From assembly GCF_001590685.1 (NCBI RefSeq), contig NZ_CP014616.1:3099001-3163000 (forward strand): a stretch of 64,000 nt of DNA, in the 5' to 3' direction. Position 1 is the stretch's first letter. Each line of letters opens with the position of its first letter. Shown piece after piece: positions 1-64,000 of this stretch. Origin of the DNA: Sporosarcina psychrophila. Its GTDB lineage: Bacteria; Bacillota; Bacilli; Bacillales_A; Planococcaceae. A program made the position numbers and the translations under genes. The notes under the pieces were generated by a model, which did not search any database, was not told where the DNA came from, and was given only the letters and a program-made list of their open reading frames with translations.

Positions 1-393
1 GGAATCATTGAGTCGTTTGGGCGTCACTCATCCGATGCCGCCTCGACACATACATTGGCTACCTTTCTCAAATTCGCACGACAACAAGTGATGAAGTCAA
101 ATGGAAAGCGTGTTAAACGAAAAGACGGCTATTGGTATGGTGCCTCACTATTCGCCTTTTATGAGTATGAAACAGTTCAAGTGAAGAAGAAAAAAGTGAC
201 CGGTGCTTTCGCAGACGGATCACCAGGCTTTGCAACCGACTTCGATTATAAAGAAGAATGGAACGAGATTGTCACCAATGTGAATTCGTTTGAAGTGGGA
301 ACAGACGCCGGAGCTATGCCAAGTGCACCTTCGGATGGAGGGAGCTCTGACTCCGGGAGTAGTTGTAGCTCGTGTAGTGGGTGTTCTTCATAA
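1..393 (+). CDS. C-terminal part of an unrecognised protein with a Ser/Gly/Cys-rich tail
   Basis: The frame is open from the first base, so the gene starts outside the window and about 130 residues are visible. I do not recognise the family. The visible part is hydrophilic, with a basic patch (VKKKKV), aromatic stretches (WYGASLFAFYEYE) and an end made almost only of Ser, Gly and Cys (GSSDSGSSCSSCSGCSS). Such tails occur on some membrane or surface proteins, but nothing here proves location. No terminator is obvious before the next gene. The frame itself is convincing because codon use is ordinary and the stop is followed by non-coding sequence; the function is unknown. Confidence 0.6.
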   Translation, partial: GIIESFGRHSSDAASTHTLATFLKFARQQVMKSNGKRVKRKDGYWYGASLFAFYEYETVQVKKKKVTGAFADGSPGFATDFDYKEEWNEIVTNVNSFEVGTDAGAMPSAPSDGGSSDSGSSCSSCSGCSS

Positions 394-405
394 GAATAAG
401 TAAGT

Positions 406-455
406 GGAGGGCATCTGTGCTTGACACAAAGACAAATAATTAACACACGTGAATG
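406..455 (+). repeat. degenerate copy of the AGGTACCT-bordered dispersed repeat
   Basis: The stretch with CACAAAGACAAATAATT and then AACACAC matches the left part of the better-preserved copies at 4282 and 16813. Only the left arm can be recognised. Confidence 0.4.
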
Positions 456-577
456 ACCATACAATAAAACCAGACATTCGCCAATTTGTCCGATCTTCAT
501 TCTATTATTATGTAATTGTAGCGAATGATCTGAGTAGCTCCACGTGCAGGTAATTGAAATTAAAAAAGGAGCACTTT

Positions 578-1276
578 ATGAAGAAGTGGTTGATTATGTT
601 GGCTGGAAGTATTCTTATTTTACAAGGTTGCGTTACAGGTGGGAAAGGTATACCTACCGAACAGAAAAGGGAGGAAAATACATTGAACCTAGAATTACTT
701 AATGCGGTTGAACTTAAAGATACAAATAGCGTAAGTAGACTGATTACTAAAGGGGCAAATATAAACGTACAGGATGAAAACAGTCGTACTGCCACTATGT
801 TAGCTACGTATAATAATGACGTCGTCACGGCAAAAACCTTAATTAAAGCCGGTGCAGACGTCAATATCCAAGATGACATGAAAAACAATCCTTTCTTGTA
901 TGCTGGCGCAGAGGGGTACTTGGACATTCTAAAGTTAACAATCGAGGCCGGTGCTGACCCCACTATTACCAACCGATATGGAGGAACTGCTCTCATCCCT
1001 GCCTCCGAACATGGATATCTCGATGTTATCAAGGAACTTCTTACTTCGACTGATATTGATGTTAATCATGTAAATAATCTCGGTTGGACAGCCTTAATGG
1101 AAGCAATCATTTTAAATAATGGAAACCAAGTACAACAGGAAACTGTACAATTACTTATAGATAACGGAGCAGATGTAACTATTCCTGATAAAAATAATGT
1201 CACCCCTCTACAACATGCACGAAAAAAAGGGTTTAAAGAGATTGAGCAAATATTAGTAGATAGTGGTGCTATGTAA
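578..1276 (+). CDS. Ankyrin-repeat lipoprotein
   Basis: This 232-aa protein begins with a lipoprotein signal peptide: two lysines, a hydrophobic stretch and the lipobox LQGC with Cys18 as the lipidation site. It is therefore probably anchored on the outer face of the membrane. From about residue 40 to the end run ankyrin repeats, seen as GADVN, GADPT and GADVT turn motifs with TALM/TPLQ helices, so the role is probably protein binding; the partner is unknown. The ATG at 578 is chosen because AAAAAAGGAG lies at the right distance before it and the signal peptide starts there; an upstream TTG in frame lacks both. It is a single-gene unit closed by a hairpin terminator at 1361. Confidence 0.85.
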   Translation: MKKWLIMLAGSILILQGCVTGGKGIPTEQKREENTLNLELLNAVELKDTNSVSRLITKGANINVQDENSRTATMLATYNNDVVTAKTLIKAGADVNIQDDMKNNPFLYAGAEGYLDILKLTIEAGADPTITNRYGGTALIPASEHGYLDVIKELLTSTDIDVNHVNNLGWTALMEAIILNNGNQVQQETVQLLIDNGADVTIPDKNNVTPLQHARKKGFKEIEQILVDSGAM

Positions 1277-1360
1277 CAGTATTTTTTTATTTACTCATTA
1301 ATGTTTATCGCAAAAATATTATTAACGATATAATTTCATCACCACAATTTACTTAATATA

Positions 1361-1402
1361 ACAAACACCGCTAGGATAACTCTAGCGGTGTTTGTTGTTT
1401 TT
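1361..1402 (+). terminator. Intrinsic terminator after the ankyrin lipoprotein gene
   Basis: A 14-bp perfect stem (ACAAACACCGCTAG with CTAGCGGTGTTTGT) around a 7-nt loop is followed by a T-rich run. It also lies just beyond the end of the minus-strand remnant at 1406. Confidence 0.85.
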
Positions 1403-1405
1403 AGC

Positions 1406-1842
1406 TCAATATACAGGTACCACCACTGGGCTAAAATTCATTTTATAACAGGGTCCATCGGTTCCTTCCCCGTTAAAACAGAAATGTAGATTAGGTAGTC
1501 GATTACGTAGGCCTCGCCAGATTCTCCAATCTTCCATACTAACAGATACTGGCTTCCCTTCGCTAAACCTATTATCTGGAGGTAGATGATCTTGTTCATA
1601 TTTAAAGTTTTTATTTGTCCAGTCAAGATTCAAGTAGTAAAGAACCTCTCCAACAACCCTACAACCTTTTTCCATGTTGAGTACATCTTCAATTTCACCA
1701 TCTGTGACTCTCAAATTATTTATCTGGTCGAGCATTACAATAGTAATTTCATAAACAAAGTTATTGATGTTACTCTTTACCTGTTGCAGCTTATTTGTAG
1801 TGCCAGAACATAATCAATTGCTTTTTCTCTTGTAGTTTCATC
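1406..1842 (-). pseudogene. Remnant of an HNH-type (DUF262/GmrSD-like) C-terminal domain
   Basis: An open frame without a stop runs from about 1842 to a TGA at 1406 but has no good start, so it looks like the 3' end of a decayed gene. The part around KYEQDHLPPDNRFSE followed by RLPNLHFCFNGEG recalls the DH...P and NLQLL...N signatures of HNH domains at the end of DUF262/GmrSD-type restriction proteins. The second half of the motif is degenerate (NLHFCFNGEG in place of NLxLLxGxxN), which fits decay. Family assignment is tentative. Alternative: a short unrelated hypothetical protein starting at the ATG at 1735. Confidence 0.35.
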
Positions 1843-2173
1843 TTAGAATCTTTCATTCAAGGATGTTTTTCATCTCAAATTGGGTTGGACTCAATCTTCC
1901 AATCTTTTCACTAAACCTACAAACTTCATCTGTAAGTAATTACTCTAAAAAGTGGGTATGTACAGTTCTGGGTTGTTTCTTTCAACTGTAAGAGTCACAA
2001 TCTTATACACCATTTACCCTTCCGACATTATTTTCACACTACAAAGAATACAATCACACTATTCCATTAATTATAGATACTCATAAACTATTTGTATTTA
2101 CTCACAGCAATAACATGAGAAAAACACCCTGCATTTCTGTAAGGCATCATATCTCAGTAGTCCGCCTATACTT
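1843..2173. other. Intergenic, no feature recognised
   Basis: AT-rich sequence of about 330 bases. No ORF with a ribosome site, no hairpin with a T-run and no repeat found elsewhere in the window was seen. Confidence 0.5.
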
Positions 2174-2704
2174 TCATTTCCCCTTCAGCATCCTTGCCAA
2201 GTACGCGTCAGATTCGCCCTTCGGAATGCTTAGACTCTTCCACTGCTCTCCTTTAATCTGTTTTCCAATGAACATGACTTGTCCAATATGGATAGCATAA
2301 TGCGCCATTTGCCGCTCAATCGCATCTATGACGGAATGTGCCTGCCCGCGAATATGAATATTCTTTTCCAAGTCTTGCTCATGCAAGCTTTCCAGCGCAT
2401 CAAAAAAAACGCACCAGCCATGTTCCCAATGATCCATCAGCTGCGCCTTTAACAATCGTTTCGTTTCGAATTCCCCATCACGATTACGGTCCGGCTTTTC
2501 ACCGTCCGTCGTCAGAAAATCCGTCCACCTCGAAACCATATTCCCACTTAAATGCAGAATAAGAATCGCGATGCTGTTTGAATCGTCGTTTGACGTCCAA
2601 TGAAAATCATCCTCATTCAACTGGTCGAATGTTTTTTCACCTTGCCCTTTTAACCCGATGAACCGCTCTCGAACAACTCGTAAATATTCTGTTCCAATCG
2701 ACAT
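2174..2704 (-). CDS. DinB-superfamily protein (DUF1572 type)
   Basis: This 176-aa protein begins MSIGTEYLRVVRERF and resembles the DUF1572 branch of the DinB/YfiT-like four-helix bundle. Members carry a metal site built from histidines on separate helices; here the candidates are the His of LILHLSGNM and the paired histidines of MAHYAIHIGQ, spaced as in the family. Biochemical roles in the family vary (thiol transferases, metal-dependent hydrolase-like), so no substrate is proposed. The ATG at 2704 is preferred over an upstream in-frame start because AGAGGGGG lies at the right distance before it. It is a lone gene, with no partner in the same direction nearby. Confidence 0.8.
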   Translation of the reverse strand: MSIGTEYLRVVRERFIGLKGQGEKTFDQLNEDDFHWTSNDDSNSIAILILHLSGNMVSRWTDFLTTDGEKPDRNRDGEFETKRLLKAQLMDHWEHGWCVFFDALESLHEQDLEKNIHIRGQAHSVIDAIERQMAHYAIHIGQVMFIGKQIKGEQWKSLSIPKGESDAYLARMLKGK

Positions 2705-2891
2705 ATGGTGTTCCCCCTCTAGTTCCAAAAATCAGTTCGCTGATGTATTCGATGATAACGTGTGAGAATATTTTCACCATTGCTTAAGGCTGAATAGCCA
2801 GAAACGCATAAATTCAAAAAGCACCTACGCCAACAAGTACAGGTTCAATATCGAGGGGCGGTTTCCGGCTGGATGTTGAATAACGAGGCCA

Positions 2892-3263
2892 TCAAAACAT
2901 CCCATTCTCGTTTGGTGAGTCTTCCGGCACCGGTTGGCCAACATCCCACATTTCAACAATCTTGCCTTCATGAAAACTGAAAATATGGACAACCGCTGCC
3001 CCTAGGTCCTCCACCTTCTGTTTGATGTGGGAATAAACCATCACGTTTTCTCCCTCTTCAATCGTCTGCTTCACTTCGAGCGTTTTGTTTGGGCTGATAC
3101 CGTCATTCTCTTCCATCGCTTGCTTAAGCGAATCCGCATCCCCCGGGAAATATGGATTATGATGGCGGAAATCTGGGCTTACGTATTTTTTATAGGCTTC
3201 GTCAATCTTTCCAGAGACGATAAGATGTAGAAAGTCCACTGCTTGGTCTTTATGTGGTTTCAT
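2892..3263 (-). CDS. SnoaL-like (NTF2 fold) protein
   Basis: The 123-aa product has the size and layout of SnoaL-like polyketide-cyclase-fold proteins: an N-terminal helix (AVDFLHLIVSGKIDEAYKKY), the family signature DFRHHNPYFP, then beta strands ending in GKIVEMWDVGQPVPE. Proteins of this type are small cone-shaped enzymes or ligand binders; the substrate cannot be read from sequence. The ATG at 3263 follows AAAGGATG at normal distance. An in-frame start nine codons upstream lacks a good ribosome site. Confidence 0.8.
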   Translation of the reverse strand: MKPHKDQAVDFLHLIVSGKIDEAYKKYVSPDFRHHNPYFPGDADSLKQAMEENDGISPNKTLEVKQTIEEGENVMVYSHIKQKVEDLGAAVVHIFSFHEGKIVEMWDVGQPVPEDSPNENGMF

Positions 3264-3656
3264 GATTTTAACATCCTTTCCTGATATCACTTCTTGATCA
3301 GCATATTATTGGTATTCTATAAAATAGCCAAATATCCTTTTCCAATTGTTTTGAAGTACGCATGCAATCCACTTAATATGCGGTCAGTCGCTTTAGAAAC
3401 ATCATAAAAGTTTAAACATTCACGATAACTTCTTGCACAACGTACCTAAAATCATGTAAATGATGGGTGCGTTTCTTCCCATTTTCCTAGTTTAATTCCA
3501 GAACCATAAAGTTGCCCATAATCCATCGAAATGTACATATTTCACCTCGATCTATGTATTTATAGGTACCGCCCGCTTACCGTTGTTTACATATACTCAT
3601 TATCGGTAATGATTAATGTGCAATGTTAGTTACTATTAAACGAAGGAGCATGGACA

Positions 3657-4238
3657 ATGACCAATCAAAACCAAGACATAATTACCTATTTTCAAAAACT
3701 GGACCGCAGCTTTTTCATGGATGTGCACAAGGAATTCGCCTATATGGACGAAGCAATTCCGATTGGGCATGAACAAACCATTTCCCAGCCTTCCCTCGTA
3801 CTAGAAATGACATTGGCCCTCGATTTGCAGCCTTATTCAAAAGTGCTGGAAATCGGAACGGGTTCCGGCTTCCAGACCGCCCTACTCGCCGCCTTCTCGA
3901 ACCCCGTTTATTCAATTGAACGAATTGCTGCCTTGCATGAACGGGCAAAAGAAAGATTAGAAAAGGCCGGTTTCTCCAACATCCATTTCAAGCTGGATGA
4001 CGGTAGCGCCGGTTGGGAAGAACACGCTCCTTACAACCGGATTATGGTGACCGCCGCTGCTACCCAGGTGCCACGCGAACTCATAGACCAACTAGCTATC
4101 GGAGGGAAAATGATCATCCCAGTAGGAACACCCCTCCTACAGGAACTCTTGCTCTTGGAAAAAGATGAAGATGGAGAAATCCATACCGCAGTGTTGGATG
4201 AAGTGAGGTTTGTCCCATTGAAAGGAAAGTATGAATAG
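3657..4238 (+). CDS. pcm: Protein-L-isoaspartate O-methyltransferase family protein
   Basis: A 193-aa SAM-dependent methyltransferase of the PCMT family, which methylates L-isoaspartyl residues in damaged proteins so they can revert to aspartate. The family signature PIGHEQTISQP is at residues 35-45, motif I of the SAM site (VLEIGTGSGFQ) at 63-73, and YSIER (acidic loop) and GGKMIIPVG follow as expected. The protein is a little shorter than the E. coli enzyme (208 aa). CGAAGGAG lies before the ATG. Just at its stop is a 7-bp palindrome (ATAGGTG/CACCTAT), then a dispersed repeat. Firmicutes often lack a classical Pcm, so the real substrate may differ. Confidence 0.8.
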   Translation: MTNQNQDIITYFQKLDRSFFMDVHKEFAYMDEAIPIGHEQTISQPSLVLEMTLALDLQPYSKVLEIGTGSGFQTALLAAFSNPVYSIERIAALHERAKERLEKAGFSNIHFKLDDGSAGWEEHAPYNRIMVTAAATQVPRELIDQLAIGGKMIIPVGTPLLQELLLLEKDEDGEIHTAVLDEVRFVPLKGKYE

Positions 4239-4281
4239 GTGACAGCACCTATCCCGTATCGGTTAAAAAATAAAACGCAAA

Positions 4282-4402
4282 AGAAGTACCTATGCAAGAC
4301 AAAAAGACAAACAATTCAAATGTTAAAGTAATAATAATAAAAGTAAAGAAAAATCGCATAGGTATTGAATTGAATTGAGTTGTATTTACTGAATCGATAC
4401 CT
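4282..4402 (+). repeat. MITE-like dispersed repeat, copy A
   Basis: It begins AGAAGTACCT, contains AAAAGACAAACAATTCA, and ends TTTACTGAATCGATACCT. Both parts match copy B at 16813-16948. The ends form an imperfect inverted repeat. Confidence 0.6.
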
Positions 4403-4416
4403 AAAATTAATATCTA

Positions 4417-4875
4417 TTAGTATTTCGTCGCTTCAGCAATTCTTTTTACCTTTTGGGCATGGCGGGCAATAAAATGGCTCATATACTTTTCCAAAAACAA
4501 ATGATTAGCTGCTTTTCCTAAAATGCCAAAAGGGGATTTATATGAGAAAGTATCTATCATGCTCGTTTCTGTGACCCTTTCAATGAATTCATGTGTATGT
4601 GTAAAAGATTGAAAGGCTCCACGAACCATGGAATCGGTGAATCTGTATGGCTTCACCATTTCAATGACTTGAGACGTTAATTTCTGTTTCATCCCTAAAT
4701 GGGTCGTCTCCCAAGTAACGAAATCGCCACGCTCCATCAATCCAAACGTAATTCCTTCAATAGCTATTTGTTTCGTCAGCAACATTTTCCCCGCATGAAC
4801 TTCAACAGTTCTTGCAAGATCGAAACAAACTTGGATGGGAGCGTGGATTGAAATTTCATGTCTGATGATTGGCAT
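4417..4875 (-). CDS. SRPBCC-superfamily (START/Bet v1-like) protein
   Basis: The 152-aa product starts MPIIRHEISIHAPIQ with the typical first strand and acidic helix of SRPBCC ligand-binding folds, and continues with GDFVTWETTHLG, a strand often seen in the cyclase/dehydrase-like members, and a final amphipathic helix (MSHFIARHAQKVKRIAEA). Such proteins bind hydrophobic ligands; several Bacillus members are annotated as cell-division inhibitors or cyclases without proof. No catalytic residue can be named. The ATG at 4875 has AAAAGGGTGA before it; an upstream start would add an atypical basic extension. Confidence 0.75.
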   Translation of the reverse strand: MPIIRHEISIHAPIQVCFDLARTVEVHAGKMLLTKQIAIEGITFGLMERGDFVTWETTHLGMKQKLTSQVIEMVKPYRFTDSMVRGAFQSFTHTHEFIERVTETSMIDTFSYKSPFGILGKAANHLFLEKYMSHFIARHAQKVKRIAEATKY

Positions 4876-5116
4876 GATGTCACCCTTTTCTAGTCTACCA
4901 ATATTGTGACGGTTCCTATGCGCAGTGTATTTATAACAATTCAATAGGAAGCCCGTCGATGATAGCTAGTATCGGATTTCAGGTTACATTTTATGCAATT
5001 AACCAGGTGTGCCAGCGTCTATTACAAATTTTCAAAAACCCTAGCATCCATTTCTGAATACCATGGCCTTAATCATTCATATGTAGTTCTAAACATCCAT
5101 CCCCCAGCCATTAAAA

Positions 5117-5172
5117 GAGGTACACTGTGTCAAAAAAGACGAACAATTCACACATTCGATTAATTATACTAA
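5117..5172 (+). repeat. partial copy of the AGGTACCT-bordered dispersed repeat
   Basis: The left arm (GAGGTAC, then CTGTGTCA, AAGACGAACAATTCACAC and AATTATAC) matches copy B closely. The right half is absent because the NERD gene ends here, so the copy is cut. Confidence 0.5.
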
Positions 5173-5174
5173 AA

Positions 5175-6083
5175 TCAAACACTCCGCCGATGCTGATCCA
5201 GATTCACACTTTCTGTATTCCGACAATCAGGATAATTACTGCAACCGTAAAATTTTCCGTATCTACCTGTCTTCAAGGTCAACTGCCCATTACACTTCGG
5301 ACAAGCAGTATATAATAGTGAGGCATCAGTCTTGGACATCTTTTTCGCACGGCTTGTATGTGAACGTGCCGTCTGCTTGGCATCTTTCGCTTTTCGAATC
5401 GATTGCATGTGCTCAGCCTTGAATAGTTTCCTGTCATTTTTATATAGAGCCAAAAGTTCCGCGAGCTTTTCATTGATCCCCTTCACGGTATCCTCACTAA
5501 TGTGCTGCTCCTTGTACTGACTGATTGTTGTAATAAGATCAGGGAACTGTATGACATGTGCTGAGGTGAAACCCTTATTGAATTTAAAAGTAGAGTTAGA
5601 TGAAAATGCGATGATGGAATAGACTTCCTGCATTTCCTCTCGTCCTATGTAGGTAAGCAAAGCTTGAACATGGCCATAATTTTGCCGGATTGGATTGTAC
5701 ATTTTTGTTTTCCGTTTATAGATAACTTGTGTCCAATAGGGTTTAAATTCATCACCAAAAATCCAACCGCTGTAATGTTTCGTTTCGATGACAAACACGC
5801 CATACACGGAGGTCACAATATGATCTACTTGCGTCAGTCCCCGCTCACCATTCGGAATATAAACATCATGGAAGACAGTGTATGCATCCCCTAATTTCCG
5901 AAGCTTGGTCTTTACAACCCACTCCCCATAATTCCCTTTAATAACCGGCATTTTCCACTGCAGGATAATCCACAAAATCACGAATAGGACGACAACCGGA
6001 AATGCAGTTGATGTAATAAGCATCTTGAGTGTAATCAAAATGCCCTCATAAAATCCCGTTATCATACTATTGTCTGCATTCAT
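5175..6083 (-). CDS. NERD-domain protein with C-terminal topoisomerase-type zinc ribbon
   Basis: A 302-aa protein with a membrane segment at about residues 20-42 (AFPVVVLFVILWIILQW), then a NERD domain at about 50-165: GEWVVKTKLRKLG, the conserved strand TQVDHIVTSVYGVFVIETK, and HYSGWIFGD. NERD domains resemble restriction-type nucleases; the D...E-x-K residues (D of VDHI, ETK) are present. After a basic linker comes a four-cysteine zinc ribbon like those at the ends of topoisomerase I (CPKC...GCSNYPDCR) at about 264-290. This suggests a membrane-tethered nucleic-acid enzyme; its role is unknown. It overlaps a small upstream reading frame by four bases. Confidence 0.88.
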   Translation of the reverse strand: MNADNSMITGFYEGILITLKMLITSTAFPVVVLFVILWIILQWKMPVIKGNYGEWVVKTKLRKLGDAYTVFHDVYIPNGERGLTQVDHIVTSVYGVFVIETKHYSGWIFGDEFKPYWTQVIYKRKTKMYNPIRQNYGHVQALLTYIGREEMQEVYSIIAFSSNSTFKFNKGFTSAHVIQFPDLITTISQYKEQHISEDTVKGINEKLAELLALYKNDRKLFKAEHMQSIRKAKDAKQTARSHTSRAKKMSKTDASLLYTACPKCNGQLTLKTGRYGKFYGCSNYPDCRNTESVNLDQHRRSV

Positions 6084-6314
6084 AATATCCCCCCAAGTTC
6101 ATCACTCAGTTGTCGCACACACGTCAACGTGCCCACTTTTCCGACTATTACAACAATACCATATAATATGAAAATAGTTCCATAAAAACCTGTGTCAACC
6201 ATAGGAATACCCAAGTCGAATCGCTTCGTCCAGTTTCCGGGTACGTTCTTCAAAAGTAATTTCAGCGTCAATGTCCTTTGGAATATGGGACGATACAGTC
6301 TTTAATTTGTCCAT
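6080..6314 (-). pseudogene. Small gene split between two frames (39-aa ORF, then a membrane peptide)
   Basis: A 39-codon ORF (6314 to 6195) starts with an ATG after GGGGGGACG and encodes MDKLKTVSSHIPKDIDAEIT and an acidic/basic helix. In the next frame, without its own clear ribosome site, the sequence continues with a hydrophobic segment (GTIFILYGIVVIVGKVG) and runs to a stop overlapping the NERD gene start. The arrangement fits a single small membrane protein of about 78 residues broken by one frameshift near 6210, cotranscribed with the NERD gene. It could instead be two real short ORFs coupled by translation. I do not recognise the family. Confidence 0.4.
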
Positions 6315-6348
6315 CACCCAGACGTCCCCCCTACTTTATTGTTAGGTG

Positions 6349-6462
6349 CACGAAACTTTCATGTTTATTACAACAATCAGAATTGTTTTATGGCGAAAAA
6401 ATCTGAATTGCGTTTGAATTGTGTGGTTCACAGACAGCCATCATTAATACAGTAGGCGTTTT
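6349..6462 (+). repeat. Left direct repeat flanking the HTH gene
   Basis: Shares GAAACTTTCATGTTTATT, then TTTGAATTGTGTGGT, CACAG and CCATCA in the same order and spacing with 7357-7475. By eye about 70% identical over ~110 bp. Confidence 0.6.
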
Positions 6463-6551
6463 CCCCAATTGCCGAATTAAAAACTTTTTTCACAAAAATG
6501 TCCCCTTTCCCCCACTTTTCTTCTATATAAAGAATAAAGGGGATATTCTTT

Positions 6552-7340
6552 ATGACAACTTACCTATCTGAATACGCATACTTCACAAACAAACACGATC
6601 TAGACGCGGCAACAAGACAACATGTACTTACGCACTGGAACGATATGAACCAAACAGAGCGGGCTGTTCTCGATATGATTCGTCGTTACTCCGTTAAATA
6701 CGGCGCTGCCCACTTGAAACACGAAACCATCGAAAAGGCTATCAAGAAATCAAATGCAACTGTTCGACGCGCCATCCGTAAATTAGTAAAGCTCGAAATC
6801 ATCGAACGCATTCACTATATCCGCCCCGTTATGAGCGGTCTAGGCGCTAACATTTATGTCATTAAACCTACTAATGACCAGTCGAAATTGAACACCCCAG
6901 AGAATGACGAAAAGCCTTCTAGCAGTAAGTTTGAACCCGCTAATCTACAAACCGAAGCTGTTCTTTCTAAAGCGATAAAGACTAAAGACCTTAAAAGAAC
7001 GTCTCCTACGGAAATTGTGCCTACTACACTTTTCGGTAAAATGAAATCTCTTCTTTCTTCAACAATCGGAGAAAGTAAATTAGCACGTAATTTTTACGGC
7101 GTCTATCGGAAACAGTCCCTACAAATGCTGAAATTCAGTATTCACGAAGACAAAGGAGAACTGTTCGAGCAATTAGCCATGCATGCCCTTCGTATTGCGG
7201 TTCAAACAACCAAACAGAAAAAAGTCCGGAATCTGCCCGGTTATTATTCAGGTGTCTTACGCGAACTCATTGGTAAGGCTTTATTCAGAGAGGCTTTTAT
7301 GGATTATGACGTGCCAGTTGAGGGATTTTTCTATCGCTGA
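6552..7340 (+). CDS. Helix-turn-helix protein, plasmid-replication-like
   Basis: The 262-aa protein has an N-terminal winged-helix region (about 30-95): NQTERAVLDMIRRYSVKYGA followed by HETIEKAIKKSNATVRRAIR, a typical recognition helix, and IIERIHYIRP. A charged linker follows, then a C-terminal helical domain (FGKMKSLLSSTIGESKLARN to the end). Such HTH proteins are frequent on plasmids and mobile regions of Bacillales, but this one has no Rep motif that I can name. AAAGGGGAT precedes the ATG. It is alone between two direct repeats, which suggests that the gene and its flanks move or duplicate as a unit. Confidence 0.7.
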   Translation: MTTYLSEYAYFTNKHDLDAATRQHVLTHWNDMNQTERAVLDMIRRYSVKYGAAHLKHETIEKAIKKSNATVRRAIRKLVKLEIIERIHYIRPVMSGLGANIYVIKPTNDQSKLNTPENDEKPSSSKFEPANLQTEAVLSKAIKTKDLKRTSPTEIVPTTLFGKMKSLLSSTIGESKLARNFYGVYRKQSLQMLKFSIHEDKGELFEQLAMHALRIAVQTTKQKKVRNLPGYYSGVLRELIGKALFREAFMDYDVPVEGFFYR

Positions 7341-7356
7341 AATGATTGTGCGGGTT

Positions 7357-7475
7357 ATTGTATGGTGCCGAAACTTTCATGTTTATTTCAGCAAACATGA
7401 AGGTTTCATGGATAGAACGACTCAGAATTATGTTTGAATTGTGTGGTGCACAGGCAACCATCACTAAGTACAAGA
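7357..7475 (+). repeat. Right direct repeat flanking the HTH gene
   Basis: Second copy of the repeat at 6349. It carries a 9-bp hairpin (TTCATGTTT / AAACATGAA) only partly kept in the left copy. Confidence 0.6.
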
Positions 7476-7630
7476 AGCGATTGCTATTAATAGACTTTGT
7501 GATTATATTACAGTATGTTATACATGCAATGTCTTCAAGTATTTATGATAGTTTAATGCTATTGTGAAAAGAAAATTCTTAATTTCATAGGCAAAACTTT
7601 CAATTAAAAAGATGAGGAAGTACAGATTGT

Positions 7631-8938
7631 ATGAAAAACCGTAAAATAAAACTAATTTTAGTATTATCTACTGTCTTGTTATTGTTGTTTACAAGTTTAA
7701 ATGTCTTTACCTCTTACGTGAAGATGAAAAAGACGGTTGAAGAGTCAATCGGTAATCAAAGTCTTATAGCAGCAGAATCCATTGCGTCTGCGTTAGATAA
7801 AGAAACGTATTGGAAATTTTTGAATAACCCCGTGAAAAACGAATATTATTGGGAATTAACAAACTACTTAGTTGATGCAAGAGAAAAACTGGGAGCATTA
7901 TTTGTATATACATTGGAAATCGATAATCCAAAAGTATCGAACGTAATGATAGGCGGATTACCCAAGGAGTTAGATGAGAGCTATAGTATTGGAGTGGTTT
8001 GTACAGTACCCGAAAAGCAGGTCAAAATAGCCTTTGAAGGAAATACCTATATTACAGATGTAATTGAGGATGCCGACCATGGCTCTTATCTTTCTGTTGG
8101 AGTACCGATAAAGGATGAAGCAGGAAAGGTCATGGGCTACTTAGGTATCGATATTAGTGTTGATACACTTAATGATATTAAGGGGAAAGTACTGAAAAAC
8201 AATATCCTTCTCTTCGTCTTTAATGGTGCCTTTATTTTGGTCGCTATCGGATCCTTCTTATTATTGCAAAGATGGTATCAAAAAGAAGTGGCAAAGGAAG
8301 TCGGGTATACAGAAGATACATACCAAGCTGAACTTAAAACGTTAATCACTTCCATATCTTCATTAAGACATGATTTTACCAATCATATTCAAGTTTTACA
8401 TGGACTACTTCAACTAGGGGAATCTAAGCAGGCTCAGCAATACATATCATCTTTGTCTAAAGAAGTTCTGGCGCTAGAAACTCTAAAACTAAATATAGAT
8501 CATCCTGGTCTTTCAATCTTACTGCAAACAAAGAAACTGGCTGCACAAAATTATCATATTGATATGAATTTTACGGTTTCTCATGATGCATTCGATAAAA
8601 TAAAAACAACAGATTTAATCATAATACTGTCGAATTTAATTGATAATGCAATTGATGCAACAGTTGCATTACCTGTAGCCGAACGTAAAATAACAATTAG
8701 CTGTCAAAAGGATGTTACGCAGTATCTATTTAAGATTACGAATACTGGACCTAAAATTAGTGACAATGAACATATTTTTAAACAAGGATATTCAACAAAA
8801 AATGCAGAACAAGGAAAGATAAGAGGGCAAGGTTTATTTATTGTGAAGGAAGTTGTGAATAGATATAATGGGGAAATCACAATTGATTCAATAAATGATT
8901 TAGAGACTATTGCCCTTGTGGGAATCCCTCTAAAGTAA
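7631..8938 (+). CDS. Orphan sensor histidine kinase (Spo0B-type dimerisation domain)
   Basis: A 435-aa membrane kinase. Segment one is at residues 7-28 and segment two at about 191-213, so residues 30-190 form an extracellular sensor resembling dCache/PAS sensors (VPIKDEAGKVMGYLGIDIS). The cytoplasmic part has the Spo0B/CitA-type phosphoacceptor helix SLRHDFTNHIQVLHGLLQL with His247, then an ATPase domain with the N box (NLIDNAIDA), an ITNTGPKI G1-like strand and GQGLFIVKEVV (G2). CitA/DcuS-type kinases usually sit beside a response regulator; none is adjacent here, so its partner is unknown. A terminator follows at 8955. Confidence 0.88.
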   Translation: MKNRKIKLILVLSTVLLLLFTSLNVFTSYVKMKKTVEESIGNQSLIAAESIASALDKETYWKFLNNPVKNEYYWELTNYLVDAREKLGALFVYTLEIDNPKVSNVMIGGLPKELDESYSIGVVCTVPEKQVKIAFEGNTYITDVIEDADHGSYLSVGVPIKDEAGKVMGYLGIDISVDTLNDIKGKVLKNNILLFVFNGAFILVAIGSFLLLQRWYQKEVAKEVGYTEDTYQAELKTLITSISSLRHDFTNHIQVLHGLLQLGESKQAQQYISSLSKEVLALETLKLNIDHPGLSILLQTKKLAAQNYHIDMNFTVSHDAFDKIKTTDLIIILSNLIDNAIDATVALPVAERKITISCQKDVTQYLFKITNTGPKISDNEHIFKQGYSTKNAEQGKIRGQGLFIVKEVVNRYNGEITIDSINDLETIALVGIPLK

Positions 8939-8954
8939 ATTTGAATGAAAGCGT

Positions 8955-8986
8955 AAACTCCCTACTACTTGTGGGGAGTTTTTTTA
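8955..8986 (+). terminator. Intrinsic terminator after the orphan kinase
   Basis: The stem AAACTCCC / GGGAGTTT with an 11-nt loop is followed by a run of T. Confidence 0.85.
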
Positions 8987-9275
8987 TTCATTCCGCTATT
9001 CACGCTACTAATTTTTGTTTTGTGCATTCTTAATTCGAATGATTATTCAACTGTATGCACGTCTAGTAGACATAACGCTAGTGACATATAGTCATTGTAT
9101 ATTTAATGATAAATTTCGACAAAAATAACACTAGTGTCGCACGATGTCATTCTGAATATTAAGTTTTATTTTTCGTGCTTTCAAAAGAAAAAACGAAAAC
9201 ACCAGAATAACGGTAATGAATATCCATTTTTCTACTATATCCATTGACTAGCGTATCAGAGACAACTTTTTAATG
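8987..9275. other. Intergenic before the IS fragment
   Basis: AT-rich, no ORF or hairpin with a T-run. It may hold decayed sequence of the truncated IS, whose right end could not be located. Confidence 0.4.
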
Positions 9276-9677
9276 TTAGGGCACGCTTTTTCCTTGGATT
9301 TTTCTGATCCAAGTATGTGCTGGCTTCCATAAAGCTGCTTTTAGATAACGACTGATTTGCAGATAGGTTCGTTTACTTTTGGTCTGTAGCTGCGCTAAAA
9401 TATTTAAACAATACACGATCATGGCGAGATAGACTTGGTTATGTACGCTTTCCTGACTTTGTCCATAGAACTTTTTGATGTTCAAATGCTGCTTCATCCA
9501 TTTGAAAAACAGTTCGATGGCCCAGCGAGATTTATACAGTTCCGCGATTTCAGCCGCTGGTAAATCAAATCGGTTTGTAAGCAGGTTCAGCTGATTGCCT
9601 TTGGAATCTAACACTTTAAGAAGGCGAAAAGCGTTTTCCGAACGATTCTGCGCAGTGCCGATGATTAATTTTCAGTA
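9276..9677 (-). pseudogene. 3' fragment of an IS4-family transposase, cut by the next IS
   Basis: The frame encodes the C-terminal third of an IS4-type transposase, including the Y-(2)-R-(3)-E-(6)-K signature (YKSRWAIELFFKWMK) and the downstream helices. Reading upstream, it stays open (GTAQNRSENAFRLLKVLDSK) until the border of the complete element at 9678, where the homology stops. The D-containing N-terminal two thirds are missing, so the fragment cannot transpose. It lies on the strand opposite to the transposase in the adjoining element. Confidence 0.85.
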
Positions 9678-11148
9678 CCCACTAGCGTTGCATAGCAGTA
9701 AAATAATGGTTTTATGTCACTAGCTATTGAAAAGAAGTTCAAATAATGCAAAAAAAGGGACTCCTACTGTAAAATAAAACTGACGATTAATCAGTTACCT
9801 ACTCTACAGAAAGGAGCTTCCTTATGAAAAGTGTAGACGAAAACTTAGTCTTTCGTCAATATTTATCTCTATTGCCAGTTAACATTTTGGCTTGTCCATT
9901 GATGAATTATGATGCGAAAAAGCTAACTGACTTTTCCCTTGTGAAAATCTTGATTATGGCCAACTTATGTAAGTGGGAAAGTCTTCGCGAAATCGAAGAA
10001 GGCATTCGGTCAAAAAAATCGTTTCAAAGAGATTTGGGGCTTACGCCAATTGGTTACTCACAAATTAGTCGTCGACTCATCGATTTGAATACGGCTGATC
10101 TGGCCGACTTGCTCGGCCGCTTAGCTCGACACTATTGGCTATTACAAAGGCATGTAGAAGGGATAAATCCCCAAGTCGGGATTTTGCGTATTATTGATGG
10201 AACCTATATCAAGCTACCAGACAACGCATCAAATTGGACAGCCATTTCCAAAGTATCCAGTGGGATTAAACTGCATATTCGTGTAGTAGTCGCTTCTTCG
10301 AATAGTATATTTCCCGAAAAAATGATTCCATCCACGGGAAATATAGCGGACTCTGATGCCGTGAATCACATCATCGATGATGATGCTTTGTATGTAATGG
10401 ATCGAGGGTATGCACATAAAACGAAGATGGGTGGCTGGCTGCAACGTAATATACAATTTCTCGTGCGTGTTCGGAAAACTTTTACGACAGAAACACTCAA
10501 ATCATATACACCCACTCTACCAAATGTCGTGAAAAATGAATTGGTGTCAATTCGGACACGTGAAGAACCGTTACGCTACATTGAATTTGTTGATTCTGAG
10601 GGCACATCCTTCCATTTAATCACGAATCGTCTCGATTTAAGTGAAGCAGAAATTTTAGAGACATACAAGAACTGCTTGTACATCGAGCTCTTCTTCAAAT
10701 GGATTAAGCAGCATTTAAAGGTTAGCCATTTGTTCAGCCATTCGCCCGCAGGTATTTGGAATCAGCTGTTTATCACGTTGATTACCTTTGCCCTTATTGA
10801 AATAATGCGACTCATTCATCAACCTAAAAAGTCAGTATGGGAGTTTTTAAGGGTATTTCGTCTCTATATGTTCAATCCAATCAGCCAACTTTTAACTACC
10901 TGTAAACGTCGGTTAAAGAAAAGCAAAGGAAGGCAAAGGTTGCCGGATTCCAAACCGATAGAAATCCGTTTTGGAGAAGATTTCGCGATTGTAAGCCCGA
11001 TTACTAAAGAGCATTTTTTAAGAAAAAACTCTAATGTATAAAAAAAGAAAACAATTCGTCATTTACGGACGTGTTTCCTTTTTTTGTTTTATAGGTGGTA
11101 TAATCTATCTTTTTTTACTATTTATGAATACTATGCAACGCTAGTGGG
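9678..11148 (+). mobile_element. Complete IS4-family insertion sequence, 1471 bp
   Basis: The element is bounded by a perfect 18-bp inverted repeat: CCCACTAGCGTTGCATAG at 9678-9695 and CTATGCAACGCTAGTGGG at 11131-11148. It contains a single transposase gene and a hairpin with T-run after it. The ten bases outside each end (ATTTTCAGTA and CAGCCAACAT) are not direct repeats, so no target duplication is visible. The left flank is a truncated transposase and the right flank soon enters a decayed hsdR, so adjacent DNA was probably deleted after insertion. Confidence 0.9.
9824..11041 (+). CDS. IS4-family DDE transposase
   Basis: A 405-aa transposase filling the IS. The catalytic triad can be placed at D125 (RIIDGTY), D193 (VMDRGYAHK) and E288 (YKNCLYIELFFKWIK). 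The family signature Y-(2)-R-(3)-E-(6)-K is present except that the Arg position is Cys284; the neighbouring fragment keeps the Arg (YKSRWAIE). Loss of this Arg may lower activity, so the copy may be defective although the frame is intact. The start has GAAAGGAGC before it. A-rich/T-rich inverted sequence just after the stop probably terminates transcription. Confidence 0.92.
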   Translation: MKSVDENLVFRQYLSLLPVNILACPLMNYDAKKLTDFSLVKILIMANLCKWESLREIEEGIRSKKSFQRDLGLTPIGYSQISRRLIDLNTADLADLLGRLARHYWLLQRHVEGINPQVGILRIIDGTYIKLPDNASNWTAISKVSSGIKLHIRVVVASSNSIFPEKMIPSTGNIADSDAVNHIIDDDALYVMDRGYAHKTKMGGWLQRNIQFLVRVRKTFTTETLKSYTPTLPNVVKNELVSIRTREEPLRYIEFVDSEGTSFHLITNRLDLSEAEILETYKNCLYIELFFKWIKQHLKVSHLFSHSPAGIWNQLFITLITFALIEIMRLIHQPKKSVWEFLRVFRLYMFNPISQLLTTCKRRLKKSKGRQRLPDSKPIEIRFGEDFAIVSPITKEHFLRKNSNV

Positions 11149-11195
11149 CAGCCAACATCAATTTCTGAACTCCGTCGGGGGCCTAAACTAATCTT

Positions 11196-11640
11196 TTATA
11201 TCTCCATTCCACCAACCATCAACTCTGCCTGTTTCACCACTGTCTCCACCGCCAACTTCTGCAAGTCGGCTGGATAGCCGTACTTCTTCAGCAGTCTCCG
11301 AACCGTGATCATCGTCTTGGCTCTCGCGGAATCGCGCAAATTCCAATCGATGCTCATATTCTCTTTAATCGCTTTCGTCAGCTCGTGCGCAATCACATTC
11401 AAGATGTCATCGCCCAATGCTTGTTCAGCCGTATCATGTGAAGCCAAAGCATCATAGAAAGCCACTTCTTCTTTGATGAACCCCGATGCTTCGCCAGTGC
11501 GATTAACTCTTCATTGAATTGGAGGTTTCAATGGAGCATTTGTTGTATTTATTGATAGCATTGTTCAATATAACCGTAAATTTTTGCGCTTTTACTAGAT
11601 TCTTTCGCTGTACTTTTTTCACTTTCCCTTGCAGTAAACG
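11196..11640 (-). pseudogene. hsdR: Decayed 3' end of hsdR (type I restriction), remnant 1
   Basis: The last 89 codons (11465-11196) read as the C-terminus of HsdR: FYDALASHDTAEQALGDD, NVIAHELTKAIKENMSIDW, and RRLLKKYGYPADLQKLAVET. Upstream in other frames are GEASGFIKEEVAFYDA and then LLQGKVKKVQRKNLVKAQKF, also HsdR. The pieces are separated by frameshifts, a stop and a deletion. The motor and nuclease domains are gone. The same region occurs again at 15783-16640 on the other side of the SIR2 gene. Confidence 0.85.
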
Positions 11641-11791
11641 ATTTCTACCATTAACTCCTGCACTTTTGACCCCCTCATAAAAAAGGAATATATAACCAAT
11701 AACTCCGGCACACCTTACAAGAATCATTTCTTTAAGTTCAATGATAAAATTATCGTTTCAGTGATTTTTCAAAAACAACTATGATACACTC

Positions 11792-14700
11792 TCATTCAAA
11801 AAGATAAGCATATTTTCGTACTTCTGGCAACCTATTTACATTCGATAATTCTTTCCAATCTTCTAACTGCTTACGTAAATGTGAATCACCTTGTTTATAA
11901 ATATAGCCAGCTAGGCCTGTTGCTTCTGATAGTATTTCAAATTCTTCGATTTTCATTTCACTATTTTGATAGTATCTGTTTATTAAATCATCCAATAATA
12001 GTAGCAATGAATCAATCATCTTTTTATATTCATCTACAGTAAAAAAATTAGGTACCCGCCAAATTATATACTTTAATGTTTTAGTTATCTCCAATAATGT
12101 AGATTCCTTTCTGAATAAAAATAGATTAACTATTGTTTTTTTAATTTGAGATAAATCAACCTTAATCTGATTTCCACTATCCAAAAGAGCTAAATCATAA
12201 ATAGAAGATATACTTGCCCTTGAAAGCTTTTCGTTGTTATTGAGCATGGCATCATAGATTCTATCTACTTCTCGTTCTTTAATAATATTATTTTTTAATA
12301 ATATTGGAATTAACATTAGTGCCATATCCAATTTATTTTCTAATAAGTTCTTATAAATCTCCGCAAATTTAGCCTTATCATAACTCGAGATACATTCTTG
12401 AGGAATACTAGCTAAAAAGCTATTCTTCAGAAAGACAATCATCCGTTCTAAATCATTATTTTTACCAAAGAATGAATAACGATTATCTTCAAGTAAAAAA
12501 CTCTCTTGATCATCCCACCATATATAGAAAACTTTCAGCCACGCCTCATACGATTCATTCGTAATATACTTAATTTGAATTTCATCTTTTCCAAGTAGTG
12601 ACGGAAATATATTATTAAGATTTGCTAACAGTCGATCTAGTCCAACTCCGCTTGATATCACTCCCGCCCTATAAGATTTCGGAATTTGTTGTACAATAAC
12701 TTCATTGCAATACTCTTCTTGAATCTCTAAATCTCCAAATTTCATAATTAAATAAGAGTCCAAAATATATGAACATATATCTTCATTTTCATCTTCAATA
12801 ATAGATTTCAAAATTCCTCTTAACTTCTTTTCATTTTTTCGATCTAGAGCGTTTCCATTCAGTAACAAGAGTAATCTTACCAAAGCAGCATCTCTAGCAT
12901 TACTTTTTCCTTTTACAAGTAATTGAAATAGCCTATTTAATCTTACTTTACCAATACTTATCTTTACATTATCACTGTTTTGAAACTCGATAGGAAAATA
13001 CATAGTTGGTTCAAAAAAATTATGGTCCTGCACAAAAACAGTCTCTAGTCCGCTATTCGTTTCTCCAATAATAGGTAAGTTTATTATCTTCTGCAGAAAG
13101 ACCTTAATATCATTTGGATTTTTGTCAAATATTATCCTTGTGAATAACGGCTTAAAAGCTTTTTCGATTGAGTATCTATGAGTATTGTAAAATTCTACAT
13201 CAATAAATAATTTTCCCGCTAATAAATCAACCCTTTTCTTTTCCTCTTCAGTGAGAGCAAAATAGAGTCGCGATACTATTTCAATTAGTAAAACTAGATT
13301 AGTATTCGTATTTTCTCTTTGTTCAATGCCATTCATAATAATCAGAAAGTATAAACTCAAACTTTCAGTTTCCGATTGATAAACTACTTCTCTTGAAAAG
13401 AACTCATTTATTACTTTCAAGTCTCCAACTTGCAAGTATTTAATCCAAGAATAAAAAGGATATAGATACTGAGAGTTTTTTATCGCTACTTTTATTGCTT
13501 CTTTATCAGATGACTTCACATTTCTAAGGGCTAATCCCCACTCTTCTGCGATAATCAACAAAGAGTATGAGTCAATTAACTCCATTTCGATTGTACTTCT
13601 ATAATTTTCTGTAATTGTTATCCTATTTGGATCAAACCCTTTTTTTCGAAAACTTCCCGATTTCATTTCATAAATTCTCATCCTGCTGAATAAGGAATCG
13701 ATCTCCTTTAATGGATTACAATGCTTTGATTCTAAATATTCGAGTCTGTTTTTAATATTTTTGAAAGAATACTTATTAGTTAATCTGACAAGAATCGATA
13801 ATATTATTCCCTCCAAGGACAATAATCGTAGATCTTTTCTATTGACAGTTATTAATTTCCTAACATTATTCAAACAATCTTCTAATAATAAAACGGCTTG
13901 ATTACTTTCATCGATTTCAACCAAAAGATTCGCTTTTTTAACGCTCCATTCCAAATCATTGTTTGTTATTTCCCAACTTTTCAATATTTCATTAACCTTT
14001 TCAAAATCGAATTTATTAATAAACCATAATGCTTTTTCGTAGATATTTTGGTGATTAGTATTATTATCAAGAACATTCCCATTCATTATTTCTGTATAAT
14101 AGCCAATGTCTTCACTATTAAAATCTAGTCTAGCTTCTTTAATTAATCTTAAAACAATTAAGCCCAGTTCCTTAAACTTTAAATTTCTGATTTCTTGTTG
14201 AAAATATTCCTCAATAATTCCTTTCATAACTTTATGAAACGTTATATCGATTGGTATACCAAATATCTCCTGAATCCAAATCAACTCGTTTATCATAGCA
14301 ACTTTTTCCACGAAACTTGTTTCATTATTCAGTATTCCCATTACATTATTCACATTTAATTGAACCACTTCGATATTTTTTCTTTTAATAATATCAGGTA
14401 GTATGCACCATCCCGGATAATCCTTCCGATTCTTTTCATATAACCTTAATGCCTGTTCGATATCTTCAAAACTTTTTAAATATGATTCATGCGGCCAATT
14501 CATTTGTTCCTTATTGTTTTCAAATGAAAAAAACTCGAAAATATCGCTAAACATCTGTGCATAAACATTTTCACTATTAGAACCTTGATACACTTCTTTA
14601 AAATCAATAAGTGTTATGCCTCTACCAATTAAACTTTCTACATTTTTCGATTCATCAAAAGTTAACATATATATTTTCGGCATATGTTCTCCTAGATTTT

Positions 14701-15385
14701 CATGTACCCATTTTGTCCATTTCTCAAAGTTCGGGTCATCACCGGAGAATCCAATTAATACCAAGGTAGTTTCCATAATAGATTGCTGAACCATATTTAC
14801 AAACGCTGCCGATTTTTCTTCGTATGAATCATAATCTTTTTTGGTAAATATGAAAGGTCGATTAGAAGGAAAACTCCCATGTAGCTTAACAATTCTAGGG
14901 GCTACAGAACTAGGTATATCATTTTGATCGTAAATTACTTGATAGCTTCTTTCAACTACATTAGGTAATGTTCTTTCTAATAGTGTGTCATAATTTGTTG
15001 TGTATACGTCTGCCCAAGGGAGCTTTAATAATTCTTGATGTAATTCTCCTGGATTGTAATTTTGATCTGGTATAGCTTCTTTTAAAAGTTCGTCTAAATT
15101 AGCCCTGCCAAATTCATCGGCATATAATTGTCCTAATGCTAAAACATCTTCACAAGCTGAAACATCCTCTTCCCTGAGATTTCCTGCTAATTTATTCTTT
15201 AAATCAGACCAAGTAGACATACTTGCAAAATAATCTTCAAGCTTCTCTGCGTTTAAACTAAAGCCTGCTCCTACCATTACAGATACTCTACTTTTCCCAT
15301 CCTCTGACCATAATCTGTCACGAATAATCTTTAATTGATGATACTTTCTTAGCTTCTCCTTGAATAATTTTTCTAACTTCGTCAC
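11792..15385 (-). CDS. SIR2-domain protein with long helical C-terminus, probable anti-phage effector
   Basis: A 1197-aa protein. The N-terminal ~290 residues are a SIR2-like NADase domain: GAGFS at 39-43 (nucleotide loop), TTNYD with Asn131, KLHGS with His169 (catalytic pair), and GFSGDDPN at 212-219. The 38-residue Asn-His spacing equals that recalled for the phage-defence sirtuin DSR2 (N133/H171). The remaining ~900 residues are helical and repeat-like without a named motif, as expected for a sensor or scaffold. Known relatives destroy NAD+ after phage sensing and cause abortive infection; that function is inferred here. The GTG at 15385 is chosen because AGGAGG lies 6 nt upstream; a TTG eight codons earlier would bury that site. 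The gene is clearly more AT-rich than its neighbours and lies between two hsdR remnants. No partner gene is adjacent. Confidence 0.85.
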   Translation of the reverse strand: MTKLEKLFKEKLRKYHQLKIIRDRLWSEDGKSRVSVMVGAGFSLNAEKLEDYFASMSTWSDLKNKLAGNLREEDVSACEDVLALGQLYADEFGRANLDELLKEAIPDQNYNPGELHQELLKLPWADVYTTNYDTLLERTLPNVVERSYQVIYDQNDIPSSVAPRIVKLHGSFPSNRPFIFTKKDYDSYEEKSAAFVNMVQQSIMETTLVLIGFSGDDPNFEKWTKWVHENLGEHMPKIYMLTFDESKNVESLIGRGITLIDFKEVYQGSNSENVYAQMFSDIFEFFSFENNKEQMNWPHESYLKSFEDIEQALRLYEKNRKDYPGWCILPDIIKRKNIEVVQLNVNNVMGILNNETSFVEKVAMINELIWIQEIFGIPIDITFHKVMKGIIEEYFQQEIRNLKFKELGLIVLRLIKEARLDFNSEDIGYYTEIMNGNVLDNNTNHQNIYEKALWFINKFDFEKVNEILKSWEITNNDLEWSVKKANLLVEIDESNQAVLLLEDCLNNVRKLITVNRKDLRLLSLEGIILSILVRLTNKYSFKNIKNRLEYLESKHCNPLKEIDSLFSRMRIYEMKSGSFRKKGFDPNRITITENYRSTIEMELIDSYSLLIIAEEWGLALRNVKSSDKEAIKVAIKNSQYLYPFYSWIKYLQVGDLKVINEFFSREVVYQSETESLSLYFLIIMNGIEQRENTNTNLVLLIEIVSRLYFALTEEEKKRVDLLAGKLFIDVEFYNTHRYSIEKAFKPLFTRIIFDKNPNDIKVFLQKIINLPIIGETNSGLETVFVQDHNFFEPTMYFPIEFQNSDNVKISIGKVRLNRLFQLLVKGKSNARDAALVRLLLLLNGNALDRKNEKKLRGILKSIIEDENEDICSYILDSYLIMKFGDLEIQEEYCNEVIVQQIPKSYRAGVISSGVGLDRLLANLNNIFPSLLGKDEIQIKYITNESYEAWLKVFYIWWDDQESFLLEDNRYSFFGKNNDLERMIVFLKNSFLASIPQECISSYDKAKFAEIYKNLLENKLDMALMLIPILLKNNIIKEREVDRIYDAMLNNNEKLSRASISSIYDLALLDSGNQIKVDLSQIKKTIVNLFLFRKESTLLEITKTLKYIIWRVPNFFTVDEYKKMIDSLLLLLDDLINRYYQNSEMKIEEFEILSEATGLAGYIYKQGDSHLRKQLEDWKELSNVNRLPEVRKYAYLFE

Positions 15386-15782
15386 AGGCACCCTCCTAAT
15401 TAATATCAATCTCTGCTACTTTTTTATCTACCGTCGCTAGCACTTTTCCACACTAGCAATTTTTCTTTACTTGCAACCAATATCTTCTTAGATTGTACTG
15501 CTTTCTTTTTAGTTTCGGCTTACCAAGAAGATTGATGTCTGGCTAGCTCTCCCTTTTCCTGATAATATATTTTCTAGAAGTTTCAATCATAGTAATTATA
15601 CTGACACTCCCTATTTTTTTCTGTTTAATTGAATACATAAACCTTGTGTAGTTTATTGAACATAATTTTAGAACATGCATTCCTATTCTATCATGAGTAA
15701 TCTGATTATGGAAATAAATCAAAACCATACACCTCATTAAATCAAAAAAAAACCAGACCCATAGGACTTGGCTACACCTCGT
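15386..15782. other. Gap between the SIR2 gene and hsdR remnant 2
   Basis: About 400 AT-rich bases that should hold the SIR2 promoter. No convincing -35/-10 pair could be fixed. A short reading frame on the minus strand has no homology that I recognise. Confidence 0.4.
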
Positions 15783-16640
15783 TCAACTCTCGGTATTCCC
15801 ATCCATTAACTCCGCCTGCTTCACCACCGTATCCACCGCCAACTTCAGTAAATCAGGTGGATAGCCGTACTTCTTCAGCAGTCTACGAACCCTGATCCTC
15901 ATCTTGGCTCATGAGCAATCACTTTCAAGATGTCGTCACCTAATACTTGTTCTGCCGTATCATGTGAGGCAATTCATCATAGAAGGGCACTTCTTCTTTG
16001 ATTAACCTCGATGCTTCGCCTACTTTAAAGGAATCATTCATTCCCTTTGCCAGTGCGATTAGCTCTTCAATGACTTTGGAGGTCTCAATGGCACGTTTGT
16101 TTTATTTATTGATCGCGTTGTTCAACATATCCGTGAACTTTTGAGCTTTCACTAAGTTCGTTCTTTGCACGTTCTTCACTTTGCCTTGCAGCAAATGATT
16201 CAATAGCTCGACCGCCAAGTTTTTCTGTGGCAATGCCCGTACTTCTTCTATAAACTCAACAGATAAAATCGAAATGTCAGGATTTTCTATGCCGAGTGAT
16301 GTATAAATATCAATCACTTCGTCAGAATTGACAGATTTTTAAATGAGTTGGTTTACCAGTGCGTCAATTTGCGAAGAATTCTTTTTCGCTCCTTCTATGC
16401 GTATCAGTTTCACAATGCCCGCTTTCACTGCTTTGAAAAATCCGATTTCAGCATTTAGTTCTTGCGCTTCTGGCTCGGTTGCACATAACACGAATGCTTT
16501 TGCTAATTCGGTGACGCCTTGCATAAATCGTCTCTTTTCTTCCTCGCCAATTCCGATGACAAAATCCATTGTCTGCGTGATAGCTTTCTTGCGCGACAAT
16601 GGTTCAGCGAAAGGGTTGATTTCGTAAGAGGATGGCTTGT
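15783..16640 (-). pseudogene. hsdR: Decayed 3' half of hsdR, remnant 2
   Basis: In order on the minus strand are EINPFAEPLSRKKAITQTMD, FVIGIGEEEKRRFMQGVTEL, FIEEVRALPQKNLAVELLNH, LLQGKVKNVQRTNLVKAQKF, GEASRLIKEEVPFYDELP, LKVIAHEPR and RRLLKKYGYPPDLLKLAVDT, all typical of the HsdR C-terminal half. They are split among frames by stops (TAA near 16320 and 16102) and a deletion that removed the segment equivalent to LTKAIKENMSIDW. The gene cannot make HsdR, and no hsdM or hsdS is present in the window. It parallels remnant 1 in the same direction. Confidence 0.85.
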
Positions 16641-16760
16641 TTACTGTTCATTTGGATGTGTTGGATGAGCGATTTGTGAGTATCGGTTGCATGGGTATTT
16701 TGAGAAGATGGCCGGTAATTAAGTGACAAGCAATGATGAATAGATCAGTCAAATAAACAA

Positions 16761-16798
16761 TCAGCCATTCATATACATGGCTGACTGTTTTCAATATT
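16761..16798. terminator. Bidirectional hairpin with flanking A/T runs
   Basis: AACAATCAGCCAT pairs with ATGGCTGACTGTT around an 8-nt loop. No complete gene ends close to it on the plus strand, so it may belong to a lost gene. Confidence 0.5.
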
Positions 16799-16812
16799 CG
16801 CCAAAATAAAAT

Positions 16813-16948
16813 GAGGTACCTGTGTCAGAAACAAAGACGAACAATTTACACACCTAAGAAATTATACAAAAAATAAAGAAGAGTCTCATAGGTATCGATT
16901 TACTTTGTATTATTATAGAATTGTTTTGTATTTACTGAATAGGTACCT
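16813..16948 (+). repeat. MITE-like dispersed repeat, copy B (best preserved)
   Basis: It is bounded at both ends by AGGTACCT. The left end reads AGGTACCTGTGTCAGAAAC and the right end, on the complement, AGGTACCTATTCAGTAAAT, an imperfect ~20-bp terminal inverted repeat. No ORF. Other copies are at 4282 (full), 5117 (left half) and 406 (degenerate). Confidence 0.65.
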
Positions 16949-16989
16949 AAAATTTACTGGTATACGTCCACCTGTAAATAACGAAACGC

Positions 16990-17201
16990 CCGATTCAAAT
17001 TGGATCAAGGAAAAGGAACTTGTTTCCCTATATATTTGAGTGAAGAACACCGATATGGAAGCACCGACAGGCTATGATCAGTTTGATTACCCCCTGGAAC
17101 AGTCCGTCAATTCGAAGGCTATCGTTGATCTTGAAGAATCCAATGCTTTATACGTAGACACGAATCCCATTATGATAGGATATAGTAAAGATGAATTGTA
17201 A
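16990..17201 (+). pseudogene. Unidentified coding remnant before the two-component genes
   Basis: One frame reads IKEKELVSLYI, a stop, then VKNTDMEAPTGYDQFDY and continues for 48 codons from an ATG at 17055 to a TAA at 17199. The composition looks protein-like, and the reading resumes directly after the in-frame stop, so this is probably the 3' end of a decayed gene. There is no ribosome site before the ATG. I do not recognise the family. Confidence 0.3.
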
Positions 17202-17251
17202 CATTATAAGGATTTTTGGACCTCTTACATTTATAAAGGTGGGGAATGTTA

Positions 17252-17920
17252 GTGAAGGAAATATTATATATTGAAGATGATATAGAAATTGGTAGCATTG
17301 TTAAAGAGGACTTGGAGCAGCGTGGTTATTTGGTACGCTGGCTTACTTCCGGGGATGGGATGGAAGAAGCGTTTGGTAATACGGACTTAGTCATTTTAGA
17401 CGTGATGCTTCCTGGGCTAGATGGGTTTACGGTAGGACTGCGATTGAAAAGCAATCATCCCGAGATTCCAATTCTGATGTTGTCCGCTCGGACCGCTGTG
17501 GATGATAAGTTACAAGGGCTACAGTTCGCAGATGACTATGTGACTAAACCGTTTCATCCTGAAGAGCTTGCTGCAAGAATTGAAGTGTTACTAAGAAGGA
17601 ATCGACAGGCGTTACCTGAAGAGATTCAGATTGGTCATTTAACGGTTAACATAATGGAAAACCGAATTTTAAAAGATAACGGTGAAGAAGTTTTGTTGAC
17701 GGCCAAACAGCGTCAAATTTTCATGTATTTATTGGAACATCCAAATCAAATTTTGACAAAAGAACAGCTTTACGAGGCTGTATGGGGAGAATTTTATCTT
17801 GAAGGGGATAAGACCTTGATGGTCCATATCCGCTACTTGAGAGAAAAGATTGAGAAAGAGCCAAGTTCGCCTAAAATTATCGAAACAATTCGCGGCCTCG
17901 GCTATAGGCTGAAACAATGA
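17252..17920 (+). CDS. OmpR/PhoB-family response regulator
   Basis: About 222 aa. The receiver domain (residues 1-115) has the acidic pair in YIEDD, phosphoacceptor Asp of LVILDVMLPG (about residue 50), Ser of LMLSAR in place of Thr and the Lys of YVTKPF. A winged-helix DNA-binding domain follows (LTAKQRQIFMYLLEHPNQIL to TIRGLGYRL). The GTG at 17252 is preferred because AAGGTGGGG lies 7-9 nt before it; an ATG two codons upstream nearly touches that site. The gene overlaps the next by four bases (ATGA), a coupled regulator/kinase pair. Because a LanFEG-like transporter follows three kilobases on, it probably controls resistance to a cell-envelope antibiotic. Confidence 0.92.
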   Translation: MKEILYIEDDIEIGSIVKEDLEQRGYLVRWLTSGDGMEEAFGNTDLVILDVMLPGLDGFTVGLRLKSNHPEIPILMLSARTAVDDKLQGLQFADDYVTKPFHPEELAARIEVLLRRNRQALPEEIQIGHLTVNIMENRILKDNGEEVLLTAKQRQIFMYLLEHPNQILTKEQLYEAVWGEFYLEGDKTLMVHIRYLREKIEKEPSSPKIIETIRGLGYRLKQ

Positions 17921-19263
17921 AGAAGCTGCGAAAGTCGTTATTGGCGCAGTATTTGTTAATCATTTTGGTTGCGATGATGATACTCCCTTTTTCCATGCCT
18001 GTTTTATCGATTATTTTTTATAATAGTATCGAACAAGCTGAATCCTCAGTACGCTACTATAATGGAACGGATTTAGAAGGAATGTGGAATGAAACAGCCA
18101 AAGGATTATCAGGTGCTTCTGAACAGCAAATCCATCAAAAATTATCAAGCTTGAAACATGTTTATCAAGAAGCATCTATGTATTGGGTTGATGATAGAGG
18201 GCAGACAAAAGATAAGTTTCCTGAATCGATTTCAGTACCCGACACATGGACAGCATCGGATTCCATTCATTTCATGAAAAATAATCGTGGATATACAGTC
18301 GATCCATTTACCGTTGTCGCCTTTATTGGGCATGAACAACAAGAAGGCTTTATGGTGTTACAAATCCCGCGTCCGGATATGGTGAGTCCGAATGACAAAT
18401 TAAGAGCAAAATATAATTATTTATTCCCAGTGGCTCTTTTGTTCATATTTGCTCTTTTTATATTAATTTCTACGCTCTTTTTTTATCGGATTCGAAAAAG
18501 ACTACTTCATTTGCAAGAAGTTATGGCAACGCCTGAATCGAATGGTATTCCACCGACTATTGAAGTGTCCAAGCAAGACGAAATCGGCCGCCTTGAACAC
18601 TCCTTCAATCGGATGGTTCAAGAACTAGAAATGAGTAGAATACGTGAGATGAAGGAAGAAGAACTTAGAAAAGAACTCATTGCGAATCTATCGCATGATT
18701 TACGTACCCCCCTTACAACAATACGTGGGCACGCTTATCGTTTAAAGAAAGAACCTCTCAGTACAAAGGGACAGGAGTCTCTAGACTTCATTGATGAAAA
18801 AGTAGGTTATATGGGCGAGCTTATTGAAAATCTACTCTCGTACACGTTGTTGACAACGGGAAAGTATCCGTACTATCCAGAAAATGTAGATATGGTTCGA
18901 CTCGTTCGAAATTCATTTGCGGCCTGGTATCCTACCTTTGAAAATCTTCAGTTTGATATTGAGTTAACGATTCCGGATAAACGGTTGATGTGGGATGTCG
19001 ATCCTCAGTGGGTCCACCGTGTTTTGGATAACCTGTTTCAAAATATTTACCGTCACGCGAAAAGCGGACAGTTTGTAGCAGTTCGAATTGAAAATGAAAC
19101 AATTGTGATTGAAGATCATGGGCCAGGAATGGGAGAGAGGTCGAGTCATAAAGGTGTTGGCATAGGACTCTCTATCGTTTCACTTATGCTGAAGGACATG
19201 CAGTTGGACTGGAATATTGAAACAAGCGAACACGGTACAATTATGACTATTCAACAGATTTAA
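17917..19263 (+). CDS. Sensor histidine kinase of the same two-component system
   Basis: A 448-aa kinase with membrane segments at about 12-34 and 168-190 enclosing a ~130-residue extracellular sensor, then a HAMP region (to ~240), the HisKA helix ELIANLSHDLRTPLTTIRGH with His260, and an ATPase domain with N box (NLFQNIYRHA), DHGPGMG (G1) and GVGIGLSIVSLML (G2). All key residues are present. It starts inside the regulator's stop codon. The architecture matches LanK/NsaS-like envelope-stress kinases only in outline; the signal is unknown. A terminator shared with the converging gene follows. Confidence 0.92.
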   Translation: MKKLRKSLLAQYLLIILVAMMILPFSMPVLSIIFYNSIEQAESSVRYYNGTDLEGMWNETAKGLSGASEQQIHQKLSSLKHVYQEASMYWVDDRGQTKDKFPESISVPDTWTASDSIHFMKNNRGYTVDPFTVVAFIGHEQQEGFMVLQIPRPDMVSPNDKLRAKYNYLFPVALLFIFALFILISTLFFYRIRKRLLHLQEVMATPESNGIPPTIEVSKQDEIGRLEHSFNRMVQELEMSRIREMKEEELRKELIANLSHDLRTPLTTIRGHAYRLKKEPLSTKGQESLDFIDEKVGYMGELIENLLSYTLLTTGKYPYYPENVDMVRLVRNSFAAWYPTFENLQFDIELTIPDKRLMWDVDPQWVHRVLDNLFQNIYRHAKSGQFVAVRIENETIVIEDHGPGMGERSSHKGVGIGLSIVSLMLKDMQLDWNIETSEHGTIMTIQQI

Positions 19264-19271
19264 AATGAAAT

Positions 19272-19325
19272 AAAGCTTGTATCCATTTCCTTATTGTTAG
19301 GAAAGGTTACAAGCTTTCTAAATTT
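19272..19325. terminator. Bidirectional terminator between converging genes
   Basis: A 10-bp outer stem AAAGCTTGTA / TACAAGCTTT with an inner TTTCC/GGAAA stem is followed by a T-run on the plus strand. Confidence 0.85.
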
Positions 19326-19327
19326 TT

Positions 19328-19816
19328 TTATGCTTTAATGGCTATGTAAATGTCCACCTGTGCATTTTGTGGGTTCTGGCATCTTTCATCATATACCTCA
19401 AAATCACCCGTATACGTCCGCTCCACTTCCTCTTGTTCAAACCAGTTCCAAATATCTTGCCATAGTTTAATTACGATTTCTGAAATCGGTCCTTCTTCAG
19501 ACGTAAATACCAGATATGTTGCAGCTGGTATTGTTTTAACAACGTAATCTTCTTGAATCTCGCTATGGTCACTTACTTCTAATCCAGCAGTTATACTATA
19601 TTCTCCATTCACACCATCTATATAGTCTGAATACAGGCCATAAGTTACAAATGTATTGATAGGATTGGGAATCTCATTAAATAATTTTTGTCCATAATAC
19701 CGTTCCCATAATCCCGCAATTTTCGCACCTGCTGTCATTTCATTAGCGTTTGTCGTCTTTACTGAAATACCTATAATAGTAAACCGGTCTTTCTTTTTTA
19801 TTACTGGATTCATCAT
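19328..19816 (-). CDS. yobU: GyrI-like effector-binding protein (YobU-like)
   Basis: A 162-aa single-domain protein of the GyrI-like/AraC effector-binding fold: FTIIGISVKTTN at the start, AGLWERYYGQK, YGLYSDYIDGVNGEYSITAG and IPAATYLVFTSEEG, the usual strand-helix succession. Stand-alone members bind small hydrophobic or cationic molecules. It lies 63 nt after the WYL regulator gene in the same direction, the arrangement known for yobV-yobU in Bacillus subtilis, so the pair probably forms a ligand-sensing unit. GGGGAG precedes the paired ATGs at its start. Confidence 0.8.
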   Translation of the reverse strand: MMNPVIKKKDRFTIIGISVKTTNANEMTAGAKIAGLWERYYGQKLFNEIPNPINTFVTYGLYSDYIDGVNGEYSITAGLEVSDHSEIQEDYVVKTIPAATYLVFTSEEGPISEIVIKLWQDIWNWFEQEEVERTYTGDFEVYDERCQNPQNAQVDIYIAIKA

Positions 19817-19879
19817 CTTTTTCTCCCCGCCTTTTTAGGTTTGTTTCAACTATATCAACCTAAACTTGACAGCAGTATG

Positions 19880-20812
19880 TCATATTGGTTTAATTGTTTT
19901 TTCGTATACATCAATGATGTGTCTTACCTTTTGTTGAATCTTTTCTCTTATATGAGCAGGCTCAAGCACCTCCACTTTATCAGCAAAACTTAAGATAAAC
20001 CCGTATAACCATTCATCTTCTGGTATTTCTATCTTCACAATGGATTGATTGGCCTCTATCGAATCCAAACCAAATAGCTCTTCAATTTTTAAGCGATAGT
20101 CTGGATGAAATGCCATTCTTAACGTGACCACCTTGCTCGGTGCATACCATGCCTTATCCCAGGGAAGTTCATCATTATTCACTTCTTTACGAATAAAAGA
20201 TGTATTACACATCTCAAGATCCTTTATCCTCGCTAACTTAAATAGTCGGAACGTGTTCCTGAGAAGGCAATATCCATACACATACCAAATCCTCCCTTTT
20301 TGGATGAGCGTATGTGGCTCTATGGAGCGGAATGTGACGTTCCCCTCACTACTTGAATAAGAAAAACGGACACAAATTGTTGTCGTAATCGCGTTTTTTA
20401 GCAATGTTACCTTTTCTTTCAAACGAGCGTTTTGCCCCCACGGACTGTCATCTACGAATAGATAGTCGAAAGCTTGCTGTCCCTTCTTTTCCGCAAGTCC
20501 TTCTAATTTTTCTAATACCGCTTTAGCGGAAAGGTCTTCATGGGAAGTAAGTATGCTTTTTAAAGCAATCGAGATGGATGTGATCTCTTCCTCCGTAAGA
20601 ATTTGCTTATCTATTCTGTAGCCTTCAAGCAGACCAATTCCACCATTTGCACCTTGATAACTAATAACGGGAATTCCTGCATTGCTGAGTGTATCAATAT
20701 CCCTATAAATAGTACGAACAGACACATTAAAGAACTCAGCAAATTCTTGCGCTTTTACTTTTTTACGATTAATCAACATCATGGTCATTGTTAGTAACCT
20801 ATCTATCTTCAT
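19880..20812 (-). CDS. yobV: HTH and WYL-domain transcriptional regulator (YobV-like)
   Basis: A 310-aa regulator. Residues 1-65 form a DeoR-type winged helix (KVKAQEFAEFFNVSVRTIYRD), followed by a helical linker and a WYL domain (GRIWYVYGYCLLRNTFRLFK, about 175-200) that usually senses nucleic acid or nucleotide-like ligands, and a WCX-type C-terminal part (about 225-300). Ribosome site GGAGGT is directly before the ATG. It diverges from the ABC transporter operon across a 140-bp region, so it may regulate that operon as well as itself and the YobU-like gene. Confidence 0.88.
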   Translation of the reverse strand: MKIDRLLTMTMMLINRKKVKAQEFAEFFNVSVRTIYRDIDTLSNAGIPVISYQGANGGIGLLEGYRIDKQILTEEEITSISIALKSILTSHEDLSAKAVLEKLEGLAEKKGQQAFDYLFVDDSPWGQNARLKEKVTLLKNAITTTICVRFSYSSSEGNVTFRSIEPHTLIQKGRIWYVYGYCLLRNTFRLFKLARIKDLEMCNTSFIRKEVNNDELPWDKAWYAPSKVVTLRMAFHPDYRLKIEELFGLDSIEANQSIVKIEIPEDEWLYGFILSFADKVEVLEPAHIREKIQQKVRHIIDVYEKTIKPI

Positions 20813-20951
20813 TGGTTACCTCCATTTAAAAGTATTTGTATAATCATAAATTAGCTTATCAAAATATTCTTCTTCATTTTAAACGAAATTTAAACTTGAT
20901 CCCCCCCTCACTTTAACCTTCACACGGTAAGCTGTAAATGAGGTGAGAGAA

Positions 20952-21866
20952 ATGAATGATTTTATTATTGAAACGAAGAAGCTGACGAAAAAGTTTGGCT
21001 CGACAAGAGTTGTTAATGATGTAGATTTGAAAGTGAAAAAGGGTGAGATTTATGGTTTTTTAGGGCCGAATGGTGCCGGAAAAACGACGACCATTCGAAT
21101 GCTTCTCGGGCTTGCTCGACCGACAAAAGGCTCAATCCATATTTTCGGCAAGGATGTTAAAAAAGAAAAACTCTCCATCTTAAAAAAGGTTGGATCACTG
21201 GTCGAATATCCTTCTTATTATGGGCATTTATCCGCCCGTGAAAATTTAGAAACGGTGCGCCTGTTATTGGACGTGCCAAAATCTAGAATTGATGAAGTCC
21301 TTTCAATCGTCCGTCTGACAAAGGATGCGAAACGACCTGTAAAAGGGTTCTCTTTAGGCATGAAGCAACGGCTTGGCATTGCGACTGCTTTACTTGGGAA
21401 TCCTGAACTGCTCATTTTGGACGAGCCAACGAACGGACTGGATCCATCGGGAATTATTGAGATTCGTGAACTTATTAAAAGTATGCCAAAGGATCACGGG
21501 ATTACGATTGTCCTATCGAGCCACTTACTTTCAGAAATCGACCAAATGGCGACACAAGTAGGCATTATTTCAAAAGGCCAAATGATTTTTCAAGATTCCA
21601 TTTCGAAACTAAGAGAGCAGTCTACGAGCAAGATTAAGTTAACAGTAAATGACGCGGAATCCGCTTGGAAGACATTATTGACACATGGGTATACTACGGA
21701 TCTCGTTCACAATCAGCTTTCAATTGAAAATGGTTCAGATGAAAAAGTCGCTAAAATTGTGAAATCCCTCGTTCAAAACGATTATTCAATTTACAGAGTA
21801 GAAGAAGAGAAAAAATCATTGGAAGAAATCTTTTTAGAATTAACCGGACAGGAGGGCAGTTTGTGA
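20952..21866 (+). CDS. Lantibiotic-immunity-type ABC transporter ATPase (LanF-like)
   Basis: A 304-aa ATPase with Walker A GPNGAGKT (38-45), signature SLGMKQ (134-139) and Walker B LLILDE (153-158). The position normally held by the Q-loop Gln reads GSLVEYPSYYG with Glu85; this E-loop is characteristic of LanF proteins of lantibiotic self-immunity and resistance transporters. The start is the ATG after AGGTGAG, three codons inside the longest frame. It overlaps the next permease gene. With the two permeases it would form a LanFEG complex that removes lantibiotics or similar peptides from the membrane. No lantibiotic precursor or modification gene is in the window. Confidence 0.88.
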   Translation: MNDFIIETKKLTKKFGSTRVVNDVDLKVKKGEIYGFLGPNGAGKTTTIRMLLGLARPTKGSIHIFGKDVKKEKLSILKKVGSLVEYPSYYGHLSARENLETVRLLLDVPKSRIDEVLSIVRLTKDAKRPVKGFSLGMKQRLGIATALLGNPELLILDEPTNGLDPSGIIEIRELIKSMPKDHGITIVLSSHLLSEIDQMATQVGIISKGQMIFQDSISKLREQSTSKIKLTVNDAESAWKTLLTHGYTTDLVHNQLSIENGSDEKVAKIVKSLVQNDYSIYRVEEEKKSLEEIFLELTGQEGSL

Positions 21867-22576
21867 TGACGCGGATAATGGCCTCTGAGTTTCTTAAAAT
21901 CAAGCGAAAAATGATCCTATTTCTCGTACTTCTTGGACCAATGGGGGTCATTGGCCTGGAAGCCGTCAATTTTGGAATACGGTATGATTGGCTCACAGAA
22001 GTTTACAAGGATGATTTATGGGTGGGGCTAATTGGTGAGGTTTCTATGTTATCTATCATCACGATTCTCATCGGCTTAACGATATTGACATCAATGATTG
22101 CCAATATTGAGCATCAGACAAATGCTTGGAAGCAACTCTTGGCATTGCCCATTTCAAAAACTCAAGTATTTACAGGTAAAGTGCTTCTGTCCATTTTCCT
22201 CCTCTTGATTTCTTGTTTCTTCTTAGCGGTTGGTACGATTGTACTTGGCATTGCATTAAAATTCGGCACGGATATACCTTATCTCTATTTACTCAAAATG
22301 TGTTTCTTCCCATGTCTTGCTGCTTTACCTTTTATCATCTTGCAAATTTGGTTGGCGATTACATTGAAAAATCAAGCCATTCCATTAACATTTGGAATTC
22401 TCGGTGCAATCATCTCTATGTATTCAATGAACTTTGCCGACTGGGTTCCATGGAAATGGCCGTTGTTAATGAATGAATGGGAAAAACCAATGTACTCGGT
22501 TTTTGCTGGCCTTGGAACAGGGATTCTACTTTATTTCATAAGTCTCCTAGATTTTAATCGAAAGGACGTGAAATAA
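21866..22576 (+). CDS. ABC-2 permease, LanE/MutE-like
   Basis: A ~236-aa membrane protein with six predicted spans: one near residues 17-37, then IITILIGLTILTSMI, a pair around 105-135, PFIILQIWLAIT, a span near 175-190 and a last one near GLGTGILLYFISLL. The motif ANIEHQTNAWKQLLALPISK is typical of the LanE/LanG immunity permeases. It starts within the ATPase stop region (GGAGGG nine bases before the ATG) and ends one base before the next gene, so the three are translated from one mRNA. Confidence 0.85.
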   Translation: MTRIMASEFLKIKRKMILFLVLLGPMGVIGLEAVNFGIRYDWLTEVYKDDLWVGLIGEVSMLSIITILIGLTILTSMIANIEHQTNAWKQLLALPISKTQVFTGKVLLSIFLLLISCFFLAVGTIVLGIALKFGTDIPYLYLLKMCFFPCLAALPFIILQIWLAITLKNQAIPLTFGILGAIISMYSMNFADWVPWKWPLLMNEWEKPMYSVFAGLGTGILLYFISLLDFNRKDVK

Positions 22577-23311
22577 ATGGGGAAATTATTTCAATCTGAG
22601 TTTCTAAAGTTACGAAAATCCTCGATATGGATGCTCATTTTCGTGAGTCCGATTTTATCGTTGTTGCTTGGGCTGAGTGAATTAAGTGAAATTCCAGATT
22701 TCAAACAACACCAATGGACCGCAACGCTTGGTATGATGACAATTAGTCACGCCATTCTTTTTTTACCGTTATTAACTGGGATCTTTTCAAGTTTTGTTTG
22801 TCGATATGAGCATGTTGGAGGTGGGTGGAAGCAACTTCTTTCACTTCCGGTTTCTAGAAAAAATGTGTATCTCGTGAAAATCCTTATTGTTAGCCTTCTA
22901 ATTGCGGCCACACAAATCTTATTTATTATGGGTCTTTTCCTCATAGGATGGATAAAAGGATTCCCGGCTGACATTCCTTGGGGCACCATTTCCACAAGTG
23001 TCATCGGAGGATGGATTGCCTGCTTACCGTTAATCGCTTTACAAATGTTTGTATCTGTTGCATGGTCGAGCTTCGCCGCACCACTTGCAGTCAATGTGAT
23101 TTTTACGATACCGAATATGTTGATTGTCAACTCAGAAAGGTTCGCTCCATACTATCCATGGGCACAACCATTTGAGATGATGATGTCCAATTCAGTTGAA
23201 AGTTTTGGTGCATTAAATGTTTCTCCTATCACATTATTCACCGTAATTTTGGGGAGTTTTGTGCTTTTTTTAGGAACTGGCTTTGTTTACTTTTTGAGAA
23301 AGGAAGTATGA
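22577..23311 (+). CDS. ABC-2 permease, LanG/MutG-like
   Basis: A 244-aa membrane protein paralogous to the preceding gene: it repeats the motif as CRYEHVGGGWKQLLSLPVSR and has about six membrane spans. Two different permeases plus one ATPase is the LanFEG composition. Ribosome site AAAGGACGTG overlaps the end of the LanE-like gene. A strong terminator follows at 23348, closing the operon. Confidence 0.85.
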   Translation: MGKLFQSEFLKLRKSSIWMLIFVSPILSLLLGLSELSEIPDFKQHQWTATLGMMTISHAILFLPLLTGIFSSFVCRYEHVGGGWKQLLSLPVSRKNVYLVKILIVSLLIAATQILFIMGLFLIGWIKGFPADIPWGTISTSVIGGWIACLPLIALQMFVSVAWSSFAAPLAVNVIFTIPNMLIVNSERFAPYYPWAQPFEMMMSNSVESFGALNVSPITLFTVILGSFVLFLGTGFVYFLRKEV

Positions 23312-23347
23312 AAGTTAGCGTCTGGCGTCCACATGGATGTTTTGACT

Positions 23348-23388
23348 GAAAAAGCGTATCCGATTTTTTTTGCAGATACGCTTTTTTA
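23348..23388 (+). terminator. Intrinsic terminator of the LanFEG-like operon
   Basis: AAAAAGCGTATC pairs with GATACGCTTTTTT around a 14-nt loop, with a T-run after it. Confidence 0.9.
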
Positions 23389-23605
23389 GTTTATTGATAA
23401 TAAATCTTAGTTCTTTTTGAATTAGACCACTACAGTAACATTCGTTGAAGGTATTTGCTCCAAACATAAAATTTGAGTACCTAATATGTTAAATAGATAA
23501 TAGGCAAATGAAGTTATCAACTCAATCCACATGAATGTTCAATTAATTCTTTTTAATAGATTGATTTATATTTGATGTATTCCCTTTTCAGATGTCACAT
23601 ATATT

Positions 23606-23643
23606 ATTCGCCCTTTATTGATGTTAATTAAGAAAGGGCGAAT
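23606..23643. other. Perfect 11-bp hairpin in the intergenic gap
   Basis: ATTCGCCCTTT and AAAGGGCGAAT enclose 16 nt. No T-run follows. It is the only structured item in the gap 23390-23650. Confidence 0.4.
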
Positions 23644-23656
23644 CACGCAGATTGCA

Positions 23657-23692
23657 TGAAAAAACACCAACAGCTTTTGCTGGTGTTTTCGG
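23657..23692 (-). terminator. Terminator on the minus strand after the DUF4145-like pseudogene
   Basis: On the minus strand AACACCA and TGGTGTT pair and are followed by six T. A similar hairpin lies at 24990. Confidence 0.6.
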
Positions 23693-23725
23693 CTTTATGA
23701 AATTGTTAAACTTTCACGATTGTCC

Positions 23726-24837
23726 TTACACGTGTACTTCCACCCTTTGCTTCCCCTTCAACTGCTCAAATACCTTCTCCACGGTCCCAACCCCAACATT
23801 CTCATACTTCGCCAAGATTACAAGCTCATTCGGTAATTGTCCAACCGTATCAATCTGATCCTCCTTCAATTGTTTAAGTAGACTTGGGCTTCCGGTGAAT
23901 TCATCGACTGTGAATGGAATCATGGCCAGTTCTTCTGTGACTACAATATAGTCGGCTTTGAAGAAGAAAAATAGTTCACCTGGTCGGTCCATTAGTAATT
24001 GTCTACGAACTTTCTCTTCTTCGATATACGTTTTTAATTCCCCAAAGAGGTTTTCATCATTTTTTTCGGTATAGCGTTTGACGTGTTTATGTAAGCCTTC
24101 GAGGTCGTTCGGTAGTTCGCTCATGATGCGTGCTTGTTGCTCTGCTCCGAGACGGATGAGGAACGTTTCGGATTTGTCGAAGCGCTGCGGCAACAGGAAC
24201 GCGTCGCGCAGAAAATATGGGATGTCGAGTGTTTGCTCATTGTATGTCAGTGTTCGAATTGTTGTAAAGCCTGGTTGTTCTGGAACGGACGGCATGTTCA
24301 CAGCGATAACAGCAGATTGTTGTTGACCGGGTTCTATTGGCTCTTTCTGTAGTGCTTGTCTAAGCATTTCTTCAAGCACTTTCAACCGCCCTTCTAGCTC
24401 GCTGATATCATACGTTTCTTCTTTTGGTGATGGATCCACATATTCCGGTACGATAAGGTCAATAGGACCGTATAATTCGACATACCATTTGACGATTGTG
24501 TAGATGGCTTCCCATGAAAGTAGTGCTTCAGAATAGCGGAACCTACGTATCATGTGCCGCCTTGTTACCGATTTGGCGAACGTGGTGAAGCGCGTCACGA
24601 ATTTCGGGTGTTAATGTAATTTAGTAGATTGAGTCGTTCTTAGAGGTTTGTCCATTGTTCGTTCGGTAGTTTTTCTGCTTGAATGACTTGTTGCAATATA
24701 TTTTCAATGAACGCTCTCGCATGAGTTAGCATTGTCCGTAAGCTAGAGAAGATACTGTTTTCTAGTTCGCGCGCGACAAATGCAAGTTCTTTAGAGAGCG
24801 GTTCAAGAAATTGGTAGAAATAGGTTTGATTGTTCAT
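23726..24837 (-). pseudogene. Broken gene with DUF4145/HEPN-like N-terminal domain
   Basis: Three pieces in different frames read as one protein. At 24837 it starts FYQFLEPLSKELAFVARELE and runs to a stop (NEQWTNL). Next comes TPEIRDALHHVRQIGNKAAH, the signature of DUF4145 domains. A 280-residue piece follows (RRFRYSEALLSWEAIYTIVK to the TGA at 23726), which contains LLPQRFDKSETFLIRLGAEQ and KYENVGVGTVEKVFEQLKG. At least one stop and one frameshift separate them, so the gene is inactive unless the sequence is wrong. The function of the intact family is unknown to me. A smaller remnant of the same gene is at 41880-42215. Confidence 0.7.
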
Positions 24838-24989
24838 ATAGCATGTTCCCCGAATATCGCAAATTGTTTATATGGTATTATTTTACCACATTAGCAGCGG
24901 GGTTCGTTGTTCTATTCACATCCAATTCGGTAAAAGCACATGCCGAAAATCCATGAAAATTTCCTACGCTGGCACTTCTAATTCCTCAT

Positions 24990-25022
24990 GAAAAAAACAC
25001 CACATTTTTTTGCTGGTGTTTT
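24990..25022 (-). terminator. Hairpin with T-run on the minus strand
   Basis: AAAACACCA and TGGTGTTTTTTT frame a short A-rich loop on the minus strand, downstream of the pseudogene at 25126. Confidence 0.5.
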
Positions 25023-25125
25023 GGGTTTATTAGATTGGTTATGGATTCACTGTGTAATGGAAGCACAGAAGTTTCCCACCTTTTTTTAAATGAAGTTTCC
25101 AGTAAATTAGAAAGCTCTTTGTCAT

Positions 25126-25466
25126 TTACACAGTTTTTCTTAATTCTTCAACTTCTGTCACTCTCAATTTAGTTAGAATAGCGATTTCTGCATCATCAAA
25201 ACAAGTGCGAAGTTCTTTCCTTCTTCAAGTATGCCTTCAATTTTTTGGCTAGCCATCAGCTCCGTAACAATAGGTGGTAAGTTATTTTTTCGAAATGTAA
25301 CATTTGAAAGTGATCCTCTTGAAGTTAATCTCTTAATGATTCTTTTAGCTGTTCGGGTAATCGCAATAAATAATCGATTCGCAGAGGATATCTCTTCACT
25401 TCTAAATATCCCCTGCTCTGCTCTCCACAGTAATTCAGTAGACATTTTTTTGTAACTGAGAGGCAA
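25126..25466 (-). pseudogene. Frameshifted small gene of unknown family
   Basis: The first frame (25466 onward) reads KKMSTELLWRAEQGIFRSEE, IKRLTSRGSLSNVTFRKN and PPIVTELMASQKIEGILEEG. After NFALV it goes out of frame, and the sequence FDDAEIAILTKLRVTEVEEL continues in another frame to a TAA at 25126. A single-base change near 25200 would join them into about 112 residues. I do not recognise the family. A terminator-like hairpin follows. Confidence 0.45.
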
Positions 25467-25793
25467 CCTTTCTTGTATTGTTTTCCTAAATTGTAATATC
25501 AGTTGCTATTTTAACGACCGCCCGCTGTAGTAAACTGAGGGTAGAATCTATTGGAGGTGTGTGTCGTGGGGTACAATACACTCCTAATTGCTCGATTTAT
25601 GTCACTTGACTACTCGTTTACATCGCACTTTTACGGGGTGTTAGATTACAACGATTTAAACATTCCTACCTCGTTTGCCAGCTTTATGGGTCTTGTCCTA
25701 CAAATAAAAAGTAATGCGTTAAATTCGAAGCTTAGATTAAATGGATTGTATCCCTGTAAGATGATAAAGCAAGACCCCTTCACTCGGTACACT

Positions 25794-27086
25794 TTATTCA
25801 GTATCTTTCAATAGCTTTGGAAGTAGAGGTGGAGTAATATCTTTCAATCCAGCTAGACCTAAAATCGTTAAAAATATTTTTTGTACACCATAAAAAGCAT
25901 CTTTAGGATTATAATACTCATTTAGTGTATGGAATCCTCCAGCTTCACCTCCACCTCCTAAAGTAACAGCAGGAATTCCAAGTGAAATGGGGATATTAGA
26001 ATCGGTACTACTTGCCCCATCCAATTTCTGTTCGAAGCCTAGAATCGATGTAGCAGCTGCAGCAGCTTGTACGATAATGGTGTCAGGACTTTGATAGCCT
26101 GCTGGACGGTTACCTACTAACTCCATTTCAACAATAATATCATCTATTTTCTCCCAATGAAGATTTTCTTCTTCCGCTGCAACATTAATAATATTAATTA
26201 TCTTTTTTTCTAAATTTAATAATTCTTCTTGGGAATTAGAGCGCAAATCGATTACCATTTCTCCGACTTCCGCAATCGTATTCACTGAAGTACCTCCGTG
26301 TATTAATCCAACATTATACGTTGTTTTGGGTACTGTTGGGGTTTCTAATGATGATATTTTAGCAATCGCCCTTCCTAGAGCATGTATAGGACTCGGTGTC
26401 CCAAAATTCCCGAAACTATGCCCACCAGGTCCTTTGTATGCGACTTTATATCTTTTACTCCCCGTTGCTAAGTACGTTATTCTATCTGGAGCCCCAGGTT
26501 CTATGGATATAAAACCATCGATATCGACTCGATTTTCAAACAATTTCTTTACTCCTAGTAAATCTCCAAGACCTTCTTCACCAACCGTTGCCCCAATTAT
26601 CAAATCCCCTTCAGTTTCAATATTAGCGTGATTTAGTGCTCGAATTATTGTTAGGACTGATGCCAAACCACGACCATCATCAGCAATTCCTGGTGCATAC
26701 ACTCTCCCGTCTACAATTTTAGCAACCGTATCTGTACCTTCAGGAAATACTGTATCTAAATGTGCACACAAAACGATTGAAGGACCATTCCCGTTTCCTT
26801 GGCGAACTCCGAATACGTTACCAACTTCATCCACCGTGACATTTTTTAATCCAAGTTCAGTAAGCTTCCTTTGATAGTAGATTCCTCTTTTTTCTTCATA
26901 AAACGTAGGTGCTTGAATAGCTGTCAGCTCAATTTGCTCGTCAGTTGTGTAATCATTATCTTCTTTTAAAAATAATAGTCCTTTTTCTACTCCAGAATTG
27001 GAACTTAGTAAACTGTAAACATCTTTTACTTTATCCGATACAGTATACTCTTGCATTGCTTCTTCAATTACATACTTTTCAGTCAT
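25794..27086 (-). CDS. M20-family metallohydrolase (peptidase T / aminoacylase type)
   Basis: A 430-aa di-zinc hydrolase. The metal-binding motifs are ALCAHLDTVFP-like (VLCAHLDTVFPEGTD), GIADDGRGLAS with the bridging Asp, GEEGLGD with the catalytic Glu, and a final His in GGFHTLNEY. A dimerisation domain with GGHSFGNFG lies between, as in M20 peptidases. The ATG at 27086 has GGAGGG before it. It is the last gene of the minus-strand peptide cluster, 140 nt after the regulator gene. Substrate specificity (dipeptide, tripeptide or acyl-amino acid) cannot be read. Confidence 0.88.
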   Translation of the reverse strand: MTEKYVIEEAMQEYTVSDKVKDVYSLLSSNSGVEKGLLFLKEDNDYTTDEQIELTAIQAPTFYEEKRGIYYQRKLTELGLKNVTVDEVGNVFGVRQGNGNGPSIVLCAHLDTVFPEGTDTVAKIVDGRVYAPGIADDGRGLASVLTIIRALNHANIETEGDLIIGATVGEEGLGDLLGVKKLFENRVDIDGFISIEPGAPDRITYLATGSKRYKVAYKGPGGHSFGNFGTPSPIHALGRAIAKISSLETPTVPKTTYNVGLIHGGTSVNTIAEVGEMVIDLRSNSQEELLNLEKKIINIINVAAEEENLHWEKIDDIIVEMELVGNRPAGYQSPDTIIVQAAAAATSILGFEQKLDGASSTDSNIPISLGIPAVTLGGGGEAGGFHTLNEYYNPKDAFYGVQKIFLTILGLAGLKDITPPLLPKLLKDTE

Positions 27087-27225
27087 TAGAGAATCCCTCC
27101 GAATCTTGAAATAAACCACAGTTGAACATCGCTATAGTTGTCTAACGAAAACGACTCCGTAAACGATAGCGGAGACAGCTTAGCGCTAATTAAGCTAATC
27201 AATTTATTTATTTTGTATTCTTCAA

Positions 27226-28533
27226 TTACATTTCACTTAAATTCGGAATAGAATATATTTTTTTCGGTCTTCCGCGCTTACCCGTTGCCTCTTCAGTAAC
27301 TTCTATTAGCCCCATTTGTTCCATCTCATTTAATATTCTTCTTGTATTTCGATCTGTGTTTTTCAGAAGTGTCGTTATTAGTTCACTATTAAAACTTATT
27401 ATCTTCTTATATTTAATGAAAAAGTAAATCTTCGCCGGAATTATTGGCGTATATTTATTTTCTTCCAGAATTTTTTTCCATGCCTCTGGAAGTTTATCTG
27501 CTGTAAAGTTATTATTCTCCTCCAGAAATACATTCATTATTTCTTTCATTTGATTGACAAATATTATTTTTTTGCTTTGATTTTTTTTGTGTTCTTCAAA
27601 GGAGTGTCCTACATTTTGCATTGCTTCATATACAGTATGTCCTGAGCCAATCCCGATTTTCAGTTCAATTGAAGTTTGTAGTTCAACTTTATTCACTAGT
27701 TGACTAAGTGATTCATTCAGATACAATAATTCAAAATCACCATAGGTTGTGTAAATTTGAAAACGATCTTCATTGGAACTGTCGAGAACGCCATTTAACT
27801 TTTCGGCAACTTTCAATAATGCAAGTTCAAGAGTTAATCGTTTTTTTTTCGCTTCGTATGTGTTAAGTGCTGTTATCCTTTCTTTATTTATTTGCTCGAT
27901 TCCAATAATCGCAACTTTTGATTTTTCAAAGATTTGACTTGTAGCTCGGGAGACAAGTAAATTAAAGACCGTTTGTATTGCTAGTTGGGAAGGTACGATT
28001 CTATAACAAGGGATTCCTAACTTTTGCAACTCTTCATAAACAGTTAATAAACAAGTTACTGCAACTTCCGTATTTTTTTCTTTATAATTTTCAACATGAA
28101 ATTCAATGATCTCTACATACGTTTGTTTCCTTTCATATGGGAATAACTCAATTTTCAAAGTGGTTAAGCTATACTCTCTTAGCAGCTGTTGAATTGTTTC
28201 ACCTTCAATTGAATCTACACTAATTGAAGATGTCGTTTTCTTTCGCTCAAGGAATATTTTTAATAACGTCCCTAAAAAAGCAATTCCGTATAGTGGTGGA
28301 AAAAAACCTTCGTTTTCCTGTATCCAGCCTTTATCAAGTGCATAATAATAAGGAGTTTGTCCCGAAAAAATCCACTGTGCTACATCATACTTATTGTCAT
28401 TAATAATATGCTCCAATTCATCTCGATGAAAGTATTCAAATTCGACTAACTCAATTCGGAAATCGGCACTTGCGACTTCTTTTATTTGATTTAGAGAATC
28501 GCGAGGTCCAATTGCACCAATTCGGATTTTCAA
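27226..28533 (-). CDS. Winged-helix regulator with GGDEF-like central region, of the peptide cluster
   Basis: A 435-aa cytosolic protein. The N-terminal ~200 residues alternate strands and helices like a periplasmic-binding or GGDEF-adaptor fold. In the middle, IGIGSGHTVYEAMQNVGHSF resembles the strand-helix of GGDEF/GTP cyclohydrolase III folds. The C-terminus is a winged helix (TTLLKNTDRNTRRILNEMEQ and a GKRGRPKKIY tail). I infer a transcriptional regulator that reads a small ligand and controls the transporter cluster. The start is a TTG that overlaps the stop of the preceding ATPase gene, so the two are translationally coupled. The family has no name that I can give with certainty. Confidence 0.65.
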   Translation of the reverse strand: MKIRIGAIGPRDSLNQIKEVASADFRIELVEFEYFHRDELEHIINDNKYDVAQWIFSGQTPYYYALDKGWIQENEGFFPPLYGIAFLGTLLKIFLERKKTTSSISVDSIEGETIQQLLREYSLTTLKIELFPYERKQTYVEIIEFHVENYKEKNTEVAVTCLLTVYEELQKLGIPCYRIVPSQLAIQTVFNLLVSRATSQIFEKSKVAIIGIEQINKERITALNTYEAKKKRLTLELALLKVAEKLNGVLDSSNEDRFQIYTTYGDFELLYLNESLSQLVNKVELQTSIELKIGIGSGHTVYEAMQNVGHSFEEHKKNQSKKIIFVNQMKEIMNVFLEENNNFTADKLPEAWKKILEENKYTPIIPAKIYFFIKYKKIISFNSELITTLLKNTDRNTRRILNEMEQMGLIEVTEEATGKRGRPKKIYSIPNLSEM

Positions 28534-29591
28534 CTTATCTCATGTCCGCTTAAAATAGGAGCCGATTCAGAAACACTCATCTTTACTTCATTAAAAAGTG
28601 GATGGTGACATGCAACAGAGTGACCAGGAAGTATTTCTCGATATTCCGGGCTTTCTGTTTTACATATATCAGTCGCATACGGACACCTTGGATGGAAGTG
28701 ACAACCACTTGGTGGATCGCTTGGATTTGGTATTTCACCTTCGATGAGCTGATGCCTTTTCCGCAACTTGGGATCTGGAATAGGTACAGAATCTAACAAT
28801 GCATGTGTATACGGATGTAGTGGATTTACAAATAATTCATCCCGATCTGCTAATTCCACCATACGACCTAAATACATGACGCCAATTCGATCGCTAATAT
28901 GTCGCACAGCTGGCAATCCGTGAGCTATAAAAATGTACGTCAAATCCATTTCTTTTTGTAATTTCTTCAGTAAGTTCAAAATTTGAGCTTGAATCGAAAC
29001 ATCTAAAGCAGAAACAGCCTCGTCACAAACAATTACTTTTGGTCGTAATGCGAGTGCACGTGCAATTCCAATTCGCTGGCGTTGTCCTCCACTAAATTCA
29101 TGTGGGTATCTTTTTAACTGATGTTCTCCAAGTCCAACTAGCTTCATTAAGCTGAGAACTTCATCACGTAATTTTTTTCCAGATGCAATCTTATGAACAA
29201 CTAAAGGTTCCCCAATAATTTCTTCAACCTGCATTCTTGGATTAAGGGAAGAGTATGGATCTTGGAAAATTACTTGTAAATCTCGCCTAGCTTTACGAAG
29301 TTCTTCGTGACTAAGCGAGGCAATATCTTTATTGTCAAAATATATATTTCCTTCCGTTGCATCAAGTAAGCCAAGCATTAGTTGTCCAGTTGTAGACTTT
29401 CCACAACCAGATTCTCCAACAATTCCAAGTGTTTCTCCTTCAAATACTTCAAAGTTCAAGCCGTCAACCGCACGGACCAATGTTGTGGTTTTCTTGATAT
29501 AACCTTTTGTAATTGCAAAATGTTTCTTTAAATTGCGCACTTCCATAATTACTCTTTTTTCTGATGTGTTTGTGTCATTTACTAACTCCAT
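28530..29591 (-). CDS. Oligopeptide/dipeptide ABC transporter ATPase (OppF/DppF type)
   Basis: A 353-aa ATPase with Walker A GESGCGKST, signature LSGGQ-type (FSGGQRQRIGIARALAL), Walker B VIVCDE and the C-terminal oligopeptide-transporter domain with the CHFHPRCPYA cysteine cluster that may hold an iron-sulphur site. It pairs with the next ATPase to energise uptake. The ATG at 29591 follows AGGGGGTG; longer in-frame starts would reach into the OppD-like gene. It sits in a five-gene transporter operon. Confidence 0.92.
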   Translation of the reverse strand: MELVNDTNTSEKRVIMEVRNLKKHFAITKGYIKKTTTLVRAVDGLNFEVFEGETLGIVGESGCGKSTTGQLMLGLLDATEGNIYFDNKDIASLSHEELRKARRDLQVIFQDPYSSLNPRMQVEEIIGEPLVVHKIASGKKLRDEVLSLMKLVGLGEHQLKRYPHEFSGGQRQRIGIARALALRPKVIVCDEAVSALDVSIQAQILNLLKKLQKEMDLTYIFIAHGLPAVRHISDRIGVMYLGRMVELADRDELFVNPLHPYTHALLDSVPIPDPKLRKRHQLIEGEIPNPSDPPSGCHFHPRCPYATDICKTESPEYREILPGHSVACHHPLFNEVKMSVSESAPILSGHEIS

Positions 29592-29604
29592 CCTATTCAC
29601 CCCC

Positions 29605-30567
29605 TTATACTTTAATGCAGCGCTTCGCATGGGTAGAACTGACATACTCTAGCTCTGGATGTATTTTCGTGCACTCAGCATCCGCAAGTGGACATCTAGG
29701 GTGAAATTTACATCCGGTTGGCATATTCGCTGGATTTGGTACAGTTCCCTCTATTGAATAGAGGTTATCTACAACATCATGAATTTTGGGAATCGACGCC
29801 ATTAATCCACGTGTATATGGATGTAATGGATTTTCAAATAATTCAAAGACTGGTGCTTCTTCAACAATTTCGCCTGCATACATAACGATGACACGATCTG
29901 CAACTTCTGCAACAACGCCAAGGTCATGTGTAATCATCAAAATACCAGTATTTCCTTTTTCCTTTAAACTTCTCATAAGCGTTAAAATTTGGGCCTGTAT
30001 CGTTACATCAAGCGCAGTTGTGGGTTCATCCGCAATTAACAATTTAGGATTACATGATAATGCCATTGCAATCATCACCCGTTGTCGCATCCCCCCAGAC
30101 AATTGGTGTGGGAAACGCCCCATTGCTTTTTCAGCATCCGGAATTCCAACAAGTTCTAGCATTTTAATTCCTTTTTTCTGTGCTACTTCTTTTGATAATT
30201 GATTATGAACAATTAATGTTTCCCTTAATTGATAACCAATTGTAAAAACAGGATTTAAGGCTGTCATGGGTTCCTGAAAAATCATGGACATCTCTTTACC
30301 TCGTAAGGTTCGGTAATCTTTTTTGCTAATCGTACGTAAATTTTTTTCTTTGAATACCATTTCTCCATCGTACACTTCACCGTTTGGAGGGAGAATTCCC
30401 ATTAATGCGAGCGAGGTAACACTTTTCCCACTACCTGACTCTCCAACAATTGCCAACGTTTCTCCTTCATTCATAACAAACGATACACCATTCACCGTTG
30501 AAACGTATCCGTCTTCTGTTTTAAAGCGTACACGCAAGTCTTTAACATCCAAAATTTTAGTACACAT
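29605..30567 (-). CDS. Oligopeptide/dipeptide ABC transporter ATPase (OppD/DppD type)
   Basis: A 320-aa ATPase: Walker A GESGSGKS, signature LSGGMRQRVMIAMAL, Walker B LLIADEPTTALD, and the C-terminal CKFHPRCPLA motif of the family. It is the partner of the OppF-like ATPase, whose gene starts 13 bases after this stop. GAGGTGAG lies before the ATG at 30567, five codons inside the longest frame. Confidence 0.92.
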   Translation of the reverse strand: MCTKILDVKDLRVRFKTEDGYVSTVNGVSFVMNEGETLAIVGESGSGKSVTSLALMGILPPNGEVYDGEMVFKEKNLRTISKKDYRTLRGKEMSMIFQEPMTALNPVFTIGYQLRETLIVHNQLSKEVAQKKGIKMLELVGIPDAEKAMGRFPHQLSGGMRQRVMIAMALSCNPKLLIADEPTTALDVTIQAQILTLMRSLKEKGNTGILMITHDLGVVAEVADRVIVMYAGEIVEEAPVFELFENPLHPYTRGLMASIPKIHDVVDNLYSIEGTVPNPANMPTGCKFHPRCPLADAECTKIHPELEYVSSTHAKRCIKV

Positions 30568-30582
30568 AATCTCACCTCGCAA

Positions 30583-31488
30583 TTAGTCTATAAGTTTTGG
30601 ATCTAACACGTCTCGCAACCAATCACCTAGAAAAATAACACCTAAAACAGTTACAGTAATTGCAACCCCCGGGAATGTAGCGACCCACCAACTCGTTGCA
30701 ATATACTCTCGCCCATCACTTAACATAAGCCCCCATGAAACATCTGGTGATTGAATGCCGAGACCAAGGAAACTTAAACTCGCTTCTAAAATAATTGTTG
30801 AAGCTACATTTAATGTAGCAATCACGATAAATGATGAAATTACGTTAGGCAAAATATATTTCACGATAATCCGGTAATCCTTTGCTCCAATTGCTTTTGC
30901 AGAACGAACAAAATCTCTCTCTTTTACACTCAATGTTTCACTTCGTACCATTCTCGCGTAGACGACCCAAGAAGTTCCACCGAGTACGAGAATTAAAGTT
31001 GTAACACTTGGCCCCAAAACAGCGAGGATAATTAACATAAACAAAATGTTGGGAATCGCGAGGAATGAATCGACGGTTCTCATTATTATAAAATCCCATA
31101 TATTACCATAATATCCAGCGATAAGACCAAAGATAATCCCCAAAAATCCAGCTAGAATAACTGCACTAATTCCGACCAGTAAGGATATTCTTGAACCATA
31201 AATAATTCTACTTAATACATCACGGCCTAAATTATCTGTTCCTAATGGGAAATCCTTTGTTCCCCCTTCCAACCAAAATGGTGGAATAAGCCGATGCATA
31301 ATATCCGTTTTGGCAGGGTCATACATCGCTAAAATCGGAGCGAAAACAGCCATACCTGTCATTGCTAATACAATTAGAAGACCGACAAATCCAGTCTTAC
31401 TTCTAAGAAGTCTTAAAAAGAGGTTGTGAAGTTTACTCTTCTTTTTCCGATTAAGCATGTACTGAGAATTTTCAATTGTTTTAGTCAT
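30583..31488 (-). CDS. Peptide ABC transporter permease (OppC/DppC type)
   Basis: A 301-aa permease with a cytoplasmic N-terminus and the OppC N-terminal segment (FVGLLIVLAMTGMAVFAPIL), followed by five more spans and the ABC inner-membrane EAA loop EMVRSETLSVKERDFVRSAK-like region (RMVRSETLSVKERDFVRSAK). LGTDNLGRDVLSRIIYG is the hallmark of this subunit. GGAGGG precedes its ATG. It lies 12 bases after the OppB-like gene and just before the ATPases. Confidence 0.92.
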   Translation of the reverse strand: MTKTIENSQYMLNRKKKSKLHNLFLRLLRSKTGFVGLLIVLAMTGMAVFAPILAMYDPAKTDIMHRLIPPFWLEGGTKDFPLGTDNLGRDVLSRIIYGSRISLLVGISAVILAGFLGIIFGLIAGYYGNIWDFIIMRTVDSFLAIPNILFMLIILAVLGPSVTTLILVLGGTSWVVYARMVRSETLSVKERDFVRSAKAIGAKDYRIIVKYILPNVISSFIVIATLNVASTIILEASLSFLGLGIQSPDVSWGLMLSDGREYIATSWWVATFPGVAITVTVLGVIFLGDWLRDVLDPKLID

Positions 31489-31500
31489 GTAATTCCCTCC

Positions 31501-32415
31501 TTAATCGTACTTAATTCTTGGATCTAGGAGTCTATAGACAAGATCCGCGATTAAATTACTTAATATTACGAATATAGCAATTATAAATGTTGCTGCTTGT
31601 ACGACGCCCATATCACGCAAATTGACGGCCTGTACGAGTAATTGACCTAGACCTGGCCACGCGAAGACTGTTTCTGTAATAAGTGTTCCACCGATTAATG
31701 TCGATGTTTGCAAAGCCATAATTGTGACAACTGGTATTAAAGCATTTCGAAATGCGTGTCTGTTGACGACAATCGACTCTCTTAATCCTTTACTACGGGC
31801 TGTCCGGATGAAATCTTGCCCCAAAATTTCTAACATACTTGAACGAATTAGTCTTGTCATTTCAGCAGCAATTCCTGTCCCCAGTGTAATTGCCGGAAGA
31901 ACCAGATGCAAAAACCCTCCTTTTCCCGATACAGGAAAGAATTGAAAGTTAACGGCAAATACTAAGATGAGCATAATTCCTAACCAAAAACTTGGCATTG
32001 CCTTTCCTAGTACGGCCCCGCTCGTAATGAACAAATCCATGAAACTGTTCCTCTTTACAGCTGAGAGTATCCCTAGCGGAACGGAAATAAGAATTGCAAC
32101 AATCATTGAAGCAATTGCAAGCTGAAATGTTGCGGGCATTCGATCTAAAACAAGTTCTAGAGCGTCTGAATCATAGCGTAATGATTTTCCAAAATCACCT
32201 TTAACTAAATCACCTAAATAAGAAAAGTATTGAACAGGAAGTGGTTCATTGAAACCAAGGGCCTCCTTTAATGATTCACGTTCTACATCCGTGGCTGTTT
32301 CGGGGAGCATTAAGGAAACAGGATCACCCGTTACTCGAACTAATAGAAAAACGATTAGCGTAATGAGGAGAAGGACAGGAATCGTTTTCAACAAATTTTG
32401 AAGTAAATATTTCAT
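31501..32415 (-). CDS. Peptide ABC transporter permease (OppB/DppB type)
   Basis: A 304-aa permease with the typical start MKYLLQNLLKTIPVLLLITL, a large extracellular loop (ESLKEALGFNEPLPVQYFSY), five more spans and the EAA motif RSSMLEILGQDFIRTARSKG. Ribosome site GAGGAGG is strong. It is the first gene after the hairpin that ends the binding-protein gene, so its expression depends on read-through. Confidence 0.92.
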   Translation of the reverse strand: MKYLLQNLLKTIPVLLLITLIVFLLVRVTGDPVSLMLPETATDVERESLKEALGFNEPLPVQYFSYLGDLVKGDFGKSLRYDSDALELVLDRMPATFQLAIASMIVAILISVPLGILSAVKRNSFMDLFITSGAVLGKAMPSFWLGIMLILVFAVNFQFFPVSGKGGFLHLVLPAITLGTGIAAEMTRLIRSSMLEILGQDFIRTARSKGLRESIVVNRHAFRNALIPVVTIMALQTSTLIGGTLITETVFAWPGLGQLLVQAVNLRDMGVVQAATFIIAIFVILSNLIADLVYRLLDPRIKYD

Positions 32416-32440
32416 TCAAGTGTACCTCCTCTTTTAACAA

Positions 32441-32466
32441 AAAAAGAGGGGGAAATCCCCCTCTTA
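32441..32466 (-). terminator. Partial terminator between binding protein and permease genes
   Basis: On the minus strand AAGAGGGGG pairs with CCCCCTCTT, loop of four, followed by seven T. The stem begins in the stop codon of the binding-protein gene. Confidence 0.85.
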
Positions 32467-34029
32467 TTTCAATTTAATATCGTCTGCGTAGAACATTTCA
32501 TCCAATCTAGGTGTAAATTCAATTCGATCATTCACACCGTAAATTGACTCAAGTTGATATAGATAAATTTGTGGACGATCATCTGCTATAAACGCTTGTG
32601 CTAGTTTATATTGTTCTGTGCGCTCATCCAAGTTCATGTTAGACTCGGCAGTTTTCAACAAAGCCTCTGCTTCAGGGTTATTATAATCGGTTTCCCCTTT
32701 TGCTCTTTCAAATTGCAAACGATCTAATGCAAGAGAAGCATCAAACATTGAGTTACCATAACCAATGAAGAACATATCTCCGAATGTTCTTTCTGTATAT
32801 TTCACATTAAATGCACTCCACTCCAAGAGTTCGAGTTTAACTGTAATCCCAACTTCACCAAGCATCGCCACCATTAATTCTGAAGTTTCTTTATCTTTCA
32901 AGTAACGACCATTTGGTGCACTTAATGTAAGTTCAAGTCCATCTGCGTAGCCAGCCTCAGCCAAAAGTTCCTTTGCTTTTTCTGGATCATACAAAGTTTT
33001 ACCAAAAAGATCCTCATTTGCACCTACGTTACCTGGGGTTACACGTGTACGTGTAACTTGACCAGCACCGTTAAGTAGTGAATCTACAATTGCCTGCTTA
33101 TCAATTGCCAAATCAATTGCTTCTCGTACTAGTGGATCTGCTGTAACATTCCCTTCTCCAGTACGAAGTACAAGCATCATGACACGTTGTGTTGGTGTTG
33201 TAATTACAGAAGAACCATCACCTGCGTCAATACGCTCAACATCAGTTGGTGGAATGTTAACAGCAATATCTACTCCTCCAGTAAGAAGTTCAGAAACGCG
33301 AGTAGAATCTTCTGGAATTGCTCTAAATACAAGTTCGTCCCACTTAGGGGCTTCTCCAAAATAGTCTTTATTTGCTTCTAGAACGAGTCGGTCGTCTCTT
33401 TTCCACTCTTTTAATTTATATGGACCTGAGCCAACTGGTTCTTTCAAGAAAACCTCCCAGCCTTCTTTTTCAATATAATCTTTTGGAAGAATTCCTGAAC
33501 CAAGTCTAGACAAACGGTTTAGTAAAGCTGGTTCTGGATTTTCAGTGATAATATCAAATTCATAATCACTTTTTACCTTTATTTCTTTAATTTGTTTGTA
33601 ACTCCCAAATTCAAGCAGTGTTTCGTCTTTCGCGACACGTTCCAGTGTGAATTTCACATCATCTGCAGTCAATTCTTCACCATTGTGGAATTTCACGCCT
33701 TCTTTAAGTTTGAAGGACCATGTATTATCATCTATATTTCCCCAACTTTCAGCGAGATCTGAGATGAAACCCTCCGCACCACCATTTTTAACAAGGTAGT
33801 TGAACATATTTACATGCACTGCTTCTGTACTTGTCGTATTATGATTATGAATATCAAACGATGTTACATCTGTCCCATTTGCGATCGTTAGAATTTTTGA
33901 TTCATTCTCCACCGCTGTATCCCCGTCTTTATCCTTAGCTTTATCCGTGCTAGAGCTATCATTGTCTTTTGAACATGCTGAAACGATTAAAAGCAATACG
34001 AGTATAAATGTTAGCACATACTTTTTCAT
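32464..34029 (-). CDS. Solute-binding lipoprotein of the peptide ABC transporter
   Basis: A 521-aa family 5 solute-binding protein (OppA/DppA/hippurate-type). It begins with a lipoprotein signal peptide (lipobox VSAC, Cys19) and an acidic/serine linker, then the family signature LAESWGNIDDNTWSFKLKEG and VKFHNGEELTADDVKFTLER. The length is normal. It should sit on the outer membrane face and deliver a peptide-like ligand to the permeases. The surrounding M20 amidohydrolases hint at N-acyl-amino acids or dipeptides as ligand (inference). AAGAGGGGGG precedes the ATG. Confidence 0.92.
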   Translation of the reverse strand: MKKYVLTFILVLLLIVSACSKDNDSSSTDKAKDKDGDTAVENESKILTIANGTDVTSFDIHNHNTTSTEAVHVNMFNYLVKNGGAEGFISDLAESWGNIDDNTWSFKLKEGVKFHNGEELTADDVKFTLERVAKDETLLEFGSYKQIKEIKVKSDYEFDIITENPEPALLNRLSRLGSGILPKDYIEKEGWEVFLKEPVGSGPYKLKEWKRDDRLVLEANKDYFGEAPKWDELVFRAIPEDSTRVSELLTGGVDIAVNIPPTDVERIDAGDGSSVITTPTQRVMMLVLRTGEGNVTADPLVREAIDLAIDKQAIVDSLLNGAGQVTRTRVTPGNVGANEDLFGKTLYDPEKAKELLAEAGYADGLELTLSAPNGRYLKDKETSELMVAMLGEVGITVKLELLEWSAFNVKYTERTFGDMFFIGYGNSMFDASLALDRLQFERAKGETDYNNPEAEALLKTAESNMNLDERTEQYKLAQAFIADDRPQIYLYQLESIYGVNDRIEFTPRLDEMFYADDIKLK

Positions 34030-34043
34030 TCTTTTCCCCCCTC

Positions 34044-35264
34044 TTATTTGTTTAAAAATGATAGAGCTAAATTACTTAAAGCACCAATTCCAAACAATAT
34101 TGCTTTCTCATCAACATTAAATCGAGTTGTATGGATTCCATTGGAAGTAGAATCACCCGAACACGTACCTAACCGGAAAAATACAGACGGCACTTCTTGT
34201 GTGAAATATGCAAAGTCCTCTCCACCCATTGAGGGATTAGAGAAACCAACAGCATCTTTACCAAATGCAGATCTTGTTGTAGAAACGAAAAACGCTTTAC
34301 ACGCATCATCATTTTTTAAAGCTGGAGTTACATAATCATAATTTAAATTGCAAGAACCTCCAAATGCTTTTGCTATGTTCTCTGCGATTTGACTCATGTG
34401 TTCTTCCATAACTTCTCTTGTCTTTGGATTCAACGTACGAACAGTTCCATTTACAGTCACTGTGTTAGGAAGAATCGTCCCTTTTGTTCCACCTTGAATT
34501 TGTCCAACACTGAGCACAACTGAATCGAGCGGATCAATTTGTCGACTTACAATTTGTTGAAGTGCAACAAGAATTTGTGCAGTGATCATAACAGCGTCGA
34601 CCGCTAGATGCGGATGTGCTGCATGTCCACCTCTACCTGTTACTGTAAGTTCGAATATATCCACAGCAGCACCGCTGTAAACACCATTCGAAACAGAAAA
34701 TTCACCAACTTTTAATGAGGGTGCGACATGTAGACCGGCAATCATATCCATCACTGGATTTTCGAGTGCACCGTCTTCAATCATCTTTTTCGCACCGAAC
34801 CCAATTTCTTCAGCTGGTTGGAAAATTAGTTTAAGCGTCCCCTTTTCCAAGCCAATCTCGGAAAATACCTTTGCAACTCCTAACAAATTCGTCGTATGGA
34901 CATCGTGACCACATGTATGAGCTACGCCGTCATGAATGCTTCGATAGTTTTCATCGATTTCATCAAACATTGGCAAAGCGTCCATATCTGCACGTAAGCC
35001 AAGAACTCGTCCATCTTCTTTTCCCTTCAAAATCCCAATAACACCTGTTCCTCCAATACTTTCTTGCACTTCATATCCCCATTGCCTCAGATATGTAGCT
35101 ACCACTTTAGATGTTCGTTCTTCTTGAAAGGCTAATTCGGGATGTTGCCGTAAATCTCTCCGAATTTCAACAAGGTCGTCGTAGTTTGATAAAATTGCTT
35201 CGTATAATTGCGGATGTACATCTTTGAGTTTCTCAAAGTTCTCATTTATAACTTGAGTGACCAA
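34044..35264 (-). CDS. M20D-type amidohydrolase (N-acyl-amino acid / hippurate hydrolase family)
   Basis: A 406-aa hydrolase of the M20D branch: RRDLRQHPELAFQE, LGLRADMDALP, HTCGHDVHTT (metal ligands), FQPAEEIGFGAKKMIEDG (catalytic Glu pair), and GGEDFAYF near the end. Relatives cleave N-acyl, N-acetyl or hippuryl bonds of amino acids. A TTG at 35264 fits best because AGGGGGAT of the preceding gene's end is nine bases upstream; an in-frame ATG at 35303 would overlap that gene by 38 bases. It is coupled to the upstream M20 gene. Confidence 0.88.
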   Translation of the reverse strand: MVTQVINENFEKLKDVHPQLYEAILSNYDDLVEIRRDLRQHPELAFQEERTSKVVATYLRQWGYEVQESIGGTGVIGILKGKEDGRVLGLRADMDALPMFDEIDENYRSIHDGVAHTCGHDVHTTNLLGVAKVFSEIGLEKGTLKLIFQPAEEIGFGAKKMIEDGALENPVMDMIAGLHVAPSLKVGEFSVSNGVYSGAAVDIFELTVTGRGGHAAHPHLAVDAVMITAQILVALQQIVSRQIDPLDSVVLSVGQIQGGTKGTILPNTVTVNGTVRTLNPKTREVMEEHMSQIAENIAKAFGGSCNLNYDYVTPALKNDDACKAFFVSTTRSAFGKDAVGFSNPSMGGEDFAYFTQEVPSVFFRLGTCSGDSTSNGIHTTRFNVDEKAILFGIGALSNLALSFLNK

Positions 35265-35265
35265 C

Positions 35266-36639
35266 TTACTTATCCCCCTTTCTAAGATCCATTTCTTCTC
35301 CATATTTGAATATAAATGATGCCATCATTTTAATTCCATCAATAAAATCTTCAACACGGATGTTTTCATTTGGTGCATGTGTGTTGGACGTGAAATTACC
35401 TACTCCAAACGAAACTGCTGGAATACCGAATTTTTCAGTTAGTTCATACATAGGACCAGTTCCGGGCGTATTCGGAATCACATTTGGTGGTTGTTTCGTA
35501 TATTCCTCAATTGTCTCTAATACAGCTTTAACAATTATTTCAGATGGATGTGTACGTACTGCAATCTCTTTACCGAATGTTCGTATTCCAATATCACTAA
35601 ATCCTTCGGCATCCAGATAAGTACGCAATAATACCAATATTTTATTTGGTAGTTGGCCAGGTACAAGTCGAAAATCAATTTTTGCAAACGCTTCCGAAGG
35701 CAATACAGTTTTTGATCCCTCACCTGTATATCCACTTTGAATTCCACAAATATTACATGTTGGTTCAAAAATATGCTTTTTCTTCAATTCTTCACCTTTT
35801 AAGTTATTAATAAATTCATCAATACCCAAGTGTTCCAATAACTCAGTCTCACTTATTTTATATTGTCTGATCATTCGAGACTCTTCTTCGGAAATAGGAG
35901 TAATATCATTATAAAATCCAGGAATTAATATTCGATCTTGTGAATCTTTCAGTAGATTCAATGCTTTAATTAATCGCCAAACCGGACTCCCAATAATTGA
36001 AGCTTGAGCAGAGTGAAGATCTGTATTTGCACCTTTGGCAAAAAGTTCAACATATAACAATCCTTTAACGCCAAGCGATACTTCAAGACGATTCTCTGCA
36101 TCCCTATAACCAAATTCCCACACACAACCATCAGCATTAATTTTTTCACTATGTTTATCGGTGAATGCTCCGAGATTAATACTTCCAATCTCCTCTTCAC
36201 CTTCAAAGATGAATTTAATATCAATAGGCAATTCACCAACTACCTCTTTAATTGCATGAACTGCTGCCATACGTGCTATTAAGTTACCTTTATTATCAGC
36301 AATCCCGCGAGCATATAATCGATCCCCAACAAGTGTTGGTTCAAATGGTGGTGTATTCCATAATTCAATTGGATCTTCCGGTTGAACATCATAATGATTA
36401 TAAAAACTTAATATTGTATCTGTTTCTCCTGTTAAATGCGAGAAAACAACAGGTTGTCCACCAGTATCTAAAACTTCTGCATGAACATTGAACGCTTTAC
36501 TAAACAGATGCTCAAGATAAGAGACGCTCTCCTTCATCCCTCTATTTTGGGCAGCCACACTTGGAATCTCGCAAAATTCTGTGAGCCAATTTAAATAATA
36601 CTCACGATTTTTTTCAATATATTCATGTATAGGTTTCAT
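35266..36639 (-). CDS. M20-family dipeptidase-like metallohydrolase
   Basis: A 457-aa protein like M20 dipeptidases (CNDP/DapE-like): WLTEFCEIPSVAAQNRGM at the N-terminus, FYNHYDVQPEDP with the first metal His/Asp, YARGIADNKGN with the bridging Asp, FEGEEEIGS with the catalytic Glu, and NTHAPNENIRVED with the last metal His. It is the first gene of the minus-strand cluster, and likely hydrolyses the imported peptide in the cytoplasm (no signal peptide). The ATG at 36639 follows AAAGGTGATG. Confidence 0.9.
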   Translation of the reverse strand: MKPIHEYIEKNREYYLNWLTEFCEIPSVAAQNRGMKESVSYLEHLFSKAFNVHAEVLDTGGQPVVFSHLTGETDTILSFYNHYDVQPEDPIELWNTPPFEPTLVGDRLYARGIADNKGNLIARMAAVHAIKEVVGELPIDIKFIFEGEEEIGSINLGAFTDKHSEKINADGCVWEFGYRDAENRLEVSLGVKGLLYVELFAKGANTDLHSAQASIIGSPVWRLIKALNLLKDSQDRILIPGFYNDITPISEEESRMIRQYKISETELLEHLGIDEFINNLKGEELKKKHIFEPTCNICGIQSGYTGEGSKTVLPSEAFAKIDFRLVPGQLPNKILVLLRTYLDAEGFSDIGIRTFGKEIAVRTHPSEIIVKAVLETIEEYTKQPPNVIPNTPGTGPMYELTEKFGIPAVSFGVGNFTSNTHAPNENIRVEDFIDGIKMMASFIFKYGEEMDLRKGDK

Positions 36640-36737
36640 CAATTCAAGCTCATCACCTTTATCGGAAAATTTCCTAAATTACTTATACCGACTTTATATC
36701 GAATCCAGAATTATGTCAATAGATTTTATCGCAATTA

Positions 36738-36765
36738 TTGAATTAGTTAGATTTCTCTGTATAAT
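36738..36765 (+). promoter_or_regulatory. Sigma-A-like promoter for the divergent M20 gene
   Basis: TTGAAT and TATAAT are separated by 16 bases, about 40 bases before the ATG at 36808. On the opposite strand TTGACA at 36716-36721 may start the peptide-cluster promoter, although its -10 is unclear. Confidence 0.5.
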
Positions 36766-36807
36766 ATAAACAATGCTATAGAAAAAATAAAAAATGAGGA
36801 GAAATGG

Positions 36808-37965
36808 ATGAAAATGCAAACAAATCTCGAGTTTTTAAAAGCAAATGAAGATATTATAAAACAAGATTTACTTACTCTTGTTAAAGCTGAATCACCTAGC
36901 CACGACTTACAATTGTTAAAAGAATGCGAACTAACAATTAAAGAGGTTTTCCGCAAACACTTTGGCAGTCGATTTACGTTAATAGAATATTCAACAGAAT
37001 ACAGTGCTACACATCTACTCTATGAAATGAAGAATAACTTGAAACCAAGAATTTTATTAATGAGCCATTATGATACAGTGTGGAATGCAGGCGAATTACA
37101 ATTGGTGGAAGATGAAAACATTATATCCGGTCCAGGCATTTATGATATGAAAGCTGGTCTCATATCTTCTATTTGGGCTATCAATTCTTTATTAAACGTA
37201 GAAAAAGAACTTCCTTTCACCCCCGTTTTTCTCTTTACTTCGGATGAAGAAACAGGAAGTGAGTCTTCCAAAAAAATTATTGAATCGGTTGCCAAAACTT
37301 GTGACGTTGTTTTTGTTATGGAACCGCCAGAGTCACAAACAAATGCATTAAAAACTGAACGAAAAGGTGTCGGTCAATTCGAAATCAAAGTAACAGGGAA
37401 AAGTGCACATGCCGGTAATCATCATGAGGATGGATTAAATGCAATTGTAGAAATTGCAAAAATCATTGTTAAACTTGAGGGATTGACCGATTATTCTCGA
37501 GGAACTACCGTAAACGTAGGAACAATAAATGGCGGTTCAACTAGTAATGTAGTTCCGGAAAAAGCGAGAATTGAAGTCGATTTTAGATTTACATCCGATG
37601 CTGAAGGTAAACGGATTGAACAATTATTTAAAACCCTTACAACTGAAGATGATCGGTTCTCACTATTAATATCAGGTGGAGTAAACAGACCACCACTTGA
37701 AAAAAATGTTGGAAATAAAAAACTATTTGAACTCGCGAAAATTGCAGGTAAAAAAATCGGTATGAACATAACTGAGTCCAGTGTCGGAGGCGGTAGTGAC
37801 GGCAATTTCACATCTCAGTTAGGAATTCCAACAATAGATGGACTTGGAATTCCAGGAGATGGTGCACATGCGAGAAACGAACATATCCAATTCAATTCCT
37901 TTGCAGAAAAATGTGCTTTTATCGCAGAATTTTGCATGGTTGTAAGCCGAACTAAAACACTTTAA
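36808..37965 (+). CDS. M20-family carboxypeptidase (glutamate carboxypeptidase/CPG2-like)
   Basis: A 385-aa hydrolase with MSHYDTVWNAGELQL (metal His/Asp), GPGIYDMKAGLISS (bridging Asp), FTSDEETGSESS (catalytic Glu), the dimerisation domain (SAHAGNHHEDGLNAIVEIAK), and a last metal His in GDGAHARNEHI. This layout is that of the CPG2/ArgE-like M20A group, which removes a C-terminal residue from acylated or peptidyl substrates. It diverges from the transporter cluster across 170 bases and probably belongs to the same pathway. Terminator at 37986. Confidence 0.9.
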   Translation: MKMQTNLEFLKANEDIIKQDLLTLVKAESPSHDLQLLKECELTIKEVFRKHFGSRFTLIEYSTEYSATHLLYEMKNNLKPRILLMSHYDTVWNAGELQLVEDENIISGPGIYDMKAGLISSIWAINSLLNVEKELPFTPVFLFTSDEETGSESSKKIIESVAKTCDVVFVMEPPESQTNALKTERKGVGQFEIKVTGKSAHAGNHHEDGLNAIVEIAKIIVKLEGLTDYSRGTTVNVGTINGGSTSNVVPEKARIEVDFRFTSDAEGKRIEQLFKTLTTEDDRFSLLISGGVNRPPLEKNVGNKKLFELAKIAGKKIGMNITESSVGGGSDGNFTSQLGIPTIDGLGIPGDGAHARNEHIQFNSFAEKCAFIAEFCMVVSRTKTL

Positions 37966-37985
37966 TATAATCTATTGATTATATT

Positions 37986-38034
37986 AAAAATAGAAGTTTG
38001 ACCAAGGAATTCCCTTAGCCAAACTTCTATTTTT
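37986..38034 (+). terminator. Strong intrinsic terminator
   Basis: A perfect 15-bp stem AAAAATAGAAGTTTG / CAAACTTCTATTTTT with a 19-nt loop. Confidence 0.92.
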
Positions 38035-38075
38035 ACATATGATTAAATATCATCGAGAAGTATATTCGTTCATGA

Positions 38076-38714
38076 CTTTTCAGAACATGCTTCCCCTTCA
38101 TTCCACTAAACAAACAAATTGCCGTACAACGGCTAGTAAAAAATGAACATACAGTCAGAGCCATGATTAGAAATGAAGAGCAAGCAAAGGCTTTTGAGAC
38201 AATCGGTATTGAAACAAGGCTTGCAGATTTGGAAGGAAGCGTGGAGGAGATTGTTGAAGCTGCAAGGGGCTGTGACGCCTTTGTCTTCACCGCGGGATCT
38301 GGTGGTCATACAGGGGCAGACAAGACAATCTTGATCGATTTGGATGGAGCAGCTAAATCGATAGAAGCTGCTACAATACTTGGCGTCAAACGATTTATAA
38401 TGGTAAGTGCGATTCATGCCAATAAAAGAGAAAACTGGAGCAGCATAAAATATTATATGGTTGCCAAACATCATGCTGATAAAATCCTTGAACAAAGCGG
38501 CTTAACGTATACGATTATTCGGCCTGGAGGTCTTCTAAATGAACCAGGTACCGGAAAAGTTTCAATTGCCGAAGATTTACCTACAGCATCTATTCCACAA
38601 GAAGACGTTGCCAAGACGATTTTAGCAACTTTAACGAAGGAAAACACTTTTAATCGTTCATTTGATCTTGTCTCAGGTGAGGATAAGGTTTCGGTTGCAT
38701 TAAATAGGGTTTAA
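38076..38714 (+). pseudogene. N-terminally truncated NAD(P)-binding SDR (YhfK-like)
   Basis: The frame matches atypical short-chain reductases of the YhfK/SDR_a5 type from RLVKNEHTVRAMIRNEEQAK onward, through GCDAFVFTAGSGGHTGADKT, KRFIMVSAIHANKR, YYMVAKHHADKILEQSGLTY and IIRPGGLLNEPGTGKVSI. The first ~20 residues, which should hold the dinucleotide-binding GxxGxxG loop, are missing: upstream the frame runs through unrelated sequence to a stop at 38073 without a start codon. An internal ATG at 38163 has no ribosome site. I call it a pseudogene, although a short product is possible. Confidence 0.7.
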
Positions 38715-38893
38715 TAAGGTAGATATGTGATAGAGATGAAAAGGTTTAGTTTATTACAGGGTGTTCTACAGTCTTTGGACGTGAAATTGTAAATCATGTC
38801 ATGGACAAAATGTAAACATACACTTGAAAGCAACAATCCCTATAATGCAGTACCTAGCTAAATGAACAACCGGAAATTTCAGACAAAGAACAT

Positions 38894-38939
38894 ACAATAA
38901 GCCCTCATTTTCTTGGTATCGAAAATGAGGGCTTATTGT
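38894..38939. terminator. Long perfect hairpin downstream of the PBP gene
   Basis: A 19-bp perfect stem ACAATAAGCCCTCATTTTC / GAAAATGAGGGCTTATTGT with an 8-nt loop. The T-run is weak, but its position fits the end of the minus-strand PBP transcript. Confidence 0.75.
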
Positions 38940-38969
38940 AACTATCATGATTTACTGAATGTCTTTTTG

Positions 38970-41129
38970 TTAGTCATCGTCTCTGTCTTTGTCTTTGTCT
39001 TTGTCTTTGTCTTTGTCTTTGTCTTTGTCTTTGCCTCTGTCTTTGTCTTTGTCTTTGTCTTTGTCTTTGTTTTTGTCTTTGTCTCTATCCTTGTCTTTAT
39101 CTTTATCTTTATCTTTATCCTTGTTCTTCTCTTTATTTTTCTTATCCTCTTTATCCTTCTTGTTTTCTTTATCTTTCTTCTGCTCGTTGTCTTTCCTTTT
39201 ACTTCGTTTCTGTTTCTTCTTTTCAACCAATGGCAAATCAAATTCCTTATTAGGCAATTCACTCATCGATTTAGATACTATTTGTTGGAAGATAGTTGTC
39301 ACTGTGACACCACTTGTTGCTGTCAAGTAATGGTCTTGATCTGTTTTATCATAGCCTAACCAAATCGCGCCTACGAGATCTGGCGTGTACCCAACAAACC
39401 AATGATCTTTTGAACCAGCTACACCAGGGAAAGGTAGTTGTGTAGTACCGGTTTTTCCAGCTACGTCTATTCCGGGTATCTGTGCATTTCTAGCTGTTCC
39501 GTTATCCACAACACCTTTTAGCATATACGTCATCTTTTGAGCAACTTCCGGTTCTGTAACCTGCGAAGACTTGTCACTCCACTTACCAATTATTTTTCCT
39601 TCTGCATCCTTTATTTCTGATATAGCATGAGCTTGCATCATTATTCCATCGTTAGGAAATGCGGAAAAAGCCTGGGCCATTAACAAGGGTGACGTTCCTT
39701 GGTGTAAGCCCCCCAATGCTAGCCCGAGATTATGATCTTCTTTTTCTAAAGGAACACCAAACCGTTCAACTGTACTAAAACCTTTTTCAATTCCGATTTC
39801 ATTTAATAGCCAAACTGGAGGTATGTTATAAGAGTTTATTAGTGCATCATAGAGTGTCACTTGTCCGCGGTATCGTTTATCAATGTTTTGTGGTTGGTAG
39901 CCATCTATATTGATTGGTTCATCAACCAGCATATCGCCAAAGTCATACCCCTGCTCCAATGCAGCAGTGTAAACAGCAAGCGGTTTTAACGCTGATCCGG
40001 GTTGCCTTACTAAATTTGTCGCATTATTAAAACGTTTGTACGTATAGTCTCCTCTTCCTCCAACTAACGCGCTAATACCACCCGTTTTAGGATTAAGAAA
40101 TACGGATCCACTTTGAATAAGTTGATCGGGCTTGCTAACTGGAAAATTGTTTTCATTCTGATAGACTTCTTCCGTAGCGTCCTGAATAACAGGATTAAGT
40201 TCGGTATAAATGTGAAGTCCCCCAGACAACACCTCATTCTCAGTCAAACCGTACATATTTACTGCTTCCTCGATAAGATAGTCCACATAATACGGATATT
40301 TCCCTTTATAATCTATCGTCTCTTTATCCGTTAATACGATCGGTTGATCAAGGTTTTTATCCAAATCCTGCTGACTGATGTAGCCTTCGCTCTTCATTAA
40401 CGACAGCACGATATTTCTTCGGTCAAGCGCTTTTTCCATGTTTTTATAGGGCGATAAGTTAGACGGAGCTTTGACTAGTCCAGCTAGTGTAGCTGATTCG
40501 TTTAATGTTAGTTCACTCACATCTTTACCAAAATAGACATGTGCTGCTCTCTGAATGCCCCATGCGCCTTCCCCAAAATAGATTTGATTTAGATAGCGTT
40601 CCATGATTTCATCTTTTGAGTACTTTCTTTCGATTTTCTTTGTGAATATTAGTTCTTTGAATTTACGCGTATACGTGCGTTCCGTTGTTAGAAATACATT
40701 TTTCGAAAGCTGTTGAGTAATTGTACTACCACCAGCAACAACTTTACCCTTAACTAGATTTTGCATTAATGCTTTGGTAATACCAAAATAATTAATACCA
40801 TTATGCTTATAAAAATGTTGGTCTTCTGTAGCGACAAAGGCTTCAATGAGTTCTGTCGGAATTTGATCCAGACTTACTCCTTCTATTTTCGAGTTAGACA
40901 CTTTACTAGCTACCTCGCCATTTATATCATAAATATATGTAGGTCTTGGTTCAACAATGTCCAATTTACTTACATCGCTAAACGTTATTAAAATAGTAAA
41001 TACCAATAGCCCAAACAAAGTAATACACATGAAGACTGCTAACAGCCTATTGATGAATTTTTTTGATTTAAACCACTCTTTAAATCTGCTTAATCGCGTC
41101 TGTTTTTTCCTGCGTTCCATTCTAACCAA
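38970..41129 (-). CDS. Class A penicillin-binding protein (transglycosylase/transpeptidase)
   Basis: A 719-aa membrane-anchored cell-wall polymerase. The anchor is at residues 29-50. The GT51 domain has EDQHFYKHNG with catalytic Glu102, GGSTITQQLSKN and ERYLNQIYFGEGAWGIQ. The transpeptidase has S379-x-x-K382 (PGSALKP), SYN at 433-435 and KTGTT at 559-563. It resembles PBP1A/2A-type enzymes. From about residue 640 the tail is made only of Lys, Asp, Glu, Asn and Arg, ending in some twenty Lys-Asp pairs. The TTG at 41129 is the best start because AAGGTGG lies seven bases before it; the next ATG is too far away. A lone gene, with a 19-bp hairpin after its stop. Confidence 0.93.
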   Translation of the reverse strand: MVRMERRKKQTRLSRFKEWFKSKKFINRLLAVFMCITLFGLLVFTILITFSDVSKLDIVEPRPTYIYDINGEVASKVSNSKIEGVSLDQIPTELIEAFVATEDQHFYKHNGINYFGITKALMQNLVKGKVVAGGSTITQQLSKNVFLTTERTYTRKFKELIFTKKIERKYSKDEIMERYLNQIYFGEGAWGIQRAAHVYFGKDVSELTLNESATLAGLVKAPSNLSPYKNMEKALDRRNIVLSLMKSEGYISQQDLDKNLDQPIVLTDKETIDYKGKYPYYVDYLIEEAVNMYGLTENEVLSGGLHIYTELNPVIQDATEEVYQNENNFPVSKPDQLIQSGSVFLNPKTGGISALVGGRGDYTYKRFNNATNLVRQPGSALKPLAVYTAALEQGYDFGDMLVDEPINIDGYQPQNIDKRYRGQVTLYDALINSYNIPPVWLLNEIGIEKGFSTVERFGVPLEKEDHNLGLALGGLHQGTSPLLMAQAFSAFPNDGIMMQAHAISEIKDAEGKIIGKWSDKSSQVTEPEVAQKMTYMLKGVVDNGTARNAQIPGIDVAGKTGTTQLPFPGVAGSKDHWFVGYTPDLVGAIWLGYDKTDQDHYLTATSGVTVTTIFQQIVSKSMSELPNKEFDLPLVEKKKQKRSKRKDNEQKKDKENKKDKEDKKNKEKNKDKDKDKDKDKDRDKDKNKDKDKDKDKDRGKDKDKDKDKDKDKDKDRDDD
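38979..39120. repeat. Hexanucleotide microsatellite coding the Lys-Asp tail
   Basis: The unit GTCTTT (minus strand AAAGAC, Lys-Asp) recurs more than twenty times with few substitutions (CTC, TTT, TAT variants). Slippage by whole units keeps the frame. Confidence 0.95.
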
Positions 41130-41244
41130 ACTAATACCACCTTCTATGTTGTTGCAAAAAAATTATGAAGCTATAATTCTTGACAATGCATGCCTAACAT
41201 TCAACACTAAACTAACTCCAATACGATATCAATAGTGGCATTGT

Positions 41245-41264
41245 CGCATTTGGTGCCAAATGCG
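41245..41264. other. Short palindrome upstream of the PBP gene
   Basis: CGCATTTGG-TG-CCAAATGCG, a 9-bp stem. It lies between the PBP start and the next plus-strand ORF; an operator is possible but unproven. Confidence 0.3.
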
Positions 41265-41327
41265 GTCGCAATTTGAAGAGTACAAATGGTGGCAGTACAT
41301 GACACGGAGGTGTGATAGAAACAAGAT

Positions 41328-41570
41328 ATGATAGATCATTTAGATTATCACTATTTTCGACAACCTTACTATTTTGCAATTCACTATCTTCAAGGCTTAC
41401 CATCACTTGATTGGGATTCGATTCCAATCGGTGATGGCTTACTGGCATGTCAGTTTGAAATATTGCATCATTATGAGAAAGTAGGAGATTGTTATGAGGA
41501 TTTAAGGTTTAAATTATTTGCAGGTTTACGCTCAACATGCTCATCATTTAGAGTCCATTATTGTAGGTAA
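41328..41570 (+). CDS. Small ORF of unknown function
   Basis: An 80-codon frame preceded by GGAGGTG at 11 bases. It reads MIDHLDYHYFRQPYYFAIHY and CQFEILHHYEKVGDCYEDLR. The first two thirds look protein-like; the end overlaps the next ORF in another frame. Either this is a separate small gene or, with the next ORF, one gene carrying a frameshift near 41520. No family recognised. Confidence 0.3.
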   Translation: MIDHLDYHYFRQPYYFAIHYLQGLPSLDWDSIPIGDGLLACQFEILHHYEKVGDCYEDLRFKLFAGLRSTCSSFRVHYCR

Positions 41571-41859
41571 TAGAGAAGGGTTAATAGAACTTCGGAATGC
41601 TATTGATCAGGCTTTGGATAAAGGTACAGGGAAAGGGAATTTATTTCCTTCAGATGATGAAGGTTATGAATTGTATGTTTCGCTAATTCCAGATGAAGAG
41701 CACAAAGTATTTTCTTTGTTAGAATTGCCATATACGATACAGTTTGGAGAAAAGAACACGCAGTGTCTTTTCCCTTATGGTGAATATGACGATAAAGAAG
41801 CTCCCTATTCTCCAGCTACTTTATTTAATGACGAAGACTATAAAAATTATATAATATAG
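41518..41859 (+). CDS. Small acidic protein of unknown function
   Basis: A 113-aa frame starting at TTG (MQVYAQHAHHLESIIVGNRE), strongly acidic: SDDEGYELYVSLIPDEEHK and EYDDKEAPYSPATLFNDEDY. Its size, acidity and location next to gene debris recall orphan immunity proteins of contact-dependent toxins, but no motif proves it. The start lacks a clear ribosome site, so it may be the second half of a frame-shifted gene beginning at 41328. Confidence 0.45.
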   Translation: MQVYAQHAHHLESIIVGNREGLIELRNAIDQALDKGTGKGNLFPSDDEGYELYVSLIPDEEHKVFSLLELPYTIQFGEKNTQCLFPYGEYDDKEAPYSPATLFNDEDYKNYII

Positions 41860-41879
41860 TCGACTTTATAGAAAAAAAC

Positions 41880-42215
41880 AGTTCACCTGATCGCTCAAGT
41901 AGTAACTGTCTATGTACTTACTCTTCTACGACATACCTTTTTAATGCCTCAAAGAGGTTTTCGCCATTTTTTCGGTAAAGCGTTTGACCTGTTTTTGCAA
42001 GCCTTCGAGGCCGTTCGGTAAATCGCCCATTATGCGTGCCTGGTTGTTCTGGTACGGAAGGGATGTCCACAGCTATTATGGCTAATTCCTGTTTGACCAA
42101 GTTTTATTGGCTCTGTCTGGAGTGCTTGACTCAGCATTTCTACAAGCACTTTCAATCGCCCCTCTAGCCCGCTGCTGTCGTACGTTTTTTCTTTAGTTAA
42201 TCTCATTGTCTAATG
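41880..42215 (-). pseudogene. Second remnant of the DUF4145-like gene
   Basis: On the minus strand the sequence encodes IIAVDIPSVPEQPG, then, after an internal deletion of about 90 codons, ARIMGDLPNGLEGLQKQVKR and NGENLFEALKRYVVEE in shifted frames. These match SVPEQPG, ARIMSELPNDLEGLHKHVKR and DENLFGELKTYIEEE of the pseudogene at 23726. The DNA is also visibly similar (CCTCAAAGAGGTTTTCGCC versus CCCCAAAGAGGTTTTCATC). It is therefore an older, deleted copy. Confidence 0.75.
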
Positions 42216-42535
42216 CCATGAAAGATCCAGTTGATTCCACAGCTATAGAACTAGTTCTCCTATACTTTGGAATAGCATTTGGTTGCTATTATTTCGGTGT
42301 CTGTCACACTGAATTATCCTGACCAGTGTTTATTGTGGTAAAATGGAGGGGTTGGAATAATTATGAAACCTCTATTTACTAAGTTACGTTTATCCTGAAA
42401 AGGGTATTCGTTAAACAACACCAAATACTAGGAATAGAGTTGTCATTTCCTTCCCTACTGAAATATAAAAAGTTAGCATAACACAGGGAAACTTCTATAA
42501 GTGGCTACCCGAAATGAGAGAGGAATGGACAAATA
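42216..42535. other. Gap before the STAS gene
   Basis: About 320 AT-rich bases. No clear promoter of either sigma-A or sigma-B spacing was found before the STAS gene. Confidence 0.4.
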
Positions 42536-43351
42536 ATGCAATCAGTTGGAGTTTACATGGAGACAGAGAAATTAGCTCTCACGGACAAGTGTTTAAAACA
42601 AGCTATAGCTAAATTGCATTTACATTTGACAGAAGAGCAAATTGCAAAACACAAAGAGCTATTGACAGTTTTAATAAGCGAGTTTTCAAAAACACTTCTT
42701 TCAAGTAATGAAGAAATAGAGGATATGAATTTAGAATATGACATCGATAACTACTATTACAAAGATGGTACTTTACTTAAAGATACTATCGAAATAATAA
42801 GTACTTTTCGCCTGTCTCTTATGCAAGAAATTCAAAAAAAGGGGCTACTGGAGCAATATGATACAGAAGGAGTAGCTAAACTTTACGAGAAAATTACATT
42901 TGTTTTTGACGATGCAATTCGTAACACTACGAAAAAGTTTAATGAAAGTAATCAAAAAGTAATTAAAGCAATTGAAAAAGAAATTTTGCAACTAGCTGCA
43001 CCCATTGTTCCAATTAGAGATGGTATTGCAATTTTGCCCCTAATTGGTGACTTTAGTGAAGAAAGATCGGCTTACATTACAAATACCGTAATTCCGAAAG
43101 TAACAAAGTTAAATATCGAGTTGTTGGTAATTGATTTTTCAGGAATTCATGCGATTGATACCTATGTCGCTCAACATGTTTTTCAAATAATCGATATCTT
43201 AAAGTTGCTCGGAATTGAAACTGTTATTACAGGTGTAAGACCGCAATTAGCCATGACCACTGTAGAGCTAGGCATAAATACAAAGAACTTGAAAACCTAT
43301 GGTAACGTTCAACAGTTCTTGGAGACGTTTGATAAAAAAGAACAAGTGTAA
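42536..43351 (+). CDS. RsbR-like STAS-domain protein (stressosome co-antagonist type)
   Basis: A 271-aa protein. The N-terminal ~150 residues are helical (non-haem-globin-like sensor region of RsbR paralogues). The C-terminal STAS domain (about 155-268) shows PIVPIRDGIAILPLIGDFSE, LLVIDFSGIHAIDTYVAQHV and TGVRPQLAMTTVELGI, the same order as RsbR/RsbS-type proteins. The conserved phosphorylation sites of RsbR map to the Thr of DTYVAQH and of AMTTVEL. RsbR paralogues sit in the stressosome that gates sigma-B. Start: ATG at 42536 (AGGAATGG before it); an alternative ATG at 42557 has GGAG. A sigma-B-type promoter begins 390 bases downstream. Confidence 0.82.
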   Translation: MQSVGVYMETEKLALTDKCLKQAIAKLHLHLTEEQIAKHKELLTVLISEFSKTLLSSNEEIEDMNLEYDIDNYYYKDGTLLKDTIEIISTFRLSLMQEIQKKGLLEQYDTEGVAKLYEKITFVFDDAIRNTTKKFNESNQKVIKAIEKEILQLAAPIVPIRDGIAILPLIGDFSEERSAYITNTVIPKVTKLNIELLVIDFSGIHAIDTYVAQHVFQIIDILKLLGIETVITGVRPQLAMTTVELGINTKNLKTYGNVQQFLETFDKKEQV

Positions 43352-43738
43352 GTAGGTGAAAAAATCCACATCTCCCGGTTAATTGAAATCATGTTATTCT
43401 TTTTACTCATTTAAATCAAAAGAAAAATCTTAACTGCATGAATCTGACTAAATATTTTCCGTATGAATACCTAAGAAACGGTAGCTGTGCTGGCAAGTAG
43501 TCGTGATAGTCACGATTGTTTCTACACAGCAACCATAAGTGCAAACCGCATGACAATCACTATCTTTACGATAAACGCATATTAATTTTCACTCTTTAGT
43601 CACCATCCTCTCCCCGAATACCAAATCATAGCAATCCCCATATAGAATGTAGATCTTGAATCTTTTTACTCGAAGGGTTTTTCAAAGATCTGTACACTTA
43701 CCATAACTTTGCAAGTTTAAATATTTTTACTCAATGTG
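43352..43738. other. Gap between STAS gene and RNA copy 1
   Basis: AT-rich with two imperfect hairpins (around 43488-43525, AGCTGTGCTGG ... CACAGCAACC). No ORF seen. Confidence 0.35.
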
Positions 43739-43763
43739 GTTTATCTTAATGCAACACGGGTAT
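43739..43763 (+). promoter_or_regulatory. Sigma-B-type promoter, RNA copy 1
   Basis: GTTTAT, 13 bases, GGGTAT; matches the consensus GTTTAA-N13-15-GGGTAT. Copy 2 has the same boxes with a partly different spacer. Confidence 0.7.
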
Positions 43764-43769
43764 CCATAA

Positions 43770-44197
43770 ACTACAAGGCGAAACTACCGAAGGATGAACC
43801 TTAGTAGACGAGTAACCTACAAGTGATTCCGACGATGAACTGCACAGCCTTGGCGGAAAATTTGCTTTGCTGACGATAGGTACACTTTTTTAAGAACCGT
43901 GTTATCAGGTTCCAATTCTAATGTGTTAACCAAGCAGTAAGCGTTACGTTTTTTGTGAAAGTGCAACTTGATGACTGATTTCAAAAGGGCAGATCGCGTA
44001 CCAACCATCTTGCGACTGCATAGCCGGAATGGCTAATTGAGTCAGCCCTATCAAACTGCACTGACGAGAGTTACATGATTATTCGTCAGAAAGAACAGTT
44101 TGTGTGATTAAAAACTATCAAATTTTCCGAGTGCACCCCCCTTTTATCGGGGTATGGAAAAAGCATGATCCCCTTTGTATAAGGATCATGCTTTTTT
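43770..44197 (+). ncRNA. Putative sigma-B-dependent structured RNA, copy 1
   Basis: About 430 nt from the expected start after the sigma-B-type promoter to the terminator. Long blocks are identical to copy 2 at 51705, for example CAGCCTTGGCGGAAAATTTG, AAGCAGTAAGCGTTACG, TTGCGACTGCAT and ACTGCACTGACGAGAG. Visible helices include CTGACGA/TCGTCAG, GAACC/GGTTC, GTAG/CTAC, and CCCC/GGGG just before the terminator. No frame with a ribosome site and no shared long ORF exists. It does not look like RNase P, tmRNA, 6S, SRP RNA or a common riboswitch. The function is unknown; the identity as RNA is inferred from promoter, conservation and terminator together. Confidence 0.65.
44158..44197 (+). terminator. 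Terminator of RNA copy 1
   Basis: AAAAAGCATGATCC pairs with GGATCATGCTTTTTT. Compared with copy 2, one A-T pair is G-C there. Confidence 0.9.
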
Positions 44198-44221
44198 CTT
44201 GTTTATGGAACTATCACTACC

Positions 44222-44277
44222 TGAAAAAAAACTGCCCGCAAAAGCTGAATGACATCCAGCCTTCCGGACAGTTCCTC
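44222..44277 (-). terminator. Terminator of the fructuronate operon
   Basis: On the minus strand AACTGTCCGGAAGGCTG pairs imperfectly with CAGCTTTTGCGGGCAGTT and is followed by eight T. It lies about 30 bases after the gntP stop. Confidence 0.75.
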
Positions 44278-44307
44278 TTTTTATATTCTTTTAATTTCAT
44301 ACCCCTA

Positions 44308-45660
44308 TTAAACAAATAAGCTTAGAAGTAAAACGAAACCGAGACCACTCACTGAAATAACAGTTTCTAGCACAGTCCAAGTTGCGAATGTTTCTTTCAT
44401 CGTTAAGCCAAAGGACTCTTTAACAATCCAGAAACCAGTATCGTTAACGTGTGAAGCAATGATACTACCTGCACCTGTTGCTAATACCATTAATTCTAAA
44501 TTGACATCTGTACCTGCCATCATTGGAATGACGAGTCCAGCTGTCGTTAATGCTGCAACCGTTGCCGATCCCTGTGCTACTCTTATAACAGCAGCAATCA
44601 GCCAAGCTAAAATTAACGGTGATATTGCACTACCTTCAAAAAGGACAGCGACATAATCGCCAACTCCACCATTGATCAATACTTGCTTAAGTGCGCCACC
44701 TGCACCAAGAATTAGTAACATCATACCAATAGCTCTGACTGCGTTTTCTGCTGATTCCATAAGCTGTTTCATTGGAATTTTCCGTGCGATACCCATTGTA
44801 TAGATTGCCAGTAATACAGACAGCAACATAACAGTTGTTGGAGATCCAATCATTGTAACTAGGTCAAAAAACACGTTTTCCGTATCATTTGCGTCTCTAG
44901 ACAATTTGACGATTGTTGAGAAAGCCATTAAAATAACCGGGAATAATGCCGTGAAAGCACTGATACCAAATCCTGGTGTATCTTCTAGTTTAAATTGTTT
45001 TGTTTCCCCTATCGAAGCAATACTACCGCTTGTACTATCTTTATCAAAAGCTTTTGGTACAAATTTTTTCGCGAACTTTGTGAATATAGGACCCGCGATA
45101 ATGACGATTGGAATTGCGATTAGGAAACCGTAAAGCAATACCAATCCTACGTTTGCGCCGAATTCATTGGCAATAACTGTAGGACCTGGATGTGGCGGTA
45201 AAAATGCATGTGTAGCTGATAACGCGGCCGACATTGGAAGTCCTAAGTATAAAAACGGTACTTTTATTTGCTTAGAAATTTGATAAACGATTGGAATTAA
45301 TAATACTAGACCTACTTCAAAGAACAATGCAATCCCTAGTATAAATGAGGCCACTACAACAGCCCATTGGATATACTTCAATCCGAATTTTTCAATCAAC
45401 GTCATTGCAATACGTTGAGCACCACCAGAATCGGCGATTAGCTTACCAAGAATCGCTCCTAACCCAAAGACTAATGCGATACTACCTAACGTTCCCCCCA
45501 TGCCAGTTTCAATTGATTTAACAATCTCATTTATTGGCATACCTAAAGCTAAAGCGATTAAGAATGAAACAACCACTAATGAAATAAATGTATTTATATT
45601 AAATTTCATGATTAATATGAGTAAAACAATAATCCCTAAAGCGACAATTACTAATGGCAT
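44308..45660 (-). CDS. gntP: GntP-family sugar-acid permease
   Basis: A 450-aa proton-coupled permease with about twelve to fourteen hydrophobic segments. Family motifs include GMGGTLGSIALVFGLGAILG near residue 60, PMSAALSATHAFLPPHPGPT around 142-161 and a C-terminal GASIIASHVND-like segment (GAGSIIASHVND). GntP proteins carry gluconate or related acids; E. coli GntP itself imports fructuronate. Being last in an operon that degrades fructuronate/mannonate, it likely imports one of them. GGGGGAG precedes the ATG. Confidence 0.9.
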   Translation of the reverse strand: MPLVIVALGIIVLLILIMKFNINTFISLVVVSFLIALALGMPINEIVKSIETGMGGTLGSIALVFGLGAILGKLIADSGGAQRIAMTLIEKFGLKYIQWAVVVASFILGIALFFEVGLVLLIPIVYQISKQIKVPFLYLGLPMSAALSATHAFLPPHPGPTVIANEFGANVGLVLLYGFLIAIPIVIIAGPIFTKFAKKFVPKAFDKDSTSGSIASIGETKQFKLEDTPGFGISAFTALFPVILMAFSTIVKLSRDANDTENVFFDLVTMIGSPTTVMLLSVLLAIYTMGIARKIPMKQLMESAENAVRAIGMMLLILGAGGALKQVLINGGVGDYVAVLFEGSAISPLILAWLIAAVIRVAQGSATVAALTTAGLVIPMMAGTDVNLELMVLATGAGSIIASHVNDTGFWIVKESFGLTMKETFATWTVLETVISVSGLGFVLLLSLFV

Positions 45661-45835
45661 AACTTTCTCCCCCTGTTAACTACAGTGTTGGTATAGTTTT
45701 AAAAGATGTTCGCTACTATTCTAGAGTTCATCTCTATTTCTTTGATATACAGCAATTGATGCTACCAATTGTGATTTTATGTACTAACCTGTTTTATCAT
45801 AACTAGCAACGGTAATCATCCTTCGGCAGACTGCA

Positions 45836-46852
45836 TCAACAAGATCCTCTTGCAATTAACGTTGGTTGTAAACGATATACCTCAGGTTCCCCGTGTTCTT
45901 TTTCATTCATTTGCTTCATGAGTAATTTAACAGCTAGATTAGCCATTTCAATCATCGGCTGTGAAATGGTCGTAATTGAGGGTGTATAAAAACTAGCAAA
46001 TGGTACGTCATCAATACCGATAACAGCTACATCTGCCGGGATTATTAAATTATGATTTTTTATATACTTCAGTACTTCCATGAGCACGAAATCATTCCCC
46101 GCCAATATGGCCTCTGGTGGAGCAACAAGCTCGAACAATTCATCAAGAGCCGATGATATGGCATCCGAGTCAGCTGTCTTCACATAGTCTGCGTTTACAT
46201 TCAACTGATGACTCACTAACGCTCTTTTATATCCTTGAATACGTTCAATTCGCGGACTTATATTTCTAATGATCGACGTAGTAACAATGGCAATCTTGCT
46301 GTAACCGCTTTCAGCGAAATGGTTAACAGCCAATTCTGCCGCTTTATCGTTATCGAGTAGAACAGTTTCAATCCCGAGATCCGCGATTGTCCTGTCCATA
46401 AAAACAAGTGGAAAACCAGATTTTTTCATTCTTTTGTATAAGTCGATATTCCCACCTGTTGGAAATATGATAATCCCATCCACTTGTTTCGCCATGAGCA
46501 TTTCGATATATTCCTTTTCTTTTTCCGGTTCATCATCCGCATTACAGACAATTATATGAAAACCATGTTCATAAAACTTGTTTTCAATCGCCCGGATAAT
46601 ATGAGTAGAGAACGAATGAAGTATATTTGCGACAATGACACCGACGGTAAAAGTAGACTTCTGCGTTAAACTGCGCGCTACTATGTTTGGACGATAATCC
46701 AATTCTTCGACTGCCAATTCAATTCGTTCTCGTGTAAGCTCACTCATATACTCATATCGTTTATTTAAAAATTGAGAAACTGTACTTTTAGATACCCCTG
46801 CTAATTTTGCTACATCCGCGATTGTTATGTTCTTCAAATGATCCAACTCCAT
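45836..46852 (-). CDS. kdgR: LacI-family regulator (KdgR-like)
   Basis: A 338-aa regulator: HTH ITIADVAKLAGVSKSTVSQF and hinge helix NIVARSLTQ, then a periplasmic-binding-type sugar domain (TVGVIVANILHSFSTHIIRA, DGIIIFPTGG, DVAVIGIDDVPFASFYTPSI). It sits between uxuB and gntP in the operon. The LacI family includes KdgR of Bacillus, which represses the kdg genes until 2-keto-3-deoxygluconate or its phosphate is present; assignment here rests on context. The perfect palindrome at 51478 is the probable binding site. It lies 17 bases after uxuB. Confidence 0.85.
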   Translation of the reverse strand: MELDHLKNITIADVAKLAGVSKSTVSQFLNKRYEYMSELTRERIELAVEELDYRPNIVARSLTQKSTFTVGVIVANILHSFSTHIIRAIENKFYEHGFHIIVCNADDEPEKEKEYIEMLMAKQVDGIIIFPTGGNIDLYKRMKKSGFPLVFMDRTIADLGIETVLLDNDKAAELAVNHFAESGYSKIAIVTTSIIRNISPRIERIQGYKRALVSHQLNVNADYVKTADSDAISSALDELFELVAPPEAILAGNDFVLMEVLKYIKNHNLIIPADVAVIGIDDVPFASFYTPSITTISQPMIEMANLAVKLLMKQMNEKEHGEPEVYRLQPTLIARGSC

Positions 46853-46869
46853 TATCTAACTTTACACCA

Positions 46870-47706
46870 TTATACACCGGAGTAAGCCATGAAGCCTCCA
46901 TCTACTTGAATTGTTGTTCCTGTAACAAAACCAGAACACGATTCATCAACAAGAAACAGCATTGCACCAAGTAAATCTTCAGGTTTACCAAATCGTTTCA
47001 TCGGTGTGGCTGCAATAATTTTAGTTGACCGTGCAGTATGGCTACCGTCTTCATTGAGCAGCAGACCACGATTTTGAGTTGTTAGGAAAAAACCAGGAGC
47101 AATCGCATTTACTCTCATCCCTGTTTCCGCGAAGTGAACAGCTAGCCACATCGTAAAATTATTGATAGATGCTTTTGCTGCACTGTACGCTGGTACTTTC
47201 GTCAATGGCGTATATGAACTCATTGATGAGAGATTCAATATAGAAGGTGTTTCTGATTTTAATAGTTCTTTTCCGAATACTTGTGTTGCCAAAAAAGTAC
47301 CGGTAAAGTTTGTAGAAAACACTTCAGAAAAACCGTTTTCATCCAAATCGAAAAAAGTTTTACCCTCTTCTTGTTCATCATAGATCTCCGGATCGGTTAT
47401 CGCATCAGCATGATTGCCACCTGCTCCGTTAATGAGCAAATCTACTTGGCCGAATTGTTTAACGGTTTCAACCCGTGCACGCTCCAATGATGCTCTATCC
47501 AGCACATCCGCCGCTAATGCAATGGCTGTACCTCCAGCTTCTTTAATGCTGTCAACGATTTTCTGACCTTTTTCAGCGTCGCGGTTTAGAATTACCACTT
47601 TAACACCTTGGCGCGCTAATTCACGCGCCATTTCTGAACATAAAACACCACTGCCACCTGTTATGACGGCTACCCGTCCATTTAGGTTGTTATGAATTGG
47701 AATCAT
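46870..47706 (-). CDS. uxuB: D-mannonate oxidoreductase, SDR type (fructuronate reductase)
   Basis: A 278-aa classical short-chain dehydrogenase: TGGSGVLCSEMA nucleotide loop near residue 16, NGAGG at about 92, catalytic Ser/Tyr/Lys in LNLSSMSS, PAYSAAKASI, and GxF after NAIAPGFF. The SDR-type mannonate oxidoreductase (YjmF-like) converts fructuronate to mannonate with NADH. Its start overlaps the uxuA stop by four bases (ATGA), a strong sign of co-function. Confidence 0.88.
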   Translation of the reverse strand: MIPIHNNLNGRVAVITGGSGVLCSEMARELARQGVKVVILNRDAEKGQKIVDSIKEAGGTAIALAADVLDRASLERARVETVKQFGQVDLLINGAGGNHADAITDPEIYDEQEEGKTFFDLDENGFSEVFSTNFTGTFLATQVFGKELLKSETPSILNLSSMSSYTPLTKVPAYSAAKASINNFTMWLAVHFAETGMRVNAIAPGFFLTTQNRGLLLNEDGSHTARSTKIIAATPMKRFGKPEDLLGAMLFLVDESCSGFVTGTTIQVDGGFMAYSGV

Positions 47707-48779
47707 GATTCACCATTCGCTTTTTTCGTTTCATATGCGTCCCATAATCCTAATAAATACATGATGCCTAAAGCACGGTCATACAATCCGTAACCTGGTC
47801 GGCAAACTTCTCCCCAGATATGGCGACCATGGTCAGGTCTGACGTATCCATCGTAGTTCTGCCTATTTAGTTCTTCGACGACACCTTTTACGTCAATTGA
47901 GCCATCTTGCGTATAATGAGATGTTTCTACGAAATCACCGTTATCATAAATTTTCACATTACGGATATGCGAGAATGGAGCACGTGAAGCGTATTTCTTC
48001 GCGACTTGAACCATATCATTCTCCGGATTTGCGCCCATTGAGCCCGTACACATTGTAAATGCATTTGACTCGGAGTCAGAAATAGCAATCAGTCTTTCGT
48101 AACTTTCTGGACCTGTCATAATGCGTGGCAGACCGAAAATCGACCAAGGTGGATCATCCGGGTGAATCGCCATTTTTATGCCGCAAGCTTCTGCAACAGG
48201 TAAGATCTCTTTTAAGAAAATCTCAAGATTTGCCCAAAGTTGCTCTTCGTCCACTTGTTTGTATGCTTCGAAAAGATCTGTAATCTTATCCAATTTCTCC
48301 GGTTCCCAACCTGGAAGCGTCAGATCTGAAGCTTCACTTACTGTCCGGATTAACTCTTTTGGATCAAGGCCATCTACTTTTGCCTTTTCATAAAATAACG
48401 CTGTAGATCCGTCTTCTAGCGGATGGAACATTTCCGTACGTGTCCAGTCAAATATTGGCATGAAGTTGTAACAGATAACTTTAACGCCGAACTCTGAAAG
48501 ATTACGGATTGTCTCTTTATAATTTTCAATGTATTTAGCACGATCTTCATTGCCAATTTTGATAGCTTCATGAACGTTTACACTTTCAACAACATCCGCA
48601 TGGAAACCGAATGATTTAATGTAATCGACTTCTTCTTTAATGGCTTCTTTTTTCCAAACTTCTCCGGCAGGCACTTGGTGCAATGCCCATACAATACCTT
48701 TTGTGCCAGGAATCTGCCTTATGTGGTCGAGTGTGACAGTGTCATTGTCTCTTCCATACCAACGAAATGTAATATTCAT
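47703..48779 (-). CDS. uxuA: Mannonate dehydratase
   Basis: A 358-aa enzyme of the UxuA family, which removes water from D-mannonate to give 2-keto-3-deoxygluconate in a metal-dependent TIM-barrel. Recognised segments: MNITFRWYGRDNDTVTLDHI, YNFMPIFDWTRT, MAIHPDDPPWSIFGLPRIM with metal ligands, CTGSMGANPENDM, HIRNVK and VRPDHGRHIWGE. The length equals that of Bacillus UxuA. AAAGGAGTGG lies before the ATG. Third of seven genes read leftward. Confidence 0.93.
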   Translation of the reverse strand: MNITFRWYGRDNDTVTLDHIRQIPGTKGIVWALHQVPAGEVWKKEAIKEEVDYIKSFGFHADVVESVNVHEAIKIGNEDRAKYIENYKETIRNLSEFGVKVICYNFMPIFDWTRTEMFHPLEDGSTALFYEKAKVDGLDPKELIRTVSEASDLTLPGWEPEKLDKITDLFEAYKQVDEEQLWANLEIFLKEILPVAEACGIKMAIHPDDPPWSIFGLPRIMTGPESYERLIAISDSESNAFTMCTGSMGANPENDMVQVAKKYASRAPFSHIRNVKIYDNGDFVETSHYTQDGSIDVKGVVEELNRQNYDGYVRPDHGRHIWGEVCRPGYGLYDRALGIMYLLGLWDAYETKKANGES

Positions 48780-48792
48780 TATGCCACTCCTT

Positions 48793-49413
48793 TTATTGTG
48801 AAATTTTGTTTATATATTGTTTACTCAGTTCCACTACTGCTTCGTACCCACCCGTTTTGTATGCTTTATTTAAATCACTACCGATTCCAACAGCAACTGC
48901 ACCCGCAGCAAGCCACTCATTTATATTGTCCAGATTGATACCACCTGTTGGCATAATCTTCACTTGCGGTAATGGCCCGTTCACTGACTTAATGAATGAC
49001 GGCTTAAAGTCGTTTGCAGGGAACAGTTTCAATACGTCACAACCTGATTCAAGCGCTTCCACCATTTCACGAATCGTCATACAACCCGGGAAATACGGAA
49101 TGCCGTAACGGTTGCAAATACGTGCAACGTCTTTATTGAAATGAGGACTTACGACGAACTTCGCACCAGCCAAAATGGCATGACGTGCGGTTTCGGGGTC
49201 TAAAACTGTTCCTGCCCCTAAAAGGATGTCCTCATATTGCAACTCTTCGAACACTTTTTGAACGTTTGGCGTCGTATACGTCAATTCGATTGCTCGAATA
49301 CCACCTTCAGCAGCTGCTTTTGACAACTGGATGGCTTCCTCTGCATCACTTCCGCGAATGACCGCGACAACTTTAGATTCCGCTATTTGTGCATGAGTTT
49401 CAAACTTTGACAT
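48793..49413 (-). CDS. kdgA: 2-keto-3-deoxy-6-phosphogluconate (KDPG/KHG) aldolase
   Basis: A 206-aa class I aldolase. It shows VVAVIRGSDAEEA (catalytic Glu region is altered), IRAIELTYTTP, LGAGTVLDPETA, AKFVVSPHFNKDVARICNRY, and the Schiff-base Lys in DVLKLFPAND, then MPTGGINLDNINEWLAAGA. It cleaves KDPG to pyruvate and glyceraldehyde-3-phosphate, the last pathway step. AAGGGAGG is upstream of the ATG. It is between uxuA and the dehydrogenase gene. Confidence 0.92.
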   Translation of the reverse strand: MSKFETHAQIAESKVVAVIRGSDAEEAIQLSKAAAEGGIRAIELTYTTPNVQKVFEELQYEDILLGAGTVLDPETARHAILAGAKFVVSPHFNKDVARICNRYGIPYFPGCMTIREMVEALESGCDVLKLFPANDFKPSFIKSVNGPLPQVKIMPTGGINLDNINEWLAAGAVAVGIGSDLNKAYKTGGYEAVVELSKQYINKISQ

Positions 49414-49428
49414 GATTGTTAGCCTCCC

Positions 49429-50448
49429 TTAGTCGAATACAATAACAGCTTTGCGAACTTTATCTGGATTATTCTCCACAAATGTAAATGCTTCTTGCAC
49501 ATCAGCAAGTGCAAATGTATGTGTGATTAATCCATCGTGGCGAAGTTTCCCTGTGTTTAACAATTCAACAACTCTTGGCATTTGGTTCGTTTGCAATCTT
49601 GAGCCAACAATGGTTATTTCTTTTTTTGTTATTAATAACTGTGGAATTTGAGCCGGTCTTTCATCGAAACCAAGGACAACAACCGTTCCAGCTGGCGAAA
49701 CTACGTCAATCCCCAGTTCGAATGTCATCGGCAGACACACTGCATCAATGACGACGTTTGCGCCTTCGCCTTGCGTCCACTCTTTCACGCGCTCTTTCAC
49801 ATCTTCCGACCCAACTTGAACTGTCCTATCCGCTCCATTTTCCCTTGCGAATGCCAAACGTTCTTCGCTTAAATCGGTCATCATAACAGATGCACCTTGT
49901 AGTTTGGCGAATTTCAAGATACAAATTCCGATCGGTCCTGCTCCTTGGATAAGAACCGTATCACCTTTCCCAACTTGACCTCTCCATGTCGCTTGAGCGC
50001 CGATTGTGTAAGGCTCCGCCATAACAGCTTCGTTCCAATCAAGCGTTGAATCGACTGCGTGGAGTTGCTTTTCAGGAAGAACGAAATACTCTCTCATCCC
50101 ACCGTCTTCATGCACGCCAAACACCGATAGTTGTTCACAGACATTCGGACGTCCTTTGCGGCATGCGTAACATTCGCCGCAGTAACTAATCGGTTCTACG
50201 ACGACATGGTCTCCGACTTTAAGCGTTGTGACATCCACTCCCGTTTCCACCACTTCGCCCGTTACTTCATGCCCGACCACGCGCGGCAATGTCGCAAGCG
50301 GATTTGTTCCGTGGTAGATATGCATATCCGATCCACAAATCCCTACGCGCTTCGTTTTCACCAGTACATCCGTAGTAGAAACTAGTTTAGGTTGTTCGAC
50401 TTCATTGATGACAAGGTCATACGCTTTCCTGACTTGAACAGCTTTCAT
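49429..50448 (-). CDS. Zinc-dependent medium-chain alcohol dehydrogenase (YjmD-like)
   Basis: A 339-aa MDR enzyme: catalytic zinc ligands in [12 protein letters not shown] and GHEVTGEV, structural-zinc cysteines in [17 protein letters not shown], and a Rossmann GAGPIG motif. Members of this group oxidise sugar alcohols or sugar acids; in Bacillus subtilis YjmD is in the hexuronate operon. It probably feeds another sugar acid (such as L-galactonate or idonate) into this pathway. The ATG at 50448 follows AGGTGAGG by eight bases; a GTG three codons earlier would touch that site. Confidence 0.88.
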
Positions 50449-50458
50449 CTTGTCCACC

Positions 50459-51415
50459 TCACCTTTCGATACCTTTTTCTTGTCGGATGAAGGGTAATAC
50501 TTCTTCTAAGTAAGGAAGTCCTTCATTGTCCCCGGATACAGTTGTAACAAGAGCTCCGACGCCATTTGCCAATTCAAGTCTTTCTTGCGGAGAAAACCCA
50601 TTCAAATATGCGTAGATATAACCTGCATCGTATCCATCACCTGCACCAACTGTGTCCACAGGATTGACTTTAAATGCTTCTTTTTCATACCAAGTACCAT
50701 CCGTGAGAACTCTTGAACCGTTTGCACCATCTTTTATCACGAACTGATTTATTTGGAAACGCTTTGCACAGTCAATTAGTGCTTCATCTGAAGAATCTTC
50801 AAGAATTAGTTCGATTTCATCGAGTCCTGTCAAGAGAATATCTACATACGGGAATATTTGCATAAACGTCGCTCTTGCTTCTTCAATCGTCCACATTTTC
50901 AACCGTAGATTCGGATCAAATGAGACTGGAATTCGTGCTTCTTTTGCAATTTCAAGAACTTGTTTCACGATTTCAATATTTTTTGGATTTATCGATAAAA
51001 ACACGCCGGTGAGATGAATCACATCAACTCCTTCAAACATGTCTTTCGTAATATCTTTTGGCTCCATTGTAAGCATAGGAGACTGATGACGATAATAAAA
51101 CGTCTTGCCCGAACCGTCTTCTTGAATTTCTTTAAAGTTTAGCGAGGTAGGATACCCATCCATGAGTTCGACATTCGTCACATCGATGCCTTCACCACGC
51201 GCGAAATTGTAAATGACCCGTCCAAACTCGTCATTTCCTAAACGGCTCACCCATTTTGACTTAAGACCAAGACGAGAGCATCCAATTGCAAAATTCAATT
51301 CTGCCCCGCCCACTTTACGAGAAAAATTTGTTACAAATCGTAAAGGACCAGTATCTGCCGGATTCATCGTAATAAGACCATCACCAAGTGTTAGAATACT
51401 AAAATTTAAAGACAC
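50459..51415 (-). CDS. kdgK: 2-keto-3-deoxygluconate kinase (PfkB family)
   Basis: A 318-aa kinase that phosphorylates 2-keto-3-deoxygluconate. N-terminal signature [19 protein letters not shown]/anion-hole motif [13 protein letters not shown] near residue 257 with the catalytic Asp (GAGD). The sequence has Gly-Tyr where most relatives have Ala-Phe, which should not affect the catalytic Asp. First gene of the operon, with AAAGGAGGA before the ATG and an operator-like palindrome 60 bases upstream. Confidence 0.9.
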
Positions 51416-51477
51416 ATAATTCCTCCTTTATGCCAATTCGAGCTGCTATTAGTTCTATAATTAATTCAATAAAACGG

Positions 51478-51499
51478 TTTACTAAATCGGTTTAGTAAA
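51478..51499. promoter_or_regulatory. 22-bp perfect palindrome, probable KdgR operator
   Basis: TTTACTAAA-TCGG-TTTAGTAAA. It lies just downstream of the -10 of the kdgK promoter, where a repressor would block transcription. It resembles LacI-family sites in having a central CG. Confidence 0.75.
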
Positions 51500-51528
51500 T
51501 TATACAATGAAAAGGCTTACATAATCAA
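51499..51528 (-). promoter_or_regulatory. Sigma-A promoter of the fructuronate operon
   Basis: On the minus strand TTGATT, 18 bases, TATAAT, about 85 bases before the kdgK start. Confidence 0.6.
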
Positions 51529-51673
51529 GCATTAGTTTATGAAATCTAAAAACTCTCTTTCTTAAGCTTAATTTTCAAGTGGTTTTTAGAGAATGCTATC
51601 TACAGATTCGTTCAGTTTATAAGGTATTCATTTATTCAACATATAGTTGTGAAAAAGTTTTCTGTGTAAAGTG

Positions 51674-51698
51674 GTTTATCTTAATTTAAGCTGGGTAT
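51674..51698 (+). promoter_or_regulatory. Sigma-B-type promoter, RNA copy 2
   Basis: GTTTAT, 13 bases, GGGTAT. The first six spacer bases (CTTAAT) equal those of copy 1 and the rest differ, yet both boxes are kept. Confidence 0.7.
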
Positions 51699-51704
51699 AG
51701 TTAG

Positions 51705-52133
51705 ATTACAAGGCGGAACTACCGGAAGATGAACCTTAGTAGACGAGTAACCTACAGGCGAATCGGACGATGAATTGCACAGCCTTGGCGGAAAATTTGC
51801 TTTGCTGGCGATAGGTACACTTTTCAAGAACCGAGTGATTAGGTTCCAATCTCTATGTGTTTACTAAGCAGTAAGCGTTACGTTTTTTGTGGAAGTGCAA
51901 CTTGAAGACTGACTTCAAAAAGCAGATCGCGTACCAACCATCTTGCGACTGCATCGCCGAACTGGCTAATTGAGTCAGCCCTATCAAACTGCACTGACGA
52001 GAGTTACATGATTATTCGTCAGAAAGAACAGTTTGTATGATTGAAAAAACTATCAAATTTTCCGAGTGCACCCCCTTTATTGGGGAATGGAAAAAAAGCA
52101 TGGTCCTCTTAGTTTGAGGGCCATGCTTTTTTG
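51705..52133 (+). ncRNA. Putative sigma-B-dependent structured RNA, copy 2
   Basis: Same length, promoter, order of blocks and terminator as copy 1. Differences are scattered single bases, and the helix CTGACGA/TCGTCAG and the CCCC/GGGG helix are conserved. A helix TTGAAG/CTTCAA (around 51911-51928) is better formed here than in copy 1. It lies between kdgK and the gltP-like gene, on the strand opposite to both. Small reading frames such as MNLSRRVTYRRIGR have no ribosome site and end at different places in the two copies. Confidence 0.65.
52091..52133 (+). terminator. Terminator of RNA copy 2
   Basis: AAAAAAGCATGGTCCTC pairs with GAGGGCCATGCTTTTTT (one G-T pair). It also backs on to the end of the gltP-like gene. 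Confidence 0.9.
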
Positions 52134-52163
52134 TGTACTATAGTGTTTGGTATTGACGATTTC

Positions 52164-53444
52164 TTATTGGCTTACGCTAGGTTTACCAATTGTCGCCATG
52201 TATTCTTTCTCCATACCGCCATCAAATCGACCTTCCCACTTGGACATTACAACGACTGCCAATGAGTTACCGATTACATTGACAACTGTTCTTGCCATAT
52301 CTAGAATTCTGTCAATCCCAGCAATGAAGGCAAGTCCTTCAAGCGGAATTCCCACAGTTCCAAGCGTCGCGAGTAGTACAACGAAGGAAACGCCAGGTAC
52401 ACCCGCAATCCCTTTAGAAGTAACCATTAACACGACCATCAACGTAATTTGTTGCATAATACTTAATTCAATTCCATACATTTGTGCAATGAAGATCGCT
52501 GCAAGTGCTTGATAAAGTGTAGAGCCATCCAAGTTAAAGGAATAGCCTGTTGGGATGACAAAGGAAACAATGTCTTTCGGACATCCGAATTTCTCCATTT
52601 TCTCCATCACTTTTGGTAATACCGTTTCCGAACTTGATGTGGAATAAGCCAACAATAGCTCATCTTTCAAGACTTTGATAAGGTGGAAAACGCTTGTCCC
52701 GCACATTTTAGCAATAGCTCCTAGTACCACTATTACAAAGAACGCCATAACTGCGTACACCAGAACGAGTAATTTCCCGAGCGGAATTAAGGATTCTAGT
52801 CCAAATTTTGAAACCGTTACACCGATTAATGCAAACACACCAAATGGGGCAAATTTCATAATAAGATTCGTTACCCAGAACATCGCATCTGCGGTTCCCT
52901 GGAAGAAGGCAAGTATTGGCTCCCCTCTCTTACCAATTGCCGCAACACCTAAACCAAATAGGACAGAGAAGAAAATAATTGCGAGCATGTCACCCTCAGC
53001 CATCGACTGGATAATATTGCTCGGAACAATGTTCACGATAATATCCATAATGCCATTATTCGATACTTCTTCAGTTGTTTGTACGTATTGTGAAATATCC
53101 CCTTTTTCCATTGTAGAGATATCCAAACCGACACCTGGTTTAAATAGATTTGCTGCTAACAAACCAACAATAATCGCAACTGTTGTAACAATTTCAAAGT
53201 AAAGGAGTGTTTTACCACCGAGTTTACCTAATTTTTTCAAATCCCCTGTACCCGCAACCCCAACGATTAAAGTTGAAATAATAATGGGAACAACAATCAT
53301 TTTAATCATCCGGATAAACATGTCCCCTATGGGTTGCAGATACTTTTCAACTGCAGGGTTGCCAAAGAAAACTGCTCCGACTGTAATTCCTAATATTAAA
53401 CCTAGTAAAATTTGATACGCCAATGTAAATTTAAATTTTTTCAT
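52164..53444 (-). CDS. Dicarboxylate/amino acid:cation symporter (GltP/DctA family)
   Basis: A 426-aa DAACS transporter: MKKFKFTLAYQILLGLILGI start, helical hairpin 1 with the serine-rich motif YSTSSSETVLPKVMEKM, the NLDG motif of TM7 (IPTGYSFNLDGSTLYQALAA), hairpin 2 with TSKGIAGVPGVSFVVLLATL, and D-x4-D in the last helix (IAGIDRILDMARTVVNVIGN). These residues bind cations and acidic substrate. The ATG at 53444 has GAGGTGGG. With GlnK/GlnL alongside, glutamate is the likely substrate; C4-dicarboxylates remain possible. Confidence 0.9.
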   Translation of the reverse strand: MKKFKFTLAYQILLGLILGITVGAVFFGNPAVEKYLQPIGDMFIRMIKMIVVPIIISTLIVGVAGTGDLKKLGKLGGKTLLYFEIVTTVAIIVGLLAANLFKPGVGLDISTMEKGDISQYVQTTEEVSNNGIMDIIVNIVPSNIIQSMAEGDMLAIIFFSVLFGLGVAAIGKRGEPILAFFQGTADAMFWVTNLIMKFAPFGVFALIGVTVSKFGLESLIPLGKLLVLVYAVMAFFVIVVLGAIAKMCGTSVFHLIKVLKDELLLAYSTSSSETVLPKVMEKMEKFGCPKDIVSFVIPTGYSFNLDGSTLYQALAAIFIAQMYGIELSIMQQITLMVVLMVTSKGIAGVPGVSFVVLLATLGTVGIPLEGLAFIAGIDRILDMARTVVNVIGNSLAVVVMSKWEGRFDGGMEKEYMATIGKPSVSQ

Positions 53445-53519
53445 GTACCCACCTCTTTTCAAAATATGAAAACGCTTACGAATTCGTTTTTTAGAACTTG
53501 TAAGCAATTATATGTGGGC

Positions 53520-53545
53520 ATTATAAAATCCGACAAAATCCGACA
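53520..53545 (-). promoter_or_regulatory. Promoter with GlnL-type direct repeats
   Basis: On the minus strand the sequence runs TGTCGGATTTTGTCGGATTT then TATAAT. It contains TTTTGT-N4-TTTTAT, close to the TTTTGT-N4-TTTTGT repeat I recall for B. subtilis GlnL, ending in a TATAAT -10 with no good -35, which suits activator dependence. Confidence 0.55.
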
Positions 53546-53626
53546 TTTTGTTTTAATAGATTAGTTAAAACCTTCTTCGTAATGTAATAACTACAGTATT
53601 CTTCCTAATGAACTTAGTTTTGTACG

Positions 53627-54517
53627 TTAAGATTGATTGTGTTTTTCAACCGTATCAAAGTACATCACTTGAAGGAATTTCTTTATATTTATTTTCACTT
53701 TCGTTGATTCATTACTGTTTTGATCAATTTCTTTCATCCGTCGCCGTATTTCCTCAAATTCAAAATAGCGAGGCGCATAATATTCAAACTTCGGATTCAT
53801 ATAATCGATTGACCCTAATGAAGCCAAATTCGTGACTGCTGTCAGGATCGTTCTCCGGATTCGTTGTTCAATCGACTTACTTTCTTTCTTTATATCCTTG
53901 TTCTCTGTTGTATTTGAACTAGCTACAGCCTCATAAAGATCTTTCAATGAAGGAAATTGAGTGCTCGACTCTTTACGATTCATTAAAAACTCCATCATCA
54001 AAACCATATCCTCACTACCTGGTTCGCTGATAATACCTAACTCATTTAACAATGAATAAACAATTTCTTTTACGCTCTTCCTCTTCGGTAAAACTCCAGT
54101 TGAACCGATATGAGCTAATGATTCTCGAATAGACATTAACGAATTTTTCAGCCGGAACTGTTCTGACATTTTCCTTAGGATGCTCTGCACTTCAACACGA
54201 TTAATTGGTTTATGTATAAAGAACTCAACACCTTTTTCATAAGCTTCCCCTACCATTTCCTTATTTACAATTTGAGAAATCATAATGAATTGGCCTTGGA
54301 ATCCCAGTGTTCTTAAATGTTCCATCGTTTCGATTCCATCAAGCTCAGGCATTAATAAATCGATCAAGACAAAATCTGGGTTTGTTGAATGGACAAGTGA
54401 GAGTGATTTGACTCCGCTTTCCGCCTCACCAATGACAACACCTAATTCACCTTCCGTAATTATTTTCGCCAACATTTTCCGACTGGCCGTATCGTCATCT
54501 ATAATAAAATAGCGCAA
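53627..54517 (-). CDS. glnL: Response regulator of the GlnL (YcbB) family
   Basis: A 296-aa regulator. The receiver (1-120) has IIDDD, phosphoacceptor in FVLIDLLMPELDG, and HKPIN with the Lys. The C-terminal part is not a common LuxR/OmpR domain but the YcbB-type helical DNA-binding region (IGSTGVLPKRKSVKEIVYSL to the end). B. subtilis GlnL activates glutamine uptake and glutaminase genes with GlnK. The start is a TTG ten bases after GAAAGTGAG, and the kinase stop is just before it. It lies between kinase and symporter genes. Confidence 0.85.
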   Translation of the reverse strand: MRYFIIDDDTASRKMLAKIITEGELGVVIGEAESGVKSLSLVHSTNPDFVLIDLLMPELDGIETMEHLRTLGFQGQFIMISQIVNKEMVGEAYEKGVEFFIHKPINRVEVQSILRKMSEQFRLKNSLMSIRESLAHIGSTGVLPKRKSVKEIVYSLLNELGIISEPGSEDMVLMMEFLMNRKESSTQFPSLKDLYEAVASSNTTENKDIKKESKSIEQRIRRTILTAVTNLASLGSIDYMNPKFEYYAPRYFEFEEIRRRMKEIDQNSNESTKVKINIKKFLQVMYFDTVEKHNQS

Positions 54518-54528
54518 CTTGATTCATC

Positions 54529-55794
54529 TCACTTTCTAATGTTCTTCGTTGGAATTCGGATTTGAAAAATCGTCTCTTCATCCAAAGACTCTACTTGAAT
54601 TTGACCTTCAAGCGTTTGTATTATATGTTGCACATGAGACAAGCCGATTCCCGTTGCGGCAACGCCATGATTGTTAAATTTCGTCGTATAACCCGCTTCA
54701 AAAATAATTGGTAAATCCTCTTCTAAAATCCCTATTCCCGTGTCTTTTAGTATGAAATGGGTGTATGCCGCTTCTTCGTATACCGTTACTGTAATTTCGC
54801 CTTTCTGCTCAATGGATTCAACAGCGTTTGCGGTAAGGTTATTCAATAGTGCGAGCAACGGGATTTGTTGAGTCGTCTCGAAATCAACTGAAAGCGATAG
54901 TTGAAAAGCGATTTTTTTCCTAAGCAAAATACTATATTTATCATTTGCGGTAACAACCAAGCTTAGCACTTCCGAAAGTAAGAGGACATCATTTCTTTTT
55001 TCTGTAGATATACTGGAAATCCCAGAAAGAATCCGCTGCGTGTCTTTTTTCACTTCGTGTATTTCTTGCGTGATAAGCAATGCTTGCACGCTTAACTCTT
55101 GAAGATTTTCCTTTTTTAATTTCCGATACAACTCATGACTCGCTGCCGTGATTTGCTCAATATGGTCCAATGACTTTTGTAGATAAAGACTTTCCGCATA
55201 TAAGTCTGCACCCACGCCAAGCATTTCTTGCATCTGTTTCTTTTGTTCCGATACCGTGATCATGCTATAAAGTCCCACTACAAAAAAACTGCGAAACAAA
55301 GCCGTCCCAGCTATTAATGCCCATTCACGAAAACCTAAATCCACATGCATTGACAATAAATAGCGCATAAGATGCTCCGCGCTATTTCCGATAAATTCAA
55401 AAAGGAGAGCCCATGCGCCCAAAAGTAATGGAAACGCTTTGTATGGTTCAATTTTAATAATGCTAAATCCGATTGCAAATAGCACATAATACAAAAATGC
55501 AGGCAGGTGATTTTGTAAACTTGCCCAAAATGAAATAGTCTCAGTCGTAAAATCGCCAATTAATCGGAAACAAACCACCGTGATCCCCGTGATAAGACCC
55601 GTTCGAATCAATGGAATAGAAGGACGAATAAGAATGAGTAAAAAGAACGTAATACTTCCTAATCCGAAACGGAAATTCTCCCCGTTGAAAGGAATCACTT
55701 TAATCTCGCTAGCAATCGCGGTCAATAAAGCAATTACAACGTAAGTGACACCAGTAGTTCCGATACTATTTTTAAGTTTAGTTATAGACAACAT
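54529..55794 (-). CDS. glnK: Sensor histidine kinase of the GlnK (YcbA) family
   Basis: A 421-aa kinase. Six or seven hydrophobic segments fill the first ~190 residues (TYVVIALLTAIASE to FRSFFVVGLYSMITV), then a coiled dimerisation region with the likely phosphoacceptor in HELYRKLKKENLQELSVQAL or TQEIHEVKKD, and an ATPase domain (LLALLNNLTANAVES, DTGIGI, GVAATGIGLSHVQHI). The arrangement is that of YcbA/GlnK, which senses glutamine. The His is in the unusual ...QEIHEVKKD context also found in that family. First gene of the kinase-regulator-symporter run. Confidence 0.85.
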   Translation of the reverse strand: MLSITKLKNSIGTTGVTYVVIALLTAIASEIKVIPFNGENFRFGLGSITFFLLILIRPSIPLIRTGLITGITVVCFRLIGDFTTETISFWASLQNHLPAFLYYVLFAIGFSIIKIEPYKAFPLLLGAWALLFEFIGNSAEHLMRYLLSMHVDLGFREWALIAGTALFRSFFVVGLYSMITVSEQKKQMQEMLGVGADLYAESLYLQKSLDHIEQITAASHELYRKLKKENLQELSVQALLITQEIHEVKKDTQRILSGISSISTEKRNDVLLLSEVLSLVVTANDKYSILLRKKIAFQLSLSVDFETTQQIPLLALLNNLTANAVESIEQKGEITVTVYEEAAYTHFILKDTGIGILEEDLPIIFEAGYTTKFNNHGVAATGIGLSHVQHIIQTLEGQIQVESLDEETIFQIRIPTKNIRK

Positions 55795-55965
55795 TAATTT
55801 CTCCTTTTATGTCCCACCACACTGTTTGTGTACGATTATTATCAACCAATTTATTGATAAATGAAAGAAGTAAAATTTGTTTACTTGCGAAAGAGCGTAC
55901 TGAATTCGATTTGCAGTGTGTTTTCCTGTATTTTGGGGACACTACAGCTTACTGGAGGAGATAAA

Positions 55966-56238
55966 ATGGCTAGCAAAAATAGGATTTTGGTACCTGGTGC
56001 ACGACAAGCGTTAGATCAGCTGAAAGCGGACGTCATGCAAGCCCAAGGCTACGACGTGGATAAATCTGCACCCAATAACGTGAAATTCGAAATTGCGGAG
56101 GAACTCGGCATTCCACTATCAAAGGACTATAACGGAAAACTAACGTCGGAACAGGCGGGGAAAATCGGCGGCTCGATTGGTGGCAATATGGTGAAAGAAA
56201 TGGTGAGAATGGCGCAAGAGCAAATGGCAAAGAAATGA
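55966..56238 (+). CDS. Alpha/beta-type small acid-soluble spore protein
   Basis: A 90-aa SASP that coats and protects spore DNA. It has the two conserved blocks: KFEIAEELGIPLSKDYNGKL with the GPR protease site in the EIAEEL region, and SEQAGKIGGSIGGNMVKEMV. The length is slightly above the usual 60-75 because of a longer start (MASKNRILVPGARQALDQLK). AGGAG precedes the ATG; an in-frame upstream extension is not credible. Presence of this gene marks the organism as an endospore former. Confidence 0.93.
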   Translation: MASKNRILVPGARQALDQLKADVMQAQGYDVDKSAPNNVKFEIAEELGIPLSKDYNGKLTSEQAGKIGGSIGGNMVKEMVRMAQEQMAKK

Positions 56239-56242
56239 ATCT

Positions 56243-56278
56243 AACGCTTGTCCCGTAACCCAAGGGGCAGCGTTTTTG
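56243..56278 (+). terminator. Terminator of the SASP gene
   Basis: AACGCT / AGCGTT outer stem with an inner CCC/GGG pairing, followed by a run of five T. Confidence 0.75.
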
Positions 56279-56280
56279 TT

Positions 56281-56505
56281 TGTTGGACGCTTTACTGCGT
56301 TTGTTGTACAGTTCGGTGTAATGGTTGGAAACTTTGCCGCGTTCGTTGGATACTTCAGCTTAATGGTTGGAAACCACCACGTTCGTTGGACTAGTTCGGC
56401 GTAATGGTTGGACACTTCAGCTTAATGGTTGGAAACCACCGCGTTTGTTGGATAGTTCAGCTAAATGGTTGGACACTCTACCGCTCTCGTTAGATAGTTC
56501 GGGAA
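56281..56505. repeat. Tandem-repeat block (GGTTGGA units)
   Basis: Units of about 20-22 bp alternate: TTCAGCTTAATGGTTGGA(A/C) and AC(C)ACCGCGTTCGTTGGATAG variants recur at least five times. It lies between converging genes and has no ORF. Confidence 0.8.
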
Positions 56506-56516
56506 CAAGACACCCC

Positions 56517-56549
56517 AAAAAAAGCACCAGCCAAATTGCAGCCGGTGCT
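56517..56549 (-). terminator. Terminator of the yqkE-like gene
   Basis: On the minus strand AGCACCGGCTG and CTGGTGCT-type arms are followed by seven T. Confidence 0.8.
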
Positions 56550-56554
56550 ACCAA

Positions 56555-56806
56555 TTAAAACTTCGATCCAGTATCTCCGAACTCTTGGAGTAGTTCTCCA
56601 AAACTTTTATTTTTCTCACGTTCTTTGCGTTCAAGGCGAATTTGCTCTTGGCGTTCCTCTTCTTTCGTCTCTTCAGCAGCTGACAATGCCTTTTTTGCCG
56701 CTTTCAATTTTTCAAGAATATCATCATCAAGTGCATCGGAAAATACCGATCCTTCATTGTCTCTTTTTTTCGGCTGTGGTGCAGTTTGTTTACGTTTTTT
56801 CGCCAT
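56555..56806 (-). CDS. yqkE: YqkE-like small protein (DUF3886)
   Basis: A short 83-aa highly charged protein: basic start (MAKKRKQTAPQPKKRDNEGS), then a helical region LEKLKAAKKALSAAEETKEE and KEREKNKSFGELLQEFG. This layout, with a C-terminal SFxELL segment, is that of the DUF3886 family. Function unknown. The ATG at 56806 follows AGGTGAAAA. It shares direction with the thiolase 22 bases upstream and might be cotranscribed. Confidence 0.8.
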   Translation of the reverse strand: MAKKRKQTAPQPKKRDNEGSVFSDALDDDILEKLKAAKKALSAAEETKEEERQEQIRLERKEREKNKSFGELLQEFGDTGSKF

Positions 56807-56828
56807 TCTTTTCACCTACTCTCGTTCA

Positions 56829-58010
56829 TTATCGTGTAACGATTGTTGCGACTCCCTGTCCCCCACCTATGCATAGCGTAGCAAGTCCGGATTTCACATC
56901 ACGACGTTTCATCTCGTGAAGAAGTGTAACTAGGATGCGTGCCCCACTAGCCCCGATTGGATGGCCAAGTGCGATTGCGCCGCCATTAACATTCAGTTTT
57001 GATGCGTCAAATTCAAGTTCTTTTCCGACCGCGATTGACTGTGCTGCAAATGCTTCGTTCGCTTCAATCAAATCAATTTCGGATAGTTGCATATTGGCTT
57101 TAGTGAGTGCTTTTTTAACGGCTTCCACAGGACCCAGACCCATAACTGAAGGATCGACGCCCGCATTACCATTCGCTACGATTGTTGCTAGTGGCGTCAA
57201 GCCAAGCTCGTCTGCTTTTTCTTTCGACATAATAACGAATGCTGCTGCACCGTCGTTAATACCTGAAGCATTTCCGGCTGTTACACTGCCATCTTTTTTG
57301 AATGCCGGTCGCAGTTTACCGAGCTTGTCTGCAGTTGTTCCGGCTTTGACGAATTCGTCTTGATCGAAAAGGATAGGATCGCCTTTTCGCTGCGGGATTT
57401 CAATCGCAACGATTTCTTCTGCGAAAGTTCCGGCTTCAATTGCTGCCGCCGCTTTTTGTTGTGATGCTGCCGAAAATGTATCTTGCTCTTCACGGGTAAT
57501 TGAATATCGATCACAAAGATTTTCTGCTGTGATGCCCATATGATAATCATTGAATGCACACCAAAGTCCATCTGAAATCATACTGTCGATAATTTTTTGG
57601 TCCCCCATTTTAAAGCCTTCTCGGCCATTTTTCATTATGTATGGGGCTTGGCTCATGTTTTCCATACCACCTGCGACAATAATATCCGCATCTCCTGCAA
57701 TAATTGCTTGACGTGCAAGATGCACAGCTTTCAATCCAGAGCCACAAACTTTATTAATTGTCAGAGCAGGAACGGTTTCAGGTAGTCCCGCTTTCATTGC
57801 CGCTTGTCGCGCCGGATTTTGACCTAATCCAGCCTGTAGGACATTCCCCATGATTACTTCGTCAACGCTCTCTGGTGCCACCCCTGCACGTTTCAATGCC
57901 TCTTTAATAACTGTCGCCCCAAGATCTGTTGCCGGTATATCTTTCAATGAACCAAGGAACGATCCGATAGCAGAACGAACCGCACTGATGATTACGACTT
58001 CTTTCGACAT
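56829..58010 (-). CDS. Acetyl-CoA acetyltransferase (thiolase)
   Basis: A 393-aa biosynthetic-type thiolase. The acyl-carrying Cys89 is in [14 protein letters not shown], the catalytic His in [16 protein letters not shown], and the second Cys in CIGGGQG. The length is that of the family. It condenses or cleaves acetoacetyl-CoA; the divergent HMG-CoA lyase, whose product includes acetoacetate, suggests ketone-body or leucine/fatty-acid degradation. GGGGGAAAAG precedes the ATG. Confidence 0.92.
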
Positions 58011-58086
58011 TTCTTTTCCCCCATTCCCTTATTTAAGTTGCCTGTATATGCATCCCTTCATTACAATATACTAGAGGAGGGATGAT

Positions 58087-58989
58087 ATGTTCATTTTACC
58101 AAACAACGTCACAATAATCGAGGTTGGTCCACGCGATGGGCTTCAAAACGAAAAGAAACATGTCAATGAAAATGATAAGCTAGCATTTATTGAGGCTTTA
58201 CAAGGGGCAGGCATTCAAGAAATGGAGCTAACTTCGTTTGTATCACCGAAATGGGTGCCGCAAATGGCGGATGCAAAAACGATTGTAGAAAAGTCAAAAA
58301 AGGTCGGCAGGCAATTCGTCCTTGCACCGAATGACAAAGGTGCCGAGCTTGCAATTGAAGCTGGTGCGACCAGTATTGCCGTGTTCGTTGGGGTGAGCAA
58401 TACATTTAACAAAAAAAACATTAACCGAACAACCGCTGAAAGCATCGATGCGCTTCAGCCCGTCTTTGCGAAATTAAAAATAAATGACGTTTTTATACGG
58501 GCTTGTATTTCAACTGCGTTTTATTGTCCGTATGAAGGGAAGATAGAGATAGAGGATGTCGTCGCACTTTGTAAACGATTTGTCGCCATGGGTGCGAACG
58601 AACTTAGTGTCGCGGATACGATTGGGAAGGCGAATCCCCGTGAAAGTTATGAGTTATTCAAGACATTGAAAGAAGAATTTCCAGACGTACTGTTGACAGC
58701 TCATTTCCACGATACACGCAAAATGGCGATAGCAAATATTTTTGCTGCGCTACAAGCAGGTATCAACCGTTTTGATACGTCTGCAGGCGGCTTGGGCGGC
58801 TGTCCATTCGCACCTGGTGCAACAGGCAATGTTGCAACTGAAGATGTTGTCAATATGCTCGATACGCTTGGCATCGAAACCGGTGTCGATGTAAAAAAAG
58901 TTTGTCAAGCAGTCCAAGTGGTTGCGCCGCATGTGTCACGGCCAATTGACACAGGAATGTACAGATTGTTTGAGAACGATCAACTGTAA
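58087..58989 (+). CDS. mvaB: Hydroxymethylglutaryl-CoA lyase
   Basis: A 300-aa enzyme that splits HMG-CoA into acetoacetate and acetyl-CoA (leucine breakdown). It has the catalytic GPRDGLQNE motif, SVADTIGKANP, metal ligands HFHDTR, and the HMG-CoA lyase signature DTSAGGLGGCPFAPGATGN with its catalytic Cys. The length equals that of B. subtilis YngG. GAGGAGGGATG precedes the ATG. Divergent from the thiolase, and followed seven bases on by the hydrolase gene. Confidence 0.92.
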   Translation: MFILPNNVTIIEVGPRDGLQNEKKHVNENDKLAFIEALQGAGIQEMELTSFVSPKWVPQMADAKTIVEKSKKVGRQFVLAPNDKGAELAIEAGATSIAVFVGVSNTFNKKNINRTTAESIDALQPVFAKLKINDVFIRACISTAFYCPYEGKIEIEDVVALCKRFVAMGANELSVADTIGKANPRESYELFKTLKEEFPDVLLTAHFHDTRKMAIANIFAALQAGINRFDTSAGGLGGCPFAPGATGNVATEDVVNMLDTLGIETGVDVKKVCQAVQVVAPHVSRPIDTGMYRLFENDQL

Positions 58990-59004
58990 AGGGAGTTGAG
59001 TGGG

Positions 59005-59931
59005 TTGAAACGGCGCGTTCTTTATATAACCGGTGTGATCTCTAGCATTGTTACAGCGTTACTGAGCATTTTCGGATTTCTCGCAACGAATAGACTGATG
59101 TTTTTGAAGTTGAAGGATTCCAACTTTATTTTAGAACGTGAAATTATTTCGAAACGGTTCGATGAACATTGGTATGAAACAGTGCGCAAAGACAATATGT
59201 GGATTGAGTCACCAAACGGTTATTTATTGAAAGCGGTCTTTCTGAAACCACTTGAAACGGCAAGAACGGTAATCATTTGTCACGGCGTAACGGAAAATAA
59301 AATCAATTCGATGAAATATGCCCGTCTTTTTGAACGTCTTGGATTTAATTCTGTCATTTATGATCATCGACGACATGGTGATTCAGGAGGAAGGACGACA
59401 AGTTTTGGATATTATGAAAAGATTGATTTACAGGTAATTGTCCGTGCGGTACGGGAACGAATTGGGAAACGGGCATTGCTCGGCATCCACGGTGAATCAA
59501 TGGGTGCTGCAACGACGATATTATATGCGGGAACCTTTAAGGATGAAGCAAATTTTCATATCGTCGATTGTCCGTTTTCTGATTTCTCCGAGCAGATTCT
59601 TCATATTTTACGGACAAATACGCCTATACGATCATCAATGGCTCTACGTGTTGCCAACGTCTTTCTTAAAATGCGCGATGGCTACACCCTGAACCTTGTC
59701 TCTCCGCGAGAAGTCGTCAGAAACATTACTAAACCGGTTCTGTTCATCCACAGTTTGGAAGACGATTTCATCCTTCCCTATATGACAGAGGAATTGTACG
59801 AAGCAAAGCAAGGCGACAAAATGTTGAAACTTTTTAAAAAAGGTGCCCACGCCAAATCGTTCAATGATAATCCTGTGCAATACGAAAAAACAGTACAGGA
59901 ATTTCTAGGACGGTTTAAATTTAGAGATTGA
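59005..59931 (+). CDS. Membrane-anchored alpha/beta hydrolase
   Basis: About 308 aa. An N-terminal membrane segment (YITGVISSIVTALLSIFGFL) anchors an alpha/beta-hydrolase domain: ICHGVTENK (oxyanion strand), nucleophile in GIHGESMGAA, Asp in HSLEDDFILP and His in GAHAKSF. Substrate unknown; the family includes esterases and peptidases. A TTG at 59005 fits best, with AAAGGGAG ten bases upstream; an in-frame TTG at 58996 would touch it. A perfect 13-bp terminator follows. Confidence 0.85.
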   Translation: MKRRVLYITGVISSIVTALLSIFGFLATNRLMFLKLKDSNFILEREIISKRFDEHWYETVRKDNMWIESPNGYLLKAVFLKPLETARTVIICHGVTENKINSMKYARLFERLGFNSVIYDHRRHGDSGGRTTSFGYYEKIDLQVIVRAVRERIGKRALLGIHGESMGAATTILYAGTFKDEANFHIVDCPFSDFSEQILHILRTNTPIRSSMALRVANVFLKMRDGYTLNLVSPREVVRNITKPVLFIHSLEDDFILPYMTEELYEAKQGDKMLKLFKKGAHAKSFNDNPVQYEKTVQEFLGRFKFRD

Positions 59932-59962
59932 AGAAATAAACAAGTTATGAACCATTGAACTG

Positions 59963-60013
59963 TACCCCGAATTTCGGACACTTTGAAAAAAGACCCGAAA
60001 TTCGGGGTTTTTG
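59963..60013 (+). terminator. Intrinsic terminator after the hydrolase gene
   Basis: CCCCGAATTTCGG pairs perfectly with CCGAAATTCGGGG, followed by TTTTTG. Confidence 0.92.
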
Positions 60014-60049
60014 TTTAACTTTTTTTGCGTGACCAAACGTAAATACCTT

Positions 60050-60620
60050 GCTACCGATCATAAATGCCCCGCTATCAATCATATCCTATGCGAAGCGATC
60101 ATTAACTATCCACAGCCAATCATATCTTATGCCAACCGAGCATTAACGGCACACGACCGATCATATCCCACGCCGACCGAGCATTAACGACACACGACCA
60201 ACATATACCACGCCAACCGAGCATTAACTACTCACGACCGATCATATACCATACCAACCGAGCATTAACGACACACCACCGATCATATCCCACGCCGACC
60301 GAGCATTAACAACACACGACCAACATATACCACGCCAACCGAGCATTAACTACTCACGACCAATCATATCCCACGCCGACCGAGCATTAACAACACACGA
60401 CCAACATATACCACGCCAACCGAGCATTAACTACTCACGACCGATCATATACCATACCAACCGAGCATTAACGACACACGACCAATCATATACCACGCCA
60501 ACCAAGCATTAACGACACACGACCAATCATATACCACGCCGACCGAGCATAAACTTCACACGACCAATCATATACCACGCCTACCGAGCATAAACTTCAC
60601 ACGACTGATCATACACCCGA
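60050..60620. repeat. Large tandem-repeat block, ~40-bp unit, about 13 units
   Basis: Each unit contains CCACGCC(A/G)ACCGAGCATTAAC and ends AC(A/T)CACGACC, with a variant half of AATCATATAC or AACATATAC. Units alternate in a higher-order pattern, so pairs of units repeat as blocks (for example 60190-60270, 60310-60390, 60390-60470). Both ends decay. No ORF, and no unique spacers. Confidence 0.92.
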
Positions 60621-60665
60621 GCGTTTACTTATCCTCAGTAGGAAATCAATATATTCCTAGACAAC

Positions 60666-60712
60666 AAAAAACCATCTTTCCTGTCAAGCGTTCAACAGTA
60701 AAAATGGCTTAT
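60666..60712 (-). terminator. Probable terminator of the yneF transcript
   Basis: On the minus strand CCATTTTTACTGT pairs imperfectly with ACAGGAAAGATGG and TTTTTTG follows. Confidence 0.55.
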
Positions 60713-60841
60713 TAAGTGATCGGTAGAAAGTTTAAGTAATCCGAGTAAATTTCAGGTGAAAGATTAACCTATGTATAAAAATTTGCAGGCTTTCCTTTTC
60801 ACTAATCCTTTACATCCCCATTAATAACGGGTATTACGTAA

Positions 60842-61084
60842 TTACTTTTTAACCTTTTTATCTTTTTTGTCACTTACTTTGTTCATTTGGTTCATCATTT
60901 GATTGATTTTTTTCTGTGAGGGTTTTTGTCCCATTTGCATCATCATCATACGTAACATGTCTTCATTAATCGGTGGGTTATCTTTCAAATATTTCATCAT
61001 ATATTGACGTGCAATGAAAAATCCGAGGGCCACACCTGCTAATAGCGCGACGATGATCAAAACGATCCACCATACTGTAGTCAT
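60842..61084 (-). CDS. yneF: UPF0154 (YneF) small membrane protein
   Basis: An 80-aa protein with one N-terminal membrane span ([20 protein letters not shown]) and the family stretch [20 protein letters not shown] followed by [19 protein letters not shown]. The basic tail is typical. Function unknown. In Bacillus it follows sirA, as here. AGGAGG lies before the ATG. Confidence 0.92.
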
Positions 61085-61290
61085 CCGCTATACCTCCTCT
61101 ACTTCAGTTATTCGATTTTTCTCTACCATGATGGATTATACAACATTGCACTAGTGAATAGCAATGGACCACAATTAAATATTCTAATCATCGCATAATA
61201 GCATTTCTTACTTCACACTATTTAAACAGACAAAATAGACCCTATTTTTGAGATTTGGGTCCTTTTTGTCCCTATCCTATAAATATCATG

Positions 61291-61740
61291 TCAAAGATAT
61301 GCGGCTTCTTCATATGAACGAAAATCAGTCGTTTTGACCGGTTTCAGCCATCCCCATTCCCCGTGCCCATCCATAACAGCGAAGAAGCGATCTGCCGCCC
61401 CAGATAAGGCAACAAACAAATCTAAATCGAGCATGCGGGATCCGTCGCAAAAGACATTAAGCGAATACGATGATAACGAAATAAGAATGGATCCTTTGAC
61501 GGGATGCGTCAGTTTGTATTCCCCATTTCGGGATTCAATCGACGTAAATCCTTCGCCAAGGTTTGCAATGATAGCCTCATCAATCATTTTCTCTTCAAGC
61601 CTGTCACATAAGTAATGGACTTCAGGCATACAATCATTATTCTGCTCATCTTCTTTTAATAGGTCATACAACAGCCGTTCACGTCCAATGACGAATGGCT
61701 GGTACATTTCTTTCACTTTATAAATTCCGTATGATCGCAA
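61291..61740 (-). CDS. sirA: SirA-like sporulation inhibitor of replication
   Basis: A ~149-aa protein. Its C-terminus (RFFAVMDGHGEWGWLKPVK) is like the GWLNPVK end of B. subtilis SirA, and the total length (SirA 148 aa) and gene order (tkt, sirA, yneF) agree. SirA binds DnaA and blocks new replication when sporulation starts. The middle region is divergent, which is normal for SirA. The TTG at 61740 has AGGGGGTGG eight bases upstream; a GTG three codons earlier overlaps that site. Confidence 0.78.
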   Translation of the reverse strand: MRSYGIYKVKEMYQPFVIGRERLLYDLLKEDEQNNDCMPEVHYLCDRLEEKMIDEAIIANLGEGFTSIESRNGEYKLTHPVKGSILISLSSYSLNVFCDGSRMLDLDLFVALSGAADRFFAVMDGHGEWGWLKPVKTTDFRSYEEAAYL

Positions 61741-61863
61741 TATCGCCACCCCCTAGAGATAATCCTACATGGTTTGATATAAAAAGGTTGTCATATTGCG
61801 GAATAGAACTGCACTATTATTGTCGGAAAAGACGGATAACTAAAAATTCTGTCAAGTAGTCTT

Positions 61864-61910
61864 GAAAAACAGTCCCGATTACCAGAGTTTCTTCGGCGAT
61901 CGGGACTGTT
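61864..61910 (-). terminator. Terminator of the tkt gene
   Basis: On the minus strand AACAGTCCCGAT pairs with ATCGGGACTGTT and is followed by five T. Confidence 0.92.
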
Positions 61911-61920
61911 TGATTTATTT

Positions 61921-63927
61921 TTAGTTGTTGATTAACATTTTCACAGTTGCAAGAACATTGTCCTCTGTGAAACCAAATTCTTTGATGACAGTATCTCCAG
62001 GTGCACTTGCTCCGAAAGTATCAATCGCGATGATCGCGCCTTCGTCACCAACATATTTATGCCACCCTAATGAAACACCCATTTCGATACCAAGACGTTT
62101 TTTTACGTCTTTCGGCAATACGCTTTGTTTGTATGCATCGTCTTGTTTCTCAAACAGGTCCCACGAAGGCATTGAAACAACAGTAACATCGATTCCTTCA
62201 GCTAATAGTTTCGCCTGTGAAGATACCGCTAAGCTAACTTCAGAACCGGTTGCAATTAAAATTGCGTCCGCTTGTTTTTTGCTTGCAGGGGATACGATGT
62301 AAGCTCCTTTTTTGACGCCTTCCATCGCAAGTTCAGCTGACTTCGGAAGGACAGTCAAGTTTTGACGAGACAATACTAGTGCAGTTGGCGAGTTCTTCGA
62401 CGACACTGCAATATTCCAAGCAGCTGCAGTTTCGTTAGCGTCAGCCGGACGAATAACTGACAATCCAGGCATCGCACGAAGCGCAGCAAGTTGTTCAACT
62501 GGTTCATGTGTAGGACCGTCTTCACCAACAGCTACGCTGTCGTGTGTGAAGACGTATGTGACAGGTATACCCATCAGAGATGAAAGTCGGATAGCGGGAC
62601 GTACGTAGTCACTGAACACGAAGAACGTCCCACCGAATACATGTAATCCGCCATGTAAAGTCATTCCGTTTAACGCCGTTCCCATTGCAAACTCACGAAC
62701 ACCGAACCAAATATTACGGCCGGAATAATCAGTAGCAAGGAAATCTCCTGCTCCTTTAATTGTCGTCTTGTTAGACCCTGCAAGGTCCGCACTTCCACCA
62801 AAGAACGAAGGAAGCTGTTTAGCAATCGCATTGATAGCGTCACCAGATGCAGAACGTGTCGCGTGAGATGAACCCGCTTCATACGTCGGCAAAGATTTTT
62901 CAAAGCCTTCAGGTAGTTTACGCTCGATTGCATCTTTCAATTGCTTCGCAAGGTCCGCATGTGTCGTTTCGTATTTTTCAAAAAGTTCGTTCCATTCCTG
63001 TTCTTTTTGCACGCCCAATTTCTCGGCAGATTCTTGGAATGTTTCATAGACGCCTTCAGGTACATGGAAATCTTCTTCGAACGTCCATTTATAATATTCT
63101 TTTGTCAATTTCATTTCATCTTCACCAAGTGGCATACCATGCGCATCTGATTTTCCAGATCTGTTTGGTGACCCGTAACCGATGACCGTTTTAACTTCGA
63201 TCATTGTCGGACCTCCGACATTGCCTTTAGCTTCTTCGATAGCTGATGAAACGTGGCCAATGTCGTTACCGTCTTCAACACGGATGTAATTCCAACCATA
63301 TGATTCAAAGCGCTTACGAATATTTTCAGAGAAAGACATGTCAAGCTCGCCGTCTAGTGAAATATCATTGCTATCATATAGGACAATCAGTTTATTTAAC
63401 TGCAAGTGACCTGCAAGTGAAATTGCTTCAGCAGCAACGCCTTCCATGAGATCGCCATCACCGCATAGAGCATATGTGTAGTGGTCGACAACGTCAAAAC
63501 TTGGTTGATTGTACGTTGCAGCAAGGTGTTGTTCTGCCATTGCCATTCCGACTGCCATACCAATACCTTGTCCAAGTGGGCCAGTTGTTGCTTCGACACC
63601 GACTGTATGACCGTATTCGGGATGTCCCGGTGTTTTAGAGTTCCATTGTCTGAAGTTCTTGATTTCATCCATCGGAAGTCCATAACCACCAAGATGAAGA
63701 AGACTGTATAAAAGCATTGAGCCGTGTCCTGCGGAGAGAACGAAACGGTCACGGTTAAACCACTGTGGATTTGAAGGGTTGTGATGCATATGCTTCGTCC
63801 AAAGCGTATAGGCCATTGGAGCAGCCCCCATTGGTAAACCTGGGTGTCCAGAATTCGCTTTTTCGATTGCGTCAATAGAGAGCGTACGGATTGTGTTAAT
63901 GGCTAGCTGATCAATTTGTTTAGTCAT
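61921..63927 (-). CDS. tkt: Transketolase
   Basis: A 668-aa thiamine-diphosphate enzyme of the pentose phosphate pathway. N-terminal [36 protein letters not shown], the ThDP-binding motif GDGDLMEGV...N (about 150-180), and the second domain [20 protein letters not shown] and [16 protein letters not shown]. Length and order are those of Bacillus Tkt. The ATG at 63927 follows GGAAGGATG; an upstream in-frame start is less likely. It ends before a strong terminator and lies upstream of sirA. Confidence 0.96.
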
Positions 63928-64000
63928 TGTGTACATCCTTCCCGTCATATGTAATTATCTACATATCTTAGTTTAGACAATTCGTGCAGTTAATGCAAAG

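Follow-up and report, generated by a model that had tools for sequence, protein, structure and literature searches.

The question raised by this locus was which kind of element occupies positions 43739-44197 of a 64,000-nucleotide stretch of the Sporosarcina psychrophila genome (NCBI RefSeq assembly GCF_001590685.1, contig NZ_CP014616.1, positions 3,099,001 to 3,163,000 of the forward strand; hereafter the window), where a promoter is followed by roughly 430 nt in which no plausible gene is found and then by an intrinsic terminator, whose last base is 44197. The original prediction had proposed a sigma-B-dependent structured RNA of an unrecognised class, present in two copies. This analysis aimed to (i) verify the architecture of the element, (ii) determine its distribution, its promoter and its fold in other genomes, and (iii) weigh the functions that such an RNA might have.

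The predicted promoter GTTTAT-N13-GGGTAT was found with both boxes and the 13-nt spacer in place on the plus strand (43739-43763; -35 box GTTTAT at 43739-43744, -10 box GGGTAT at 43758-43763). The RNA of this first copy would extend on the same strand from 43770, a start deduced from the spacing of the -10 box, to 44197, the end of the terminator T-run, with the terminator itself at 44158-44197 (plus strand). The module had been said to recur 7.9 kb away with about one tenth of its bases changed, which agrees with a second copy on the plus strand at an offset of about 7,935 bases (43733-44200 and 51668-52132 are 89% identical). This copy has its own sigma-B-type promoter (51674-51698; GTTTAT at 51674-51679, GGGTAT at 51693-51698), a putative RNA including the terminator at 51705-52132, and helices P1 (51709-51714/51782-51787) and P2 (51789-51799/52054-52064). 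The similarity of the two copies begins shortly 5' of the promoter and stops with the terminator, whose stem reads GCATGATCC/GGATCATGC in copy 1 and GCATGGTCC/GGGCCATGC in copy 2, and the compensatory change from an A-T pair to a G-C pair that had been pointed out there can be seen in both sequences. The minimum free energy of the element was -121.5 kcal/mol (z -3.55), and 0/100 shuffles were as stable.

Homologues beyond the two window copies, on which the original prediction had staked itself, proved to be many, with a third, diverged copy in the same Sporosarcina genome (genome position 2,879,001-2,879,464) and relatives in more than a hundred bacterial species. Their distribution was determined using a near-invariant 22-nt core, which in the window is GCACAGCCTTGGCGGAAAATTT at 43842-43863 (plus strand). 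With at most two mismatches the core pattern GCACAGCCTTGGCGGNAAATTT was present in 122/261 genomes of the order and a reversed control pattern in 1; the carriers numbered 54/68 in genus g1, 8/8 in g3, 2/2 in g12, 46/46 in g7 and 12/19 in g4, and this search found none in the remaining 14 genera of the order. BLASTN with the 468-nt element gave matches in 55/68 Sporosarcina genomes and in 114/250 genomes of the family. In a sample of the class the core occurred in 27/398 genomes, two of them outside the family, of which G596 alone is convincing. When 45/65 candidate rows were used to build a covariance model for the 5' domain, 28/398 class genomes matched it, and its weak new matches G612 and G431 were discounted since they are without the other blocks and, judged by their sequence, appear to be protein genes.

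The exact core pattern was further found in 106 stretches of the named genome collection, with carriers in Sporosarcina, Planococcus/Planomicrobium, Psychrobacillus, Bhargavaea, Edaphobacillus and Indiicoccus, in Oceanobacillus, Ornithinibacillus, Gracilibacillus, Halolactibacillus, Streptohalobacillus, Amphibacillus and Natronobacillus, and in Bacillus badius/thermotolerans. The family Caryophanaceae was earlier named Planococcaceae. Family assignment by NCBI look-up, which covered Sporosarcina and Oceanobacillus, places the former in the Caryophanaceae and the latter in the Bacillaceae. Core matches in L162 (Dehalococcoidia), L202 (Shimia), L102 and L103 were rejected because the set of other blocks is absent, and the matches in L162 and L202, two of these 106 stretches, are for this reason taken as chance. 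The copies from Bhargavaea and Edaphobacillus (L113, L120) carry an insertion of slightly under 300 nt, which separates the core from the TTTTTTGTG block and in which GGACACCAGGAGGACA-like units are repeated. A record named "Arthrobacter beigongshangensis" (L109, L146; NZ_JADHDX010000001.1) holds the RNA twice; the name looks wrong, because NCBI lists Sporosarcina beigongshangi.

The promoter was searched for in the 136 copies with sufficient upstream sequence using the pattern GTTT[AG]-N12-16-[GT]GG[TA]A ending 9-11 nt 5' of ACAAGG. It was present at this constant spacing in 125/136 copies versus 6/2720 dinucleotide shuffles; among the 11 misses, 10 have near-consensus boxes when inspected by eye, and in L194 a later ACAAGG had been taken by the script. 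Given the constant gap and the usual distance of a start from its -10 box, transcription would start just 5' of P1, and the promoter is kept at the predicted transcript start, as expected of a sigma-B-dependent non-coding RNA. Under a strict criterion, a terminator-like hairpin lies directly 3' of 97/123 elements versus 6/615 shuffles; a loose criterion was set aside for its poor separation (89/123 versus 118/369 shuffles). Ten further stretches with 14 copies, among them tandem pairs in genus g4, showed the promoter in 13/14 and the terminator in 14/14. A sigma-B gene scoring above the family cut-off was found in 17/17 searched carriers from other genera, and in one RNA carrier (G260) the match lay below the cut-off. 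Since 241/250 family genomes have a sigma-B gene above the cut-off, co-occurrence has no discriminating value, and it was discarded as a useless test. Transcription by sigma-B, which had likewise been predicted, gains comparative support from the conserved promoter and from the sigma-B gene of the carriers in other genera, and the RNA is probably made by this form of the polymerase.

The fold was examined in the alignments of these copies, and all positions given here refer to the plus strand of copy 1. Helix P1 (43774-43852; CAAGGC 43774-43779 with GCCTTG 43847-43852) closes a 5' domain, inside which a hairpin GTAG...CTAC is located at 43804-43820, and the long-range helix P2 (43854-44129; CGGAAAATTTG 43854-43864 with CAAATTTTCCG 44119-44129) closes a central domain. 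The latter includes the conserved block GTTTTTTGTGAAAGTGCAACTTG (43948-43970), helix P5 (43975-44045; CTGATT 43975-43980 with AGTCAG 44040-44045), the inner hairpin P5b, for which the evidence is mixed (43994-44015; TCGC 43994-43997 with GCGA 44012-44015), and hairpin P6 (44052-44102), with an outer helix CAAACTG 44052-44058/CAGTTTG 44096-44102 and an inner helix CTGACGA 44061-44067/TCGTCAG 44083-44089. A pseudoknot may further join GTGCA (43961-43965) to TGCAC (43841-43845); it is regarded as putative because standard pairs, although possible in most rows (69/72 to 84/87), are nearly invariant. The P1 strand ACAAGG[CT] was found 5' of the core at 136/136 real places (shuffles 15/680) and the P2 strand ATTTTCCG 3' of the core at 130/135 (shuffles 8/675), counts that are free of the choice of anchors and exclude four rejected places.

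For the covariation analysis, 142 distinct core places were reduced to 123 with all anchors and, after thinning, to 92 alignment rows. P1 pairs in 92/92 rows and ten P2 pairs form in 89-92/92 rows, both nearly invariant and partly so by construction, since the anchors that selected the rows include the P1 and P2 strands; for the last P2 pair, 77/92 rows have a standard combination (GC 65, TA 5, AT 4, GT 3). Covariation could not show in P1 and in most of P2, which vary too little. In a blind pair-level test against tree-based nulls (92 rows, 348 columns), E <= 0.5 was reached by none of the pairs. The blind stem-level test followed later, with a single setting (four nested pairs with at least 70% pairing in each) and also against tree-based nulls. 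It placed P5 at the top and the 5' hairpin next, each above all null maxima (reached by 0/100), and P5b, P2 and outer P6 were not significant, as they were reached by 10, 86 and 98/100 null maxima, respectively. In a targeted test, which was partly post hoc in that P5 and P5b had been picked up from the pair-level ranking, 9/32 pairs stood at 0/200 tree nulls, namely the last P2 pair, two pairs of the 5' hairpin, four of P5 and two of P5b; no pair of P3 or P6 did so in this test. P3 is a weak helix, which the two copies in the window form poorly.

A separate count for P5 and P6 used 34/61 candidate rows that were chosen for alignability, a selection biased towards structure. In these rows 92.2% of the P5 cells were paired, with changes on both sides in 4/6 pairs, compared with 61.0% of the cells for P5b and 88.4-100% for P6. 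The 24 chosen pairs were formed in 86.9% of cells versus 25-42% when slid, and their covariation score exceeded 500/500 shuffles; some slid versions, however, had at least as many both-side changes (10 pairs and 21 cells in place, maxima of 11 and 29 when slid). RNAalifold, unaided, predicted P5 and inner P6 from this alignment. An outer P6 helix of at least 5 pairs was present in 43/72 elements versus 277/1440 shuffles, and CAUAC replaces CAAACUG in 7 of the elements examined for it. The proposal of a structured RNA with conserved helices is borne out by two stems, P5 and the 5' hairpin, which covary beyond phylogenetic expectation in the blind stem-level test, with a negative blind test at the level of pairs. 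We consider it very probable that the element represents a class of structured non-coding RNAs of sigma-B type.

Searches with Rfam found no family at gathering score over the window. A permissive search of 43600-44250 (E <= 5) returned sub-threshold matches to snR75 (E 1.5) and sau-5971 (E 4) only, and among 14 further loci (E <= 1) the only match over the element was a sub-threshold group II intron in L035 (E 0.44). The class had been called unrecognised before Rfam was searched, and with no match over the element at the curated threshold it stays so. The literature search, of limited weight since most subscription papers lay outside its scope, found no description of this RNA, and a 2024 survey of 50 genomes makes no mention of it in those parts that were covered (PMC11109978). 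Because there was neither an Rfam match at threshold nor a published description among the sources searched, we regard the element as an unrecognised RNA class; the novelty lies in the class, and free-standing structured stress RNAs are a known type.

OLE (ornate large extremophilic RNA) is, like this RNA, large, elaborate, conserved and non-coding, and the gene for an OLE-associated protein is located near it. The present RNA differs by its own sigma-B-type promoter; among its 79 neighbourhoods, compared by clusters of ORFs, no gene was common to all. The OLE model had no match in the window (gathering score), in 43600-44250 (E <= 5) or at the 14 further loci (E <= 1). Rli47 (SbrE) of Listeria is under sigma-B control; as for the present RNA, a convincing 22-nt core outside the family was confined to G596 in the class sample. 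By description Rli47 is non-coding and of similar length (~515 nt), with the Shine-Dalgarno region of ilvA as its binding site (PMC12596718). ROOL, GOLLD and the raiA-motif are described as large bacterial RNAs of elaborate structure, and a title cited in the same source presents OLE as belonging to a ribonucleoprotein particle that responds to stress (PMC12286853). The ROOL and GOLLD covariance models were not matched by this RNA in the window, in 43600-44250 or at the 14 further loci. Homo-oligomers are a feature of ROOL, GOLLD and OLE. ROOL and GOLLD form nanocages, and the raiA-motif RNA studied, compared by description, has 205 nt versus ~430 nt here (PMC12286853).

The genomic context was analysed for 79/106 named loci using a simple ORF caller. 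The label of the RsbR-like gene that had been noticed just upstream is fair, as the gene at 42536-43351 encodes a STAS domain (PF01740, E 1.7e-13). Its relevance was not upheld, since no relative of this gene, nor of the PfkB and GntP genes of the window, was found in the DNA around the other copies (many of these flanks are just 1.5 kb). The dicarboxylate symporter of the window, at 96% identity, adjoins the copies in G020 (Sporosarcina psychrophila, L158) and G021. No gene was common to all 79 neighbourhoods, and the biggest neighbour clusters, with 22 and 18 of the 79 loci, seem from the names of the records to reflect Planococcus synteny. The consistent downstream gene of a cis-regulatory leader or riboswitch was not found among these loci, where the largest cluster is the one of 22, and most elements have the terminator-like hairpin directly 3'. 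Because the neighbours vary between lineages while the sequence blocks and the fold persist, the RNA would act in trans. In one relative, a SAM riboswitch (L061 1853-1961, minus strand) lies a few hundred bases from the RNA core. Elsewhere in the window, a long ORF at 38970-41129 (minus strand), which by likeness may be a penicillin-binding protein, ends in a long Lys-Asp-rich repeat tail whose DNA is a repeat array with 12-base spacing; degenerate repeats around GTTGGA...CTTCAGC, in several copies of 42-46 nt, occupy 56282-56509, and an ORF at 55861-56238 (plus strand) presumably resembles an alpha/beta small acid-soluble spore protein.

The element could in principle be something other than a non-coding RNA gene, and the two readings of this kind are both highly improbable. 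If the RNA encoded a short peptide, alone or beside another function, this would agree with the longest minus-strand ORFs, whose median slightly exceeds that of shuffles (47 versus 38), but the 63-aa minus-strand ORF at 43817-44008 is not preserved in a single frame in relatives, each frame through the core is open and has a start in at most 50/92 rows, and the longest plus-strand ORFs of the 123 elements are not longer than in shuffles (median 35 aa versus 37). The element is very probably non-coding and has no conserved ORF; the ~430-nt stretch in the window had been described as free of ORFs. A DNA-level or mobile element, such as a repeat, a part of a retron or an intron remnant, might account for the three copies in the Sporosarcina psychrophila genome and for the group II intron match that overlaps the element in L035, but promoter, blocks and terminator stay together, BLASTN with the element had no phage or plasmid match, none of the viral contigs searched contains the core, and the neighbourhoods share no gene. 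A match to a known mobile element or coding gene, which the original prediction had named as evidence against itself, was not found.

The reading that we favour is a structured non-coding RNA of ~430 nt that has a free-standing transcription unit to itself. Reading the signals in the DNA, RNA polymerase with sigma-B would initiate just 5' of ACAAGGC and the intrinsic terminator would end the transcript. In its fold, P1 would close the 5' domain and P2 a large, branched central domain; P2 starts one base after P1, and the UGCAC/GUGCA pseudoknot may clamp the two domains. In the likeliest mechanism the general stress response would make a preformed scaffold whose invariant blocks would bind a conserved protein or another RNA, and which would work like the OLE stress ribonucleoprotein. 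That the RNA is a scaffold for protein or RNA, a step drawn by analogy, seems to us slightly short of an even chance, and the whole statement of a sigma-B-made, trans-acting structured RNA serving as such a scaffold is evenly balanced. The main rival to the scaffold is a sigma-B-dependent base-pairing regulator, in which conserved unpaired segments would bind stress-regulated mRNAs at their ribosome-binding sites, in the manner of Rli47 on ilvA. The sigma-B-type promoter and the terminator are typical of such regulators, and 2-3 core copies are present in 17/122 carriers (one rejected second place excluded), small RNAs that act by base-pairing being often multi-copy. The most invariant stretches, however, lie mainly inside helices P1 and P2, and the several blocks conserved across families would be more than one seed region needs, so that we hold this role to be rather unlikely. 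Lower still in probability is a decoy that soaks up an RNA-binding regulator in stress, like CsrB-type RNAs: the units repeated in the large Bhargavaea/Edaphobacillus insertion are rich in GGA, but this insertion was noted in that lineage alone, and GGA triplets are little more frequent in the elements than in shuffles (mean 6.4 versus 5.4 per element).

To our knowledge, few bacterial RNAs this large have so many invariant positions, and such RNAs (ribosomal RNA, RNase P, OLE and similar) are mostly machines or scaffolds. Through its promoter this RNA is linked to the general stress response; the RNA side of that response has, as far as we know, received little study except in Listeria, Staphylococcus and B. 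subtilis. Deletion and probing of the RNA would be feasible in harmless bacteria, which opens its function to direct tests. As a tentative view, to which we give less than even weight, two families of Bacilli may share an unrecognised class of ornate RNA that is switched on by sigma-B and would sit at the centre of a complex, made of RNA and protein or of RNA only, which would be a standing part of their general stress response.
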